Below, piece after piece: positions 1-64,000 of a stretch of 64,000 nt of DNA. Source of the stretch: Ochrobactrum sp. CGA5. GTDB taxonomy: Bacteria; Pseudomonadota; Alphaproteobacteria; Rhizobiales; Rhizobiaceae. The stretch covers positions 310,001 to 374,000 of the forward strand of contig NZ_VCIG01000001.1 in NCBI RefSeq assembly GCF_006345815.1. The letters are read 5' to 3'. Made by a program: the position numbers and the translations under genes. How positions within the stretch are numbered: the first letter of the stretch is position 1; each line of letters opens with the position of its first letter. Under the pieces are notes generated by a model that was not told the origin of the DNA, ran no database searches, and saw nothing but the letters and a program-made list of their open reading frames with translations.

Positions 1-1429
1 CAAAGACGCGCAATGTCTTCAGACGGTCCGGCTCCACCGGCACGTCGTAATTGCCGTCTGCATCGGCGGTTTCATCCTGAACGGTCAGCATTGCCCCCGG
101 CAAACCCTCTATCGAGAGGCGGAAGGTACGCGGTGTCGGGATCATGTTGAGCAGCTTGACCGTATAACCGTTGCGGATGGAACCATCAGACAACAGTACA
201 TATTGTGGGGTGCGATCATGCAGCACGTTGATGCCGATACGCTGGCGCATGGAAAGCGAGATAATAAGGGTAAGCCCGATCAGGGCCCAGACGATGAGGT
301 AGAACAGGCTGCGCGGACGCAATACTTTCTTCCACGAAAGCTTCTGAACTCTATCCGAAAGGGTGTTCGGTGTTTCATACACGCGGGCCGGATTAATCGG
401 CGCTGAACTATCATTGGTGGCAAGCGCCATATTGAAATTGTAATCGGCAAGTGTTGCATAGGAGATGAGGCCGCGCTGCTTGCCGACCTTGTCCATGACG
501 CTGTCGCAGGCATCGATGCACAATGCGCAGGTGATACATTCGAGCTGCTGGCCGTCGCGAATATCGATGCCCATCGGGCAGGCGGCCACACAGGCATTGC
601 AGTCTACGCAGTCGCCAACGGTTTCACCTGCAGCAATCGCCTTCTTGGAATGGCGCGAACGTGGTTCGCCGCGCCAGTCATTATAGGTGACGGTGAGTGA
701 GTTTTCATCCAGCATCGCGGCCTGAATGCGCGGCCACGGACACATATATGTGCAGACCTGTTCGCGCATCAGCCCGCCAAAAACATAGGTTGTCGCCGTC
801 AGGATTGCGACAGTTATATAGGCGACAGGGGCTGCATGGCCGGTTGCAAAATCCGAGAGCAGCGTCGGCGCGTCAGCAAAATAGAAAATCCAAGCGCCAC
901 CCGTCAGAATCCCGATCAGCAACCAGATCGAGTGCTTGGTCACGCGTTTCCAGATCTTGTCGAAGCTCCACGGCGCTTTGTCGAGTTTCATGCGCGCATT
1001 GCGGTCACCTTCGATGGCGCGTTCGACGACGAGATAGAGGTCGACCCAAACGGTCTGCGGGCAGGTATAGCCACACCATGCGCGGCCCGCGACAGAGGTC
1101 ACGAGGAACAGACCAAGGCCCGCCATAATGAGCAGACCCGCCACATAATAGAATTCCTGTGGCCATATCTCGATGAAAAAGAAATAGAAGCGGCGGTTGG
1201 CAAGATCGATCAGAACCGCCTGATCCGGGGCATAAGGGCCGCGATCCCACCGTAGCCACGGCGTCAGATAATAGATCCCCAACGTGATGAACATGACGAT
1301 CCATTTGAAGCGGCGGAAATTGCCTTGAACCCGCTTCGGGAATATCTTCACCCGCGCCGCGTAGAGGGATTGGCGGGTCTTGGGGGAATTGACCGCCTGA
1401 ACGTCAATGCGTTCGACATCGTCTGACAT
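1..1429 (-). CDS. ccoG: CcoG/FixG/RdxA, cbb3 oxidase accessory ferredoxin-like protein (C-terminus cut by window edge)
   Basis: Membrane polyferredoxin needed for assembly of cbb3 cytochrome c oxidase, thought to act in copper reduction. The ATG at 1429 opens a frame that stays open to base 1 (476 codons seen). Several hydrophobic segments occupy the N-terminal half, followed by two ferredoxin clusters around DCVDCNACVAACP and CITCALCIDAC, then another membrane segment and the start of the C-terminal Ig-like domain. It follows ccoP on the same strand after about 150 bases, the classical ccoNOQP-ccoGHIS order, so ccoH, I and S probably lie beyond the left edge. Family assignment is firm; only the truncation by the window is unusual. 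Confidence 0.95.
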   Translation of the reverse strand, partial: MSDDVERIDVQAVNSPKTRQSLYAARVKIFPKRVQGNFRRFKWIVMFITLGIYYLTPWLRWDRGPYAPDQAVLIDLANRRFYFFFIEIWPQEFYYVAGLLIMAGLGLFLVTSVAGRAWCGYTCPQTVWVDLYLVVERAIEGDRNARMKLDKAPWSFDKIWKRVTKHSIWLLIGILTGGAWIFYFADAPTLLSDFATGHAAPVAYITVAILTATTYVFGGLMREQVCTYMCPWPRIQAAMLDENSLTVTYNDWRGEPRSRHSKKAIAAGETVGDCVDCNACVAACPMGIDIRDGQQLECITCALCIDACDSVMDKVGKQRGLISYATLADYNFNMALATNDSSAPINPARVYETPNTLSDRVQKLSWKKVLRPRSLFYLIVWALIGLTLIISLSMRQRIGINVLHDRTPQYVLLSDGSIRNGYTVKLLNMIPTPRTFRLSIEGLPGAMLTVQDETADADGNYDVPVEPDRLKTLRVF

Positions 1430-1579
1430 TTTTTTGCTCCTGCCGCATTGGGCCTTCGGCAAGCTCAGAGGTTAAAGGGGAATGGGGGGGAGCAAGAGAG
1501 CACGAAAAGTGGGAGTGTTATTTCGGGCTTTCACAACCAAAATACTCCCTAATTCCCCTACTGCCTTACTCCCTTCTTT

Positions 1580-2443
1580 TCATTCGCCGCCACCCAGAGA
1601 GTGGACGAAGATTGCAAGCTGCTTGACGGTTGCGTCCCCCAGACGCGCTTCCCAAGCGGGCATGACACCATGCTTTGGACGAGCCACCTGCTTCGCAACC
1701 GCGTCTTCGCCCGAACCATAGAACCAGATAGCATCTGTCAGGTTCGGGGCGCCGAACTCACGCAGGCCCTTGGCATCCGCGCCATGGCAGACAGCGCAGT
1801 TTTCAGCGAACACCTTTTTGCCTTCCGGCACCATTTCAGGATTGTGCGGCGTACCCGAAAGGCTCACCACATAGGCTGCAACGTCACGAACCTGTTCTGG
1901 CTCAAGCACGTCGGCAAAGGCAGGCATTTCCGAAATGCGGGTTTCGCTGTCATCGGGCGACCGCACACCATGACGGATCGTTGTCAGGATATCGTCAACA
2001 GAACCGCCCCACAACCAGTCGTCATCGTTGAGGTTGGGATAGCCGGGCGCGCCCTGTGCGCCGGTGCCGTGGCACTGAACGCAGTTCACGCGGAAGGCCG
2101 CAGCACCACCAGCAATCGCATATTGGCGCAGGTTTTCATCGGCGATGATCTCATGGACGTCTTTTGCGTTGATCTGGTCCATGATGCCTTGTCGGTCAGC
2201 CGCGATCTGGGCGTTTTCCTTCCAGAAATCGCCACGGCTCGACCACTCGGTGAGACCAGCCGTCGAGCTTGAGATCAAGGGCCATGCCGGATAGGCGATG
2301 ACATAGGCCAATGCCCAAAAAATGGTTGCGTAGAATGTCCACAGCCACCAGCGTGGCATTGGATTGTCGAGTTCCTGAATGCCGTCCCATTCATGGCCGG
2401 TGGTTTCTACGCCACTGACTTCATCAATCTTTTTGTCAGTCAT
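1580..2443 (-). CDS. ccoP: Cytochrome c oxidase cbb3-type subunit III (CcoP/FixP), dihaem
   Basis: Membrane-anchored dihaem cytochrome c that feeds electrons into the CcoN/CcoO core of the high-affinity cbb3 oxidase. 287 residues. An N-terminal membrane anchor (about residues 33-55, rich in W, F and A) is followed by two c-type haem domains with CVQCH and CAVCH motifs, each with a downstream Met ligand candidate. The start MTDKKIDEVSG is chosen because AGGACG lies 7-10 bases upstream and it overlaps the end of ccoQ by eight bases. A longer open frame reaching further upstream lacks family similarity and runs into ccoQ. Confidence 0.97.
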   Translation of the reverse strand: MTDKKIDEVSGVETTGHEWDGIQELDNPMPRWWLWTFYATIFWALAYVIAYPAWPLISSSTAGLTEWSSRGDFWKENAQIAADRQGIMDQINAKDVHEIIADENLRQYAIAGGAAAFRVNCVQCHGTGAQGAPGYPNLNDDDWLWGGSVDDILTTIRHGVRSPDDSETRISEMPAFADVLEPEQVRDVAAYVVSLSGTPHNPEMVPEGKKVFAENCAVCHGADAKGLREFGAPNLTDAIWFYGSGEDAVAKQVARPKHGVMPAWEARLGDATVKQLAIFVHSLGGGE

Positions 2444-2594
2444 TTTTGTCGTCCTTGAACGGTATTTCCTTCGCTTCATCGGCTTTCTTCTTGCTTCCGG
2501 GACGGAAAGCAAAGAGCACTACGAAGACAAAGAACAGAGCCATTGCGAGCAGGCCCCAGCTATCGGCGAAAGTGCGCAGGGTATTGTAATCCAT
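2436..2594 (-). CDS. ccoQ: Cytochrome c oxidase cbb3-type subunit IV (CcoQ/FixQ)
   Basis: Small single-pass membrane subunit thought to stabilise CcoP in the cbb3 complex. 52 residues: MDYNTLRTFADSW, one hydrophobic segment (about residues 13-30) and a charged Lys/Glu/Asp-rich cytoplasmic tail. It sits between ccoO and ccoP, 15 bases after the ccoO stop, and its last codons overlap the ccoP start. It is recognised by position, size and the typical F-A-D-S-W entry into the membrane helix. Confidence 0.93.
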   Translation of the reverse strand: MDYNTLRTFADSWGLLAMALFFVFVVLFAFRPGSKKKADEAKEIPFKDDKND

Positions 2595-2609
2595 TGCTGG
2601 TTCTCCGCT

Positions 2610-3341
2610 TTATCGTGCCTTGGGGGACTGATCGTAGGTCGAGAAATCAACGAGCGTTCCGAGCATCTGGAGATAGGCAATCAATGCATCCATCTCCGAA
2701 ATGACCTGCGGATTGCCGTCAAAGTCGCCAACCTTCGCCTTGGGATAGCGTTCGAGAAGAGCAGTTGTATCGGCGTCAGGTTCTGCCTGTGCCTTAACGT
2801 CGGCAAGTGCATTGTCGACCATTTCCTGGCTGTAAGGCACGCCAACAGCAATATTGGCCTTAAGGTTGGCCGAGATAGTGTTGATGTTGAGTGGGCGTTC
2901 CAGAAGGAAGCCGTAATTCGGCATGACCGATTCCGGCACCACGTCGCGTGGGCGCACCAGATGCTGCACATGCCATTCGTTCGAATAGCGACCGCCAACG
3001 CGCGCAAGATCTGGACCAGTACGCTTCGAACCCCACTGGAACGAATGGTCATACATGGATTCCGCAGCCAGACTGTAATGGCCATAGCGTTCCACTTCGT
3101 CGCGGAACGGGCGGATCATCTGACTGTGGCAGAGATAGCAGCCTTCACGCACATAGATGTCGCGTCCCGCCAGCTCCAGTGGTGAATAGGGGCGCATCCC
3201 TTCCACTTTCTCGATGGTGTTTTCGAGATAGAACAGCGGTGCGATTTCCACGATGCCACCGACCGTCACGACAGCCAGCGAGGCGATCAGCAACAGCGTT
3301 GCATTTTTCTCCAGTTTGGAGTGGTTTTTCAGAAAAGACAT
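2610..3341 (-). CDS. ccoO: Cytochrome c oxidase cbb3-type subunit II (CcoO/FixO), monohaem
   Basis: Membrane-bound monohaem cytochrome c of the cbb3 terminal oxidase that passes electrons to CcoN. 243 residues, family-typical length. One N-terminal membrane anchor (about residues 17-40), then the haem-binding EGCYLCHSQ motif and conserved RYGHYS and [12 protein letters not shown] segments. The ATG at 3341 has AAGGAG eight bases upstream; a TTG one codon earlier is less likely. It follows ccoN after 12 bases and is surely cotranscribed with it. Confidence 0.97.
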
Positions 3342-3353
3342 CAATCACACTCC

Positions 3354-4979
<1,626 letters not shown>

Positions 4980-5069
4980 GTAATCCCCTCGCAGCGCAAG
5001 TCAGAAGCTGTCCAAGTAACGACAGCTATAGCGATAGGTTTCCTATCAGCACCTTGGGGATGGCTGTCA

Positions 5070-5083
5070 TTGATCTAAATCAA
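5070..5083 (-). promoter_or_regulatory. FNR/FixK anaerobox upstream of ccoN
   Basis: TTGATCTAAATCAA is a perfect match to the TTGAT-N4-ATCAA dyad bound by FNR/FixK/FnrN proteins. It lies 91 bases before the ccoN start. If bound at the usual -41.5 position, transcription would begin near 5035 with a leader of about 55 bases. Direct sequence match; the function is known for cco promoters of rhizobia and Brucella. Confidence 0.9.
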
Positions 5084-5183
5084 AGACAGCTATCAAAGGG
5101 CCCGAAAAATAGGGAAGAAAGCCTGATTAGGGTTTGTCGTGAACGCGCTCCAACTGGATCATGATGCGGGATGCAGAATTATG

Positions 5184-6545
5184 TCATCCGACAATCGTAC
5201 CCGGTACGATGATTGATGCACTCAGACCACTTTGCGGGCGATTGCGCAGCGTTAGCTCGCCGCCCATCCGTTCTGTGGCCATTTTCACGATTGCGAGGCC
5301 AAGACCGCTACCGGTTTCGTTGCGATGCGAACCGCGGAAGAAACGCTCGGTCACATGCGGCATTTCGCTTTCGGGAATGCCAGGGCCATCATCCTCGACG
5401 ACGAGCCTGATTCTGCCCGCTTCGGCCTCGATCCGGCAGCGGACGGTGCCATCCCTGGGTGAATGATTGACCGCATTTTCGATTAGATTGCGTGCGGCAA
5501 GCGTAAAAAGATGAGGGGAGGGCAAATTAACCAGAGGCATGGCTTTCGGCAGTTCGATGGCAACGCCGCGCTGGGCAGAAAGCATCCGCATGTCCGTGGA
5601 AACCGCAACCAGAAGCTGGCAAGCCGGTTCATGTGTGGCTGTTTCCATTTCGTCGCTGGTTTCGAGCGCTGCGAGATCAAGCAACTGGCTGACAAGACGG
5701 CTGGTGCGGTCGACGCCCGCCGCGATCTGGCGGACGGCATTGGCGCGCATTTTATCGTCCTGTGCGCCTTCGGCAATCTGCGCCTGTGTCTTCAGTCCGG
5801 CAAGCGGGGTCTTCAACTCATGCGCGGCGAAGATCGCAAAGTTACGCTCGCGCTCACGCGCTTCCTCGACACGATGGAAAAGCCCGTTCAGCGCCGTGAC
5901 GGCTGGTGCAATCTCCTTGGGCAGGTTCTGCTCGGGCAGCGGGCGCAGATCCTGCGCCTGTCGCTTGGCAAGCACGGACGCAAGGCGGCTCAGCGGATCA
6001 AGACCGCTCCTTACGCACAGCCAGATCATCAGCGCCAGGACAGGCAACATCAGCAGGGCTGGCAGCACAAGACCAGTCACCACGTTCTGTACCAGCCTTT
6101 CACGAACGCTCAGGCTGTCGCCGACCATGACACGCAGACCGAGTTGGGTGTTTTCCACCGCGAACACGCGCCAGCGGTCGCCCGCGACTTCCGTATCGGA
6201 GAAGCCGTTCGCGACATTCGTAAGCCTTACGCCAGGCGCGCTTTCAGAGCGCCCCACGAGCTTGCCGTCGAGCGCCCATATCTGGCAGAACAACTGCCGG
6301 TCATAGAGCGGGAAATCCGGCATCGGCTTCAGCGATAACTGCCCGCCATCGCCCTCCGGCCCAACTTCCACGCGATGCTCGGTCAGAAGCGAATTGACCA
6401 TTCGTGCGGCTTCCATCAGGCGCGCATCGAGCACTTTTTCGAGTTGCGACTGGGTGCTGATGTGGATCCATACAACCGCAAAAAGCCAGACGACGCAGGT
6501 GACGCCGATGAGGATGCCGGTCAGGCGGCTGCGAATGGAATTCAT
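5184..6545 (-). CDS. Sensor histidine kinase, QseC/PmrB-like
   Basis: Inner-membrane sensor kinase of a two-component pair. 453 residues: a membrane helix at about 7-28, a periplasmic sensor of roughly 130 residues, a second helix at about 160-185, a HAMP-like linker, the phosphoacceptor box FAAHELKTPLAGLKTQ, the N box NLIENAVNHSP, and ATP-lid motifs DDGPGIPE and GSGLGLAIV. The ATG overlaps the regulator's stop by four bases, so the two are translationally coupled. The family (QseC, PmrB, TctE) commonly senses cations, pH or organic acids; the ligand cannot be read from the sequence. Confidence 0.93.
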   Translation of the reverse strand: MNSIRSRLTGILIGVTCVVWLFAVVWIHISTQSQLEKVLDARLMEAARMVNSLLTEHRVEVGPEGDGGQLSLKPMPDFPLYDRQLFCQIWALDGKLVGRSESAPGVRLTNVANGFSDTEVAGDRWRVFAVENTQLGLRVMVGDSLSVRERLVQNVVTGLVLPALLMLPVLALMIWLCVRSGLDPLSRLASVLAKRQAQDLRPLPEQNLPKEIAPAVTALNGLFHRVEEARERERNFAIFAAHELKTPLAGLKTQAQIAEGAQDDKMRANAVRQIAAGVDRTSRLVSQLLDLAALETSDEMETATHEPACQLLVAVSTDMRMLSAQRGVAIELPKAMPLVNLPSPHLFTLAARNLIENAVNHSPRDGTVRCRIEAEAGRIRLVVEDDGPGIPESEMPHVTERFFRGSHRNETGSGLGLAIVKMATERMGGELTLRNRPQSGLSASIIVPGTIVG

Positions 6546-7207
6546 GCGTTAGCCCCCGCGAGACGATAGCCGACACCGCGCACCGTTTCGATATAATCGG
6601 AACCGAGCTTCGAGCGCAGGTGGTGGATATGCACTTCCACCGCGTTGCTCTCCACTTCCTCCTGCCAGCCGTAAAGCGCTTCTTCCAGCGAAGATTTGGA
6701 GAAGGTGGCGGTCGGCCGTTCCATCAAGGCGCGCAGGATCGAGAACTCGCGTCGCGTCAGCCTGAGGGGGGCACCATTGAAACGCACCGACATCTCCGCC
6801 GGATCGAGCTCGACCCCGCGCCATTCGAGCAGGGCATTTGCGCGTCCGGCACCGCGCCTTGCGATGGCGCGCACGCGGGCTGCAAGTTCATGGAGATCGA
6901 AGGGCTTGCCGACATAATCGTCGGCACCCGCATCAAGGCCCGCTATGCGCTCGGGCACCTGATCGCGCGCAGTCAGCAAGAGAACCGGTGTTTCGTCGCG
7001 ACCGCGTCGCATCGTCTTGAGGACGTCGAGGCCCGAGCCGTCAGGCAGCATCAAGTCGAGTACCACGGCATTATAATTCTGGGCGGCGAGGGCTGCTTCC
7101 GCATCGCCGCAATTGGAAACGGCATCCACGGTGAAACCGGCAAGCCCCAACCCTACGGTAAGTCCGTCAAGGAGGATTGGGTCGTCTTCTACCACGAGTA
7201 TGCGCAT
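6542..7207 (-). CDS. OmpR-family response regulator, QseB/PmrA-like
   Basis: DNA-binding partner of the downstream sensor kinase. 221 residues: receiver domain with acidic pocket VVEDD, phospho-acceptor Asp in VVLDLMLPDGSG, conserved Thr/Ser (LLLTARD) and Lys (YVGKPFDLHEL), then a winged-helix output domain (LTRREFSILRAL, VEVHIHHLRSKLG, ETVRGVGYRL). AGGAA precedes the ATG. A perfect CTTAAG-N5-CTTAAG repeat lies 60 bases upstream, matching the recognition pattern of this subfamily and suggesting autoregulation and control of the divergent dsbD cluster. Confidence 0.94.
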   Translation of the reverse strand: MRILVVEDDPILLDGLTVGLGLAGFTVDAVSNCGDAEAALAAQNYNAVVLDLMLPDGSGLDVLKTMRRGRDETPVLLLTARDQVPERIAGLDAGADDYVGKPFDLHELAARVRAIARRGAGRANALLEWRGVELDPAEMSVRFNGAPLRLTRREFSILRALMERPTATFSKSSLEEALYGWQEEVESNAVEVHIHHLRSKLGSDYIETVRGVGYRLAGANA

Positions 7208-7266
7208 GAGTTCCTGTTTCTGCCGTTATTGATGTTTAAGGCCGCCGAGGCTTTTCCGTGCGCCAG

Positions 7267-7283
7267 CTTAAGGCTGCCTTAAG
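7267..7283. promoter_or_regulatory. PmrA/QseB-type direct-repeat box
   Basis: CTTAAG, five bases, CTTAAG. This direct repeat with N5 spacing is the binding pattern described for PmrA/BasR and QseB regulators. It sits between the divergent response-regulator gene and dsbD, 60 bases from the former start and 53 from the latter. The match is seen directly; binding is inferred. Confidence 0.7.
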
Positions 7284-7312
7284 GTGGCGGGGACATTCGC
7301 CTCTTGCAACAT

Positions 7313-7324
7313 GATAAATTTATC
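7313..7324. promoter_or_regulatory. 12-base AT palindrome before dsbD
   Basis: GATAAATTTATC is a perfect palindrome 12 bases before the first possible dsbD start. It could be an operator or part of the dsbD promoter/-10 region; nothing more specific can be said. Confidence 0.35.
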
Positions 7325-7335
7325 CGAATCGAATT

Positions 7336-9147
7336 ATGCGGAAAATGGTAATGCGTTTCCCTACGGGCCTTGTCGGCTTATTTATTGGTCTGTTTCTCGC
7401 GCTCGGCCCGGCATCAGCAGCGAACCCGCTGCCGGTCGATCAGGCGTTCCGTCTGAGCGTGCTGAAGGATGCCGATGGCCGTCTTGTGCTCAATTGGCAG
7501 ATAGCGGACGGATATTATCTATACCGCGATCACATTGAAGCGAAGGACGGTCAGGGGAAAGCGCTTGCCGTCGACACACAACCCGGCCAGCCCAAGGACG
7601 ACCCCAATTTCGGACGGCTTGAAGTCTATTACACCCATGCCACAGCAAGCGTTAAGGCCGGTGCGCAGCCGCTGGAGCTGACTTATCAGGGCTGTCAGGA
7701 AGACGGCATCTGCTACCGTCCTGAAACAAGGACCATCGATCCCGTCACGCTCGCAATATCCAGTGAAATGGGCCAGAAGGCAAAAGCGCTGATGCAGGCA
7801 TCGGTGTTCGCGCCGGCTGCGGGTCAACCCGTGGAGCGGAATATGGCGTTTGCTCTCGCACCGGAAAAAGGCATGGTCGAAGGACTGCTCGATCAGGGTG
7901 GCACCGGACTGGTGATCGCGGCATTTCTGGCTTTCGGCGTTCTGCTTGCTTTCACGCCGTGCGTTTTTCCCATTTATCCGATCCTTGCCGGAACGCTGGC
8001 TCGCGAAGGTGAAAAGCTGACGGCAAAGCGCGGCTTCATGCTTTCCGCGGTGTATGTCGTCAGCCTTGCTCTGGGCTTTGCCGTTGTGGGTGCAATTGCG
8101 GGCTGGTCGGGGCAAAATTTGCAGATGGTGCTGCAATCGAAATGGACAGCGCTCGCACTGGCCGGAATGTTCACGCTTCTGGCACTCTCCATGTTCGGCC
8201 TGTTCCAGATACAACTTCCAAATTCTTGGGTCAGTGCAATTTCATCACGCACGGGCCAACGGACAGGCTCCAAACGATCGGCCGCCATTCTCGGTTTCTC
8301 GTCCGTGCTTATTGTCGGTCCTTGCGTGACGGCACCGCTTGCAGGCGCGCTGCTCTATATAGCGCAGACGGCCAATGTCGCGCTGGGCGCTTCCGCGCTC
8401 TTTGCACTCGGTATCGGTAAGGGATTGCCGCTCATTGCTTTCGCTACGCTCGGGGCGGGCACGCTTCCGCGCGCAGGCGCATGGATGGAAACGGTAAAGC
8501 AGATTTTCGGCTTCGGTTTTTTGGCGACTGCAATCTTCATGGCCGCTCCGCTTCTGCCGCCCGGCGTGGACATGGTGCTGTGGGCGCTTCTGCTTTTTGG
8601 GACTGCAAGTTTCGCCTTTCTCAGGATTCCGGGGCGCAGCGTTGTAGCGCGCACAATCGGCACGGCAGCTTTCGTCTATGGTGTCATTTTGATGCTGGGC
8701 GTCGCTTCGGGCGGAAAGGACCCGTTGCAGCCGCTGGCCGCATTCGGTAACCGTGGCGGCAACCAGAATCTGGCGGCGCTGCAATTTGCGCCGGTCGAGA
8801 CGGTTTCTTCCCTTCAGGAGAAACTTGGCAGTGTGCGCGGCGACAAGCCGACGCTCGTCTATTTCACGGCGGATTGGTGCGTAAGCTGTTCCACCGTGGA
8901 GCGTCGGGTTTTGCCCGATGCGAGTGTGAAGAAGGCGCTGGGTGACTATCAGTTGGTGAAGGTGGATATTTCGCAGCTCACCAGCGGCAATGCCGATCTT
9001 ATGGAAAAGCTTGGTGTGGCTGGCCCCCCGACGATGATCTTCTTCAATCGCATCAGCAAGGAACCGGAAGGAACCAGACTGGTGGGCGATGTCACAGCCG
9101 CCTCTATCGAACGTTCGGTCGGCCTTATGAGCGCTGACCATAAATAA
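7336..9147 (+). CDS. dsbD: Thiol:disulfide interchange protein DsbD (protein-disulfide reductase)
   Basis: Transfers reducing power from cytoplasmic thioredoxin across the inner membrane to periplasmic thiol proteins. 603 residues: signal peptide ending near ASAANPL; N-terminal immunoglobulin-like alpha domain with a Cys pair in YQGCQEDGICYRP; an eight-helix membrane domain with the redox cysteines in FTPCVFPIYP and VGPCVTAPL; and a C-terminal thioredoxin domain with CVSC (FTADWCVSCSTVE) and cis-Pro (GPPTM). All six expected cysteines are present. ATGs at 7345 and 7351 are also possible; 7351 gives the most compact signal peptide. It begins a plus-strand cluster with an L,D-transpeptidase and a DsbA-like protein. 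Confidence 0.95.
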   Translation: MRKMVMRFPTGLVGLFIGLFLALGPASAANPLPVDQAFRLSVLKDADGRLVLNWQIADGYYLYRDHIEAKDGQGKALAVDTQPGQPKDDPNFGRLEVYYTHATASVKAGAQPLELTYQGCQEDGICYRPETRTIDPVTLAISSEMGQKAKALMQASVFAPAAGQPVERNMAFALAPEKGMVEGLLDQGGTGLVIAAFLAFGVLLAFTPCVFPIYPILAGTLAREGEKLTAKRGFMLSAVYVVSLALGFAVVGAIAGWSGQNLQMVLQSKWTALALAGMFTLLALSMFGLFQIQLPNSWVSAISSRTGQRTGSKRSAAILGFSSVLIVGPCVTAPLAGALLYIAQTANVALGASALFALGIGKGLPLIAFATLGAGTLPRAGAWMETVKQIFGFGFLATAIFMAAPLLPPGVDMVLWALLLFGTASFAFLRIPGRSVVARTIGTAAFVYGVILMLGVASGGKDPLQPLAAFGNRGGNQNLAALQFAPVETVSSLQEKLGSVRGDKPTLVYFTADWCVSCSTVERRVLPDASVKKALGDYQLVKVDISQLTSGNADLMEKLGVAGPPTMIFFNRISKEPEGTRLVGDVTAASIERSVGLMSADHK

Positions 9148-9185
9148 AGGATGTAAGGATTCAAGATGGCCCGGGGGCAAGGAAA

Positions 9186-9968
9186 TTGACCGTATCAACT
9201 GAAAAGCAGGACGCACGGAGATCATGGCTACGGGTGGCCGTAGTTGCCTGTCTGCCTTTTGCTGCCGCAGCATGCGCGACTGCATCGGCAGATCGGCCGA
9301 TTGCCATCACCATGTCGCAGCCGGCAGCCTTTAAACCGGAGCCTGCGGCCGAACCAGTCACAGAACCGGCGCTGGAAGTGCAAACGGCCAAGAGCGAATA
9401 TGAGACCATGTATGGCGCGGTGAATGATCGCGGCAATCTCATTCCCGCACTTGATGTCAGCAAGATTGCGGATCGCAATCTGCGCCGGGAAGTCGATTAC
9501 GCCACGACGGAGCCGGTTGGCACCATTGTGGTCGATCCCTATGCGCGCTACCTCTATCTCGTGCAGCCCGGCGGCAAAGCGATCCGCTATTCGGTGGGTG
9601 TCGGTCGCGCCGGTCTGACTTTCTCAGGGGATGCCAAAGTTGCCTATAAATCGCAGTGGCCGCGCTGGACGCCGACGGCCAACATGATCAAGCGCAATCC
9701 GGAGCATTACGCAAAATATGCCAAGGGGCTGGAAGGCGGTATTCGCAATCCGCTCGGTGCCCGCGCGCTCTATCTTTATCGTGACGGCAAGGACACGCTT
9801 TACCGCATTCATGGCACCAACGAGCCTTGGTCTGTCGGCAAAGCAGCATCGTCCGGCTGCATCCGTCTCTACAATCAGGACATCCTTGATCTCTACAAGC
9901 GCGCTTCCGCCGGTGCGCGTGTCGTTGTTTTGGATAAATCCCAATCGGGCAAAGGAGCAAGCTCATGA
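9186..9968 (+). CDS. L,D-transpeptidase (YkuD/ErfK family), exported, possible lipoprotein
   Basis: Predicted peptidoglycan L,D-transpeptidase or lipoprotein anchorer. 260 residues. N-terminal signal with RRSWLR followed by a hydrophobic stretch ending in AAAAC, a weak lipobox. The catalytic YkuD domain occupies about residues 110-255, with His in RIHGTNEPWSVG and the nucleophile in SSGCIRLYNQD. The start is uncertain: TTG at 9186 gives a good basic n-region; GTG at 9234 is the alternative. It lies 38 bases after dsbD and overlaps the next gene by four bases. Active-site Cys makes a link to the flanking thiol-redox proteins plausible. Confidence 0.88.
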   Translation: MTVSTEKQDARRSWLRVAVVACLPFAAAACATASADRPIAITMSQPAAFKPEPAAEPVTEPALEVQTAKSEYETMYGAVNDRGNLIPALDVSKIADRNLRREVDYATTEPVGTIVVDPYARYLYLVQPGGKAIRYSVGVGRAGLTFSGDAKVAYKSQWPRWTPTANMIKRNPEHYAKYAKGLEGGIRNPLGARALYLYRDGKDTLYRIHGTNEPWSVGKAASSGCIRLYNQDILDLYKRASAGARVVVLDKSQSGKGASS

Positions 9969-10579
9969 TGAACCGTCGTCAGATACTGGCCGCAACGGCA
10001 GCCGGTGCCGCAACGATTGTGATTTCAGGCCGGGAGAGCCTTGCGCAACGCGTGCCGACAGTTGCGGAAGTGCTTTACGACAAGGAAATTCCGGTTTTGG
10101 GCAATCCGAACGGCGATGTGACCATCGTGGAATATTTTGACTACCAGTGCCCCTATTGCAAGAAAGGGCATGGCGAACTTATGCGCGTGGTCAAGAATGA
10201 TGGCAATGTTCGCCTTGTCATGAAGGACTGGATCATCTTCGGCGACACGTCGGCCTATGCCGCACGTCTGGTTCTGGCTGCGGAAAAATCCGGCAACTAT
10301 GTGAAGGCGATGGAAGCGTTGATGGCGACGCCAGGTCGCCTCACGCCGGAACAAGTGGATGCCGCGCTGAAAAAGGGCGGACTGGATCCGGCAAAGCTCA
10401 ATGCGGCCTACAAAGCCGACTCAAAGCGCATCAATGCCATCCTTGAACGCAATATGGATCAGGGTGAAGCCTTCAATTTCGGCGGCACGCCTTCCTTCGT
10501 TATTGGCACCAAGCTCTATGGCGGTGTCATGAAGGAGCCGGAACTGATCGAAGCGATCAAGGACGCGCGAAAGTCTTGA
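9965..10579 (+). CDS. DsbA-family periplasmic thiol oxidoreductase
   Basis: Thioredoxin-fold protein exported to the periplasm, probably a disulfide oxidase or isomerase. 204 residues. The signal peptide begins MMNRRQILAATAAG, a twin-Arg-like start. Active site CPYC in FDYQCPYCKKGH, helical insert at about 90-160, cis-Pro loop in GGTPSFVIG. The ATG has AAGGAG seven bases upstream and overlaps the L,D-transpeptidase stop. Related to alphaproteobacterial DsbA/Com1-type proteins. A convergent terminator hairpin follows. Confidence 0.92.
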   Translation: MMNRRQILAATAAGAATIVISGRESLAQRVPTVAEVLYDKEIPVLGNPNGDVTIVEYFDYQCPYCKKGHGELMRVVKNDGNVRLVMKDWIIFGDTSAYAARLVLAAEKSGNYVKAMEALMATPGRLTPEQVDAALKKGGLDPAKLNAAYKADSKRINAILERNMDQGEAFNFGGTPSFVIGTKLYGGVMKEPELIEAIKDARKS

Positions 10580-10595
10580 GCTGGCAAGCTTGATG

Positions 10596-10627
10596 AAGGG
10601 CGGAGTTAGATAGCTCTGCCCTTTTGA
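10596..10627. terminator. Convergent terminator between dsbA-like gene and aldehyde dehydrogenase
   Basis: AAGGGCGGAG pairs with CTCTGCCCTT (one G-U pair) across an eight-base loop, followed by a short T run. It lies between convergent stop codons and may serve both strands. Confidence 0.7.
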
Positions 10628-10628
10628 T

Positions 10629-12074
10629 TCAAAACGGATAATGCTGCGGACCTTCGACGGTGATCCAGCGCAGGTCGGTGAACTCGTTGATGACGGCTTT
10701 TCCGCCAAACCGGCCATAACCGGAAGACTTCACACCGCCGAACGGCATTTGCGCTTCATCGGCAACCGTCGGGCCGTTGATGTGACAAATGCCGGTTTCA
10801 AGCTTTTTTGACAGCGCCAGCGCTCGTTTCACGTCCTGACTGAAGATCGCCGATGAGAGACCGTATTCAGTATCGTTGGCCACACGGATTGCCTCGCCGG
10901 CATCCTTGACACGGATGATGGGCTTCACAGGTCCGAAGGATTCCTGCGCATAGATGTCCATATCCGGCGTCACTCGATCGATGATCGTCGCCTCGACGAT
11001 GGAACCGTCGCGCTTGCCGCCCGCCAGAACCTTGCCACCCTTTGCGACCGCATCCTTGATGAGAGCATCCATGCGTTCGGCCGATTTGAGGTCGATCAGG
11101 GAACCGAGAACGACATTGCCACGCGGATCACCCGCAGGGAGCGATTTCGCCTTGGCGGCAAGTTTCTCCGCGAAGGCGTCAGCCACCTTCTCATGTACGA
11201 TAAAGCGTTCCGTGGACATGCAGATCTGGCCCTGATTCATGAAGGCACCAAAAGCAGCGGCATCGACCGCTTGGTCAAGATCGGCATCCTCCAGCACGAT
11301 AATGGGTGCCTTGCCGCCCAGTTCCAGCAGCACCGGCTTCAGATGCTCAGCTGCCAGTTTGGCGATGATCTTGCCGATATTGGTAGAGCCGGTGAAATTG
11401 ATGCGGCGGACCGAAGGATGAGCGACAAGGGCCGCGACGATTTCCGGCGCATCCTCGGGCGCATTGGAAATGACATTGACCACACCGGCAGGAAAACCCG
11501 CATCGTTGAGCGTTTTGACGATCAGGTGATGAACGCCGGGGCAGGATTCGGATGACCGCAGGATAACCGTGTTGCCGCAGGCAAGCGCCGCCGCTATCGC
11601 GCGGGCGCCGAGAATAATTGGCGCATTCCATGGTGCCATGCCAAGCACCACGCCAACCGGCTGACGGACGGCCATGGAAACGATGCCAGGTTTGTCGGAG
11701 GGGATGATCTCCCCGGTGATCTGAGTGGTTAGCGCAGCAGCTTCGCGCAGCACACTGGCGCCAAGGCGCACATTAAAGCTCGACCAAGGGGCGGTCGCCC
11801 CGGTCTCTTCGAGCATGAGACGGATGAATTCATCGGCCCGGCTTTCCATCAGATCGGCAGCCTTGTTCAGCAGCGAACGACGCTCGTTCGGTCCCGTTTC
11901 AGACCAGTTTGCGAAGGCTTTCGCGGCAGATTTCGCAACCGCATCGACGTCGGCGAGGTTGGCCGCAGGCGCTGTAGTGGCGACTTTTGTGGTAACTGGG
12001 TCCATGCGGTCGAATGTCTTGCCCGATGCGGAGGCCATCTCCTTACCGTCGATAATGAAGCCGATTGTCATCAT
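10629..12074 (-). CDS. NAD(P)-dependent aldehyde dehydrogenase (vanillin/salicylaldehyde dehydrogenase-like)
   Basis: Oxidises an aldehyde to the acid with NAD(P). 481 residues, the normal length. Visible motifs: cofactor-site APWNAPIILG, the FTGSTNIG glycine motif, general-base Glu in LELGGKAP, catalytic Cys in NQGQICMSTER, ESFGPVKP, and C-terminal MPFGGVKSSGYGRFGG. The aromatic-aldehyde subgroup (DoxF/Vdh-like) is suggested by the overall pattern, but no catabolic neighbours support a substrate. GGGAG precedes the double ATG. It is monocistronic. Confidence 0.9.
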   Translation of the reverse strand: MMTIGFIIDGKEMASASGKTFDRMDPVTTKVATTAPAANLADVDAVAKSAAKAFANWSETGPNERRSLLNKAADLMESRADEFIRLMLEETGATAPWSSFNVRLGASVLREAAALTTQITGEIIPSDKPGIVSMAVRQPVGVVLGMAPWNAPIILGARAIAAALACGNTVILRSSESCPGVHHLIVKTLNDAGFPAGVVNVISNAPEDAPEIVAALVAHPSVRRINFTGSTNIGKIIAKLAAEHLKPVLLELGGKAPIIVLEDADLDQAVDAAAFGAFMNQGQICMSTERFIVHEKVADAFAEKLAAKAKSLPAGDPRGNVVLGSLIDLKSAERMDALIKDAVAKGGKVLAGGKRDGSIVEATIIDRVTPDMDIYAQESFGPVKPIIRVKDAGEAIRVANDTEYGLSSAIFSQDVKRALALSKKLETGICHINGPTVADEAQMPFGGVKSSGYGRFGGKAVINEFTDLRWITVEGPQHYPF

Positions 12075-12092
12075 GGTCTTCTCCCTGTTTTA

Positions 12093-12193
12093 AGCATTTC
12101 CCGCAAAGTGCGAAGCGGCCTTGCGCAGGATAACGCGGCGAAACAAACACTTGGAGCGGTTTCGATAACTTAGGTTCAACGGGAAACGCTCTA
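12093..12193. repeat. Dispersed intergenic repeat, copy A
   Basis: It shares the order CCCG-AAAGTG-GAA-CGG, then about 20 variable bases, then AAACAAA and GAGCGG with the copies at 29054, 36594, 50722 and 63924. It ends in a partial inverted repeat (GAGCGGTTTC ... GAAACGCTC). Confidence 0.7.
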
Positions 12194-12366
12194 AGTACCG
12201 CATCATGGTATAAATGCAGGAAGCTCGCATGACCCTTATTTGTGAACAGGCTGTGGAACGGTGAAATGCGCCGCGAGAGTCTGGTTGAATTGGACCTGTA
12301 ATAAATGGCTGCTTTGTCGGAAGATATCCCACAAACATCAAGGTCTTTGCGCTACTTGAATAACTG

Positions 12367-12402
12367 GAGCGGTTCACTTGTACATAATGCAAGGAACCGC
12401 TC
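12367..12402. repeat. Long stem-loop with T-rich flank
   Basis: GAGCGGTTC-A-CTTG pairs with CAAG-GAACCGCTC (13 base pairs with one bulge, 9-base loop), followed on the plus strand by a T-rich stretch. It resembles a terminator for plus-strand transcription, yet no plus-strand gene precedes it. The GAGCGGTTC arm is also the tail of the dispersed repeat, so it may be a repeat remnant. Confidence 0.5.
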
Positions 12403-12598
12403 AGCCTTTTTGTTTTATACACTGTCCGGCACATTGAAGCCGGACAAACAATCAACCTGGCATTATGAATTATCCCAGATATTCATCGCACTTCTGACTC
12501 GAAAATGCGCTCTTTCGGGCATGCCGGATATTAAGAATCGAACACTACAGATCTTCTTTCAGCGATCAATGCAAAAGGATCTGTCTCGCCGGTGTCTT

Positions 12599-15500
12599 TT
12601 ATTGCCATTCGGCCGTGTCAAGAGCAACATTCTCGAGAATTAGTGACCAATTATTTCCGATATAATAATCAGATTCAAATGTGCCATCTCTGTACCCGGA
12701 AAGCATATCTTGGGGTATGTGGATGATGATATCATTTTTTCCTGATACGTCGGAAGGAAGGATATTATGCAAGTAAGGTATTGTATTTCCGATTATTTCT
12801 CCAGATTCACTTTCACCATTCAGATAAATCATCAAATTAATACAATCATAGGAGGTCCACGTTGATGAGTATGGAATGTAAATATCTAGTCCATAAACTA
12901 TACTGTTTCCATTTATTACATTCGCATAATTATTGAGATGTGGAGCGGGCAGAGTTCTGTTCGTATTATTATAGTCAGGATGATTTGATGTCGCGTTGCC
13001 TGTTACCGTCGGCACCACCGGTCTGCTTAGAACGGTGTTGGATGTCGTCGGATTTACAATCATGTAGGAAAAGAGATTGTACCCTTTCTGATCGGGGTCC
13101 GGATAAACGTGTGCATATGGAACTTCCACGCCGTCAAATATGGCTTCTTCGATAGATACAACTTGAACGTTTTCCTGTGCGGGGTTGCCTGGTGCGTTAG
13201 TGGAAATCCAGAACACTACATTCTGTCCCCGGAGATAGTTCTGGGGCTTTTGGATTTTTAACGTGAAGCCCGGATTGTTGACTGTGGGGCTATCGGGGAT
13301 GGCGATAGGATTGGGATTGAAAATTACCGGCATCAGGTTTTGATCGAAGTCGCCAGAATCAAATGTGGCAATAACGAAAGTATATTCAAAAGCGCCTGCC
13401 GAAGGGACGTTTTTGGGAGCGATTGAGATCGTGCCGCAGAACCGCGTCAGACTACCGATCTTGAGGGTAGCAAAACCGTTGCCATCCGTTTTTGTGGTAA
13501 TCGAGCCGGACGAATCGACCTGAACAGCTTTATTCTGCGAATCGAAGAACCGCAGGTCTGGCGTTCTCGGACTGAAATACCAGAGCACCTCCTTACCGGG
13601 TTGAGGAATGTTTTCGGACAGGTACCGGAAGGTGTACAATACGGTCTGACTATCGTCGGAAGGATCAACTCCGTTGCCTTCCGAAGGATTGTGAGCATAA
13701 TTCCTACCAATGAGGACCGAATAGTCCGGCAGGGCCACTTCATCATATTCATAGGTGAAATCACAATGCGCCAGAGCAAGTGGGGCATTGGCATCGAATT
13801 GTGCAAGTCCTGTGGTGGTACCTTTCACTGTGGCCGTCGCATAACCCTGGGCATCCGTCATAGGATCGAAATCCACAACGACGGCATCGTCTGAAGGCTC
13901 GTCCCAGGACATCGGATAATTGGCCAGCGCATGATCGAACTGGTTCGTCAGTTGCAATGTAACGACCGTCGTTTGATCGATGGGTAGGTGTGTGCCGCTC
14001 TTCGGTCCAATAAGCGTCAGGTTATTGTATAGACTGCTTTTGGTGAAGGTTAAGGTTTGTGTGGTCGATGTTCCATCGTCAGCAGTAACGGTTAGTTGCG
14101 TCGTGGCCGGCGTGGCTGGACGGCCTTTCAGTGTCTCATAGCGGATACGGTTATTTGACACCCCATATGAATCTGTTTTGGTGGTGGCGTTCTCCAATTC
14201 TGCGCCGTTGGTGCAGCTCCAGGTCAGTGTTGCGTTAGAAGCAGGCTGGCCGTTTTTTCCGGTAAGCTTTGCTTTTAAAGGCAGCCAGGTATCGTAGCGC
14301 ATATTCGCACTTGAGGGTGGGGTTATGATTATGGCTGCTAACGCCGTAAAGTTGAGCGGAATGTTGGTGGGGACAGTTACACCAGGGTTCTCCGCAACGA
14401 GCACGCCTGAATTGATGGCAGTGTCAGCCTTAACTGTGAAAGTGGCGATTCCTTCAGACGAAGTGCGCGGATTTTGGTCGCTGACGGTAATATCGTCACT
14501 GAGGGAAGTTACGGTCAGAATTTCCGAAGCTACAGGTTTTTGGTCAAGATCCGTCACTTTGACCTGAACTGTCACAGTGTCGCCGACAGCGAACGGGCCA
14601 GCGTTTGGCGGCGTTATCTGTGTAATCGTATTCGCATAAACTTGGTAGCTTCCGGTATAAAGTGCCCCTCCTGACGATGTGATTTTTACATCAACGGTCT
14701 CAACCGTTCCCTGAGGGATTCCCTTGTCTGTCAGAGTGCTCTTTGCCGTACCGTCAGTGCCCGTCCAGGACACAAATGGCTGAAAATCAGAGGAACGGCG
14801 GCTGGAGGATGCTATCCATTGAATGAGTTGGCCTTGCATTGGCGAACCCTTTTCATCCTGCAATGTCACGGAAAAGTCTATTCCGTTTGCAGCTGAAATC
14901 GGTCCGGTCTTGCTCGCATCGGGTTGGACGTCTGTGAACCGTTGTCCGCCGATTGTGAACGTTGGATAGTCGAAGGCCAGCGTGGCCCCTTCAGTGCTAC
15001 CGTCAAGGCTAACGCGTAGCTTTACCTCGCCGCTCATTCCATAGGGGACGTTATCAACCACTATCGTTGAAACGGCAATGCCGTCAGAGTCGGTTTTGCT
15101 CTTGGAAGGCGATATGTCTACCAGCGAGCTGTAGGACGTATCGTCGACCAATGACCACAGAATATCACAACCAGGAAATGGCGCGCCGTTCCCCCCAGTG
15201 TAAAGTGAACGAAGAGGGTATGTCACGCCCGGCTGCAAGACCGATCCATTGGGAGGCCAGAAATTGTTCACCTGCATCGTGGGGAGATCAATGGATTCAA
15301 TCGTAAGATATGAAGAATTTTTGAGGTCCTCATAAGATATTGACAGGGTAGATTTTCCGGATTCCTGGTATTTATTGGATGATGTCTGATATAAAAAATT
15401 ATTATGGAGTTTGGTTGATTTTGATATGTTGTTTATTGTGTCTTTTACTTGATAATTAATGCTATTGCCGTCATCAATTAAGTCTCCATTAGCATTAGCA

Positions 15501-15961
15501 TTTAAAAGATAAAATTGAGTTCCTGAAACTCCCTTTGATGTTATTTTCGTTTTTCCACTTGCGTCATTTCTTGGGAATACTGTCTGCAAAACAGGACCAT
15601 CTGTGACGGCTGGGGCTATGCTAGGGGCGCCGAAAATACAATCGATCTCAAGTTCTTCACCCGGTTCATCCTGTGGCCAGACAGCGAGGCGTATGGCCAC
15701 CTGTGCGTCGGGATCATCAAGCGGAACTTTGATATAGTTGATGCCTTCGCCTTTGCCGTTGGTCAGCGTGGTTGGCTGGCGAAGAACGGCCTCGCCTTCG
15801 ACAAGTCGCCATATAAGCCTGCGTTTGAATAAAGGCTGGTTGAGCTTATCCTTATAGCTGACCGCAAGCTCGACATACTCGTTCGGGGCCAGAGCAGCTC
15901 CGCGTTCTGTCGTTTTATAAGATAGAATATTGTTTTGTTGAGTAAGTATATCGTTACGCAT
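12599..15961 (-). CDS. Large Ig-like-repeat protein (invasin/Big_1-like), no signal peptide
   Basis: 1120 residues made almost wholly of beta-rich Ig-like units of about 100 residues. At least seven units can be traced by recurring L-T-x-x-G-x-P (LTGKNGQPASNATLTW, VTDLDQKPVASEILTV, VTLQDEKGSPMQGQLIQW) and T-D-x-x-G-x-A/S (TDSYGVS, TDAQGYATATV, TDGNGFATLKI) motifs typical of bacterial group 1 Ig/invasin domains. The last 130 or so residues resemble the C-terminal part of the neighbouring 372-residue protein. No signal peptide, membrane helix, LPXTG or barrel is seen. AAGGAA lies seven bases before the ATG. Parts of the gene, such as 15350-15560, are strongly A+T-rich. Function unknown; adhesin-like or secreted structural protein is inference. 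Confidence 0.8.
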   Translation of the reverse strand: MRNDILTQQNNILSYKTTERGAALAPNEYVELAVSYKDKLNQPLFKRRLIWRLVEGEAVLRQPTTLTNGKGEGINYIKVPLDDPDAQVAIRLAVWPQDEPGEELEIDCIFGAPSIAPAVTDGPVLQTVFPRNDASGKTKITSKGVSGTQFYLLNANANGDLIDDGNSINYQVKDTINNISKSTKLHNNFLYQTSSNKYQESGKSTLSISYEDLKNSSYLTIESIDLPTMQVNNFWPPNGSVLQPGVTYPLRSLYTGGNGAPFPGCDILWSLVDDTSYSSLVDISPSKSKTDSDGIAVSTIVVDNVPYGMSGEVKLRVSLDGSTEGATLAFDYPTFTIGGQRFTDVQPDASKTGPISAANGIDFSVTLQDEKGSPMQGQLIQWIASSSRRSSDFQPFVSWTGTDGTAKSTLTDKGIPQGTVETVDVKITSSGGALYTGSYQVYANTITQITPPNAGPFAVGDTVTVQVKVTDLDQKPVASEILTVTSLSDDITVSDQNPRTSSEGIATFTVKADTAINSGVLVAENPGVTVPTNIPLNFTALAAIIITPPSSANMRYDTWLPLKAKLTGKNGQPASNATLTWSCTNGAELENATTKTDSYGVSNNRIRYETLKGRPATPATTQLTVTADDGTSTTQTLTFTKSSLYNNLTLIGPKSGTHLPIDQTTVVTLQLTNQFDHALANYPMSWDEPSDDAVVVDFDPMTDAQGYATATVKGTTTGLAQFDANAPLALAHCDFTYEYDEVALPDYSVLIGRNYAHNPSEGNGVDPSDDSQTVLYTFRYLSENIPQPGKEVLWYFSPRTPDLRFFDSQNKAVQVDSSGSITTKTDGNGFATLKIGSLTRFCGTISIAPKNVPSAGAFEYTFVIATFDSGDFDQNLMPVIFNPNPIAIPDSPTVNNPGFTLKIQKPQNYLRGQNVVFWISTNAPGNPAQENVQVVSIEEAIFDGVEVPYAHVYPDPDQKGYNLFSYMIVNPTTSNTVLSRPVVPTVTGNATSNHPDYNNTNRTLPAPHLNNYANVINGNSIVYGLDIYIPYSSTWTSYDCINLMIYLNGESESGEIIGNTIPYLHNILPSDVSGKNDIIIHIPQDMLSGYRDGTFESDYYIGNNWSLILENVALDTAEWQ

Positions 15962-15995
15962 TATAATTTCCTTGAAATTGGATTAAAGTAGAAAT

Positions 15996-16019
15996 GGTGC
16001 CGACTTGTTCGTCGGCACC
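15996..16019 (-). terminator. Intercistronic hairpin between the two Ig-like genes
   Basis: GGTGCCGAC and GTCGGCACC form a perfect nine-pair stem with a six-base loop. On the minus strand it is followed only by ATTTCTACTTT, so it is a weak terminator at best; partial termination or mRNA stabilisation between the upstream 372-residue and downstream 1120-residue genes is likely. Confidence 0.55.
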
Positions 16020-16058
16020 GGTTCTTGAATAGATAAATTATTAAGGAAATAATCTTTA

Positions 16059-17177
16059 TCAGGTAGGGCCGACGGTGTTTATGCTTCCTGCGTAGTATTT
16101 TTTCGGCATTGCGTATGTATTGTTGCCAATTCTATGTTTCACGCTGTAATCAATGTAGATCGTTCCGGGGGTCCCGATCGCATTCATTCCAAACCCGACA
16201 AGTTTTTCTTTCGGAATTACTGCAGTTAATGGGGATTGGCTGGTGCTTCGGAAATTAATTACTCCTAATGTAAATATGGTATTGTTCGGGATGTTGCTGC
16301 CCTGAAACCATCCATTGATGTAGACTGTCACAGTAATGACGTCGCCGTCTTGTAGATGGTCTGGGTTGCCATCACAGTCGATATAAACGGTCACGTCACT
16401 TGAGGCGTCATTCAGGGTTGCGGCGTGATTTAACAGATATGGGCTTTCATTGAGGGTGCGCAAAGGTGATGCGGGAGGCCGCGTGATGATTTCGCCTTCT
16501 GTCGTGGCATAAGCCGTCACTGGCGAAATAGAGTCATTGCCGTTGATAATGGTATAACCGAACCGGTTCTGCGCATCTTCATGGAGCATATTGACGGGAA
16601 CCTGAAAGCCCTCATTGTAGATCGTGTTGAACGGACCGGATACGAATTGCGTTCCATTTATCAGCAAGGCGGCCTGCGCCCTCGGATACAGTTGGTAACT
16701 TGACGTAGTGTCGGGCAACAAGACAAGAATGTGTGTGCTGCTACCACCAAGCTGTATGATGCCGTCTTCATCCACCGGCAATAACGGAGGGCCGTATGTT
16801 GTGGTCAAACCCGAATAGGACGAGAAGAAGACTTCAGGCCCTACGTATCGACTGTCCGGATCATTCTCCACGACAAGACTGATTGAGGAAAGAGTTTTGG
16901 TTGGTGCGGCAAGATAGAAAGTGCACTTTCCGTCAGCGCCCACCTTAAGCACATAACCCTCATCCCCCCCGGCAACGGTGTTGTGGTCGCTGTCGATCAC
17001 GATCAAAGTAGAGGGGGATGTGAAAACTTGCAGGTTCGGATACGATGAGCCCGCCCCACCGCTTACTGTCACGTCCACCTTAATAAGTTTGTCAGGTTCT
17101 GAAGTGGTTGGCACGGCCCCCTTTCCGAATTCTGTAGCTAGAGTTTTGTTGAACACAGGTGAAATCGTATATGTCAT
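16059..17177 (-). CDS. Ig-like-domain protein, companion of the 1120-residue protein
   Basis: 372 residues, no signal peptide, no membrane segment, one Cys in each half. The N-terminal half has an Ig-like unit (VDVTVSGGAGSSYPNLQV, then GDEGYVLKVGADGKCTFYL). The C-terminal part (about 235-372) carries VTVYIDCDG, DGDVITVTVYINGW, a VIPKEKLVGFG segment and IYIDYSVKHRIG. This order parallels LDIYIPYSS, INLMIYLNGES and IHIPQDMLSGY near the end of the 1120-residue protein, so the two share a terminal module. AAGGAT precedes the ATG. It is upstream of that gene on the same strand and divergent from the autotransporter. No function assigned. Confidence 0.78.
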   Translation of the reverse strand: MTYTISPVFNKTLATEFGKGAVPTTSEPDKLIKVDVTVSGGAGSSYPNLQVFTSPSTLIVIDSDHNTVAGGDEGYVLKVGADGKCTFYLAAPTKTLSSISLVVENDPDSRYVGPEVFFSSYSGLTTTYGPPLLPVDEDGIIQLGGSSTHILVLLPDTTSSYQLYPRAQAALLINGTQFVSGPFNTIYNEGFQVPVNMLHEDAQNRFGYTIINGNDSISPVTAYATTEGEIITRPPASPLRTLNESPYLLNHAATLNDASSDVTVYIDCDGNPDHLQDGDVITVTVYINGWFQGSNIPNNTIFTLGVINFRSTSQSPLTAVIPKEKLVGFGMNAIGTPGTIYIDYSVKHRIGNNTYAMPKKYYAGSINTVGPT

Positions 17178-17503
17178 TGCAATATCCTTTGGGTTGTGAT
17201 GCCCAAGGAGGATGAGTGAAATGAAGCTTATGAACTACTGACAAATCTGACACGGTGATTGCGAATATAGAGCGGTACCGCTTCAAATCCTCGGTCGCGG
17301 GTTGGGCGTAGCATCACGCTATCTCCAGCAATCATCATTCGGGCTAAAGTCAGATTTCTGGGTTACGGTATTCGAGAAGCAGCATCCTCGGCGCGATACG
17401 TCATTTTTTGATCGACAGGTTTTGCCCGATACTAAATCAGTAACTAATTTAGTAAAGTATAGTTGAAATAAATATCGATTTATGTTGATTTTTAATAGTT
17501 TGT
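17178..17503. promoter_or_regulatory. Divergent A+T-rich promoter region of the Ig-like genes and the autotransporter
   Basis: 326 bases without a gene. The 100 bases before the autotransporter are very A+T-rich. TACTAAAT (17430-17437) and ATTTAGTA (17447-17454) form a perfect eight-base inverted repeat with nine-base spacer, a credible operator. No clear Shine-Dalgarno precedes the autotransporter ATG. Confidence 0.5.
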
Positions 17504-20500
17504 ATGAATAAATTTCACATCGAATTTCATTTTAAAAATTTATGGATCAAGTCATTGAAAAGCATTTCCTTTGAAAAGACGTGCGGATGCGCTGATTTCC
17601 GGTCATTTTTGTTGAGAACAACCTTATATTCACAGCTCGCTTTGGGTGCGCTTGTGGTTATTCCCGTGCCGCAAGCCGTTGCGCAGGCGCCACTTCATGG
17701 TGGCGATGGCGGCCTTGGCACCTGGGACCTATCATACCATTTTGAAGGTGCGGGTGGTGGGGTCGAGCAAGTTGGCGGAAACGCCAAAGGAAGCGTACTT
17801 GGTCGGTCCGGTACGCCTGTTATGAATCCTGGCGGTGGCGGTGGTGGCGCAGGGGGGGCTGCAGGGGGGAAAGGCCTTCAATGGCAAGGTTTGCCAAGTC
17901 AGGGCAAGGGCGGAGACGGTGGAGCGGGCGGCGCGCATGGTTATATCCTTGATGCCGCCGGAACGACATATTCGAATTCGACGTCCCTTGCGGGTTCTGA
18001 TGGTATGCGGGGGGAAGACGGTGCGGCCGGGACTGGTCCTGGAGATCTCTTTGGTGGCTCCGGTGGCGGCGGTGGTGCTGGCGGTTTTGGCCTTGTTGTT
18101 GATCAGGCGGGCAGCGTCGTCAATGATGTCGGCGCTACCATTGCGGGAGGGGCAGGTGGTGCTGGCGGCAACGGTGCCGATGAACTCATCAACGAACCTT
18201 ATGGCGGTGCGGGAGGCAATGGTGGTGCTGGCGGCATTGGCATTTATGTCCGCGACCCGGATCTTTCTATTACGAATAATGGAATAATTCGCGGTGGAGA
18301 AGGGGGGGCGGCAGGTGCGGCCGGTAAATCGCCCGCCGTGTATGGTCAACCGCTCCTTGCTCCGAATATTGGAGGAGACCCCGGTGCAGGCAGCTCAGCT
18401 ATAGCGATCGATACTACTGGCGCGTCTCCGGTAAATAGCACGCGGTCCTTGATCAACGGCGCGACAGGGGAAATTTATGGCGGTCGCGGCGGGGCCAGTG
18501 CTTCAGTGGCCGGTAGCGTAACCTCACTCATTCACGTTGACGGAGCCGATGGTGGTGACGGCGTATTGTTAGACGGAGGGATTGTCAACCAGGGCATCAT
18601 TCAGGGGGGGGACGGCAGTGCTGCAGGTGTTGGACCCGACGCTACTTTAACCGACAGCGTCACCGGGCTACCTTTGGTTTTCCAAGGAGCAAACGGCGGT
18701 TCTGGCGGGGATGGCATAGATTCGTATAATTGGGATTCCACGAAGACGACCAATAACAGCGGCACTGTGAAGGGGGGGCAGGGTGGAGCCGGTGGTGACG
18801 TTGCTGCACCAAGTGCGACTAACTCGGGCAACGGCGGCAACGGTGGTGGTGGTCTTATCATCCGCAACTCCGGGAGGCCGGGCACTCAAACGCTTATCAA
18901 TACGGGAACGATTATCGGTGGCGACGGTGGTGCTGGCGGACACGTTGCCAACACAGACCAAACAAACGGATCCGGCGGAAACGGTGGCAATGGCCTTTAC
19001 ATATTCGGTAATCTTATCAACAGCGGCACAATCCGGGCTGGGACCGGCGGTGCTGCGGGTAGCGGAATGGCTGGTAAGGATGGTTACGCAGTGGACATGT
19101 GGGGCGACGGCAGTATTCTGGAAATCCGCAGTGGTTCGAATATAGTCGGTACCGTAGTTGCTAATTCAAAGAACAACGTCTTTGCCCTCGGCGGTGATCA
19201 AGACGCAACCTTCTCGGGCACGTTGTCAACGACGTTTGACCATGCTTCTGATTACCAGGGGTTTAAGATATTCCGTAAATCGGGAGCCAGCACATGGACC
19301 CTTGCCGCATCCTACAATAATGACTGGCAGATACGAGGTGGCATCCTGGAAGTTGGTGACAAGGGCGCGATCGCCGATACCAGCACCATCGATACCGGTC
19401 TTGCAAATGACAAGGGTTATCTCGCCTTCAACCGTTCAGATACCGTGACTTTCGGCGGGACAATTACCGGTACGGGCGGTTTTAAACAACGCGGTGCGGG
19501 AGTTGTAACCCTGACTGGCAGCAACGATTACACCGGGGATACCGTCGTCGCAAACGGTACGCTTTCGGTTGCCAGCGAAGGTGCGATAGGCACCGGAGGT
19601 CTTGTGCTTTCGGGCGGTTATCTCCAAATTACCGGCACCGACTACACCGCGACCGGCAAGAGCGTCACGATAAGCAGCCAGAAAACCGGCTTCGACATTG
19701 CTGATAGTTCCAACAGCTTTACCGTTTCACAAGACATATCGGGTTCTGGAGAACTAACGAAAAAGGGAGCGGGCACTCTCGTTTTGACAGGGACGAAGAG
19801 CTACACCGGCGGTACGGTGATCGAAGCTGGTGACTTATGGCTGGGGGATGGCACAACGGATGGTTCCATAGCCGGCGACATTTCCATCGCATCACAAAGC
19901 AAGCTCTATGTTAAGAATACCAGCGCCTATACACTGGGCAGCGATATAAGCGGTGACGGCGGTATTGTGCAGGACGGTAGCGCAGTGCTGACCCTTACCG
20001 GCAACAATAAATATAAAGGTGGTACTCTACTCAACAGCGGGACTGTTTCGGTTCAACAGGAGGAGAATCTTGGCGATGCTGCCGGTGATCTGAACTTCTC
20101 CGGCGGAACGCTGCAGATTACCGGCACGGATTTCAACGGTACCGACCGAACAATCAACTGGGGTGCACAGGGTGGCCAGTTTGATATTGCCGATGCTGGT
20201 AATAGTTTCACGCTGGCAAATGAGTTTACCGGTTCAGGTGGTCTGACTAAGTCCGGTAAAGGTACGCTCGTGCTGACAGGCGATAGCAGTAGTTTTGCGG
20301 GCCTGACGAATATCAATGCGGGAAGCTTGCGCATGCATGGCGGATCGCTAGGTGACGGCACCGGCACAGTGAATGTCGCGAAGGACGCTTCGCTTGGTGG
20401 CTATGGCACCATTGGCGGGACGACTAATGTTGCTTCGGGCGGTACGTTGTTTGGCCGCAGCGGACAAGTACTCAATTTTTCAGGTGATCTGACCCTCAAT

Positions 20501-23254
20501 GCGGGCAGTAATGTCGATGTAACGCTTAACGGCGGACCATCGAACAATGAGATTTTCCACGTGGATGGTGGTCTGACTGTCGATGGTACATTGACGATCA
20601 ATCCGAACAGCAATGTGGATGTCGGTGTCTATCGTATTTTTCAGTCCGACAATGGCCTGACCGATAACGGCATGAGCTTGGCTCCGGGCAGCGACCCGGA
20701 TTATGGCTTGCAAGTGGTTCAACAGAGCGGCCAGATCAATCTTGTCAACTCAGGTAGTCGCAGTATGTCCTATTGGGACGGAACAACGCTGGTGGGCGAC
20801 GGAACGGTCCATGGCGGCGATGGGACATGGGATGGGAATACCAGCAACTGGACCCATATGGATGGCACCAACAATTTTCAATGGCCTGACGGTCAGTTCG
20901 CGATCTTTCAAGGCACGGGCGGTACAGTGCAGGTTGCAACAGGCTTCCAACCGAATGTCAGCGGGATGCAGTTCTTCGTTGATGGTTATACGATCAAGGA
21001 TGGCTCAATCACACTTGGTTCCGCGGACAACAGGATCATCGTCGGCGACGGTACTGCGCAAAGCGCCAGCTATGTGGCAACAATCGCTTCAGTGCTTGAC
21101 GGGGCAAACGGGTTCACAAAGTCAGGTTATGGCACGCTCAAACTGACCGGTAACAATACGTATAGCGGTACAACAACGGTGCAAGAGGGGACGCTCGAGC
21201 TAAGTGGCAACGGTGCCCTCAATGCTGGGTCCGAGATCGCGCTTGTCGGTACCCAGTTCGATCACGGACGTCTACTGATCAACAAGGACCAGGATTCTCA
21301 ACTTGCGAACCGTGTCAGTGGCGTCGGCGACGTGACCAAGGACGGCATTGGTGTTGTAACGTTTACCGGGGATAACACGTTCAGCGGTGGCTTGACGGTC
21401 AAGGCAGGTGCGGTAAAGGCCGGCATTGCCAACAATGCCTTCGGTTCAGGCAATGTCTCCATCATGGGTGGCGCCACGCTTGATCTGGCAAGCTTCAACG
21501 AAACAGTTGGCAATCTGATCGGTGACAAGTCAGGCGATGGAAATATCGACCTTGGCTCCGGTACGCTGACGCTCAATCAGAACTTGCACGGCGATTTTTC
21601 CGGTGTGATCACTGGCTCTGGCGGTATCAGCAAGAATGGCGATGGCGATCTGGTGTTCTATGGTCAGAACAATTATTCCGGTACAACAATGGTCAACCAA
21701 GGTGCTCTGGTGCAGGGCGCTGCAGGTGGGCTGTCGGCCAACTCCGTCTATAATGTGGCCGACGGGGCGCAAATTGAACTCGGAGGTTTTACCACCGATA
21801 TGGCAGGGCTTTCAAATGGGGGCGATGTCATATTCGGTGGAACCGGCGGAACAGTGCTGAATGTGCTCGGTGATTATGCCGGCAACGGCGGTACACTGAA
21901 AATGTCAGCGGTCTTGGGCGACGACAATTCGCTGACCGATCGAATGAATGTTAGTGGCAACACAACCGGCAACAGCCGGATCGCCATCACTAACCGTCGG
22001 GGCTTTGGCGGCCAGACGGGCAACGGTATTGAGATTATCTCGGTCGCTGGCAACTCGGATGGTACTTTCACACTCAACGGCGATTACACAACCAAAGACG
22101 GCAAACAGGCAATCATGACTGATTCGGCCTATGCCTATACACTGCAAAAGGGTGGTGCCGACACGCAGAATGACGGCAATTGGTATCTGGTCAGCCAGAA
22201 CGAGAAGTCCAGTTCCGCTCCTGATTCCGACTGCAACAGTACCAATAGCTGTCCAACACCACCATCGGGCCGTTACAGCGCTGCCGCTCCAGTCTATGAA
22301 TCCTATACCGCAACGTTGCAGGCTCTGAACAAACTCCCGACACTGCAGCAGCGCATCGGTGAGCGTTATTTGGGTCGAAACCATCAGACCGAGCTTGGCG
22401 AGACGGAGAGCAAGGCGATCTGGGGTCGTATCGAAGGAGCGCACAACCGCCAAGAAAACGGCTCTACGGCAGGCGATTTACACCAGGACATCAACACGTT
22501 CATCATGCAGGCGGGCGTCGATGGCCAGTTCTATGAGGATGAAAATGGCAAGCTGATTGCCGGTATAACTGGACAATACGGTAATGCCCATTCCAATATT
22601 GACAACCGAACAGGCGACGGTTCGGGCACCATAAACACGCAAGGATGGGGTCTTGGCGCGACGGCCACTTGGTACGGTTCTTCCGGTTTCTATCTCGATG
22701 CGCAGGCCCAGGCCAACTGGTATGATAGTGATCTTGGGGTCGATGCAGTCAATTCTACTCTCAAGAACGGCAACAAGGGGGTTGGCTATGCCATGAGCGT
22801 TGAAGCAGGGCGGCGCTTTGCTATCGACCCGAACTGGTCAATCACGCCACAGGCGCAGCTCATGTGGTCGTCGGTGGATTTCGATAGCTTCAACGATGCC
22901 TATGGCGCTCGTATCTCCAATCGCGATGGTGACAGCCTCTCAGCTCGGCTTGGCCTTGCAGCGAATTACACCAACAGCTTCACCGGCTCAGACGGACGGA
23001 TGGTCAATACATCGGTCTATGGCATAGCCAATCTCTATCAGGAGTTGATGGGTGATGCACGTTTGAACTATGCGGGCACACATATGGCGACCGACAGCGA
23101 TGGCACATGGGGAGGAATTGGCACTGGCGGCACCTATTCATGGGCAGACAATAAATACACCATCTACGGTGAAGGTTCCATCAACACATCACTTAACCAT
23201 TTCGCCGATAGCTATAACATCAAAGGGAATGTCGGTTTCAGGGTGAGATGGTAG
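17504..23254 (+). CDS. Large type V (AIDA-like) autotransporter adhesin
   Basis: Predicted outer-membrane autotransporter, 1916 residues. An extended signal peptide of about 60 residues (charged n-extension, hydrophobic core LALGALVVIPVP, cleavage near AVAQA) is followed by a glycine-rich zone to about residue 540 (many GGAGG and GGNGG runs). Then come at least seven passenger repeats of the type G-x-L-T-K-x-G-x-G-T-L-x-L-T-G-x-N-x-Y-x-G-x-T, which form beta-helical rungs. A C-terminal beta-barrel from about 1630 begins near SKAIWGRIEGA and ends with GFRVRW. Two Cys in SDCNSTNSCP precede the barrel. Poly-G tracts in the gly-rich coding region could cause phase variation. It ends at a strong terminator. 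Cargo role (adhesion, aggregation) is inferred from the family. Confidence 0.93.
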   Translation: MNKFHIEFHFKNLWIKSLKSISFEKTCGCADFRSFLLRTTLYSQLALGALVVIPVPQAVAQAPLHGGDGGLGTWDLSYHFEGAGGGVEQVGGNAKGSVLGRSGTPVMNPGGGGGGAGGAAGGKGLQWQGLPSQGKGGDGGAGGAHGYILDAAGTTYSNSTSLAGSDGMRGEDGAAGTGPGDLFGGSGGGGGAGGFGLVVDQAGSVVNDVGATIAGGAGGAGGNGADELINEPYGGAGGNGGAGGIGIYVRDPDLSITNNGIIRGGEGGAAGAAGKSPAVYGQPLLAPNIGGDPGAGSSAIAIDTTGASPVNSTRSLINGATGEIYGGRGGASASVAGSVTSLIHVDGADGGDGVLLDGGIVNQGIIQGGDGSAAGVGPDATLTDSVTGLPLVFQGANGGSGGDGIDSYNWDSTKTTNNSGTVKGGQGGAGGDVAAPSATNSGNGGNGGGGLIIRNSGRPGTQTLINTGTIIGGDGGAGGHVANTDQTNGSGGNGGNGLYIFGNLINSGTIRAGTGGAAGSGMAGKDGYAVDMWGDGSILEIRSGSNIVGTVVANSKNNVFALGGDQDATFSGTLSTTFDHASDYQGFKIFRKSGASTWTLAASYNNDWQIRGGILEVGDKGAIADTSTIDTGLANDKGYLAFNRSDTVTFGGTITGTGGFKQRGAGVVTLTGSNDYTGDTVVANGTLSVASEGAIGTGGLVLSGGYLQITGTDYTATGKSVTISSQKTGFDIADSSNSFTVSQDISGSGELTKKGAGTLVLTGTKSYTGGTVIEAGDLWLGDGTTDGSIAGDISIASQSKLYVKNTSAYTLGSDISGDGGIVQDGSAVLTLTGNNKYKGGTLLNSGTVSVQQEENLGDAAGDLNFSGGTLQITGTDFNGTDRTINWGAQGGQFDIADAGNSFTLANEFTGSGGLTKSGKGTLVLTGDSSSFAGLTNINAGSLRMHGGSLGDGTGTVNVAKDASLGGYGTIGGTTNVASGGTLFGRSGQVLNFSGDLTLNAGSNVDVTLNGGPSNNEIFHVDGGLTVDGTLTINPNSNVDVGVYRIFQSDNGLTDNGMSLAPGSDPDYGLQVVQQSGQINLVNSGSRSMSYWDGTTLVGDGTVHGGDGTWDGNTSNWTHMDGTNNFQWPDGQFAIFQGTGGTVQVATGFQPNVSGMQFFVDGYTIKDGSITLGSADNRIIVGDGTAQSASYVATIASVLDGANGFTKSGYGTLKLTGNNTYSGTTTVQEGTLELSGNGALNAGSEIALVGTQFDHGRLLINKDQDSQLANRVSGVGDVTKDGIGVVTFTGDNTFSGGLTVKAGAVKAGIANNAFGSGNVSIMGGATLDLASFNETVGNLIGDKSGDGNIDLGSGTLTLNQNLHGDFSGVITGSGGISKNGDGDLVFYGQNNYSGTTMVNQGALVQGAAGGLSANSVYNVADGAQIELGGFTTDMAGLSNGGDVIFGGTGGTVLNVLGDYAGNGGTLKMSAVLGDDNSLTDRMNVSGNTTGNSRIAITNRRGFGGQTGNGIEIISVAGNSDGTFTLNGDYTTKDGKQAIMTDSAYAYTLQKGGADTQNDGNWYLVSQNEKSSSAPDSDCNSTNSCPTPPSGRYSAAAPVYESYTATLQALNKLPTLQQRIGERYLGRNHQTELGETESKAIWGRIEGAHNRQENGSTAGDLHQDINTFIMQAGVDGQFYEDENGKLIAGITGQYGNAHSNIDNRTGDGSGTINTQGWGLGATATWYGSSGFYLDAQAQANWYDSDLGVDAVNSTLKNGNKGVGYAMSVEAGRRFAIDPNWSITPQAQLMWSSVDFDSFNDAYGARISNRDGDSLSARLGLAANYTNSFTGSDGRMVNTSVYGIANLYQELMGDARLNYAGTHMATDSDGTWGGIGTGGTYSWADNKYTIYGEGSINTSLNHFADSYNIKGNVGFRVRW

Positions 23255-23282
23255 TTTTCGACCATACCCTTTCGTAAACTTG

Positions 23283-23312
23283 AGCTCCCGGTCAACCGCC
23301 GGGAGCTTTTTC
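23283..23312 (+). terminator. Rho-independent terminator of the autotransporter gene
   Basis: AGCTCCCGG and CCGGGAGCT form a nine-pair GC-rich stem with a seven-base loop, followed by TTTTC, 28 bases after the stop codon. Confidence 0.9.
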
Positions 23313-23414
23313 ATTGTACCCTTTCGACCCCATGGTGGACGGCTGATTGGCCGATTATGCTGCCGACATTGATAGGAAGTTTGAAACATAACTTGGAGTG
23401 ACAATGTTACTCCG

Positions 23415-23427
23415 AATTTAAAAGCAA
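23415..23427 (+). promoter_or_regulatory. Candidate Ada-binding box upstream of ada
   Basis: AAT, six bases, GCAA (within GAATTTAAAAGCAAG) reproduces the A-box/B-box arrangement described for methylated Ada in E. coli. It lies 68 bases before the ada start, suggesting self-induction by alkylation damage. Match seen; role inferred. Confidence 0.6.
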
Positions 23428-23495
23428 GCAGCGGAGTGTAGCTTCGACGCGTTGGCATTAGCCTTCCTTCATGCTCATATTGAAGGAACACAGAC

Positions 23496-24581
23496 ATGAA
23501 CCTTATGACCATGAAAACCTACGACCCTGATGAAAATCGCTGGCAGAAGGTGCTTGACCGCGACAAGGCGTCGGACGGTACATTTGTCTATGCGGTACGC
23601 ACTACGGGCGTTTATTGTCGCCCATCGTGCCCGTCTCGGCGCGGAAAGCGCGAAAATGTTCAGTTTTTCGATCGCTGCGAGGACGCGGAACATGCTGGCT
23701 TCCGGCCATGCATGCGCTGTAAACCGCATCTCTCTGAGACCTTGGCGACACAGAACAGCACCCGCTACGCCGACATGGTCGCGAGGGCTTGCCGCTACAT
23801 TGAGACGGCGGACGAAGTGCCTTCCCTTGAAGAAATAGCGTCTTCCGTGAAGGCAAGCCCTGCTCATTTTCATCGTGTATTCAAGGCGTTCACGGGGCTA
23901 ACTCCGAAAGCCTACGCCGATGCGCATCGCGCAAAGAAAATGCGGGCAGCGCTTGATGCCCCGGAAATCCGTGTAACGGATGCCATCTATGATGCCGGTT
24001 ACAATTCCAGCAGCCGCTTTTACGAAGCTTCGGGCGGGATTTTGGGAATGTCTCCAAAGGCTTACAGGCAGGGTGGCCGGAACGCGGATATCCGTTTCGC
24101 CATCGGTCAGTCCACGCTCGGTGCCGTGCTGGTGGCTGCAAGCGACAAAGGCGTTTGCGCCATATGGATGGGTGACGATCCGGAAGAACTGATCCGCGAT
24201 CTGGAGAAGCGGTTTCCTCAAGCCAATCTCATCGGTGCGGATCGTGCGTTTGAGGACCTAGTGGCCGAAGTGGTGGGGTTCGTCGAAGCGCCAGGTATCG
24301 GCCTCAGCCTTCCGCTCGATCTGCAAGGAACCGCGTTTCAGCAACGGGTCTGGCAAGCTTTGCGTGAGATTCCTGCCGGAAAAACAGTAAGTTATACTGA
24401 AATTGCCGAACGTATCGGCGCCCCGAAATCGGTACGAGCCGTGGCGCAGGCCTGCGCGGCCAACAAGATCGCTGTCGCGGTCCCGTGCCATAGGGTGGTG
24501 CGCAATGATGGCGGCATCTCCGGCTATCGCTGGGGCGTCGAGCGTAAGCGCGATCTCCTGAAACGGGAGAGCCAGGGATGA
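23496..24581 (+). CDS. ada: Bifunctional Ada: transcriptional regulator / O6-methylguanine-DNA methyltransferase
   Basis: Sensor, regulator and repair enzyme of the adaptive response to DNA alkylation. 361 residues. The N-terminal zinc domain has the four Cys in GVYCRPSCPSR and CMRC; Cys in YCRPSC is the phosphotriester acceptor. Next is an AraC-type helix-turn-helix region (SLEEIASSVKASPAHFHRVFK), then the methyltransferase domain with the active-site PCHRV. AAGGA is seven bases before the ATG. Its stop overlaps the start of the next gene (ATGA), making an operon with a 2OG-Fe oxygenase, analogous in logic to ada-alkB. Confidence 0.97.
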   Translation: MNLMTMKTYDPDENRWQKVLDRDKASDGTFVYAVRTTGVYCRPSCPSRRGKRENVQFFDRCEDAEHAGFRPCMRCKPHLSETLATQNSTRYADMVARACRYIETADEVPSLEEIASSVKASPAHFHRVFKAFTGLTPKAYADAHRAKKMRAALDAPEIRVTDAIYDAGYNSSSRFYEASGGILGMSPKAYRQGGRNADIRFAIGQSTLGAVLVAASDKGVCAIWMGDDPEELIRDLEKRFPQANLIGADRAFEDLVAEVVGFVEAPGIGLSLPLDLQGTAFQQRVWQALREIPAGKTVSYTEIAERIGAPKSVRAVAQACAANKIAVAVPCHRVVRNDGGISGYRWGVERKRDLLKRESQG

Positions 24582-25300
24582 ACAGAAACGAACTCCCGCA
24601 GGCGGGAAACATCCTTGCTTATGACTGGCACAAAATTGGCGCCGAACTGGATGAGTTCGGTGCCACAATCCTCAGAGACATAATTTCGCCGCAAGAATGC
24701 CGCGAATTGGCCGCTGGCTACTACAATTTAGCCGCATTTCGAACCGTTATTTCGATGCGAAAACACGGTTTTGGGCGCGGAGAATACAAATATTACGCCA
24801 ATCCCATTCCTGCCTTAATTTGGAATCTGCGACAGAAGCTCTATCCGCAGCTAGCGCCCATCGCCAATCGATGGAGCGAAAGAATGGGATCGGATGTTCG
24901 TTATCCTCCGACCCATGACGAGTTCCTGGACCGTTGTCATGCGGCAGGGCAGACCCGTCCGACGCCGCTCATCCTGCAATATGTCGAGGGTGACTATAAT
25001 TGCCTGCATCAGGATATTTACGGCGACATCGCATTTCCCTTGCAGGTGGCGATTTTGCTTTCCGAGCCGGAGAAGGATTTCACCGGTGGGGAGTTCATTC
25101 TGACCGAGCAGCGCCCGCGTATGCAAAGCCGGGCGGAGGTTGTGCCGCTTCGGCAGGGTGATGGGGTGGTTTTCGCGGTCAACGACCGTCCGATGAAGGG
25201 CACGCGAGGCGATTATCGTGTCAGGATGCGGCACGGCGTCAGCCGCATACGGTCCGGCCAGCGCCATACGCTGGGCATAATCTTTCACGATTCCAGATAG
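24578..25300 (+). CDS. 2-oxoglutarate/Fe(II)-dependent oxygenase, Ada-linked
   Basis: 240 residues. The iron ligands are visible as HQDIYG (HxD) and the distal His in RVRMRHGVSRI; the 2-oxoglutarate-binding Arg is probably in RSGQRHTLGIIFH. Conserved YVEGDYNCLHQD and FTGGEF segments are typical of prolyl-4-hydroxylase-like 2OG oxygenases rather than of canonical AlkB. Translational coupling to ada strongly suggests a role in alkylation damage, with DNA, RNA or protein as substrate. That role is inference from context. Confidence 0.85.
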   Translation: MNRNELPQAGNILAYDWHKIGAELDEFGATILRDIISPQECRELAAGYYNLAAFRTVISMRKHGFGRGEYKYYANPIPALIWNLRQKLYPQLAPIANRWSERMGSDVRYPPTHDEFLDRCHAAGQTRPTPLILQYVEGDYNCLHQDIYGDIAFPLQVAILLSEPEKDFTGGEFILTEQRPRMQSRAEVVPLRQGDGVVFAVNDRPMKGTRGDYRVRMRHGVSRIRSGQRHTLGIIFHDSR

Positions 25301-25306
25301 AGGTTG

Positions 25307-25361
25307 TAACCGACCTTTCGATGGCCTTTGATCGCGGCAAAGCGATCAAAGGAGTCGGTTA
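25307..25361. repeat. Nested inverted repeat covering the RBS and start of the ArsC-like gene
   Basis: The outer arms TAACCGAC (25307-25314) and GTCGGTTA (25354-25361) enclose perfect inner arms CCTTTGATCGC (25325-25335) and GCGATCAAAGG (25342-25352). The Shine-Dalgarno AAAGGAG and the A of the ATG are inside the 3' arms, so an RNA fold would block initiation. There is no T run, so it is not a simple terminator. Confidence 0.7.
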
Positions 25362-25711
25362 TGAGCGTGACCATCTACGGTATCAAAAACTGCGACACGA
25401 TGAAGAAGGCCCGTACCTGGCTTGAAGACCATGGCATCGACTACGCATTTCACGATTACAAGAAGGAAGGGCTGGACGGGGAAACGCTCGACCGTTTCCT
25501 GAAGGACATTCCGTGGGAACAATTGCTCAATCGGGCCGGAACGACGTTTCGCAAACTGCCCGATGAAGAACGCCAGAACGTCGACGCCGCCAAGGCGCGG
25601 GCAATGATGCTGGCACAACCTTCCATGGTCAAGCGTCCGGTTCTCGATTGGGATGGCAAACTGACGGTTGGTTTCAAGCCAGACCAGTACGAAAACTTCT
25701 TCAAGTCTTGA
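25361..25711 (+). CDS. ArsC/Spx-family reductase-like protein (YffB type)
   Basis: Small thioredoxin-fold protein, 116 residues, typical length. CxxM-type N-terminal site in YGIKNCDTMKKARTWL (a single Cys), then KEGLDGETL, and the family's RPVLDWDGKLTVGFKP ending. Such YffB-like proteins are distinct from genuine arsenate reductases and have uncertain, possibly glutathione-linked, roles. ATG at 25361 is chosen for its AAAGGAG; the longer in-frame start lies inside the inverted repeat. Confidence 0.9.
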   Translation: MSVTIYGIKNCDTMKKARTWLEDHGIDYAFHDYKKEGLDGETLDRFLKDIPWEQLLNRAGTTFRKLPDEERQNVDAAKARAMMLAQPSMVKRPVLDWDGKLTVGFKPDQYENFFKS

Positions 25712-25761
25712 GGCGGGAAAACGCTGCTATAGATAGCTCCGTTAACCAGAGGGAGAAATCG

Positions 25762-26805
25762 ATGCGGCAGCGCGCGAATAAGGTCATTCAGCAATGGTCT
25801 GCGAGCTGGCGCGATTCCCTGATCGCTTCCTTCGCAGGCGGCATCGCCTGGCTGATCTGCCAGTTGCTTCTGGGGCAGCCGAAACCTGTCTTTGCGATGG
25901 TGACGGCCGTGATTTGCCTGGCGCCGAACCTGCCCAATCACGGCAAGCAGGCGATAGGGGTGATGGTTGGCGTCACGACAGGCGTGTTGGTGGGGGAATT
26001 TTCGCTGCTGTTCCCGGAAACGGTTCCTGTCTTTCACACAAGCATAGTGACCTTTGTTGCCATGGTTCTGGCGACCTCTTTCGGCATGGCCCCTGCAATT
26101 GCTATCCAGTCTGGCGTATCGGCGATTCTGGTTCTGGCTATGGGGCCGCAGGTCGCCGGGGTAACGCGGCTGGTCGATGTTCTGGTAGGCGCGGGGGTAG
26201 GCCTGCTGTTCAGCCAGATATTGATGACGCCGAACCCCCTTCTTCTGATCGACGGGGCCGCCCGGGGGCTGCTCGATCGTCTCGCAAAAGGCCTGAAACA
26301 ATCGGCTGTCGCACTCGAAAAACAGGACCCGGTGCGGGCTCAAAACGCCATCAACCAGTTCACATCCGCGCACCGAGCGGTGATCGCTTTGGGCGACGGC
26401 ATCGCACTGGCGCGCAGCAACGCACGCTGGTCGTTGCGCGGGCGGCTGGTGGCGCGTGAAGTGACGGAAATGGCGGGCCGATATGACCGCCGCGGCATCC
26501 GCCTTTACGCTTCGGCGCTGCTGTTCGGTGAAGCATTGGGCAATGCGTTGCGAAAGAAGGAAGCACCGCCGCCGCCCTGGCTGATGGAAGCCTTGCAGGT
26601 GGTCATCACCAACTGCGAACTGGAGGACGGGCAGGAACCACGCCGAATCCCACCCCTTCCAAATGATATTCCATTCGGCTGGCGGGATTGTGCGCACCGG
26701 CTATTGTCTGTTCAGGATACGCTGCTGCACTTCCTGCATTCAGATATTCCAGACAGTGTTCCAGTACCCGAACGGCAACAAAAGCCGGATGAAGCTGCGG
26801 CTTGA
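25762..26805 (+). CDS. FUSC-family inner-membrane protein (aromatic acid exporter-like)
   Basis: 347 residues. Six hydrophobic segments lie in the N-terminal half (about residues 20-165), including AMVTAVICLAPN and LVDVLVGAGVGLLFSQI, followed by a mostly helical cytoplasmic domain, as in the FUSC/ArAE proteins related to AaeB and YccS. The N-terminal half alone corresponds to one such membrane domain. AGAGGGAG precedes the ATG at 25762. It starts 50 bases after the ArsC-like gene and may be cotranscribed with it. Substrate unknown. Confidence 0.82.
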   Translation: MRQRANKVIQQWSASWRDSLIASFAGGIAWLICQLLLGQPKPVFAMVTAVICLAPNLPNHGKQAIGVMVGVTTGVLVGEFSLLFPETVPVFHTSIVTFVAMVLATSFGMAPAIAIQSGVSAILVLAMGPQVAGVTRLVDVLVGAGVGLLFSQILMTPNPLLLIDGAARGLLDRLAKGLKQSAVALEKQDPVRAQNAINQFTSAHRAVIALGDGIALARSNARWSLRGRLVAREVTEMAGRYDRRGIRLYASALLFGEALGNALRKKEAPPPPWLMEALQVVITNCELEDGQEPRRIPPLPNDIPFGWRDCAHRLLSVQDTLLHFLHSDIPDSVPVPERQQKPDEAAA

Positions 26806-26811
26806 GGGCTT

Positions 26812-27591
26812 TCAGAGAAGCAACCGCACATGGTGTGCCAACTCATCCGCCGCCTGCCGTGCGAGCTTGGGACGGTTCTGCCAGTCGTCAACAGCGGCAC
26901 CACAATAGGCAGCTTGTCCAAGTGCAAGGGCAGCGGCAGTTTCGGATGAAACCAGCGGCGATGCCCAATCGGCGGCTGCATCTTTCGGCGTAAACTTTCC
27001 AGTTTCGAGTGTATACCACATGCGTGCAAGCGTCAGCAGCACATTGCGCTCGTCACCCTGAATATTGCCAAGAAGGCCGGGCAAGGCGTCAGCAATTGCC
27101 CGTCGCACCTCGTCACGTGACACTGGCGGCAGAAGCTGTGCTCTTTCAGGCCCCAGAAGGCTTATGGCTTCCTGACCCGCTTGCGCGAGCACCAATGTGT
27201 ACTCGGGGTCGGTGTGCTGTTGCGGTACGGTCCCTGTCTCGAATTCATTGCGCAACCATTCTCCATAAATGAATGCACAGCACGCGGGATAGCTGAGTGC
27301 GGCGAGATCCTGCGTTAAAAAGATCATCACTTCCAGACATCTGGGCGTGCCAGGCTTGGCCGGATGCCGACCTGATATCCGCATGAGCTTGTCGATGAGA
27401 CGCGCGCCGGTTTCCGGTGTGAGAGGCTGGTTGCAGATCACGAGCAAATCGACATCGCTATCGGGGCGAAGTCCGCCATTTACAGCAGAGCCGTGCAGGT
27501 AGGCCGCCTGCAATGACTGCCCCAGACAATCCCGCAGAACGGCCAGAGCCAGTATGGCTTCATCGGGGATTTTTACGTGACTTCTATCCAT
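26812..27591 (-). CDS. AadA-like aminoglycoside nucleotidyltransferase
   Basis: 259 residues. The nucleotidyltransferase signature with catalytic acids is clear in YLHGSAVNGGLRPDSDVDLLV, followed by the C-terminal helical domain of ANT(3'')/ANT(9)-type enzymes (SLLGPERAQLL, LTLARMWYTLETGKFTPKDAAADW). This family adenylylates streptomycin/spectinomycin; here it appears chromosomal and is not in an integron. The ATG at 27591 is preferred since the long N-terminal extension of the open frame has no family resemblance. It converges on the FUSC gene with six bases between stops. Actual resistance cannot be asserted. Confidence 0.87.
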   Translation of the reverse strand: MDRSHVKIPDEAILALAVLRDCLGQSLQAAYLHGSAVNGGLRPDSDVDLLVICNQPLTPETGARLIDKLMRISGRHPAKPGTPRCLEVMIFLTQDLAALSYPACCAFIYGEWLRNEFETGTVPQQHTDPEYTLVLAQAGQEAISLLGPERAQLLPPVSRDEVRRAIADALPGLLGNIQGDERNVLLTLARMWYTLETGKFTPKDAAADWASPLVSSETAAALALGQAAYCGAAVDDWQNRPKLARQAADELAHHVRLLL

Positions 27592-27656
27592 CCTTCGTTG
27601 ATACCCACCTTGGCCGACATATACAACGATTGCCGAAGACAGAATGTCTTCACTTG

Positions 27657-28265
27657 TCACGCTTCGGCGACTTCCCGCCGTTCCAGAATGCGGTCGATCA
27701 GTCCCCATTCAAGCCCTGCTTCCGGGGTCATGAAATTATCACGGTCGAGGGCGCGTTCCACCTCATCATAGGTGCGTCCGCAATGTTCGGCATAAAGACG
27801 TGTCATCAGCCGCTTGGTTCGCTGGGCTTCCTCAGCGTGGATAAATATATCCGACGCCTGTCCCTGAAAACCACCGGATGGCTGGTGAACAAGCAGGTTT
27901 GCATTGGGAAGGGCAGCGCGATGACCTGGTTCTCCCGCCATCAGCAGGAAGGAGCCCATCGAGCGGGCCGTCCCCATGCAAAGCGTGTGTACCGGCGCAC
28001 GGACATAACGCATCGTGTCGTAGATCGCGAGGCCGCTGGTCACAACCCCGCCCGGCGAGTTAATATAGAGATTGATAGGCTGCCTGGAGTTTTCCGCTTC
28101 CAGAAACAGCAATTGCGCGCAGATTAGAGCGGACACAGTGTCATTCACTTCACCGTTGAGAAAGATGATCCTTTCGCGCAACAGACGCGAATAGATATCG
28201 AAGGATCTCTCACCACGGCTCGACTGTTCCACGACCATAGGGACGAGCTGCATCGTTTCGCGCAT
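27657..28265 (-). CDS. clpP: ClpP-family serine protease (ClpP paralogue)
   Basis: Proteolytic subunit of a Clp-type protease, 202 residues. Catalytic Ser in [17 protein letters not shown] and His in LLVHQPSGG are present, and the third acid is probably in [20 protein letters not shown] of standard ClpP is replaced by GTARSMG, and no clpX or tig gene is nearby, so this is a second copy and not the housekeeping clpP-clpX locus. GAGGAG is six bases upstream of the ATG. Which unfoldase it serves is unknown. Confidence 0.92.
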
Positions 28266-28305
28266 CGCGAACTCCTCTCTTTCAGAAACTCCGGGAAAAG
28301 ATAGT

Positions 28306-28665
28306 TTAGGCGGCGCGCATCATTGGCACCCGGTTGCTGTTGGCGGCAGCCGCAACAGTGCGCTTTAGCCGAACGTCGTTCAGTTCGTGGATGATGCGCA
28401 GAAAGGTGCCGCCGGAATCGCCCGGCACAATGCGGAATGTAACCATGCTTTCCAGAAAGGGCGGCTCGCTTTCCCGCATCCGGTAGCTGATCTCCTCGCC
28501 GGGCTTGCAGGATGCAGGCTCCTGATCAGCCAGTGCTTCGGACGGGAGCCAGTTTTCGCGAAACTCAGGAATGCTGATTGCACGCCACACTTTCTGCGGA
28601 GCGGCATCCAGCTCATATTCAAGCTCAATGCCTTTCTCGCGTGGTTCTTCCCGCTGGTCGGTCAT
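28306..28665 (-). CDS. SRPBCC/AHSA1-domain protein
   Basis: 119 residues with the start-like fold pattern of AHSA1 proteins ([27 protein letters not shown], then [11 protein letters not shown]). Its ATG overlaps the ArsR-type regulator's stop by four bases. ArsR-SRPBCC pairs are very common; the hydrophobic-ligand-binding protein is the usual co-regulated effector. Ligand unknown. Confidence 0.85.
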
Positions 28666-28988
28666 TGGTCCATATCCTTCAGCAAGGTTTTGAGAGCGTC
28701 GATTCGTTCCGGCCAGTAGGCGCGATACTTCGCAAGCCAGTTGGCAATGAGCGTCAGTCCGTTCGGGTTGACTTCATAGTTGACGAAGCGGCCTTCGCGC
28801 TCCTCACGCACCAGTCCCGCCCCGCGCAACACTGCCAGATGCTGCGACATGGCGGGCTGGCTGATCTCCATGCCCTCCCGCAGCGCGCTGGCATTCATGC
28901 TGCCCGACGCCAGCTTCTCGAAAATCGTCCGGCGGGTCGGATCGGCAAGCGCCCTGAAGATATCGTTGAATATATCGTTCTCATTCAT
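28662..28988 (-). CDS. ArsR-family transcriptional regulator
   Basis: 108 residues, winged-helix repressor: RALADPTRRTIFEKL, recognition region EGMEISQPAMSQHLAVLRGAGLV, wing REEREGRFVNYEVN. No metal-binding CxC motif in the recognition helix, so it is of the non-metal type that usually controls an AHSA1 partner. Start MNENDIFND is preferred; it lies two bases from a perfect palindrome, so the ribosome-binding site is poor and the message may be nearly leaderless. Confidence 0.9.
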   Translation of the reverse strand: MNENDIFNDIFRALADPTRRTIFEKLASGSMNASALREGMEISQPAMSQHLAVLRGAGLVREEREGRFVNYEVNPNGLTLIANWLAKYRAYWPERIDALKTLLKDMDQ

Positions 28989-28990
28989 GC

Positions 28991-29018
28991 AATCACATAA
29001 GCATGCACTTATGTGATT
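28991..29018. promoter_or_regulatory. Palindromic operator of the ArsR/SRPBCC operon
   Basis: AATCACATAAG and CTTATGTGATT are perfect 11-base arms around a six-base centre. On the minus strand TTGAAA (29036-29031), 17 bases, CATAAG would place the -10 inside the palindrome, so repressor binding would block the promoter. Seen in sequence; repression inferred. Confidence 0.8.
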
Positions 29019-29053
29019 CGCAAGACCTTGTTTCAAGCGAGCCATTTTGATCG

Positions 29054-29140
29054 GCGCCATGCCGAAAAGTGTGAGGCGGCTTTCGGGCGAGGTGTGCGTT
29101 AAAACAAGTGAGTAAAATGCCGATCTGATTTCATCAGATT
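29054..29140. repeat. Dispersed intergenic repeat, copy B
   Basis: GCGCCATGCCG, AAAAGTGTGAGGCGG, then AAAACAA, then GCCGATCTG, matching copy D at the right edge in order and spacing, followed by a short hairpin (TCTGATTTCATCAGA). Confidence 0.75.
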
Positions 29141-29251
29141 GGATAGCGCCCAGTTGACGAACCGAGGATTGATTTCATCCTCAAGCCGTCTGATCGATCT
29201 GATCAGAAAAATTCAATTGTCCCCGGACGATTGAGGTTTATTTTCCCGCCA

Positions 29252-30454
29252 ATGACCGAGACCTCCCTAGAAATCGCCAAGCCAGTATCCTCTCAGCATC
29301 GCACTGCCGTCCGCTATGCGTTCGGCGGCTTTCTGGCCATGGCCGCAGCCATGGGGATCGGGCGCTTCATCTATACGCCGATCCTGCCGGGAATGATGGC
29401 CGATGTCGGCTTCACGGCTGCCGATGCGGGCTTCATCGCATCCGCAAATTATATTGGCTATCTGCTGGGGGCTGTTGTTGCCGGTTATGGCTGGTCCGCG
29501 GGCATTGAGCGGGCAAGCGTGATCATGGGCTTGACCATCAGCGGATTGCTGTGCGCTGCCATGGCGCTCTTCGATGGCGTCTGGCTATTCTCCATCATCC
29601 GCTTTGCGGCGGGTTTTATCAGTGCGGTGACCATGATCCTTTGCACGGCAATCGTGTTGAGCCATGTCACTGCGGCGGAAAGAGCCGGGCTTGGAGCCTT
29701 GCATTTCGGCGGTGTTGGCAGCGGCATTGCACTTTCTGCCGTTCTGGTGGCACTGATCCGCTTTGTCGGGTTTGACTGGCGCGCCGACTGGATCGGTGCT
29801 GCGGTTCTTACCATCGTGATGGTTGTTCTGGTTGCGGCTTTTGTCAGGGAAGGGCCTGTTGTTGGAAACGGCGGCATGCGTGAACCGCCGCTTCCCAAAA
29901 GCTTTGCCTTCAACGCGCTGGCACTGGCCTATGGAATCTTCGGCTTCGGTTATGTGATCACGGCCACGTTCCTGATTGCTATCGTGCGCGCGACTGATGG
30001 CGGTCCGCTGATGGAAGCGGCTGTTTGGGTGGTGACGGGCCTGACGGCAGCGCCCTCGATCTGGCTGTGGGCTCCGGCTGCCAGGAAGCTTGGCCTCTTC
30101 AACGCCTTTGCCCTGACGGCGATACTGGAGGCCGTCGGCGTTGCCGCAAGCGTGGTTCTGGCTCCGCCGCTCGGTCCTCTGGTGGGCGGCGCGCTGCTGG
30201 GCATCACTTTCATGGCATTGACGGCTTTCGGATTGCAGATCGCCCGCACACTCGCACCGGCTTCACCCAAACGCGCTCTGGCGCGGATGACGGTCTGCTT
30301 CAGCATTGGCCAGATCGTCGGCCCGCTGGTAGCAGGCTTCATGGCGCAGCAGTCCGGTTCATTCACTTCAGCAAGTCTGGCAGCAGCCCTGTCGCTGGTC
30401 GTGGTGGCGGCGCTTGGCATCGTGGCTGGGCGGCTGGCAAGATCACGAGGTTGA
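29252..30454 (+). CDS. YbfB/YjiJ-family MFS transporter
   Basis: 400 residues with about twelve membrane segments. The family signature is an early [14 protein letters not shown] stretch, seen in YbfB/YjiJ-type major facilitator proteins, with a central loop at about 190-215. The ATG at 29252 is preferred over a TTG 21 bases earlier, though no strong ribosome-binding site precedes it. Substrate unknown. The upstream region contains the palindrome TCTGATCAGA (29198-29207). Confidence 0.87.
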
Positions 30455-30536
30455 AACCTTACAGGAATTTAACTGGTAAAGGCGCAACGACCGGTTTCTT
30501 ATGAGGAAAATCCTCACGAAGTTGGACTGAAATTCA

Positions 30537-31787
30537 GTGTTTGTGTCATTCTTCCCCCGCCCGAAACTGTTCTTCTGGTCCGCGCTCATCTGGAGCCTGC
30601 TGGCAATACTCGGCTGGTACGAAGGAGGGGAGCGACTGGGTGCCGCATTCGGTCTGCCGCCTCTGGCGCACGATGCTGCGCCGATTATCGGTGCAGGCGT
30701 TTTCTGGTCGGCCCCGTTTCTGTGGCTCTACATTTATTTCGCGGTGGCGACATTCGCCTTCTACCTGTTTTGGGCGTGGTTTTCACCGCACCCATGGCAA
30801 CGCTGGTCGATCCTTGGATCAGCCTTGATCCTGTTCACCACCTATTTCGGCGTGCAGGTCAGCGTCGCGGTCAACGCCTGGTATGGACCGTTCTATGATC
30901 TGGTTCAGAAGGCGCTGACGGCTCCGGGCGCTGTCAGCGCTTCTGATTTTTACTGGGGCATGGTTACCTTTGCCGAGATCGCCTTTATCGGCGTGACGGT
31001 TGGTGTTCTGAGCCTGTTCTTTGTCAGCCATTATATCTTTCGCTGGCGTTCGGCGATGAACGAATACTATGTAAGCCATTGGCCGAAACTGCGTTCTATC
31101 GAAGGTGCGGCCCAGCGCGTGCAGGAAGACACGATGCGCTTTTCCACAACACTGGAACAGCTCGGTGTCAGCCTCGTCAAATCGGTGATGACGCTGATCG
31201 CCTTTCTACCGGTCCTGTTCAGTTTTTCAGAAAAGGTCAGTGAGCTGCCGGTGGTGGGCATGGTGCCGCATGCATTGGTCGTGGCGGCTGTCTTCTGGGC
31301 TGCTTTCGGCACCGGATTTCTGGCGCTGGTCGGTATCAAGCTTCCAGGGCTGGCGTTCAACAATCAGCGTGTCGAAGCGGCCTACCGCAAAGAGCTGGTC
31401 TATGGTGAAGACCATGCGGATCGCGCGGAGCCGATCAAGCTTGGCGAATTATTCCGCAATGTCCGGCACAACTATTTCCGGCTGTACTTCCATTATGTCT
31501 ATTTCAACGTCGCCCGCATTTTTTACATTCAGGCCGACAATATCTTTCCGACCCTGATCCTGATTCCATCGATCGTGGCAGGCAAGCTGACGCTCGGTCT
31601 GATGAACCAGATCACCAATGTCTTTTCGCAGGTGCAGGGGTCGTTCCAGTATCTCGTCAATTCATGGACGACGATCATCGAATTGCTGTCGATCTACAAG
31701 CGCCTGAGGGCTTTCGAGGCGGCTATTCGTGACGAGCCGCTGCCGTCGTTCGATCAGGTCAACCTGCAAACGACACAGGGCGTTTAA
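30537..31787 (+). CDS. bacA: Peptide antibiotic transporter BacA/SbmA
   Basis: Inner-membrane proton-driven importer of proline-rich and defensin-like peptides; required in rhizobia and Brucella for chronic host association. 416 residues with seven to eight membrane segments. Family hallmarks include [60 protein letters not shown] and [15 protein letters not shown]. The start is GTG at 30537. It is 82 bases after the MFS gene and probably has its own promoter. Confidence 0.95.
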
Positions 31788-31795
31788 GATCTGTT

Positions 31796-32779
31796 CTAGC
31801 CTGCATGGACGGCCTCCTTGTCGAGGCTGTCCAGATAATCGCTATAGGTGGTGCATTTGACGTCAGGCTTGGTGCAGACTTCCCTGACGATCCGTTCCAT
31901 AGCGCGCCAATAGGCGCCGTCATTCATCAATACGAAATGGAAGCCTAACTGAAGCGGAATGCGATCGCCCGTATACTGCTTGTCGAATGCCGCCCGGAAG
32001 GCTTTATAGGCCCGCTCCTCGAAAGCGGCCGATTGCTGTGGCACTTCCTTGCCCTTGGAGTGACGGACATAGAGATTATAGTCCATCGCCACAATAGGGC
32101 GCTGCGAAGGCCCTTCCGGTACAAGCGGCAGGCCAAATGAAGCGAACTGACCGGCAAGGATCGGCATTTCAGGGCCGCGTGTGATGGAGGATGCCTGGTA
32201 GCGAAAACCATTGGCTTTGAGAGCATCCTGCACTGGTTTTGACGCGGCGAGATAGGGCGCACGGAAACCGTCGATGCCCTTAAGCGCAAGCTCGCGCCAG
32301 CCTTCCGGCTCGCCACTGATGCCGTTATTCCTATAGGCGTCAGCGGTAATGCGGCGAAATTCCTTGATCTCCTTGTCCCAGTCGGCGGCGGACCAGCCGG
32401 TGCCGTCAAAATGGCCGCAGCCATGGCTGGCAATCTCGTTTCCTTCCAGATGGGCCTGCCAGATATTGTCAAGGCGGGCGACGACTTCGTCGCGGCTCAG
32501 TGCGAAGCCGACATTGGACGAACCGGCCCGCTTTTGGGGCGGCTTGTAATCCCGCCGGTCCTGTTTGGTCATCAGGAAGACGCAGGAAAGGAAATAGGTG
32601 AAGTGGGCGTTGTTCTTTCTTGCCAGCTCGCGCGAGCGGGTCCACAGCGCATTGTCATGTGCCCCGTCAAAGGAAATCAGCACATATTGCGGCTTTGCGG
32701 ACGCTGGTTCCGCCTGCGCAGCGCAGGTGGCGAAAACCAAGGCGGACAAAAGAAAAGGGCGGGGGGACAGAAAGCGCAT
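31796..32779 (-). CDS. Exported polysaccharide deacetylase-like protein (NodB homology)
   Basis: 327 residues, signal peptide to about residue 25 (ending AAQAEPASA). A NodB-type fold is indicated by VLISFDGAHDNALW (metal Asp), the zinc HxxxH in IASHGCGHFDG, the FRAPYLA motif, and a late LQLGFHFVLMN segment with the catalytic His. The first motif is SFDGAHD instead of TFDDG. Acts in the periplasm or beyond on an unknown glycan. It converges on bacA with eight bases between stops. Confidence 0.87.
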   Translation of the reverse strand: MRFLSPRPFLLSALVFATCAAQAEPASAKPQYVLISFDGAHDNALWTRSRELARKNNAHFTYFLSCVFLMTKQDRRDYKPPQKRAGSSNVGFALSRDEVVARLDNIWQAHLEGNEIASHGCGHFDGTGWSAADWDKEIKEFRRITADAYRNNGISGEPEGWRELALKGIDGFRAPYLAASKPVQDALKANGFRYQASSITRGPEMPILAGQFASFGLPLVPEGPSQRPIVAMDYNLYVRHSKGKEVPQQSAAFEERAYKAFRAAFDKQYTGDRIPLQLGFHFVLMNDGAYWRAMERIVREVCTKPDVKCTTYSDYLDSLDKEAVHAG

Positions 32780-32981
32780 GAATCACGAAACGAAGCGGGG
32801 GAGATACAGTGCCAGAAATTCCGTAGCTAGTTCTTGAATAAGGCTATTGTCGGACCAAAATGCACTTTGTGACACGTGTTGTGGCTTATTTCGCAGACGG
32901 GTCTTACATATGGCGTGAAATGCGACTAAAAGCGCCAGAACGAATAAATACGAACATCAATTTGGCTTTAGTGGCAGGTCC

Positions 32982-33665
32982 ATGGCAGACGACAGTTTCA
33001 TTCGCGAGGTAAACGAGGAAATCCGTTCGGAACGGGCAAAGCAGATCTGGCGGAATTTTGGTCCGCTGTTGATCGGCGGCGCTGTGGCCATCGTTCTGGG
33101 AACGGCTGGCTGGGTCGGCTATCAGCATTGGGTCGACAGCAAGGCTTCCGCTTCCGGTGACAAGTTCCTTGCCGCACTCGATCTTGCCTCGGCAGGCAAG
33201 AACGATGAGGCGCTGGCTGCGCTCGACGATCTGGAAAAGACCGGCTACGGTTCTTATCCGGTGTTGGCACGTTTGCGCGCCGCATCAGTGATTGCTGACA
33301 AGGGTGATGCCGCCGGCGCCGTGAAGGCGTTCGATGATGTTGCTGCCGATAATGCCGTACCCGATCCGCTGCGCGATGTCGCGCGTCTGCGCGCCGGTTA
33401 TCTGCTGGTTGACAGCGGTTCCTACGATGATGTTGCCCAGCGCGTCGAAACGCTTTCCGCAGATGGCAATCCGATGCGTTCAAGCGCGCGCGAAGCCTTG
33501 GGTCTGGCTGCATGGAAGGCTGAGCGTTTCGATGATGCGGTCAAGCTGTTCCAGCAAATTGCCAATGACAGTCTTGCTCCGGCCAATATCCGCCAGCGTG
33601 CCAATACGATGCTCGATCTGATGCGCAGCGCAGGCATCAAAGTGCCTGACGCGCAAAGCACATAA
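32982..33665 (+). CDS. YfgM-like tetratricopeptide membrane protein
   Basis: 227 residues: a cytoplasmic N-terminus with IREVNEEIRSERAKQIW, one membrane helix at about 27-46, then periplasmic TPR-like helices (KFLAALDLASAGKNDEALAALDDL and others). YfgM-type proteins act with periplasmic chaperones and the secretion machinery and often sit just upstream of der, as here (24 bases). Confidence 0.88.
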   Translation: MADDSFIREVNEEIRSERAKQIWRNFGPLLIGGAVAIVLGTAGWVGYQHWVDSKASASGDKFLAALDLASAGKNDEALAALDDLEKTGYGSYPVLARLRAASVIADKGDAAGAVKAFDDVAADNAVPDPLRDVARLRAGYLLVDSGSYDDVAQRVETLSADGNPMRSSAREALGLAAWKAERFDDAVKLFQQIANDSLAPANIRQRANTMLDLMRSAGIKVPDAQST

Positions 33666-33689
33666 CAATTTCTGGAGTTATCTTCTCCC

Positions 33690-35141
33690 ATGGGTTTCAC
33701 AGTCGCCATCGTCGGGCGTCCTAATGTCGGCAAGTCCACGCTGTTCAATCGCCTCGTCGGCCGCAAGCTGGCGCTGGTCGATGACCTGCCGGGCGTCACG
33801 CGCGACCGGCGCATCCACGATGCCAAGCTTTACGATCTGAAATTTCAGGTCATCGACACGGCAGGTCTTGAAGAGGCTGCCAATGACAGCCTGGAAGCGC
33901 GCATGCGCGCCCAGACTGAGGCTGCCATTCAGGAAGCCGACGTGATCCTGTTTGTCGTCGATGCCAAGAACGGCCTGACGCCGACCGACAGCACCTTTGC
34001 AGAAGTGGTGCGCCGTTCTGGTAAACCAGTCGTGCTGGTCGCCAACAAGGCGGAAGCGCGCGGTGCACAATCGGGCATGTATGACGCTTTCCAGCTCGGT
34101 CTTGGCGAGCCGTGCCCGATTTCTGCCGAACATGGTCAGGGTATGCCCGATCTGCGCGATGCCATTGTTGAGCTTTTGGGCGAAGAGCGTGTCTTTGCCG
34201 ACGAGAAGGAAGAGGAAGCCGCCGACGAGGTTTTCACGCCAAAGGTCGTCGGTGAACTGATCGGCGATGACATCGAAGACCCGGATGAGGAAGAAATCCC
34301 GGCCTATGACGCGACCAAGCCTCTGCGCATCGCCATTGTCGGACGCCCGAATGCTGGCAAGTCGACGCTCATCAATACGATGCTTGGTGAAGACCGTCTG
34401 CTGACCGGACCGGAAGCAGGCATCACCCGCGACTCGATCTCGGTCGATTGGGAATGGCGCGGCCGCAAGATAAAGCTGTTCGATACGGCCGGTCTGCGCC
34501 GCAAGTCGCGCGTGCAGGAAAAGCTCGAAAAGCTATCGGTTGCTGACGGCCTGCGTGCGATCCGCTTTGCGGAAGTTGTCATTATCGTGCTGGATGCGAC
34601 GATCCCGTTTGAAAAGCAGGACCTCCAGATTGCCGATCTCATCATTCGCGAAGGCCGTGCGCCGATCATCGCGTTCAACAAATGGGATCTGATCGAGGAT
34701 CGCCAGATGGTTCTGGCTGATCTTTATGAGAAGACGGCGCGCCTGCTGCCGCAGGTGCGCGGGCTTCGCGCTGTGCCGATTTCCGGTGAGCGCGGTCAGG
34801 GCATTGACAAGCTCATGGAGAATGTCGTCAAGACCCACGAAATCTGGAACCGACGTGTTTCGACCGGACGTCTCAACCGCTGGCTTGCAGGCGTCATCGC
34901 GCACCAGCCGCCACCGGCAGTTTCGGGCCGCCGCCTGAAGGTTAAATATATGACGCAGGTGAAAACCCGCCCGCCGGGTTTCGTCGTCTCCTGCTCGCGT
35001 CCCGATGCGATGCCGCAATCCTACGTGCGCTATCTCATCAATGGCCTGCGCGAAACCTTCGATATGCCGGGTGTGCCGATAAGGCTGTCCTTGCGGACTT
35101 CGGACAATCCGTTCGCAGGCCGCGCGAAGAAGAAGAAGTGA
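33690..35141 (+). CDS. der: GTPase Der (EngA), ribosome assembly
   Basis: Essential double-GTPase acting in 50S subunit maturation. 483 residues. The first G domain has [16 protein letters not shown] and NKAE; the second has [16 protein letters not shown] and NKWD, followed by the KH-like C-terminal domain ([28 protein letters not shown]). Length and order are canonical, including the acidic linker between G domains. A strong terminator follows. Confidence 0.98.
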
Positions 35142-35153
35142 ATACCGCACAGA

Positions 35154-35184
35154 CAAAAAAACCCGGATCGCTCCGGGTTTTTTG
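35154..35184 (+). terminator. Rho-independent terminator after der
   Basis: ACCCGGA, loop TCGC, TCCGGGT, followed by a T run and preceded by an A run, 19 bases after the der stop. Confidence 0.93.
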
Positions 35185-35261
35185 TTGTCTGTGTTGGGCT
35201 TGAGCCAAATGGTTTCCTCTGTTAATCCGCTGCCTCCCAAAACTCCCGGAAAGGCAGTAGC

Positions 35262-36593
35262 ATGACACCTTCTGATCAGGGGGCTGACCAGAGCCCATTT
35301 GATGGCGTGACGCTGGGCATCGATTTTGGCACGACCAACACGGTTCTGTCTGTTGCGGCACCAGATGGTACAACAGCGGTTCTGAGCGTTCCGAAGGATG
35401 GCGTAGAGATTACCGGCTATCGCTCGATTCTCTGTTTCTGGCAGGATCGCGAAACCGGTGAGCGCACTGTTGAAAGCGGACCTTGGGCGATGGACGTGTT
35501 CGTCAACGCGCCGCATTCCACGCGCATGCTGCAATCATTCAAGACATTCGCAGCATCGAAGTCTTTCACGGATACGCCGGTTTTTGGCAAACGCTTCAAG
35601 TTCGAGGATATTCTGACCACCTTCCTCGAAACGGTCGCTGCGCGGTTGGGCGACCGCCTGCCGCCGAAGGGCAATCGCGTGGTCATCGGCAGGCCGGTGA
35701 TTTTTGCGGGCGCTTCACCGGATGAAGCGCTGGCCATGCAGCGCTATGAAAAGGCGTTCCGGGCGTTCGGTTTCTCCGATATTCACTATGTCTATGAGCC
35801 GGTCGCTGCCGCTTATTTCTATGCACAGGAGTTGAAAGCCGAATCCACCGTTCTGGTGGCCGACTTCGGTGGCGGCACGAGTGACTTTTCCATCGTGCGG
35901 TTCGAGGTGGACAAGAGTGGCCTCAGCTTCACGCCGCTCAGCCAGACCGGTATTGGCATTGCAGGCGATACGTTCGACTATCGCATCATCGACAACGCCG
36001 TTTCGCCACTTCTCGGGAAGGGTATGGAGTACCAGTCCTTCGGCAAAAGGCTGACAATACCCAACCATTATTATGCAAATTTTGCACGCTGGAACACGCT
36101 GTTCCTGATGAACTCTCCGGCGACCATCCGCGATCTGGACGAGCTGGCCCGCCAAGCGGTTGACCCGAAACCGCTCGAACATTTCATCAACCTGATCGAG
36201 AACGATTACGGCTATGAAATCTACCGCGCCGTTTCGGACCTGAAGGTGCGTCTTTCATCGCAGCGCATGGCGGAGCTGCATTTCAAGGCCGACGACTTTG
36301 AAATCCGGTCGGACATAACGCGCAACGATTTTGAAAACTGGATCGCGGACGATGTACGCCAGATCGAACAGTCGGTGCAGAAGGCGGTGGACAACGCGGA
36401 GCTGGAAACTGCGTCTATCGACCGCATTTTCCTCACCGGCGGCACGTCTTTCGTGCCAGTCATCCGTACCGTTTTTGAAAACCGCTTTCCCGACGCTGTG
36501 GTAACCAGCTCGAACCAGTTTGATTCCATCGCCAACGGTCTGGCACTGATTGGAAAAAGCGGAGATATCGAACGCTGGTCTGTAAAAAGTTAG
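35262..36593 (+). CDS. YegD-like Hsp70-family ATPase
   Basis: 443 residues. It has only the actin-like ATPase region of Hsp70: phosphate 1 loop GIDFGTTNTVLSV, phosphate 2 VADFGGGTSDFS, connect 2/adenosine motif FLTGGTSFVPVI. No C-terminal peptide-binding beta domain follows, which fits YegD-type proteins rather than DnaK. Function is poorly known; chaperone-like or regulatory. The downstream gap holds a dispersed repeat. Confidence 0.9.
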   Translation: MTPSDQGADQSPFDGVTLGIDFGTTNTVLSVAAPDGTTAVLSVPKDGVEITGYRSILCFWQDRETGERTVESGPWAMDVFVNAPHSTRMLQSFKTFAASKSFTDTPVFGKRFKFEDILTTFLETVAARLGDRLPPKGNRVVIGRPVIFAGASPDEALAMQRYEKAFRAFGFSDIHYVYEPVAAAYFYAQELKAESTVLVADFGGGTSDFSIVRFEVDKSGLSFTPLSQTGIGIAGDTFDYRIIDNAVSPLLGKGMEYQSFGKRLTIPNHYYANFARWNTLFLMNSPATIRDLDELARQAVDPKPLEHFINLIENDYGYEIYRAVSDLKVRLSSQRMAELHFKADDFEIRSDITRNDFENWIADDVRQIEQSVQKAVDNAELETASIDRIFLTGGTSFVPVIRTVFENRFPDAVVTSSNQFDSIANGLALIGKSGDIERWSVKS

Positions 36594-36664
36594 ATCATAT
36601 CCCCAAAAATGGGAACAGTTTTCAGGATATAACAAGCAAAAACAAAGAGATAGAGCGGTTACAG
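36594..36664. repeat. Dispersed intergenic repeat, copy E (diverged)
   Basis: It starts right at the Hsp70-like stop codon: ATCCCCAAAAATGGGAACAG, then TTTTCAGGAT, AAAACAAAGA and TAGAGCGG. The blocks and their order match copies C and D, but the sequence is more diverged. Confidence 0.6.
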
Positions 36665-36695
36665 CCATTCCGTTTTGACTGCAACCGTTCCAGGA

Positions 36696-37238
36696 TCAGG
36701 GCAGAATTTCAATTGGCGTTCCGTTTGGTACCCTTGCCCATATGTCATGCATCTCCGCGTTGGTGACAGCAATGCAGCCGTCGGTCCAGTCCCAAAGCCG
36801 GTGGGCGGATGCCAGCCAGCCCCAGCCATTTGGCAGGCCATGTATCATGATATTGCCGCCCGGTGCATGACCGGCTGCGGCCGCGGATTGTTTGTCGTTT
36901 TCGTTCGGATAGGAAATATGCAGGCTCAGATACGCCATTGAGCGCGGATTGCGCCAGTCGATAACGTAACGCCCTTCCGGGGTCTTTTCATCGCCTTCGC
37001 GCTGCTTATGGCCACCGTCGCCATTGCTTCCGAGCGATATATGATACGTGCCGATTGTCTTGCCGTCGCGCAGCAGGGTCATCTGACGGTTGGCCTTTTC
37101 CACCCTGATCGCATCGGCTCGTTGTTCGGGCGGCGCGGCAGGGGGAGGGGCAGCCAGACTGATCCGGGCCATGACCTTTGTGTAGCCAAATAATGCAATA
37201 GCGATGATCGCTATGACGAAGAATACTTTCTTGATCAT
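36696..37238 (-). CDS. L,D-transpeptidase (YkuD family), membrane-anchored
   Basis: 180 residues. N-terminal membrane anchor or signal at about 4-19, then the YkuD domain with MIHGLPNGWGW (His) and DWTDGCIAVTN (Cys nucleophile). Remodels or crosslinks peptidoglycan in the periplasm. It is distinct from the 9.2-kb L,D-transpeptidase in having a simple anchor and a small size. Stand-alone gene. Confidence 0.9.
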   Translation of the reverse strand: MIKKVFFVIAIIAIALFGYTKVMARISLAAPPPAAPPEQRADAIRVEKANRQMTLLRDGKTIGTYHISLGSNGDGGHKQREGDEKTPEGRYVIDWRNPRSMAYLSLHISYPNENDKQSAAAAGHAPGGNIMIHGLPNGWGWLASAHRLWDWTDGCIAVTNAEMHDIWARVPNGTPIEILP

Positions 37239-37332
37239 GGTGCTCGCTTCGGACAGGTCGGTGTTGACCCCTTTTCACAGATGTCCGGGGCTTACACAAG
37301 TCGATCACGGTCTGTGAAGCCAACGCCTCAAT

Positions 37333-37755
37333 TCAAGAAGCGGTTGCCATATCGGCAAAACAAGCGGCAATTTCTTTGTTGGCGCCGAGCTTTTCAGCCC
37401 ATTTAATGAGATCTGGTATCTCGCTTCTTTCGGCCATCCCGCCCCAGACGTCTTTCAGTTTGGGCGCCTTGCCGGAAATGTCGAAAAAGAAATAGCCGGG
37501 ATCGGCCACCGGAACATCCGCATGGACCACGGACCAGTTGCCATATTGCATGAAACTCTCAATGTTGATGGAAGCCGGTTTGACTTTCTTGCCGAGGCTT
37601 TGCGCGATGAGAGACCTGTAGTCGGACTTCTGCTGCTTGGTAAGCATCGTGGCCACACCGTCGCAGGCAGATTTGGCAAAGCCGCTGCCTGTCGGAAGAG
37701 TCATCGCAACAGTAAACAGAAGTGCAGAACGGACTGGCGAAAGGCGTGTGTTCAT
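37333..37755 (-). CDS. Exported hypothetical protein
   Basis: 140 residues from the ATG at 37755 (or 37758) after GAGGGG. Signal peptide (MNTRLSPVRSALLFTVAMTL, cleavage near GFAKSA). The mature part has two Cys (ACDGV near its start, ACFAD near its end) that could pair, and a FMQYGNWSVVHADVP segment. No family recognised; periplasmic location is inferred. Confidence 0.7.
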   Translation of the reverse strand: MNTRLSPVRSALLFTVAMTLPTGSGFAKSACDGVATMLTKQQKSDYRSLIAQSLGKKVKPASINIESFMQYGNWSVVHADVPVADPGYFFFDISGKAPKLKDVWGGMAERSEIPDLIKWAEKLGANKEIAACFADMATAS

Positions 37756-37900
37756 CATTCCCCTCAGAAAAATGTTCACTTCATTTCAGCAGCATAACCA
37801 ATCTGCCGGTTATGCATAGGGTGTGTTGACACGCTCATTGCCGCTAAGCAGTGACGGCGATAAGGTCTGGCCATCGAACCAGCAAGGGAGAAGGCCCTTC

Positions 37901-38563
37901 ATGCCAAGCGATGCGAAAGCCGAACGTTTTACCGACAATCTTCGTCAGGGCACCGAACCGTTCTGGTCGCAAGCCGTCGGCCATCGCCTCGTCAGTGAAA
38001 TCCATGCGGGCATGGTCGCGCCCGATGTCATGACGCGCTATCTGGTGCAGGACCATCGCTTTATTGATTGTTTTCTGTCGCTCCTTGGCGGAACGCTTGT
38101 CACTTGCGACAGGATGGAAGCCAAGCTGGTCTTGGGCCGGTTCATCGGCATGATCAGCAGCGATGAGAACTCCTATTTCGAGCGTGCCTTTGCAAAACTT
38201 GCTGTTGCCGATGCCGAGCGTTTCGATACGCCTGATGCGCCGCCAACCGCTGCATTTAAGGATTTGATGCTGGAGGCTGCGCGATCCGGCTCCTATGCGA
38301 TATGTCTGTCGGTGCTGACCGTTGCAGAGTGGCTTTATCTCGACTGGGCTGAAAGGGCGCCGAAGCCTCTGCCCGACGATTTCATTTTCGCCGAATGGAT
38401 CGTGCTGCATGACAATCCATACTTCGTGGAATTCGTCGGCTTCCTGCGCTCCGAACTCGATCGGGTCGGACCGGCAGCAACAGAAGAATGCCAGCAGTTC
38501 TTCCGGCGGGCGGTGGAGCTGGAAAAGGCATTCTTCGATACCGCCTATGAAGGCGTGAACTGA
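37901..38563 (+). CDS. TenA-family protein (thiaminase II/aminopyrimidine aminohydrolase-like)
   Basis: 220 residues, all-helical haem-oxygenase-like TenA/THI-4 fold: RYLVQDHRFIDCFLSLLGG, MISSDENSYFERAF, AICLSVLTVAEWLYLDWA, and a final EWIVLHDNPYFVEFVGFL segment. TenA proteins salvage thiamin pyrimidine. No TPP riboswitch or other thi gene is visible nearby, so a thiamin role remains likely but unproven. AAGGGAG precedes the ATG. Confidence 0.82.
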   Translation: MPSDAKAERFTDNLRQGTEPFWSQAVGHRLVSEIHAGMVAPDVMTRYLVQDHRFIDCFLSLLGGTLVTCDRMEAKLVLGRFIGMISSDENSYFERAFAKLAVADAERFDTPDAPPTAAFKDLMLEAARSGSYAICLSVLTVAEWLYLDWAERAPKPLPDDFIFAEWIVLHDNPYFVEFVGFLRSELDRVGPAATEECQQFFRRAVELEKAFFDTAYEGVN

Positions 38564-38578
38564 TACTTATTGAGCGGA

Positions 38579-38989
38579 TTAATTGCTGGCGGATGGGAAG
38601 GGGCAGTTGCTGTCGCCTTCCTCGCATTTCATATATTTTCTGAGGTCGTTGACGCGCTCTGTCGTCATGTCCGACAGACAGATCGAATAGGCCATGCCGG
38701 AAATGCTGCCGCCGCCAAAGGTCTGCATGTCACATTCGGCGTCGCGGAAGGCGATCCACGCTCGTTGCGACTGGACCAGCTTTTTCTTCAGGTCCGCATC
38801 GTCGGCACGGCGCTGCAAGGTCTTGAATATCTTATTCAGATCGGCATCCGACTTCTTGTAGGCTTTGCCGTAACATTCATTGAGCGCGGCCTGCGAACTT
38901 GCGTTCTGGCAGTCATCGGCCTGCGCCGGGGCGATGGCTGCAAAACAACTGCAAGCGACCCCAATGATCGCGATTCTCGAACCCAGCAT
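38579..38989 (-). CDS. LprI/DUF1311-like exported protein
   Basis: 136 residues. Signal peptide cleaved near AQADDC. The mature part matches the lysozyme-inhibitor LprI N-terminal pattern: QAALNECYGKAYKKSDADLNKIF, then VQSQRAWIAFRDAECDMQ, with about five Cys. It may bind lysozyme or act otherwise in the periplasm; members are often of unknown function. GGAGGAAA precedes the ATG. Confidence 0.82.
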   Translation of the reverse strand: MLGSRIAIIGVACSCFAAIAPAQADDCQNASSQAALNECYGKAYKKSDADLNKIFKTLQRRADDADLKKKLVQSQRAWIAFRDAECDMQTFGGGSISGMAYSICLSDMTTERVNDLRKYMKCEEGDSNCPFPSASN

Positions 38990-39065
38990 GAATTTCCTCC
39001 CAGAAACTTTGACAATACTATCTTCGCTGCAAATAGAACGGCCGCCATCAAAGAAAAGAGGGCAT

Positions 39066-39458
39066 CTAATCCTCAAATCGGCTCGATCCGTTCCGGTCGC
39101 GCTCATAGCCCTTCATGTCCGGGAATGGCGGCAGCCAGGTTTCCCGGCGGATGGTCCAGAGCTCGTAGGTCGGTTTGAACTGGTCCGGTGCGTCAAGTGA
39201 GCCGAGATTGACTTCGATTTCGTCGGCGCTTCGTCCGAAAACAGGCGACCCGCAGCGAGGGCAGAAAGACCGCCCCGCATAGTCTCGGGTCTCCCCCTCG
39301 ACCTTGACGGCAGCCTCAGGAAATATCGCCGACGCATGAAACAAGGCTCCGTGATGTTTGCGGCAGTCAAGGCAATGGCAGATGCCGACCCGATAGGGCC
39401 GTCCTGACGCTTCAAAGCGGACATTGCCGCACAGGCATCCACCCGTAACCTTCTCCAT
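39066..39458 (-). CDS. GFA-family (glutathione-dependent formaldehyde-activating-like) zinc protein
   Basis: 130 residues. Zinc-binding Cys are seen in GGCLCGNVRF, GICHCLDCRKHHGA and FCPRCGSPVFG, the three-part pattern of the GFA/CENP-V fold. These proteins are only loosely tied to glutathione-formaldehyde adducts; the substrate is unknown. GAGGAGG precedes the ATG. Stand-alone gene on the minus strand. Confidence 0.9.
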   Translation of the reverse strand: MEKVTGGCLCGNVRFEASGRPYRVGICHCLDCRKHHGALFHASAIFPEAAVKVEGETRDYAGRSFCPRCGSPVFGRSADEIEVNLGSLDAPDQFKPTYELWTIRRETWLPPFPDMKGYERDRNGSSRFED

Positions 39459-39659
39459 GATGCGCCTCCTCACTCCAGCAACCCGGCTTTTACAAAGCTC
39501 GATATGCTTAAACCCCGCATTAACCATATTCGTTCATGGTTAATGCGCTGCTGATAATGACTGTATTAGCCAGAGCTGCAAGCGTGTCCTTCACCCATCG
39601 GACAAGGTTAATACTCCGTTATCGCCGCATCAGTTTGGTCAGTGTGAGTGGAGTGTGCG

Positions 39660-40949
39660 GTGCGTCTTGTATCTTTACGAGCGCTGTTTGGTCGAAGGAA
39701 GGCCGTTGTCGAGCCGGTGTGGCACTACCCAGTCACGGGCTATTGCCCGGAAGATGGGCGCTACTACGCGGTAAGGGCAAAGCCACGCCAGGCAGTTCAT
39801 AAACCGCACCGGCTGGTTCCGCTGGTTCTGGCGGCCGTGACATATCTCTTCAACTCCAATGCGATTGCCTTTCAGGACATGGCAAGTCTGGTGCCGTCGG
39901 CAGATCTGGGATCGCATCGCTGGACTGCCTTCGTCGCCAAGGCCCCGGTCGGCTCTGTTCATCAGGCTGAAATGCCGTTCGTGGATGCAACGACTGTAAC
40001 AGGCAGCATCGCAACAAACGGCATCGAAGTGCCGGGCATCGGTCGCGTTGCGCTGTCGGGAGGAAAAAAGACGGCCAAGCTCGGCCCGGATGATCCGAAT
40101 CCCGACGAAAACCGCATCAATCGTTCCGACAAGACAGGTCGTCTCGTCTCGGTAAAACCCAAGGCACCTGCCAAGGCCTTCACTGCCGGCAGCATGTTTG
40201 AAAAGATCAGCATGATCACGCGTCCGCCGGAAAAGACGGACGCGAAAATGGCTTTCTCCAACAAGCTCGAAGGCAAGGAAATCGCCATCACTATGGCATT
40301 CCATGCGGTTAAACCACCGAAGCCGCGCTCGGCAATGCCGACACAGCTTGCGAAGCTCATTACCAATGACCAGCCCGATGTGCTGGCCCTTGGTTATGCG
40401 CCTGTGACGCCGGACTATGGCAAGTCATCGCCGTTCGAGAGCATTTTGAAGCCGCAACCGGATGAAGGCCGCTTCGTGCCGCCGATTGGTGAGAAAGACC
40501 ATGAATGGGCAGCAACGCCGCTGCCTCCTTCCGCTTTCAGCAAGAGCGAGCAGAAGTGTCTTGCCGAGGCTGTCTATTATGAAGCGCGCGGCGAAACGGT
40601 TAAGGGGCAGGTCGCCGTCGCGCAGGTGGTCCTCAACCGTGTTCGCAATCCCGCCTATCCGGGATCGATCTGCGGTGTGGTCTATCAGAATCGCGACTGG
40701 CTCAATGCCTGCCAGTTCTCTTTTGCCTGCGACGGCCAGAAGCACCGCGTGACTGAGATGCCGCAATGGCGCATGGCGCAGCAGGTTGCAAAGACTGTGT
40801 CTGCCGGTCAGATATGGCTGCCGGAAGTCGGCTCCGCCACCCATTACCACGCGACCTATGTTCGTCCGTTCTGGGCCCCGACCATGAAGAAGGTCGCCAA
40901 GATTGGCCTGCACGTCTTCTACCGGACCTATGGTGGCGGGTGGAGCTGA
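39660..40949 (+). CDS. Cell wall hydrolase, SleB/CwlJ family
   Basis: 429 residues: a short basic N-terminus, a hydrophobic stretch at about 55-70, a long low-complexity linker, and a C-terminal SleB domain (about 305-425) with catalytic Glu in LAEAVYYEARGE and the NACQFSFACDG segment. Likely a peptidoglycan lytic hydrolase in the periplasm. The GTG at 39660 is preferred because GTGGAG lies six bases upstream; a GTG 12 bases earlier lacks one. Confidence 0.87.
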   Translation: MRLVSLRALFGRRKAVVEPVWHYPVTGYCPEDGRYYAVRAKPRQAVHKPHRLVPLVLAAVTYLFNSNAIAFQDMASLVPSADLGSHRWTAFVAKAPVGSVHQAEMPFVDATTVTGSIATNGIEVPGIGRVALSGGKKTAKLGPDDPNPDENRINRSDKTGRLVSVKPKAPAKAFTAGSMFEKISMITRPPEKTDAKMAFSNKLEGKEIAITMAFHAVKPPKPRSAMPTQLAKLITNDQPDVLALGYAPVTPDYGKSSPFESILKPQPDEGRFVPPIGEKDHEWAATPLPPSAFSKSEQKCLAEAVYYEARGETVKGQVAVAQVVLNRVRNPAYPGSICGVVYQNRDWLNACQFSFACDGQKHRVTEMPQWRMAQQVAKTVSAGQIWLPEVGSATHYHATYVRPFWAPTMKKVAKIGLHVFYRTYGGGWS

Positions 40950-41291
40950 TCGCTTCACTCCCCTTCCATGATGAGGCTGGTCTGTTTCAACTCACGTTTT
41001 TGTTAGCGGACTAAAAATGCGAACAGGCGCATAAGGCGGAATCTTATTCTCGCCCAAACAGGGTGTGACCGTCCAAAATCGATTCCGTTTTTTTAGCCAA
41101 TAATGTGACCAATCTAATCCTTTGATCGGAAAATGAGTCGCACCAATGGTTAAATTATTGAATTTTCTTGATAAAAAACCTTCTGGACCAATGCCTGCAC
41201 CGCCTTGACTAGCGGACGGCGTGTCAATATGTTGCGCGCAACTTGGAAATGGGATTGAAATCCTCGTATTTCTTGAGAAAAGGAGCTGCCA
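40950..41291. promoter_or_regulatory. 342-base leader with the atp operon promoter
   Basis: No gene. A strong promoter candidate TTGACT (41205-41210), 17 bases, TATGTT (41228-41233) is followed by the perfect palindrome GTTGCGCGCAAC (41231-41242) overlapping the -10/start region, which could bind a regulator. A+T-rich sequence lies just upstream (41150-41180). Confidence 0.7.
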
Positions 41292-41690
41292 ATGGCGCGC
41301 GGGACTGAACCCGGAAAGCCATCCGGTGCAATCAAGAATGCGAAGAACGAACCCGGTTCCGGGGAGCTGGATCAGCGTTTGAACCGCCTGGAGGCCGAAC
41401 TGGCCAAGAAGGGTGTGTTCAAGCAACCGGCTTCTGAGGACGAGCGATCGACGACTTCAAGTTCGGTCGCGCAGGCCATGAAGATTTCGAGCGAGTTTAT
41501 CGCAGGAGTTGTGGTCGGTGCGCTGATTGGCTGGTTCATCGATCGCGTCGCCGGTACATCGCCCTGGGGATTGATCGTATTTCTCCTTCTGGGCTTTGGC
41601 GCGGGTGTCCTTAACGTGCTTCGTTCCGCTGGATATGTTGCCGAACAGGGTAACTTTAAATCTAGCGCGGAAAAGAACGACAAGAAATAG
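41292..41690 (+). CDS. atpI: ATP synthase-associated protein AtpI
   Basis: 132 residues. A charged N-terminal half (RLNRLEAELAKKGVF) is followed by two membrane helices (SEFIAGVVVGALIGWFIDR and WGLIVFLLLGFGAGVLNV). AtpI-type proteins help c-ring assembly and possibly cation supply. AAAAGGAG precedes the ATG. First gene of the F0 operon; the F1 genes are not in this window, as is usual in alphaproteobacteria with split atp loci. Confidence 0.92.
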   Translation: MARGTEPGKPSGAIKNAKNEPGSGELDQRLNRLEAELAKKGVFKQPASEDERSTTSSSVAQAMKISSEFIAGVVVGALIGWFIDRVAGTSPWGLIVFLLLGFGAGVLNVLRSAGYVAEQGNFKSSAEKNDKK

Positions 41691-41764
41691 AGCTTGACGA
41701 GCCTTATGGTAAAGTTCGTTCAAGTGTAAGTGAACAAGCGGACCTTCTGGTCCGAGACTGAAGC

Positions 41765-41813
41765 GCCTTCGGGCAGACCAAACGCCTTCGGGCAGGCCAA
41801 ATTGCCTTCGGGC
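41765..41813 (+). repeat. Three UUCG-tetraloop mini-hairpins before atpB
   Basis: GCCTTCGGGC occurs at 41765-41774, 41784-41793 and 41804-41813, with periods of 19 and 20 bases. Each is a three-pair stem closed by a C(UUCG)G loop, an unusually stable RNA loop. They are in the atpI-atpB gap, ending 22 bases before the atpB start. Confidence 0.75.
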
Positions 41814-41835
41814 AGGGAAGACAGACGAGGTTAAG

Positions 41836-42585
41836 GTGGCGAACGATCCGATCCATCAGTTCCAGGTTTCCCGGTGGATTCCCATCGATGTAGGCGGCGT
41901 GGACCTGTCGTTCACGAATGTATCGGCCTTCATGGTCGCGACCGTCGTGGTCGCTTCGGGCTTCCTTTATCTGACTTCTTCGGGTCGCGGCCTGATCCCG
42001 ACCCGTCTTCAGTCGGTGTCGGAAATGGCGTATGAATTCGTGGCCACAAGCCTGCGGGATTCGGCCGGCTCGAAGGGTATGAAGTTCTTCCCCTTCGTCT
42101 TCTCGCTGTTCATGTTCGTTCTGGTCGCAAACTTCCTTGGTCTCTTCCCATATTTCTATACGGTAACGAGCCAGATCATCGTGACGTTTGCGCTTGCCGT
42201 TCTGGTTATCGGCACGGTCATTGTCTACGGCTTTTTCAAGCACGGCTTGGGTTTCCTCAAGCTGTTTGTGCCGAGCGGCGTTCCGGCCATTATCGTGCCG
42301 CTGGTTGTTGCCATTGAAATCATCTCGTTCCTGTCGCGTCCGATCAGCCTTTCGGTTCGTCTTTTTGCGAACATGCTTGCTGGTCACATCACGCTCAAGG
42401 TTTTTGCGGGCTTCGTCGTTTCGCTGGCAGCGCTCGGACCAATCGGCATCGGCGGTGCCGTGCTGCCGCTGATCATGACTGTTGCGATCACCGCACTGGA
42501 ATTCCTCGTAGCCTTCCTGCAGGCCTACGTGTTTACCGTTCTCACCTGCATGTACATCAACGACGCAGTACATCCGGGACACTGA
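41836..42585 (+). CDS. atpB: ATP synthase F0 subunit a
   Basis: Proton-channel subunit. 249 residues, five to six membrane helices. The essential Arg lies in [20 protein letters not shown] start at 41836 with GAGG just upstream. It follows the hairpin-containing gap and precedes atpE. Confidence 0.96.
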
Positions 42586-42652
42586 GTTCAAGCCGGCGGG
42601 CGACCGCCAGAACTGAAATCCGCGCTTATATTCAATCCAGAAGGAGCTTAAC

Positions 42653-42880
42653 ATGGAAGCGGAAGCAGCAAAGTACATCGGCGCCGGTCTCGCCTGTTTC
42701 GGTATGGCCGGTACGGCTCTCGGCCTTGGCAATATCTTCGGCAACTACCTCTCCGGCGCTCTGCGCAACCCGTCCGCCGCTGACAGCCAGTTCGGCCGTC
42801 TGGTGTTCGGTTTCGCCGTTACGGAAGCTCTGGGCATCTTCTCGCTGCTCATCGCGCTTCTGCTCCTCTTCGCCGTCTAA
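42653..42880 (+). CDS. atpE: ATP synthase F0 subunit c
   Basis: Rotor ring proteolipid, 75 residues, two helices joined by the polar loop RNPSAADS. The proton-carrying Glu is in [10 protein letters not shown] of helix 2, and helix 1 has the GxGxG-like GLGNIFG. AGAAGGAG precedes the ATG. Confidence 0.97.
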
Positions 42881-42921
42881 TCAACGGTCGCAAGAAACGG
42901 GCTGGCCGCGAAGCAGCTTTT

Positions 42922-42948
42922 GGAACATGGCTTTTCTGGTCATGTTCC
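42922..42948 (+). repeat. Intercistronic hairpin between atpE and atpF'
   Basis: GGAACATG and CATGTTCC (eight base pairs, 11-base loop) start 42 bases after the atpE stop. No T run follows, so it is more likely an mRNA-stability element protecting the highly translated atpE message than a terminator. Confidence 0.5.
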
Positions 42949-43051
42949 GTCGAAAGATGCAGACGCGGCTGGCCTTTGCATATGTCGTCTGAGTAAGGCA
43001 TGATCCTTCTCCATCTGGATCAGATCGTGCTGGATTAAAGGGGAAATCTGG

Positions 43052-43669
43052 ATGTTCGTGTCCACGGCGTTTGCCCAAACCGCCACCGAATCGCAACCGG
43101 CACCTGCTGCTGGCGAGCACGGCGCAGCCGATGCTGTGCACACCGAAACCGGGGTCGCTCACGATGCCGGACACGGCAGCGGCGTATTCCCGCCGTTTGA
43201 TTCCACCCATTATGCATCGCAGATCCTTTGGCTCGCGATTACCTTCGGGCTTTTCTATCTGTTCATGTCGCGCGTGGTTCTGCCGCGCATCGGCGGCGTG
43301 ATCGAAACCCGTCGTGACCGCATCGCTCAGGATCTCGAGCAGGCAGCCCGCCTCAAGCAGGATGCCGACAACGCTATTGCTGCCTATGAGCAGGAACTGG
43401 CCCAGGCTCGCACCAAGGCCGCTTCGATCGCCGAAGCTGCTCGTGAAAAGGGCAAGGGCGAAGCCGACGCTGAACGCGCTGCGGCCGAAGCCAAGCTTGA
43501 AAGCAAGCTTAAGGAAGCCGAAGAACGTATCGCCGCGATCAAGGCCAAGGCCATGAACGATGTCGGCAATATTGCCGAGGAAACTACGGCAGAGATCGTT
43601 GAACAGCTTCTGGGCACCAAAGCCGACAAGGCTGCGGTAACAGCAGCCGTCAAGGCCTCGAACGCCTGA
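43052..43669 (+). CDS. atpG: ATP synthase F0 subunit b'
   Basis: Peripheral-stalk subunit b'. 205 residues: an Ala/His/Glu-rich N-terminal extension of about 50 residues, one membrane helix ([21 protein letters not shown]), then a long coiled coil ([21 protein letters not shown] onward). This b' type is found in photosynthetic and alphaproteobacteria alongside b. The symbol atpG is also used for the gamma subunit; atpF' is the alternative. Confidence 0.93.
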
Positions 43670-43679
43670 GGAGAGGACA

Positions 43680-44159
43680 ATGGACGCTACATTCTGGGCA
43701 CTGATTGGCCTCATCATCTTTCTGGCGATCCTCGCCTATCTCAAGGTTCCGGCCATGGTCGGTCGTTCGCTCGACGAGCGCGCTGACCGCATCAAGAACG
43801 AACTGGAAGAAGCCCGCACGCTTCGCGAAGAGGCTCAGCAGTTGCTCGCCGAATATCATCGCAAGCGCAAAGAAGCCGAAAAGGAAGCAAGCGATATCGT
43901 TGCTTCCGCCGAGCGTGAAGCCAAGGCGCTTCTCGCAGACGCCAAGCGCGCGACGGAAGAATATGTTGCACGCCGCAACAAGCTCGCCGAGCAGAAGATC
44001 GCAACGGCTGAAGTCGATGCCATAAACGCTGTTCGTGCTTCAGCAGTGGACCTCGCAGTCGCCGCTGCCGGCAAAATCGTCGCAGACAAGGTCGACACGA
44101 AACTCGCAGGCAACCTGTTCAAGGATGCACTGACGCAGGTTAAGTCGAACCTGAACTAA
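43680..44159 (+). CDS. atpF: ATP synthase F0 subunit b
   Basis: Stator subunit b, 159 residues: N-terminal membrane helix (FWALIGLIIFLAILAYLKV), then a coiled coil (DERADRIKNELEEARTLREEA). It starts 10 bases after b' and is translationally close. The operon ends at a bidirectional terminator. Confidence 0.95.
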   Translation: MDATFWALIGLIIFLAILAYLKVPAMVGRSLDERADRIKNELEEARTLREEAQQLLAEYHRKRKEAEKEASDIVASAEREAKALLADAKRATEEYVARRNKLAEQKIATAEVDAINAVRASAVDLAVAAAGKIVADKVDTKLAGNLFKDALTQVKSNLN

Positions 44160-44181
44160 TCTTGGCCTATATAGTTTTTGC

Positions 44182-44215
44182 AAAACGCCGCCTCAGAAGG
44201 GCGGCGTTTTTGCTA
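44182..44215. terminator. Bidirectional terminator after atpF
   Basis: ACGCCGCC and GGCGGCGT form an eight-pair stem (extended by A-T pairs), with T runs on both sides, between convergent atpF and the Nudix gene. Confidence 0.92.
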
Positions 44216-44242
44216 TTTTTCTGGTCGCAACTGAACTCGATA

Positions 44243-44653
44243 TCAATCTGGCTGGAAGCTGGTTTCCATTCCGCCCAGCTTTCGGAACAGTGGTCGATAG
44301 TCCTCCAAAGCGAGGTCTTGTAATTCGGAGGCCTGCTGTAGCGTGAACCATCGCAGTTCCGTGTGCTCCTTGTCGCGGATGGAAGGATGACCATCCCAGG
44401 CGGTGATAGCAAAGAGGTGGAATGACGCGACCGGATCTGCGACCTCTATAGTACTAAGAAACGAGAACAACCGGATCGTTAGTCCGAGTTCCTCATGAAT
44501 TTCCCGCTGGAGCGCGCCTTCAAAGCTCTCGCCTGCTTCAACATGACCACCAGGAAAACTCCATCGGTTTGGATAGGCGCGGCGCTCTGGGCTGCGAGGC
44601 CCAAGAAGAATGCCCCTGGGGCCGACGAAGACCGCATTGACAATATCCGGCAT
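44243..44653 (-). CDS. Nudix hydrolase (MutT-like)
   Basis: 136 residues. The complete Nudix box GX5EX7REUXEEXGU is present between GGHVEAGESFEG and REIHEELGL, so it hydrolyses a nucleoside diphosphate-linked substrate with metal; the substrate is unknown. The ATG at 44653 has GGAGGG upstream. Convergent to atpF. Confidence 0.92.
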   Translation of the reverse strand: MPDIVNAVFVGPRGILLGPRSPERRAYPNRWSFPGGHVEAGESFEGALQREIHEELGLTIRLFSFLSTIEVADPVASFHLFAITAWDGHPSIRDKEHTELRWFTLQQASELQDLALEDYRPLFRKLGGMETSFQPD

Positions 44654-44681
44654 GATGTCCCTCCGAAGGTGCAAAGTGAGG

Positions 44682-45173
44682 TCAGTCCTTGAGGTCTGCC
44701 AGATGTGTAAGCGGCAGCTCTCCTTGTGATTTGACCGTTTGAATGGCGAAGTTGCTCCGAATGTCGATCACGCCGGGAAGCCGCAACAGCGTGCCGGATA
44801 GAAAGCGTTCATAGGCAGCGAGATCAGCGACCACCACTTGCAACAGGAAATCGGATTCTCCCGACACAAGATGGCATGAGAAGACCTCAGGCAGATTCTG
44901 CACTGAGGTGCGAAACGCTGTTGCAGTTTCCTCATGATGGCGCTCCACCCGGATGCCAACGAAAACAGTCAATCCAAGCCCGACCGCATTGCGGTCGAGT
45001 GCTGCATGATAACCTTGAATAGCACCGGCCTTTTCGAGCATCTTGACGCGCCGCAGGCATGGAGAAGGCGACAAGCCGATTTTCTCCGCGAGTTGCACAT
45101 TTGAGAGCCGCGCATCTTGCTGAAGTGCGGTCAGTATCTTGCGGTCGATAGCGTCTAGTTTCATTTTTGGCAT
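44682..45173 (-). CDS. Lrp/AsnC-family transcriptional regulator
   Basis: 163 residues. N-terminal helix-turn-helix (LDAIDRKILTALQQDARLSN, LAEKIGLSPSPCLRRVKML) and C-terminal ligand-binding RAM domain (TVFVGIRVERH, VFSCHLVSGESDFLLQVV). It is divergent from a LysE-type exporter, the typical arrangement by which an Lrp-like regulator controls amino-acid export. The first ATG of the family frame follows GGTGG. Confidence 0.92.
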   Translation of the reverse strand: MPKMKLDAIDRKILTALQQDARLSNVQLAEKIGLSPSPCLRRVKMLEKAGAIQGYHAALDRNAVGLGLTVFVGIRVERHHEETATAFRTSVQNLPEVFSCHLVSGESDFLLQVVVADLAAYERFLSGTLLRLPGVIDIRSNFAIQTVKSQGELPLTHLADLKD

Positions 45174-45331
45174 GATCCACCAGAGAATCTTTTGATACTG
45201 GTTAAATATACCAGAAAATGGTCGCCCAGCGCCATAAATCGCAAGGACATGCGTATGCACCTCCGCATAGTTTCACCAAGCAAATGTTTCACATAGCCGA
45301 CCGGCTGGCATGGTCTATTTGGGTGATATTG

Positions 45332-45949
45332 ATGAGCGAAATGTGGTTATATGCAGGTGCATTGGCGGCTGCGTTTCTTATTCCGGGACCCGATATGATT
45401 CTGTTGTTCCAGACCGGCGCGGTCCAGGGCAGAGGGCATGCGCTGGCCGCGGCTACAGGACTGGCAATCGCGCGCTCTTGTCATGTGGCGCTCGCCGCAC
45501 TCGGTCTCGCGGCGCTCCTACATGCCTTTCCGGTCGCGTTTCAGTTGGTCCGGATTATCGGCGCTTGTTATCTGGTATGGCTTGCCATAGGCATTCTGCG
45601 CCACCCGCTGCCGACAGCGGGTACAGTCGGTGGTGTTCGTGGCCGACGATCCTATCTGGCGTCGGCCCGGAAAGGTCTTCTCACCAATCTGCTGAACCCG
45701 AAAGCCTTGTTGTTCTGTTCGGTCCTGCTGCCGCAGTTTGTTCATCCAGAAAACGGGAGCATCATGCTTCAGTTCGCATTTCTGGGAGCTGTCATGACCA
45801 TGGTTGGGTTGTTGTTCGATACGATTTACGCTTTTACAGGATCGTCACTTGGAAACCTGTTCAAACGCTACCCGGCTATACAGGCGGTCCAACGCTGGGG
45901 GTTTGCAGCGCTGCTTTTCGGCTTCGCCGCCAAGTTGGCGACTGTTTAA
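45332..45949 (+). CDS. LysE/RhtB-family amino-acid exporter
   Basis: 205 residues with six membrane segments. The family signature [30 protein letters not shown] is present, then [25 protein letters not shown]. The start MSEMWLYAG follows GGGTGAT. Divergent Lrp-like regulator upstream. Its stop overlaps the convergent rnhB stop by four bases. Confidence 0.92.
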
Positions 45950-46608
45950 ACGCTATACCGGCCTTTGATGGGTGCGAAAGTGTAACGGTGGATGCCGGGA
46001 ACGGGACCAGCGGCTTCGATGGCGGTGCGATGCTTCACTGTCGCATAGCCTGCATGAATCTCCAGCCCATAAGGTGGATGCGCCAGGCCGGCACGGATCA
46101 TCATCCGGTCGCGTGTTACCTTGGCGACGATTGAGGCTGCGGCGATGGAGACCGAGCGCTGATCACCCTTAACCAAAGCCGAACCCGGGCAGGGAAGCCC
46201 AGGGGGAACATCACGCCCGTCGATCAGCGCGTGGCATGGGTCCAAGGTCAGGCCAACCGAAGCGCGACGCATGGCTTCCAGTGCGGCCTTCCTGATGTCA
46301 CTTGCGTCGATACTGCGTGCGCTGAGGCTAGCAACAGAAACGGTAACGGCCTTGGTCAGGATGGTTTCGTAGAGGGCTTCCCGTTTTGCTGCTGTGAGAC
46401 GCTTGGAATCATCCAGGCCATCTGGAAGGTTGTTTATATCGAGCACGACGGCGGCAGCCACGACAGGACCGGCCAGGGGTCCGCGCCCGGCTTCATCGAT
46501 GCCGACGATGTGTTTCAGGCCGCGCGAAAGCAGTCTTTTCTCTTCGGAAAAGTCAGGCGCGAGCGGGATATCAAAGAGAAGCGGAGAATCAGAAGCCGAG
46601 CGTTTCAT
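45946..46608 (-). CDS. rnhB: Ribonuclease HII
   Basis: Removes misincorporated ribonucleotides and RNA from RNA-DNA hybrids. 220 residues. Active-site acids are in [19 protein letters not shown], with [12 protein letters not shown] and [14 protein letters not shown]. Normal length. Stand-alone, overlapping the LysE gene at their 3' ends. Confidence 0.96.
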
Positions 46609-46802
46609 TTGGCGGCGATGCTCGCATCGCTTCCGATTCTCCGCAAGGGCCCTGCTCGAGGATGGTGGCGTGAAAGCAGGTAGCCCCTCCGTCTGAAGGA
46701 CTGATCAGACGGAAATTGAATTGACGGCTGTTAGGGTAAAGGGTTTGAAAACGTGTCGACCCAAGGTGAGACTGATCTGTACTGCCTTTCTGTGCGCCCT
46801 TC

Positions 46803-47975
46803 CTAGAACAGCGAAAGCTGTTTACCTCCCTTTTCTACGGGCTCGAACAGATCGGTACGTAACTGCAGGCGACGCGCATTGAAGCCGAGCTTGCGTGCTG
46901 TAATCTCGAAACGACGTCCGATCTGCCATGCATAGGGACCAGTACCGCGCATGCGCTTGCCCCATTCTGCATCATAGTCCTTGCCGTCGCGCATGGAACG
47001 CACCAGCGACATGACATGACGGTAGCGATCCGGGTAATTGCGCAGCAGCCAATCTTTGAACAAAGGTGCTACTTCGAGTGGCAGGCGCAGCAGAACATAA
47101 CCCGCTTCGCGCGCGCCTTGCGCATAGGCGGCATCCAGAATGCGCTCGATCTCATGATCGTTGATACCCGGAATGACCGGCCCCATCATCACGGAGGCCG
47201 GGATGCCTGCATCGGCCAGCTTGCGGATGGCTTGAAGCCGCAATGTCGGCGTTGAGGCGCGAGGCTCCATCGTACGGGACAGATGGGCATCAAGCGTCGT
47301 CACAGACAGGGCAACCTTGGCCAGTCCCTTCTCTGCCATACGGCTCAAAATATCGATGTCACGTACCACAAGGGCTGATTTCGTCACGATGCCAACCGGA
47401 TGATTGGCGGCCTCCAGTACTTCAAGGATTTCGCGCATGATGCGCCATTTCTTCTCAACCGGCTGGTAAGGATCGGTGTTGGTGCCGATGGCAATTGTTC
47501 TCGGCTGATAATTAGGCTTGGCCAGCTCGCGCTCCAAAAGGCGTGCGGCATCCGGCTTTGCAAACAGTCTGGATTCGAAATCAAGACCGGCAGAAAGTCC
47601 CATGTAACTATGGGTCGGGCGGGCAAAGCAATAAATGCACCCGTGCTCGCAGCCTCGGTACGGGTTGATTGATCGGTCGAAATTGATATCTGGCGAGTCG
47701 TTGCGGGTGATGATCGTGCGCGGCTTTTCGATCTGCACATCGGTCTTGAACGGTGGCAGTTCCTCAAGCGTGGTCCAGCCGTCATCGAAATCATGGCGTG
47801 TTGTCGGCTCGAAACGTCCGGTCGGGTTAATACCTGCACCACGCCCGCGCCTGCGAGCATGATCGATGCGCAGGCCAGCTTCACCGATCATCGCATTGGC
47901 GTGATCGGCGCGCCCACTGCCGAAGGCGGCCCTGTCGGCTTGCTTGATGATATCTGCCTGCTGGATCACTTCCAT
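46803..47975 (-). CDS. PA0069-family radical SAM protein
   Basis: 390 residues. The iron-sulfur CxxxCxxC motif is in RGCEHGCIYCFARPTH, followed by SAM-fold segments (TIAIGTNTDPYQPVEKKWRIMREIL, VGIVTKSALVVRDIDIL). This conserved group resembles spore-photoproduct-lyase-like radical SAM proteins; the substrate is unknown. The ATG at 47975 has AGGGAGA upstream and is preferred over upstream in-frame starts. Confidence 0.9.
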   Translation of the reverse strand: MEVIQQADIIKQADRAAFGSGRADHANAMIGEAGLRIDHARRRGRGAGINPTGRFEPTTRHDFDDGWTTLEELPPFKTDVQIEKPRTIITRNDSPDINFDRSINPYRGCEHGCIYCFARPTHSYMGLSAGLDFESRLFAKPDAARLLERELAKPNYQPRTIAIGTNTDPYQPVEKKWRIMREILEVLEAANHPVGIVTKSALVVRDIDILSRMAEKGLAKVALSVTTLDAHLSRTMEPRASTPTLRLQAIRKLADAGIPASVMMGPVIPGINDHEIERILDAAYAQGAREAGYVLLRLPLEVAPLFKDWLLRNYPDRYRHVMSLVRSMRDGKDYDAEWGKRMRGTGPYAWQIGRRFEITARKLGFNARRLQLRTDLFEPVEKGGKQLSLF

Positions 47976-48182
47976 CTTCGTCTCCCTGAATGGAAACATC
48001 GGGCGTTGTGCAATCACGGCGAAAACAAACCAGGAAATAGTGTAAAGACTGCTTTGTTGTTCGCGTGGTGCCGCCATGCGACTCTGTTCTGATGAATCTA
48101 TTCCTATCGCAAGATATGGAACAAATCAAGAACATATGCGCGGCAGCTTCCCGTTCACGTGTTCTTGATATATGAAGCGCTT

Positions 48183-48689
48183 ATGTTGTCCGTCGCTATC
48201 TCAACTCTGAATTCGGAAAGAGCGCTGGCTCACACGCTGTCGGCTCTGGTGCCCGCTGTCGTGGAGGGTTTGTTGCGCCGAGTTACGGTCATCGACCAGG
48301 GATCATCGGACGAAACCGCTCTCGTCGCGCTGGGCGCAGGCTGCGCCTTTTATGCCGAAATGGATATTGAAACAGCGCTTGATGAAATCCGCACGCCTTG
48401 GGTGCTGTTTTTGAAGCCGGGCGCTATCCCGCAGGAGGAATGGGAGGAAGTTCTCCGGCGCCACATGGAAGCAGATGGCGGCGCTGCACGTTTTTCACTG
48501 CCGGAAGACAGTGTCTTTGGTGCGGTCCGTAAAATCTTCAGTGATAAGGCAACGCTTGATACCGGGCTTCTGGTCCGGTTGGATATTGTAAAGCCCTTGC
48601 TGCTCGGTGGCGTGGCATTTGACCAGCTTCCACAGCACTTGCGACCAGTTCGCCTCAAGCATCGAATTTTGCCGCCTGATGAAGACTGA
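48183..48689 (+). CDS. Degenerate family-2 glycosyltransferase-like protein
   Basis: 168 residues: AISTLNSERALAHTLSAL and VTVIDQGSSDETALVAL resemble the first beta-alpha units of GT-A family 2 enzymes, but no DxD metal motif is visible where expected (AGCAFYAEMDIETAL, WVLFLKPGAI). It is shorter than active enzymes and may be inactive or regulatory. An in-frame GTG 24 bases earlier is possible. Confidence 0.7.
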   Translation: MLSVAISTLNSERALAHTLSALVPAVVEGLLRRVTVIDQGSSDETALVALGAGCAFYAEMDIETALDEIRTPWVLFLKPGAIPQEEWEEVLRRHMEADGGAARFSLPEDSVFGAVRKIFSDKATLDTGLLVRLDIVKPLLLGGVAFDQLPQHLRPVRLKHRILPPDED

Positions 48690-48702
48690 GCAAAACAAAA
48701 AA

Positions 48703-48727
48703 GCGAAGCTGGAAGCTTCGCCTTTTT
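48703..48727. terminator. Bidirectional terminator
   Basis: GCGAAGCT, loop GGA, AGCTTCGC, with T runs on both strands, between convergent genes. Confidence 0.9.
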
Positions 48728-48747
48728 CGTCAGACATGCTGACTGGA

Positions 48748-48981
48748 TTAGTTCTGGTAAGAGGAAGGCGAAGCATCGCCAAAGCGATGAGCCGAACCAT
48801 CCTGATAGACCGGAGCCTTGATTGAAGCAGGGGCGGTATAGTCGATCTTCTGGCTCTGCGTTGCAACCGGGGTGCGGTCGTTTGCATAAAGATCGGCAGG
48901 CTCGCCAACATGTGGGTTTTCAGCGAAAGCAGCACCGGCGCTAAGAGCAACAGCAACGGCAGCAAGAGCAAACTTCTTCAT
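48748..48981 (-). CDS. DUF680-like small exported protein, paralogue 1
   Basis: 77 residues. Signal peptide MKKFALAAVAVALSAGAAFA, then a mature peptide of about 57 residues with GEPADLYANDRTPVA, KIDYTAPASI and a GSAHRFGDASPSSY end. Nearly identical in layout to the gene at 49231. Function unknown; conserved in Rhizobiales as tandem small exported proteins. Confidence 0.85.
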   Translation of the reverse strand: MKKFALAAVAVALSAGAAFAENPHVGEPADLYANDRTPVATQSQKIDYTAPASIKAPVYQDGSAHRFGDASPSSYQN

Positions 48982-49230
48982 TTTCGTAATCCTTGTGGAG
49001 CGCTTTGCGGCCAAACGAAAACATTTGGCGCCGCATAAACGCATTGAAACAATCGCCCCTTCGGATGGCGTGGAAGCCGTTCCGGGGCCCCGGGTGGCAA
49101 CCATGCCATCCATCGGGGAGATAACTGGGGAAGCTGAATGATTGGGAGGAATATCCAGCTTGGGAATTCATCGGGGCGTCATCGGCTGGGAGGCTTATGA
49201 CGACGCCCTGTGCCTAAGTTTTCAGAAAAC

Positions 49231-49458
49231 TTAGTTGCGGTAGCTCGAAGGCGATGCGTCACCGAAGCGATGAGCCGAACCGTCCTGGAAAGAGGACTGG
49301 CCGATCGAAGCGGGAGCGGTGTAGTCGACCTTCTGTGAAGCAACCGGCGTACGGTCGTTTGCATAAAGATCGGCAGGTTCGCCAACGCGTGGGTTTTCAG
49401 CAAAGGCAGCACCGGCGCTAAGAGCGAGGGCAGCGGCAGCAAGAACAATCTTTTTCAT
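49231..49458 (-). CDS. DUF680-like small exported protein, paralogue 2
   Basis: 75 residues. Signal peptide MKKIVLAAAALALSAGAAFA, then mature segments GEPADLYANDRTPVA, KVDYTAPASI and GSAHRFGDASPSSY. Its copy at 48748 differs mainly in the middle (KAPVYQ versus GQSSFQ) and by two residues in length. Upstream gap 49459-49769 holds no gene. Confidence 0.85.
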   Translation of the reverse strand: MKKIVLAAAALALSAGAAFAENPRVGEPADLYANDRTPVASQKVDYTAPASIGQSSFQDGSAHRFGDASPSSYRN

Positions 49459-49769
49459 TTTCCTATCTCCTTGGAAAGTGGAGCGGCGTTTGTTCGTCGT
49501 TCCGATGCACCTCAAATGGGTGACAGTGGGGAAAAGTTCCAGTCACAAAAATGTTTAGTTGATCACACATTCGTGCGGCCAGATTGTTGGAGTATTGATG
49601 ATGCATGAGAAATATTACAATATAATCAATATATTGAATTATATGCCAGTCTTCACAAAAATGTTGTGTAAGGCTTTTTGTTCAAAAACGGCGAACAGTC
49701 TGTCCCAATATATTGTCCAATCAGGGTGAACAATAGAGCGCTTTTTCGGGCTTTCGGGAGAGATGCTGT
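49459..49769. other. 311-base gap without a gene
   Basis: A+T-rich in its middle (about 49590-49650, with CAATATATTG), presumably promoter sequence for the DUF680-like gene downstream on the minus strand. No RNA gene or repeat was recognised. Confidence 0.5.
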
Positions 49770-50699
49770 TCAGAGACTATTCTTGGAAGGGATGCTTTCG
49801 GTCGCGATTACGAACCAGTCAGGTCTTTCCGCTGAGAGATGTGTCGCTGCCCGTTCGGTGACAGCCATGTCTTCAAAGATTGCATAGCAGGTGGCCCCTG
49901 AACCTGACATCTGTCCGTAGAGCGATCCGCTCGCGCGAAGCAGGTCAAGCTTGTCACCGATCCGGGGGGCAAGCTTCAGAGCCGGGTCCAGAAGATCGTT
50001 GCGAGTTGTTTGCAGATAGGTGCAAAGAGATTTAACATCTGAATATGAGGCAAGGTGCAGTGCTGGATGATCCCGCTTGTCGAGCGCGCGAAAAACATCC
50101 GGCGTTGCGACAGCGGTTCCATCATTGATGAGCAGCATCGGCAAGGCTGGAAGTTCCGCAATCGGTGTCAGGTCTTCGCCGATACCGCGCGCCGCCAATG
50201 GCGTGCCTTTCGATGCGCCATGCAGGCACATGGGCAAATCGGCACCAAGAGCCAGTCCTATCTTGGCGAGTTGTTCAAAACCGAGATCAAGGCCCCACAA
50301 CTCATCAAGTGCGAGCAGTGTTGCTGCGGCATCGCTCGATCCGCCACCTATGCCGGAGGCAATCGGAAGGTTTTTCTCCAGATGAATGGCGACTGGCGTC
50401 AAAGCTGCTTGCGCGCGCTCGCGCAAGGCCTCGCGCGCCTTGATAACCAGATTGCCGCCATCAAGCGGTATGCCCTTTGCAAAAGGGCCGCTGACAGCGA
50501 AGCTATCCTTCTCCGCAATTTCAACCCGAATGATGTCGCCATAGCGCGCAAAGACCACCAACATGTCGAGTAGATGGTAGCCGTCGTCACGACGTCCCGT
50601 CACATGCAGCGCGAGATTGATCTTTGCTGGGGCGAGACGTGTCACCGCATGGGTAAACCTGCCATTCGCGGGCGTTTCGCTTGTCGAAGAAAAGGTCAT
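49770..50699 (-). CDS. ispE: 4-diphosphocytidyl-2-C-methyl-D-erythritol kinase IspE
   Basis: GHMP kinase of the MEP isoprenoid pathway. 309 residues: [23 protein letters not shown]-loop [16 protein letters not shown], and C-terminal [14 protein letters not shown]. Normal length. It lies alone between repeat copy C and an A+T-rich gap. Confidence 0.96.
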
Positions 50700-50721
50700 T
50701 TCTGTTTACGGACCGGGAATG

Positions 50722-50809
50722 GAGCACTTCCAGCAAAAGCGTGAAACGGTCTTGCGCAGGAAAATGCAATGAAACAAATAGTTAGAGCGGCTCTGTCAAC
50801 TCTGACAGA
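50722..50809. repeat. Dispersed intergenic repeat, copy C
   Basis: GAGCACTTCC, AAAAGCGTGAAACGG, TCTTGCGCAGGA, GAAACAAA and TAGAGCGG, in the same order as the other copies, followed by a short hairpin (CTGTCAACTCTGACAG). It lies 23 bases upstream of the ispE start. Confidence 0.75.
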
Positions 50810-50894
50810 ATAGAAGCCGCCCTCGAGAAAACATTGCGTTCGACTGTGATGAGCGTTTGCATCACTTGATAACGAACTGTTCCTGACAGGAAGG

Positions 50895-51080
50895 TCAGTC
50901 CTTCTTGACGTAATATTCGCCGGTTTTAGGGTCCTGCACAAGCGTACCGTGAGCCCGGTTCTGCGCTTCCTTTTCCGCCTGACGCACACGCTGGGACACG
51001 CGCGAGGCTTCACGCTTGAACGAGCGGTAGCCGTACCAAGCGGCGGCGATGATCAGCAGCAGAAAAATGAGCTGGGGCAT
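50895..51080 (-). CDS. Small membrane protein of unknown function
   Basis: 61 residues: one membrane helix (QLIFLLLIIAAAWYGYRSF), a basic/acidic helical stretch (REASRVSQRVRQAEKEAQNR), and a C-terminal DPKTGEYYVKKD. GAGG precedes the ATG. A one-helix cytoplasmic-tail protein of a type common in rhizobia; no assigned role. Confidence 0.75.
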   Translation of the reverse strand: MPQLIFLLLIIAAAWYGYRSFKREASRVSQRVRQAEKEAQNRAHGTLVQDPKTGEYYVKKD

Positions 51081-51149
51081 GGCCTCAAGTCCTTAAGGGT
51101 TGCAGTTCGGATCGCTGGATCGCAGCGGCCGAAATACCGGATGTTCAAA

Positions 51150-51170
51150 GGGGCGGGAGCGGCCCGCCCC
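51150..51170 (-). terminator. Stem-loop downstream of the S49 protease gene
   Basis: GGGGCGGG and CCCGCCCC form a perfect eight-pair stem, five-base loop. On the minus strand the tail is a short TTT, so it may be a weak terminator between the S49 gene and the downstream small membrane-protein gene. Confidence 0.55.
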
Positions 51171-51257
51171 GCTTCTTTACACCATATCATGGTGAAACAA
51201 GGGAATTCAAAGCTTTGGTTCGAAAATCAAAGCTGATTCTACGTCTTCGCTTTATTT

Positions 51258-52130
51258 TTAGAGTCCGTAACGGCCCCAAAGTGCCTTTTCTTCGGCTACC
51301 GACAGCAGTCCGTCACCGAGATGCGCGGCAATGGAAGCTGGTTCAAGCCTGTCGAGTGCCATATCGACACCGGGCACCTTGCGTCCCAAAAGTCCACGCT
51401 TCTGCTCCACGAGCTTGAGCTTGACCTTGTCGCCATAGATTTTGCGCAGGAAGCTCCGCATATCGCCAAGCCCGTCAATCAGGCCAAGCTGTTGTGCCTT
51501 GATGCCGGTCCAGAACAGTCCGGTGAACAGGTCCTTGTCCTCCGCAAGCTTCGCTCCACGCCGTTCCTTCACCATGTCGATAAAGGTCTCGTGGATTTCG
51601 AGCTGCAAGGATTTCAGCCGCTCAATGTCGGCTTTCTTCTCTGGCTGGAACGGGTCAAGTGTCACCTTGTTGGAGCCTGCCGTATAGACGCGGCGCTCAA
51701 CACCGATCTTCTTCAGCAGCTCGGGGAAACCGAACGAGGCCGACACGACGCCAATAGAACCCACAATGGATGAGGGGTCGGCTATGATTTCGTCGCCGGC
51801 CAGCGCAATCATATAACCACCCGAGGCGGCGACATCTTCGACGAAGATGAAGACCCTCTTTTGATGTTCGGTGGCAAGGTCGCGAATCCGCCGGTAGATC
51901 AGGCGGGACTGTACAGGAGAGCCGCCGGGCGAGTTGAGCGAAATGGCGACAGCGGGCGCTTCCTTGTCGGTGAAAGCCTTTTCAAGGACCGCTGCCGTCG
52001 ATGCCAGTGAAAGCATCGGACGGAATGCTGATCCACCCGACATGATGGCACCATGCAGTCGCACAACAGGTATTTCGATGGAAGCGGGGCGGAAGCGGCG
52101 TGGAACAAGGCGCGTCAATAAACCGGGCAA
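51258..52130 (-). CDS. S49-family signal-peptide peptidase-like serine protease (SppA-like)
   Basis: 290 residues. Catalytic Ser is in DVAASGGYMIALAGDEI and Lys is probably in the GFPELLKKIGVERRVYTAGSNK region; LNSPGGSP is the oxyanion segment. No obvious N-terminal membrane helix, so it may be a peripheral form. TTG start with GGAG six bases upstream. Acts on membrane or signal peptides by analogy. Confidence 0.9.
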   Translation of the reverse strand: MPGLLTRLVPRRFRPASIEIPVVRLHGAIMSGGSAFRPMLSLASTAAVLEKAFTDKEAPAVAISLNSPGGSPVQSRLIYRRIRDLATEHQKRVFIFVEDVAASGGYMIALAGDEIIADPSSIVGSIGVVSASFGFPELLKKIGVERRVYTAGSNKVTLDPFQPEKKADIERLKSLQLEIHETFIDMVKERRGAKLAEDKDLFTGLFWTGIKAQQLGLIDGLGDMRSFLRKIYGDKVKLKLVEQKRGLLGRKVPGVDMALDRLEPASIAAHLGDGLLSVAEEKALWGRYGL

Positions 52131-52294
52131 GGCGAACTCCTGCTAACTGAAATCATTCAGCGGAAATGTAGGAAGCAATATGGGAAACACAAAGAAACCG
52201 CTCGGAAATTTTGCTTCCGAACAGGAGCGTTGTTTCTATCAGGCATGATCTGGGCCGCAATCCGGTCGTACTGGCACAACAGCCAGGCTAGTTT

Positions 52295-53089
52295 TTAGAT
52301 GAGGGCGTCGAGCCCGTTATTGATGCCGTCCGCGCGTTGGGTGAAGCCATGCCCCTCGCTTCCATGGAGAACAAGCGCTGGCATAAGCGAAAGGCCAGCG
52401 CGGCTTCCGCGTATCCCGGTCACGACGATGCGGATCGCTGCAGCATTGGGACGCGGTTGGACAGGAACGATCTTCAGGCCGCCAAATCGCCCCGACAATG
52501 CCTCAAGAATAGCAGAAATCGAGCCGGGTCGCGCAATAATGGCAATTCCACCGCCAGGTTTTACAACGGCTGCGGCAGTGCGCACCCATTGTTCAAACAT
52601 GCCTTCGGGCATGACATGCGCTTCCGCTTTCAACGGATCGGGTGTGCTGCGATCACGCGCTTCGTTGAAGGGGGGATTCATGATGGCAAAGTCGAAACTG
52701 TTATCGACAAGCCCTGCGGCGATACGCGCCTTGCCTCTCAGGGCGACGTCGGCCTCGATCACGCTGATACGACTTGCCAGGGCGGTATTCAGCGGATGCG
52801 CAATGCTTTTGCGGGCAAAACCTGCCATGAAGGCCGAACGTTCGACAAGAGTGATATTGGTGTCAGGGCATCGGGAAGCGACTGCAAGTCCGGCGGCACC
52901 GGCACCGCTGCCAAGATCAATAACGCGCCCAGCAAAGCCGTTTGGAACGGCGCTCGCCAGAATCATGGCATCAACACCGGAACGATGACCTTTCAGCGCC
53001 GGCTGGATGAGATGAAATGCTCCGCGATGAAACACATCGAGTGTTTCTCCGGCTTCATCTTCGGTCTCCGAATGTGTTTCCGAATTCAT
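52295..53089 (-). CDS. TrmN6-like tRNA1(Val) adenine-N6 methyltransferase family
   Basis: 264 residues, SAM-dependent methyltransferase: AdoMet-binding VIDLGSGAGAAGLAVA and catalytic NPPF in FDFAIMNPPFNEARD, the tRNA1(Val) (adenine-N6)-methyltransferase/HemK-type signature. Its ATG overlaps the upstream DUF2007 gene's stop by four bases. The exact RNA target is inference. Confidence 0.85.
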   Translation of the reverse strand: MNSETHSETEDEAGETLDVFHRGAFHLIQPALKGHRSGVDAMILASAVPNGFAGRVIDLGSGAGAAGLAVASRCPDTNITLVERSAFMAGFARKSIAHPLNTALASRISVIEADVALRGKARIAAGLVDNSFDFAIMNPPFNEARDRSTPDPLKAEAHVMPEGMFEQWVRTAAAVVKPGGGIAIIARPGSISAILEALSGRFGGLKIVPVQPRPNAAAIRIVVTGIRGSRAGLSLMPALVLHGSEGHGFTQRADGINNGLDALI

Positions 53090-53310
53090 TGATCGCGCAG
53101 TTCGTGTTCAATCTTGGCATCGATCAGGATTTGCCGCGCGTCTTCAAGCTGTTCTTCGCTGACCAGAAGGCGGCGCGGCAATACGCCCAAAGAGCCTTCG
53201 ATGATGCTCATATTCGTGTCGGCAATGAAATAAGCGATCCCGGCCTCTTTCATCAAGGCCTCGGCAAAAGACAGCAGAACGGAATCATTCGTACGGATAA
53301 GCTCGATCAT
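53086..53310 (-). CDS. DUF2007 domain-containing protein
   Basis: 74 residues: MIELIRTNDSVLLSFAEALM, EAGIAYFIADTNMSIIEGS, RRLLVSEEQLEDARQIL. It has the ACT-like betaalphabeta pattern of DUF2007/putative signal-transducing proteins. Coupled to the methyltransferase by a four-base overlap. Function unknown. Confidence 0.85.
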   Translation of the reverse strand: MIELIRTNDSVLLSFAEALMKEAGIAYFIADTNMSIIEGSLGVLPRRLLVSEEQLEDARQILIDAKIEHELRDQ

Positions 53311-53461
53311 TTGAACAGTTTGTAGTGAATGCACCGCATTGACAACAGCTTCCTTCAATGGTGAACAGGCGTCGTAAGAGTAACGCCCAACAGTGCTTTG
53401 GGGCAGTTGCGACTTGAGCAATCCGGTCCGTTTCAATAATGTGGCCGGGCAGCTAGGAGAA

Positions 53462-54484
53462 ATGGCATTGGGTGTGGTTCTGAATCTGGACGGCAAAAAG
53501 AAACAGGAAGGATCGGTTCAGCCGCTTGTCGATCTGACAAAGGCCGACATGGCACGTGTGAATGAGATGATCCTTTCCCGGGCCGGGTCCGATGTCGAAA
53601 TGATACCGGAAGTCGCCAATCATCTGATTTCCTCAGGCGGCAAGCGCCTGCGTCCCATGATGACGCTCGCAGCCGCCCGTATGTTCGGCTACGAAGGCGA
53701 CGGCCACGTACGCCTCGCGACCGCCGTGGAGTTCATGCACACTGCAACGCTGCTGCATGACGATGTGGTCGATGAAAGCGATCTGCGCCGCGGCAAAAGC
53801 ACGGCGCGCATGATCTGGGGTAACCAGGCCAGCGTTCTCGTCGGCGACTTCCTTCTCGGGCAGGCTTTCAAGATGATGGTTGACGTCGGTTCGCTCGACG
53901 CGCTCGACGTTCTCGCAACTTCGGCGTCGGTGATCGCGGAAGGCGAAGTGATGCAGCTTGCCGCTGCCAAGAACATGGAAACCACCGAAGACGAATATCT
54001 GGCAGTCATCAAGGCCAAGACTGCGGCGCTGTTCTCAGCTGCCGGTGAGGTTGGCCCGATCATTGCCGGCGCACAACGCTCGGATCGCGCGGCGCTGCGC
54101 GATTACGGGCTCAATCTTGGCCTTGCCTTCCAGCTTGTCGATGACGCGCTCGATTATGGCGGTTCGGCAGCCGATCTCGGCAAGAATACGGGCGACGATT
54201 TCCGCGAAGGCAAGATCACGCTTCCGGTGATTCTGAGCTACCGTCGCGGCACCGACGAGGAGCGCGCTTTCTGGAAGCACGCGATCGAGGACGGCGCGAG
54301 CGACGATGCCTCGCTTCAAAAGGCCATAGGCCTGATGACGAAACATGGAGCGATTGCCGACACGGTGCAGCGCGCGCGGCATTTCGGCGAGATTGCCCGC
54401 GATGCTCTGGCACCTTTGAAAGCGACGCCCCAGAAGGATGCACTGATAGAAGTCATCGATTTCTGCATCAGCCGTGTGAACTGA
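53462..54484 (+). CDS. All-trans polyprenyl diphosphate synthase (octa-/decaprenyl type)
   Basis: Makes the quinone side chain. 340 residues. First Asp-rich motif in LLHDDVVDESDLRRG, second in LVDDALDYGG, plus GGKRLRP and the KTGDDFREGK-like segment GKNTGDDFREGK. Divergent from DUF2007. GGAGAA precedes the ATG. Likely the decaprenyl synthase for ubiquinone-10 in this group; chain length is inferred. Confidence 0.94.
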   Translation: MALGVVLNLDGKKKQEGSVQPLVDLTKADMARVNEMILSRAGSDVEMIPEVANHLISSGGKRLRPMMTLAAARMFGYEGDGHVRLATAVEFMHTATLLHDDVVDESDLRRGKSTARMIWGNQASVLVGDFLLGQAFKMMVDVGSLDALDVLATSASVIAEGEVMQLAAAKNMETTEDEYLAVIKAKTAALFSAAGEVGPIIAGAQRSDRAALRDYGLNLGLAFQLVDDALDYGGSAADLGKNTGDDFREGKITLPVILSYRRGTDEERAFWKHAIEDGASDDASLQKAIGLMTKHGAIADTVQRARHFGEIARDALAPLKATPQKDALIEVIDFCISRVN

Positions 54485-54701
54485 CCGGCAACAGCGGCAG
54501 ACTCTGGCCAGCATTTCGTGAGGGCCAGGAACATTCAGGAAAAGCGTCCCGGCACGGAATGCTTTTCTTGCCCCGCCATCCCAAAAAGGCCATGCTTGGG
54601 GTGCCTTTTCCGGCAAAGAGAGAGCGTGCCCCAGCTTCTTTAGCTACTTGGGTTTGCTTGCCGGTATCTGTCACAGGGATTTGAGAAGAGGATAGGGCTT
54701 T

Positions 54702-56582
54702 ATGCGGCAAGGATCGAAATACCGCCCGCTTTATGGTTTGCTGCTCTCGCTGCTGGCGGGGATCGCGATTCCTACTGGCGGTGCTTTGGCCAAGGCGACA
54801 ACCAATCCCGCATCGCCCCCTTTCCGCGCCGGTTCGTTTGCCGGGGCCTATCTTGCCGGACGTACCGCCGAATCCGACAATAATCTCGCTACCGCTGTCG
54901 ATTTCTATCGTCAGGCCATGGCGTTCGATCCGGGCAATGCACAGATCAAGCAGGATTTGCTGTTGGTATTGCTGACGGAGGGCCGCTTCAAAGATGCGCT
55001 GCCTCTGGCGGAAGAACTGAAGAACGTCCCGGATATTGAGCGTTTTTCACGCGTGGCACTTGCCATCGACGCCATAGACCGCAAGCAATATCGCAAAGTC
55101 GGGCCGCTGCTGATGCTGTCGCTGCAATCCGATATGGATCGCCTCGCGACCGGCTTTATGAATGCGTGGGTGAAGGTCGGGCAGGGCAATCCCAAACAGG
55201 CGCTCGCCGACATCCAGAAAATGCAGGGGCCGGAATGGTACGGCCTGTTTGTCACCTATAATTCGGCACTGATAGCCGATCTCGCGGGCCAGAAGAAGGA
55301 AGCGCGTGACTTCTACCAGCAGGCTATCGACGATAGGCCAGGTGGAAGTGCGGCTCCCGACACTTATGAACGCGTCGTAATGGCCTATGCCTCCTTCAAA
55401 CTTCGTCAAGGCGACAAGGAAGGTGCGATCAAGACTCTGAACGATGCAGCCGAGCTTCTGAATGGCCGCATGACGATCACTGAAATGCGCGAAAAGATTG
55501 AGGCGGGCGAGAAGTATGGCCGCCTGATCAAAACCGCTCAGGAAGGTACTGCCGAAGCGCTCTATACGCTTGGCACCGCGATCAATCGCAGCGGCGCGGA
55601 AGCGTTTGCGAAGCTCTATTTACAGATGTCACTGCCGCTGCGTCCGGACAACGACGCGACGCTTTATCAGTTGGGCGATATTTCCGCCAAGCTGCGCCAG
55701 CCGGAGAAGGCCATCGACTATTATGGCCGCGTGCCGGAGAAATCGCCTTATCGCCGCGATGCGGAAATGCAGCGTGCACTCAATCTGGCGGAAAACGACC
55801 AGTCGGCGGAAGCCATCAAGCAGTTGCAAGTTCTGCTCGGCCGCGACAAGTCCGACATGCGTACTTATCTCGCGCTCGGTGGTGTCTATGCGCAGGACAA
55901 GAATTTCGCCGATGCTGCGAAGATTTACGATGCTGCGGTTGAACAGATCAAGACGCCGGAACGTAAGGACTGGCCGCTATTCTACCAGCGCGGCATCGCC
56001 TATGAACGCCTGAAGCAATGGGACAGGGCTGAGCCCAATTTTCGCAAGGCGCTGGAGCTTTATCCCAACCAGCCGCAAGTGCTGAACTATCTGGGTTATT
56101 CCTGGGTCGACCGGGGTGAAAATCTCGATGAAGCCCTGGGCATGATCAAGAAGGCGGTAGAGCTGCGCCCGCAGGACGGTTATATCGTCGACTCACTGGG
56201 CTGGGCCTATTACATGCTGGGCCGGTATGATGAGGCCGTGGTCGAACTGGAAAAGGCGGTCAAGCTTCGCCCCGAGGACCCGACGATCAACGACCACATG
56301 GGCGATGCCTATTGGCGTGTGGGGCGTCTTCTGGAGGCGACGTTCCAGTGGAATCATGCCATCGCAGGCAAGCCCGAACCGCAAGATCTGGCCAAGATCG
56401 AGGAAAAGTTGAAGAAGGGCCTGCCGGACATTCCGGGGCAATCTTCCGCTGGTACAGAAAAGCCTGCCGAGGACAAGCCTGCCGAGGACAAGTCTGATAG
56501 GGCAAAGCCGGAGGCTCCAGCACCGTCAAAAGTGCCTTCCGCACCGTCTGACAAAGCCCCTGAGAAGCCGACAATGCACTAA
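54702..56582 (+). CDS. Exported tetratricopeptide-repeat protein
   Basis: 626 residues. Signal peptide ending near GGALAKA. About ten TPR motifs follow across residues 45-560, including NNLATAVDFYRQAMAFDPGN, WDRAEPNFRKALELYPNQPQ and YDEAVVELEKAVKLRPED, then a Pro/Lys/Glu-rich low-complexity tail beginning EKPAEDKPAEDK. Scaffold role in the periplasm or outer membrane is inferred; the partner is unknown. Confidence 0.9.
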   Translation: MRQGSKYRPLYGLLLSLLAGIAIPTGGALAKATTNPASPPFRAGSFAGAYLAGRTAESDNNLATAVDFYRQAMAFDPGNAQIKQDLLLVLLTEGRFKDALPLAEELKNVPDIERFSRVALAIDAIDRKQYRKVGPLLMLSLQSDMDRLATGFMNAWVKVGQGNPKQALADIQKMQGPEWYGLFVTYNSALIADLAGQKKEARDFYQQAIDDRPGGSAAPDTYERVVMAYASFKLRQGDKEGAIKTLNDAAELLNGRMTITEMREKIEAGEKYGRLIKTAQEGTAEALYTLGTAINRSGAEAFAKLYLQMSLPLRPDNDATLYQLGDISAKLRQPEKAIDYYGRVPEKSPYRRDAEMQRALNLAENDQSAEAIKQLQVLLGRDKSDMRTYLALGGVYAQDKNFADAAKIYDAAVEQIKTPERKDWPLFYQRGIAYERLKQWDRAEPNFRKALELYPNQPQVLNYLGYSWVDRGENLDEALGMIKKAVELRPQDGYIVDSLGWAYYMLGRYDEAVVELEKAVKLRPEDPTINDHMGDAYWRVGRLLEATFQWNHAIAGKPEPQDLAKIEEKLKKGLPDIPGQSSAGTEKPAEDKPAEDKSDRAKPEAPAPSKVPSAPSDKAPEKPTMH

Positions 56583-56726
56583 GAACAATATGCAGGCTGC
56601 CGGTTTCAGCGTGGTGTGACACGGAAACTGACAGCCTGTGCTTGACCCTGCCGTGCTGACAAATTAGACCGGGCCATCATTTCAATTACAAGGCCCGACC
56701 CCGTGTCCAGTACGTTGCCAGCACAT

Positions 56727-57677
56727 ATGCACCCCACCCGGTCCTTTCAGGGCTTGATCCTGACGCTTCACAACTATTGGGCGGAACATGGTTGCGCTAT
56801 TTTGCAGCCATACGACATGGAAGTTGGTGCCGGTACGTTTCACCCGGCAACGACGCTGCGCTCGCTGGGACCGAAGCCCTGGAAGGCTGCCTATGTTCAA
56901 CCTTCGCGTCGCCCGAAGGATGGTCGTTACGGTGAAAACCCGAACCGTCTTCAGCACTATTACCAGTATCAGGTCATCATCAAGCCATCGCCGCCAAATC
57001 TTCAGGATCTCTATCTCGGTTCGCTGCGCGCCATCGGTCTCGACCCCACGTTGCACGACGTGCGCTTCGTGGAAGACGACTGGGAAAGCCCGACGCTTGG
57101 CGCCTGGGGTCTGGGATGGGAATGCTGGTGCGATGGCATGGAAGTGTCGCAGTTTACCTATTTCCAGCAGGTCTGCGGCATCGAATGCTCGCCGGTTTCC
57201 GGTGAGCTGACCTACGGTCTCGAACGCCTGGCCATGTATGTGCAAGGCGTGGACAATGTGTATGACCTCAACTTCAATGGCCTCGAAGGTGACGAAAAGG
57301 TGACCTATGGCGACGTGTTCCTGCAGGCTGAGCAGGAATATTCCCGCTACAATTTCGAGATGGCCAATACCGAAGTGCTGCATCAGCACTTTATCGACGC
57401 CGAACGCGAGTGCGAAGCCATCCTGAAAGCCGGTGCTCCACAAGAGGCGGGGAGTGTCGAAGCCACGACGAGGAATGTACATAAGTGCGTATTCCCGGCC
57501 TATGACCAGTGCATCAAGGCATCCCACGTCTTCAATCTGATGGATGCGCGCGGCGTGATCTCGGTTACCGAGCGCCAAAGCTATATCCTCCGCGTCCGCA
57601 ATCTCGCGCGTCAGTGCGGCGAGGCATTCCTTCTGACGGATGCCGGTGGTTTCAATTTTAAGCGCGAGGGCGAGTAA
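56727..57677 (+). CDS. glyQ: Glycine--tRNA ligase alpha subunit
   Basis: Class II synthetase catalytic subunit. 316 residues from ATG at 56727 ([18 protein letters not shown]); a GTG 24 bases earlier is less likely. [33 protein letters not shown] and [16 protein letters not shown] are family motifs. Between ILKAG and HKCVFPAYD sits a stretch of about 14 residues that looks variable. Six bases before glyS, forming an operon. Confidence 0.97.
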
Positions 57678-57682
57678 TTATT

Positions 57683-59977
57683 ATGCCTGATTTACTGCTC
57701 GAACTTTTCTCGGAAGAGATTCCTGCGCGTATGCAGCGCAAGGCTGCCGGTGACCTGAAGAAGATGATCACCGACGGCCTGGTGGAAGCCGGTCTGACCT
57801 ATGAAGCTGCGACCGCTTATTGGACCCCGCGCCGCCTGACGCTCGACATTCGTGGCCTCACCGTGCGCTCCAAGGATGTGCATGAAGACATCAAGGGTCC
57901 GTCGGTTGCCGCCCCGGAGCAGGCTATTCAGGGCTTTTTGCGCAAGGCTGGCCTCAGCGATGTGTCTCAGGCGCATGTGCATTCCGATCCGAAGAAGGGT
58001 GATTTTTACGTCGCTCATCTGACCAAGCCCGGCCGCGCTGCGGAAGAAATCGTTGCCGAGCTGGTGCCGCAGACGATCCGCAATTTCCCATGGCCGAAAT
58101 CCATGCGCTGGGGTGCGGCTTCGGCCAAGCCGGGTTCGCTTCGCTGGGTTCGCCCGCTGCAGTCCATCCTCTGCACCTTTGGTCCCGAGACCGAGGAAAC
58201 AGTGGTGATTGATTTCGATGTCGATGGCATCAAGTCGGGCAATGTCACCTATGGCCATCGTTTCCTGAGCGACGGTCAGCCAATCAAAGTGCGCCGCTTC
58301 GAGGATTATGTCGAAAAGCTCGAAAAAGCTTTCGTGGTTCTCGATGCCGAGCGCCGCAAGGAAATCATTTCGCAGGACGCGCATAATCTCGCATTTGCGT
58401 CCGGGCTTGAGCTGGTCGAGGACGAGGGCCTTCTGGAAGAAGTGTCGGGTCTTGTCGAATGGCCGGTCGTGCTGATGGGTGAATTTGAGGAAGAGTTTCT
58501 TGCGATCCCGCCGGAAGTTATCCGCCTTACCATCCGCGCTAACCAGAAGTGTTTTGTCACCCGCAAGCAGGGTGAAGCGCAAGCCCTGTCCAACCGGTTC
58601 ATTCTGGTGTCGAACATCGCTGCCCGCGATGGCGGCACGGAAATCGCCTATGGCAACGGCAAGGTGGTGCGCGCACGTCTGTCGGATGCGCTCTATTTCT
58701 GGCACACCGATCAGCATGATCTGCCGGACCTCGACAAGCTGGCCGTATCGGCGGAAAAGTTTGGTCTTGACCTGAAAAAGCCGCTCGATCAGCGTATGGC
58801 GCGTCTGGATGCACTCAATGTGACTTTCCATGCGAAGCTCGGTACGCAAGGCGCTCGCGTTGAACGCATTCGCGAGCTGGCAGCACAGATTGCTCCGCTG
58901 GTTGGTGCCGATCCGAAACTTGCCACCCGTGCGGCCGTGCTCGCCAAGGCCGATCTGCAAACCGAAGTTGTCGGAGAATTCCCCGAGCTTCAGGGCGCTA
59001 TGGGGCGCAAATATGCGTTGCTTCAGGGTGAAGACGAAGCCGTCGCCGCTGCAATTGAAGAACATTACAAGCCACAAGGCCCGTCCGATGCCGTGCCGAA
59101 GAACCCGGTTTCTGTTGCTGTTGCGCTGGCCGACAAGCTCGACACGCTGGTCGGATTCTGGGCCATCGACGAAAAGCCGACGGGCTCGAAGGACCCCTAC
59201 GCATTGCGTCGCGCAGCGTTGGGCGTGATCCGGTTGCTGCTGTCGCAGGAATGGAAATTCCCGCTGCTACCGCTCTTCCGCTCGGCGTTTGCCGCGCTGA
59301 AAGAAGGGCAGGTCCAACGCAAGTTGCGCGAGTTTCAAGCCAAGCTTGCTGCGGAAGACTCCGGTGACGTCGACGGCGAGCAGGATGTCGACAACGCATT
59401 GGCCAACTATGAAAAGCAGGTTCGCGCCGAGGCGGAAGCATCGTCCGAGCCGGTACTGGCCGATCTTCTGTCCTTCCTCCATGACCGTTTCAAGGTACAT
59501 CTGAAGGAAGAAGGCGCACGTTACGACGCAATTGACGCCGTATTGGCGCCGGAAGCCGACAATCTGCTTTTGGTCGCGCGGCGCTTAGAAGCGCTGATCG
59601 TCTTTATCAATGAAGAAGATGGTAAAAACCTTCTGGCTGGCACCAAGCGCGCCGCCAACATTCTCGCTGCCGAAGAGAAGAAGGGTACCAAGGTCGCGGA
59701 GAGCGTGAACGCTTCCCTTCTTCGCGAAGCGGAAGAAAAGGCGCTGTTCGAGGCCGTCACTCTGGCTTCGCAAGATGCCGAGGCTGCAATTGCCCGTGAA
59801 GACTTCAACGGTGCGATGCTGGCGCTCGCCAAGCTGCGCGGTCCTGTTGATACTTTCTTTGAAAAAGTGCTGGTCAACGATGAGGACGAAAATGTCCGAG
59901 CCAATCGTCTGGCATTGCTCGATCAGATTCGTGCGGCCACCGGAAAAGTGGCGGATTTCTCCAAGATCGCTGGCTGA
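57683..59977 (+). CDS. glyS: Glycine--tRNA ligase beta subunit
   Basis: Tetrameric (alpha2beta2) synthetase partner, 764 residues: [18 protein letters not shown] at the N-terminus, [49 protein letters not shown] and a C-terminal anticodon-binding DALR-type domain. Long but normal for the family. Ends at a strong UUCG terminator. Confidence 0.97.
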
Positions 59978-59998
59978 CTATTGGCAGTACGAAACAAT

Positions 59999-60025
59999 AT
60001 GGCGCCTTCGGGCGCCATTTTTTTA
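59999..60025. terminator. Terminator after glyS
   Basis: ATGGCGCC, loop TTCG, GGCGCCAT, then a seven-T run that also contains the stop of the convergent gene. Confidence 0.95.
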
Positions 60026-60430
60026 CTTCAGGCTGGGTCTGAGCACGAGAGAACTGAGGTCGATTTCGCCGGACGCTCCGGCCCAAGTATCGCCAACCAC
60101 CCGCACCGGCTTGGCAGGGTCAAAGTCTTCAGCTGGCGTGGCGGGCGTTTCAAGAAGATCGTCTGGGACTGGCTGCCCCTGCATACGCGCCATATAGGCA
60201 CGGGCGCGCTTGCGGCGGGCCTCGATTGCCTTCTGGGCGGCCAGTTCTGAGGCCTGTTTCTCCGCGCAAGGTCCACAGACGGGCAGTCCGTTGGCGCCGA
60301 TTTTGTCGTAGCCGATATAATCTATGGAACCGACCTGGTAAGTGGATGGCGCGCGCTCATCCCCGTTTGCGGAAGCAATTGCGGGCAGTCCGATGGCCGT
60401 CAACGAAATAGCGATAAATCGCGATAACAT
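60023..60430 (-). CDS. Exported hypothetical protein
   Basis: 135 residues. Signal peptide MLSRFIAISLTAIGLPAIASA. Two Cys in LPVCGPCAEKQ could bind a metal or form a disulfide; the middle is a charged helix (EARRKRARAYMARMQG), and the end is acidic then RPSLK. No family recognised. GAGGTGA precedes the ATG. Confidence 0.75.
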   Translation of the reverse strand: MLSRFIAISLTAIGLPAIASANGDERAPSTYQVGSIDYIGYDKIGANGLPVCGPCAEKQASELAAQKAIEARRKRARAYMARMQGQPVPDDLLETPATPAEDFDPAKPVRVVGDTWAGASGEIDLSSLVLRPSLK

Positions 60431-60628
60431 TATTCACCTCACGCATGAATAATATCATTATGCCCTGAAAAACCTAACAAAACGCAATTTTCCATGCGCA
60501 ATCATGATCGTCTTTCCGCGTTCTTCCCCGAATAGAGTCCGAGTTTGCTTGCGCATCGCTTGCACCGGGGCTTGAGCTTGTGTAGGCAGAACGGGCTTAA
60601 CTTGGGACGCCCGAGAGGCGGAAAGCCA

Positions 60629-61600
60629 GTGTCCGATACAGTCAAATTCGATGATGAGGCAGTCCCGCGCGCGGTGGAAGTGCTGCGGCGCGGCGGTCTC
60701 GTCGCCATTCCGACCGAGACGGTCTATGGCCTTGCCGCCGACTCTGCGAACGGTGAGGGTGTGGCCGGTATCTTCGCGGCCAAGGGGCGACCTCAGTTCA
60801 ACCCTCTGATTGCGCATGTGAGCGGCATCGCCATGGCCGAGCGCTATGTCACTTTTGACGCTCTTTCACGCAAGCTTGCCGAGATGTTCTGGCCGGGTCC
60901 GCTGACCATCGTGCTGCCGCTGAAGGAAAGGCAGGATACGGACCGTCCGATCCATCCCCTTGTAACCGCCGGACTTTCGACCCTTGCCGTTCGTATGCCG
61001 CTTGGCCGTGTGCGCGATATCATCACTGGGCTTGATAGTCCTGTGGCAGCACCGAGCGCAAACACGTCGGGGCGCATCAGCCCGACAAGCGCTCGTGCCG
61101 TTGCAGACGATCTCGGCAACAAGCTTGATCTGATCCTCGATGCCGGTCCGTGCGGTGTTGGAGTTGAATCCACCATCGTCAAGGTTGACGGCAATAAAGT
61201 GCATTTGCTCCGTCCGGGCGGACTGGCTGCGGAAGAGATTGAAGCCGTCATCGGCGAAAAGCTCGTGCGTGCCGACCACTCCTCTGCAATTCAGGCGCCG
61301 GGCATGATGGCTTCGCATTATGCGCCGGATGCTGCGATGCGGCTTGGCGTCGGCTCTGTGCGGCCGGGTGAAGCCCTGCTTGCCTTTGGCCCCCATCGCG
61401 TGGCCGGGGCTGATGCGGCAACGGCGATTATGAACCTGAGCGCTGACGGAAATTTACGTGAAGCTGCAGCCAATCTGTTCGATTTCATGCGCAGGCTGGA
61501 TGCGACTGGTGCCAAGACCATCGCCGTTGAACCTATCCCCTTTGAGGGCCTCGGCGAGGCCATCAATGACCGTTTAAAGCGCGCGGCGGCCCCGCGTTAA
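60629..61600 (+). CDS. L-threonylcarbamoyladenylate synthase (Sua5/YwlC type)
   Basis: Makes TC-AMP for the tRNA t6A37 modification. 323 residues, the long Sua5 form: YrdC domain (LVAIPTETVYGLAADS, FAAKGRPQFNPLI, APSANTSGRISPTSA) and a C-terminal Sua5 domain (APGMMASHYAPDAAM). GTG start at 60629 with GAGGCGG upstream is preferred over an upstream in-frame start. Confidence 0.94.
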   Translation: MSDTVKFDDEAVPRAVEVLRRGGLVAIPTETVYGLAADSANGEGVAGIFAAKGRPQFNPLIAHVSGIAMAERYVTFDALSRKLAEMFWPGPLTIVLPLKERQDTDRPIHPLVTAGLSTLAVRMPLGRVRDIITGLDSPVAAPSANTSGRISPTSARAVADDLGNKLDLILDAGPCGVGVESTIVKVDGNKVHLLRPGGLAAEEIEAVIGEKLVRADHSSAIQAPGMMASHYAPDAAMRLGVGSVRPGEALLAFGPHRVAGADAATAIMNLSADGNLREAAANLFDFMRRLDATGAKTIAVEPIPFEGLGEAINDRLKRAAAPR

Positions 61601-61624
61601 TATCATTCTATTAAGAGACAGACT

Positions 61625-63037
61625 ATGCTGGACACCGCTCTGATCGAACGTTTCTCCGCCATCGTGGGCGAAAAGAATGCGCTCACCGCGCCGGAAGATC
61701 TCGCCGCTTATCTCATCGAGCAGCGCGATCTCTATCACGGACGTACGCCGCTTGTCCTTCGTCCAGGCTCAACGGAAGAAGTCGCGGCCATCATGAAGCT
61801 TGCCAGCGAGACGAAAACGCCGGTGGTGCCGCAGGGCGGCAATACCGGTCTCGTCGGCGGCCAGCAGCCGGATGAAAGCGGCGCGGCCATCATTCTGTCG
61901 CTGGGCCGCATGAATCGCATCCGCAATCTCGATACGGTCGGCAATCTGGTGACGCTCGAAGCGGGCGTGATATTGAAGAATCTTCAGGATACCGTTGAGA
62001 AAGCCGGGCGCCTGTTTCCGCTTTCGCTGGGCGCAGAAGGCTCGTGCCAGATCGGTGGCAACCTTGGCTCCAATGCTGGCGGCACGGCGGTTCTTGCCTA
62101 TGGCAATATGCGCGAGCTTTGCCTCGGTCTGGAGGTCGTGCTGCCGACCGGCGAGATTCTTAACGATCTTCGCTATGTGAAGAAGGATAATACCGGTTAC
62201 GACTTGAAAGACCTTTTCGTTGGTTCGGAAGGCACGCTCGGTATCATCACGGCTGCAGTGCTGAAAATCTTCCCGCAGCCAAAAGGCAAGGGTGTGGCTT
62301 ATGCGGGCCTTCGCAATCCGGAAGACGTGCTGCGCCTGTTCCAGCTTGCAACGGAACATGCAGGCCCGTCGCTGACCGGCTTCGAGCTCATGCCGCGCGT
62401 CGGCGTAGAATTTACCGTGCGTCATGTCGACGGTGTGCGCGATCCGCTCGAAAGCCCGCATGACTGGTATGTGCTGATCGATATTTCCTCGTCCCGCTCG
62501 GAAGAAGATGCGCGCACGACACTGGAAACCATCCTCACTGAAGCCTTTGAGAACGACATTATTCAGGATGCCGCCATTGCGGAAAGCGTAGCGCAGGCAC
62601 AGTCCTTCTGGAAAATGCGTGAGGAAATGTCCTGGGCGCAGAAGCCGGAGGGCGGCTCGATCAAGCACGATATATCCGTGCCGGTCGCTTCGATTCCCGC
62701 CTTCATCCACCAAGCCAATGCCGCGACGCTGGAAATGATTCCCGGTGCGCGTATCGTTTGCTTCGGCCATATCGGCGACGGCAACCTGCATTACAACGTT
62801 TCGCAGCCTGTCGGCGCCGACAAGGAAGCTTTCCTTGCGCGCTGGCATGACCTCAATCATCGTATCCACACGATTGTCGCGAGCTATATGGGCTCGATTT
62901 CGGCTGAACACGGTATTGGTCAGCTCAAGCGGGAAGAACTGGCTTTCTTCAAGCAGGATGTTGCGCTCGACCTGATGCGCCGTATCAAGTCGGCTTTCGA
63001 TCCGGCAGGCATCATGAACCCCGGTAAGGTTCTGTAG
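61625..63037 (+). CDS. FAD-linked 2-hydroxyacid dehydrogenase (D-lactate/D-2-hydroxyglutarate dehydrogenase-like)
   Basis: 470 residues. The PCMH-type FAD domain has PVVPQGGNTGLVGGQQ and LGSNAGGTAVLAYGN; the substrate domain has FGHIGDGNLHYNVSQP with metal-binding His and the ending SAEHGIGQLKREEL. Such enzymes oxidise D-lactate, D-2-hydroxyglutarate or related acids; D2HGDH-like is the best guess. 24 bases after the Sua5-type gene, perhaps one operon. Confidence 0.9.
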   Translation: MLDTALIERFSAIVGEKNALTAPEDLAAYLIEQRDLYHGRTPLVLRPGSTEEVAAIMKLASETKTPVVPQGGNTGLVGGQQPDESGAAIILSLGRMNRIRNLDTVGNLVTLEAGVILKNLQDTVEKAGRLFPLSLGAEGSCQIGGNLGSNAGGTAVLAYGNMRELCLGLEVVLPTGEILNDLRYVKKDNTGYDLKDLFVGSEGTLGIITAAVLKIFPQPKGKGVAYAGLRNPEDVLRLFQLATEHAGPSLTGFELMPRVGVEFTVRHVDGVRDPLESPHDWYVLIDISSSRSEEDARTTLETILTEAFENDIIQDAAIAESVAQAQSFWKMREEMSWAQKPEGGSIKHDISVPVASIPAFIHQANAATLEMIPGARIVCFGHIGDGNLHYNVSQPVGADKEAFLARWHDLNHRIHTIVASYMGSISAEHGIGQLKREELAFFKQDVALDLMRRIKSAFDPAGIMNPGKVL

Positions 63038-63355
63038 AAATAACACTATTCCTGAATGCCAGACGGGCGGTATTAACCGCCCGTTTGTTTTGGTAAACAA
63101 GTCTTCAGAAGAATTTCCGAATTCTTACACCTGGTTGCAATCTGCTAACCAAAGGAAAAGGCAGGGAAAAGTTAACTTAACTCATTAAGCCCGCCGGTAA
63201 TAAACCGCGCCTATTGTCCATCTCAACGAAGAGCAAAAGCTCGACAAAGGGAAGCCGGAACAACCGGCTCTCAAAAAGCAAGTCCAGCAAAAGTGCGTAG
63301 CGGTTTTGCGTTGGAACTTGCGTAAAAAAGAGACAGAGAGACAGAGGCGTCGAAA
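63038..63355. other. 318-base gap without a gene
   Basis: Contains the terminator above and an A+T-rich stretch near 63150-63185 (AAAGTTAACTTAACTCATTA) that may hold the promoter of the next gene. Nothing else recognised. Confidence 0.5.
63063..63092 (+). terminator. Terminator after the FAD dehydrogenase
   Basis: ACGGGCGG, loop TATTAA, CCGCCCGT, then TTGTTTT, 25 bases after the stop. Confidence 0.9.
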
Positions 63356-63922
63356 ATGATGAGCAAGGGACTGAAGCCCGACTGGGCGGGACGAGAATTG
63401 CGGCTCGATCCGTTTCATTTTCCACAGGTGGTGACCTACGCAACCCACGACGGCAGCACCGACGTTACCTTCACCATCAATGAGCGTGGCGCAGTGATCC
63501 GGCAGGTTCTGCCTTCAAGCGGCCTGCCGATGTCGATTGCTCTCCCGGCCAACGCATTTGTTGGTGTTGCCGCCCGTGCGGTGGAAGACGAGTTCGGCGA
63601 AATCACCGTGACGCTGGAGCTGATGCATGAAGATCCTCAGCTCTCCGTTCCCTTGCTTGTTGCACATGATCTGACCGACGTTGCCGCTGACTGGCGCGCT
63701 TGGGCCGCGAGCTTTAATCTGCCGATGATGCTGGTTGAGGAAGATGGCGTCGCCCGTCCGCTTTATCAAAGCACGGGCGCGGTCCGCACCAGCCAGCCAC
63801 AGGCTCGCCGTCAGGGGCAGGAGCCGCGCCGCCGTCGCCCGCGTTTTCTCGCCCGCCGCAAGACCGGTACGCTTGGCGTCCGTTTGGTGATCTCCGGCAA
63901 GGAAATCATTGCTCGCAATTGA
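63356..63922 (+). CDS. DUF6101-like conserved hypothetical protein
   Basis: 188 residues, cytoplasmic. LPSSGLPMSIALPANAFVG, LTDVAADWRAWAASFNLPMML and a basic Arg-rich C-terminal tail (RRQGQEPRRRRPRFLARRKT). Resembles a conserved rhizobial protein family annotated DUF6101; the name is from memory of the family pattern. Function unknown. It ends at a dispersed repeat copy. Confidence 0.75.
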   Translation: MMSKGLKPDWAGRELRLDPFHFPQVVTYATHDGSTDVTFTINERGAVIRQVLPSSGLPMSIALPANAFVGVAARAVEDEFGEITVTLELMHEDPQLSVPLLVAHDLTDVAADWRAWAASFNLPMMLVEEDGVARPLYQSTGAVRTSQPQARRQGQEPRRRRPRFLARRKTGTLGVRLVISGKEIIARN

Positions 63923-63923
63923 G

Positions 63924-64000
63924 TTAGAGCGCATCCCGAAAGTGTGAAACGGTTTTCGGACGAGGTGCGCGTCAAAACAAACAGTTAGAGCGCCGATCTG
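63924..64000. repeat. Dispersed intergenic repeat, copy D (runs to window edge)
   Basis: TTAGAGCGCATCCCG, AAAGTGTGAAACGG, TTTTCGGACGAGGTGCGCG, AAAACAAACAG, TTAGAGCG and GCCGATCTG. The clearest copy; others are at 12093, 29054, 36594 and 50722. Confidence 0.8.

What the first reader, a model, noticed from the sequence alone, without database searches (positions are those of the whole stretch)
12599..23254. Ig-like protein pair divergent from a giant autotransporter: candidate undescribed surface system
Seen: two minus-strand proteins made of Ig-like units (1120 and 372 residues) with no signal peptide, membrane helix or barrel, head-to-head with a 1916-residue type V autotransporter. A+T-rich patches and flanking spacers set the region apart from its core-gene neighbours. 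Known: Ig/Big_1 units are normally exported adhesin parts with an N-terminal signal. Inference: the pair may be exported by an unknown route, act as soluble partners or decoys of the autotransporter, or form an extracellular structure. No annotated system with this combination is known to me.
Basis: partly seen in the sequence, partly recalled or inferred. Interest (0 to 1): 0.8.

Follow-up and report, generated by a model that had tools for sequence, protein, structure and literature searches.

The report
Signal-less Ig proteins paired with autotransporters
Two proteins built from antibody-like units, with no recognisable export tag, sit beside a giant surface protein, and relatives of this set recur together at different chromosomal places in three bacterial genera, which points to an undescribed multi-protein surface system whose way out of the cell is unknown.

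Summary
Two signal-less Ig-like proteins (1120 and 372 aa) lie head-to-head with a 1916-aa type Va autotransporter (AT). The trio is a clean insertion: 10 of 10 same-genus loci that span the junction lack it. Ig372 is homologous to the last ~370 aa of Ig1120, a C-terminal module. In Ig-first searches, 10 of 10 module loci of the genus lie within 7 kb of an AT, at 7 positions (G171 inferred across contigs); the one Ig gene without the module does not. An AT-first census found two more module arrays, again divergent from ATs. Two further genera repeat the linkage. The reverse is not obligatory: 65 of 79 ATs classed have no module in view. A Gly-rich AT tip is enriched in linked ATs (12 of 14 against 11 of 65). 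By hydropathy, 49 partner-type proteins show no clear signal peptide, one start being uncertain. Best reading: a mobile surface-adhesion cassette, AT as platform, Ig chains as partners, resembling Salmonella ZirT-ZirS but without Sec signals. Surface location, binding and export are inferred.

The parts
12262..23412 (.). inserted island holding exactly the three genes
   Evidence: 10 of 10 same-genus loci that span the junction (L034-L043) run from window ~12261 to ~23413 with 0-19 bp between
12599..15961 (-). Ig1120: conserved N-terminal ~114 aa, Big_1 repeats, C-terminal module; no signal peptide seen
12602..13732 (-). C-terminal module of Ig1120 (residues 744-1120), homologous to Ig372
   Evidence: hmmsearch 2.8e-21 with a profile (A1) that did not contain it; hhalign probability 98.6
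15620..15961 (-). conserved N-terminal region of Ig1120 (residues 1-114)
   Evidence: alignment A4; profile hits in relatives
15996..16019 (-). terminator-like 9-bp hairpin between Ig372 and Ig1120, possible attenuator
   Evidence: 18 such sites found in the region against 11.6 expected, so weak alone
16059..17177 (-). Ig372: stand-alone module, probably three Ig-like domains; no signal peptide seen
17178..17503 (.). 326-bp divergent intergenic region between Ig372 and AT
17504..23254 (+). AT1916: type Va autotransporter with signal-type segment, Gly-rich tip, PATR repeats, autochaperone and barrel
17684..19123 (+). Gly-rich distal passenger (residues 61-540); AT1916 has 24 GGxGG words, richest 200-residue stretch from residue ~82
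21842..23251 (+). AT autochaperone/barrel region (residues 1447-1916)
   Evidence: TIGR01414
23282..23308 (+). terminator-like hairpin behind AT

Best explanation
A horizontally moving surface-adhesion cassette. The type Va autotransporter is the outer-membrane anchored platform. The two Ig proteins are its separate partner chains. They share a C-terminal three-Ig module that most likely docks on the autotransporter's distal, usually Gly-rich passenger (or on another shared surface receptor), while the Big_1 repeats of the long partner act as a spacer or ligand arm of variable length. Shown: gene linkage at several positions, intact ORFs without a clear signal peptide, the shared C-terminal module, the insertion. 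Inferred: surface location, physical docking, adhesion, and export by a route that needs no N-terminal Sec signal (not identified).
For: Ig-first searches of the 35 held genomes of the genus and a profile search of part of them gave 10 module-bearing loci, and 10 of 10 lie within 7 kb of an AT: own, G151, G154, G156, G161, G165, G171, G173, G178 twice. They are 7 distinct positions judged by flanking ORFs, since G154/G156/G171/G178:C8 share flanks; for G171 the Ig genes end one contig and an AT starts another, so adjacency is inferred. The Ig gene without the module (G156:C12 ~157 kb, 750 aa) has no AT in its 16-kb stretch. AT-first census: two module arrays at new positions turned up divergent from Gly-rich ATs (G168:C24, module E 5.4e-9; G166:C1, weak, E 0.0011, but its 519-aa protein matches G168's at 6e-20 and the next genes are alike too). 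Linkage recurs in Pseudochrobactrum kiredjianiae (G699) and genus g50 (G719, G624). The module ends 0-10 residues from the C-terminus in 11 of 11 longer proteins with strong matches (in G154 only its first two thirds are present). Gly-rich tip: 12 of 14 linked ATs against 11 of 65 others (Fisher 1.7e-6). G173 has two ATs identical over the last 290 residues; only the one beside the Ig genes has the Gly-rich tip. Precedent: ZirT translocates ZirS (PMC2270342).
Against: 65 of the 79 ATs classed have no module in the stretch fetched (some stretches end at contig ends), so ATs do not need the Ig genes. 11 of these 65 have Gly-rich tips and 2 of 14 linked ATs lack one, so the tip is neither sufficient nor required. 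Linked ATs are not one clade by barrel, and their clustering is no better than shuffles (96 of 500 as low). G155 has a Gly-rich AT at a contig end and no Ig hit below E 0.25 in single-sequence searches. Orientation varies: same strand in G151, G161, G699, G719, G624. No export signal, docking site or expression was shown. Some members are broken: Ig372 homologues of G154 and G171, the C-terminus of G154's long protein, the AT of G161; G151's AT is in pieces at contig ends.
Confidence: 0.53

Rival explanations
1. The Ig proteins are exported by an unlinked type I or other signal-independent exporter, the C-terminal module being the secretion signal; the AT is co-selected as another adhesin but is not a partner.
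For: No clear N-terminal signal and a shared C-terminal module, as in uncleaved C-terminal secretion signals (passage in PMC7697752).
Against: No ABC/membrane-fusion/TolC gene in the three-gene island; no GGxGxD word in either window Ig protein; the module is linked to a type Va AT at each locus of the family where the contig lets one see.
Confidence: 0.2
2. The proteins are cytosolic and released by lysis, as with signal-less polymorphic or Tc-like proteins; the AT or another surface protein then retains them.
For: RHS proteins belong to the neighbourhood: an RHS-core protein (TIGR03696) in the G178:C43 array, and relatives of it beside two ATs without module, G176:C48 and G163:C2. No dedicated exporter in the island.
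Against: No lysis genes in the window's island; Big_1 and YadA-head content is typical of surface fibres (established knowledge).
Confidence: 0.16
3. Coincidence: adhesin-type genes pile up in the same insertion hot spots without working together.
For: The island is mobile; AT-type matches occur in 35 of 35 genomes of the genus; most AT loci lack the module.
Against: Different positions with different flanks repeat the same pairing, found from the Ig side and again from the AT side; the one module-less Ig gene is unlinked; the Gly-rich tip tracks the pairing.
Confidence: 0.11

Closest known systems
Salmonella ZirT-ZirS(-ZirU) secretion pathway
   Same: A type V-like barrel protein plus a separate exoprotein encoded next to it on a horizontally acquired island; the barrel protein is the translocator (PMC2270342, abstract and passages; PMC6714894, one passage). 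G473's inverse-autotransporter locus looks closer still.
   Different: ZirS has a Sec signal (predicted cleavage 24/25); here no clear signal is seen. In the window the barrel is type Va, at the C-terminus, not the intimin/invasin type.
Intimin/invasin (type Ve) adhesins
   Same: Big_1 repeats; the N-terminal domain of the Ig372 model matches intimin.
   Different: No signal peptide and no IAT beta-barrel in the window's Ig proteins.
Brucella BmaA/B/C type Va autotransporters
   Same: Signal peptide, PATR repeats, C-terminal barrel (PMC8111173, passages).
   Different: The term search of that paper found 0 'Ig-like'; the passages seen do not mention Ig partner genes.
Brucella BigA/BigB/PalA island
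   Same: Ig-domain adhesins in a genomic island of this genus (PMC7697752, passages).
   Different: BigA is described there as an exposed outer-membrane protein; sequence relation to Ig1120/Ig372 not tested.
VARTIG modules of Thermococcales
   Same: Mobile module of one large and further Ig-domain proteins (PMC8416519, passages).
   Different: Archaeal; many partner genes are membrane proteins; no type V barrel mentioned in the passages seen.

Membership tests
Type Va autotransporter (AT1916) | N-terminal signal, passenger with PATR/autochaperone, C-terminal barrel in one chain | tested here: met
   signal by hydropathy only
ZirTS pathway | translocator barrel of intimin/invasin (inverse AT) type | tested here: not met
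   AT1916 barrel is C-terminal TIGR01414; of the loci scanned only G473's has IAT_beta
ZirTS pathway | exoprotein with N-terminal Sec signal | tested here: not met
   no clear signal in Ig1120 and Ig372, no room upstream
ZirTS pathway | secretion of partner depends on the barrel protein | not testable with these tools
   needs an experiment
Intimin/invasin (type Ve) | IAT beta-barrel and signal in the Ig chain | tested here: not met
   Ig1120 has Big_1 but no IAT_beta
Two-partner secretion (type Vb) | POTRA/TpsB partner and TPS domain | tested here: not met
   the island has three genes; none matches such a family in Pfam or NCBIfam
Type I secreted adhesin | linked ABC/MFP/TolC exporter | tested here: not met
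   none in the island; rest of the genome not searched
Type I secreted adhesin | RTX repeats | tested here: not met
   0 GGxGxD words in Ig1120 and Ig372; not all type I adhesins have them (recalled)
Brucella BigA/BigB | sequence homology | not tested
   sequences not compared

The most novel reading that the evidence does not exclude
Type V barrels (classical in alpha-, inverse in gamma-proteobacteria) carry out or anchor the display in trans of Ig, YadA-head and RHS-type proteins that never had a Sec signal, recognised by a shared C-terminal three-Ig module and a Gly-rich passenger tip: a signal-peptide-independent branch of type V secretion, with interchangeable cargo arrays.
Probability: 0.2. 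Interest if true: 0.92.

Novelty: new variant of a known kind. Interest (0 to 1): 0.69.

Why it matters
If the partnership is real, type V autotransporters are not only self-sufficient adhesins but scaffolds for swappable partner chains, and a class of proteins that annotation would call cytosolic would be surface proteins leaving the cell by an unknown path. The module gives a concrete handle: it predicts which signal-less proteins belong to such systems and which autotransporters carry them.

Tried and rejected
Not possible: the large protein database was switched off, so the family's full range is unknown. tblastn with both Ig proteins against plasmids, and with Ig1120 against phages, found nothing. 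A genome-contig scan with Ig1120 found no relative. Single-sequence searches of 151 family genomes found only the own copy (three of the 151 are of the genus), and of 398 phylum genomes only two weak matches to the Big_1 region of Ig1120. PHROGs, PADLOC, PDB-sequence and Rfam searches gave no informative match (the 'Cake' hits rest on 30 residues). Single-sequence AlphaFold was poor (pLDDT 43.6), with 7 sequences 60.3; the structure matches say 'Ig-like' and no more.

Corrected on the way. (1) My first count made the Gly-rich tip exclusive to linked ATs (10 of 12 against 0 of 17). A census picked from the AT side added 50 ATs, 13 of them Gly-rich, none linked at default HMMER filters (10 of 12 against 13 of 67, Fisher 3.6e-5). 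(2) With filters off, two of those 13 (G166, G168) do have divergent arrays, giving 12 of 14 against 11 of 65 (Fisher 1.7e-6). Rows are not independent (four linked ATs are orthologues) and the first 12 linked rows were picked through their Ig genes. (3) The same recheck shows that default filters and earlier searches miss distant members (searches missed G168), so absence counts are upper limits and 11 of 35 genomes with the module is a lower limit. Best-explanation confidence was raised from 0.5 to 0.53 for the two AT-first finds.

The barrel tree does not make linked ATs one clade (7 changes, at least 5 forced by well-supported branches; 96 of 500 shuffles as low, before G166 and G168 were known).

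Rows left out of counts: the census is not exhaustive. One search's list is itself cut; I fetched 53 stretches from its rows, left out seven rows of G159 and G180 (genome sizes 3.3 and 3.5 Mb could mean classical Brucella, my inference) and roughly twenty further rows, mostly partial barrel matches. L187, L188 and L191 gave no AT ORF. Duplicates in overlapping stretches and one 60-aa piece were dropped. Of the ATs, own C36 (271-aa piece), G178:C27 and G155:C70 (contig ends) were not classed. Five g50 loci (G756 twice, G050 twice, G676) sit on short contigs or at contig ends with no AT in view and count neither way. Five further loci (L044-L048) match only the aldehyde dehydrogenase at 68-70% and do not span the junction.

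The gamma-proteobacterial case G473 is weaker than the rest: 32.9 bits for its best array protein with filters off, nothing at default filters, the match ending 108 residues before the C-terminus; a 171-aa module fragment on another contig of G473 has no type Va barrel in 19 kb, inverse barrels not sought there.

Paper searches showed no description of this combination; the library holds open-licence papers only. A JBC paper on ZirTSU as a multiprotein immunoglobulin adhesion system is recalled, not seen.

Full report
WHAT IS THERE. Three genes fill an inserted stretch of about 11.15 kb: Ig1120 (12599-15961, minus), Ig372 (16059-17177, minus) and the autotransporter AT1916 (17504-23254, plus). 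Ig1120 has four Big_1 stretches and an MG4 match; Ig372 matches no Pfam family above cut-off; AT1916 has eight PATR stretches, an AC_1 autochaperone and a C-terminal TIGR01414 barrel. AT1916 has a hydrophobic segment of signal type at residue ~45. The Ig proteins have none and no TM segment (hydropathy only). Only 19 and 7 codons lie between their starts and the previous in-frame stops, and both starts have a Shine-Dalgarno-like sequence, so a missed signal peptide is very unlikely.

THE ISLAND. In 10 of 10 same-genus loci that span the aldehyde dehydrogenase/ada junction (L034-L043), the sequence goes from the equivalent of window ~12261 to ~23413 with 0-19 bp between; five more loci match only the dehydrogenase. 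The insert therefore holds exactly these three genes. It is A+T-richer than its surroundings (0.512 against 0.567; Ig genes 0.48-0.49). In codon use Ig372 is fourth and Ig1120 eighth most deviant of 33 long ORFs; the AT is not among the top twelve. I saw no integrase or transposase gene in it (ORFs of 100 aa or more, by inspection) and no target duplication over 6 bp. A separate ~110-bp element (12091-12200) is a dispersed repeat of the genus.

WHO ELSE HAS IT. In the window's genome each Ig gene is single-copy. Single-sequence searches found only the own copy in 151 family genomes and only two weak Big_1-region matches in 398 phylum genomes. The search of the 35 held genomes of the genus found relatives of Ig1120 in G151, G154, G156, G171 and G178, and of Ig372 in G151, G154, G161, G165, G171, G173 and G178. 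ORF maps and profile scans put them beside autotransporters: G178:C8, G154, G156 and G171 at one shared locus; G151, G161, G165, G173 and G178:C43 (this last found) at others. With the window that is 10 of 10 module-bearing loci within 7 kb of an AT, at 7 positions; for G171 the two genes lie at the ends of two contigs. A family profile (A1) searched in 374 family genomes added G699 and five genomes of genus g50. G699's array starts 1.7 kb from an AT barrel end; in G719 a same-strand AT follows the array by about 0.26 kb; in G624 an AT lies 1.7 kb away with transposase-like ORFs (recognised from memory) between. The other g50 loci are undecided because of contig ends. One search names three carriers: Brucella pituitosa (G161), Brucella rhizosphaerae (G165) and Pseudochrobactrum kiredjianiae (G699).

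FROM THE OTHER SIDE. I then took ATs from the list without regard to Ig genes: 13 loci and 53. At default HMMER filters none of the ATs classed had a module nearby. With filters off, two did: G168:C24, where a 568-aa protein (module E 5.4e-9, ending in ...NTINP) and two further array-type genes run divergently from the AT, and G166:C1, where a 519-aa protein (module E 0.0011; E 6e-20 to G168's) and three further genes do the same. Both ATs are Gly-rich. Two more ATs without module have RHS-type relatives of the G178:C43 protein beside them (G176:C48, 1813 aa, divergent; G163:C2). So 11 of 35 genomes of the genus hold module loci, as a lower limit.

OTHER CARGO AND SIGNALS. YadA-head proteins lie beside the Ig genes in G161, G165 and, by similarity, G699; an RHS-core protein of 1675 aa lies in the G178:C43 array. 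For 43 partner-type proteins the strongest 11-residue hydropathy in the first 45 residues is 1.64 or less; within the first 75 it reaches 2.15, in one case at residue 48. Six barrel proteins reach 1.93-2.86 within 75 residues. Of six more partners, one, G168's 568-aa ORF, has a value of 2.21 at residue 32 if its first start is used; from an internal ATG whose sequence resembles the start of Ig372 it is 0.93. These ranges come close together, so this is not a substitute for a trained predictor.

G473. A wider profile (A6) in 384 phylum genomes added one gamma-proteobacterial genome, where four related Ig-type proteins (547-624 aa) follow an inverse autotransporter with IAT_beta (2e-98), Big_1 and Invasin_D3. 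The kinship to the module is weak (32.9 bits, filters off), so this is a pointer, not a proof, that the arrangement is wider.

THE AUTOTRANSPORTER SIDE. AT-type matches occur in 35 of 35 genus genomes. Of 79 ATs classed, 14 are module-linked and 65 are not. Linked ATs usually have a Gly-rich distal passenger: at least five GGxGG words in 12 of 14 against 11 of 65 (pieces of split genes recounted). G173 has two ATs identical over the last 290 residues, of which the Ig-linked one has 11 GGxGG words and the other none. The tip, rather than the barrel, is therefore the better candidate for docking, but the rule is loose.

MECHANISM AND RIVALS. Linkage at several positions found from both sides, with a conserved C-terminal module on otherwise variable chains, argues for a functional partnership. 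ZirTS in Salmonella shows that an outer-membrane barrel protein can serve a separate exoprotein (PMC2270342, abstract and passages; PMC6714894, one passage on zirTSU). The difference is that ZirS has a Sec signal and these proteins show none. How they cross the inner membrane is the open question: an unlinked type I exporter, release by lysis, or an unknown route all remain. Adhesion as the function is inferred from domain types.

LIMITS. Hydropathy replaced a signal-peptide predictor. The large protein database was unavailable. Most carriers are unnamed draft genomes and several loci end at contig ends. Loci are not fully independent. No chance rate of linkage was computed; the contrast with unlinked ATs is the control, and it was not drawn exhaustively.

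Noticed in passing
window 12091-12200: Dispersed ~110-bp repeat inserted between the aldehyde dehydrogenase gene and the old junction; similar ~100-bp stretches occur many times in the genus (list cut) and a 68-bp relative lies at window 50723-50790. No Rfam match.
   Followed up: partly
L094 and L095 (G173:C79): Two autotransporters ~45 kb apart with identical last 290 residues but different passengers, suggesting barrel homogenisation or passenger exchange.
   Followed up: partly
L091 9137-10858, L092 10285-11697, L124 5077-6372: YadA-head-type proteins without clear signal peptide beside the Ig genes.
   Followed up: partly
L103 4895-19901 (G178:C43): RHS-core protein of 1675 aa and further Big_1-type proteins continue the Ig array.
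   Followed up: partly
L149 4043-9484 (G176:C48); L206 11082-17657 (G163:C2): RHS-type relatives of that protein lie beside autotransporters that have no Ig module, so RHS proteins may be another cargo class.
   Followed up: partly
L141/L143 (G473:C197): Inverse autotransporter followed by four related Ig-type proteins in a gamma-proteobacterium.
   Followed up: partly
L086 8857-10030, L089 9415-10629, L091 13386-19008: Broken members: Ig372 homologue in two frames (G154), split by a stop (G171), autotransporter in separate ORFs (G161). Described only.
   Followed up: no
L096 13003-18129 (G155:C70): Gly-rich autotransporter (31 GGxGG words) cut by the contig end on its upstream side; no Ig gene found in that genome by single-sequence search.
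   Followed up: partly
G153:C10, G165:C11, G161:C10 (rows): Three genomes show a near-identical autotransporter barrel match (residues 1530-1916, 54%) with one TGA inside, perhaps a shared broken gene.
   Followed up: no
window 15996-16019: Perfect 9-bp terminator-like hairpin between Ig372 and Ig1120 on the coding strand; may set unequal amounts of the two proteins.
   Followed up: no
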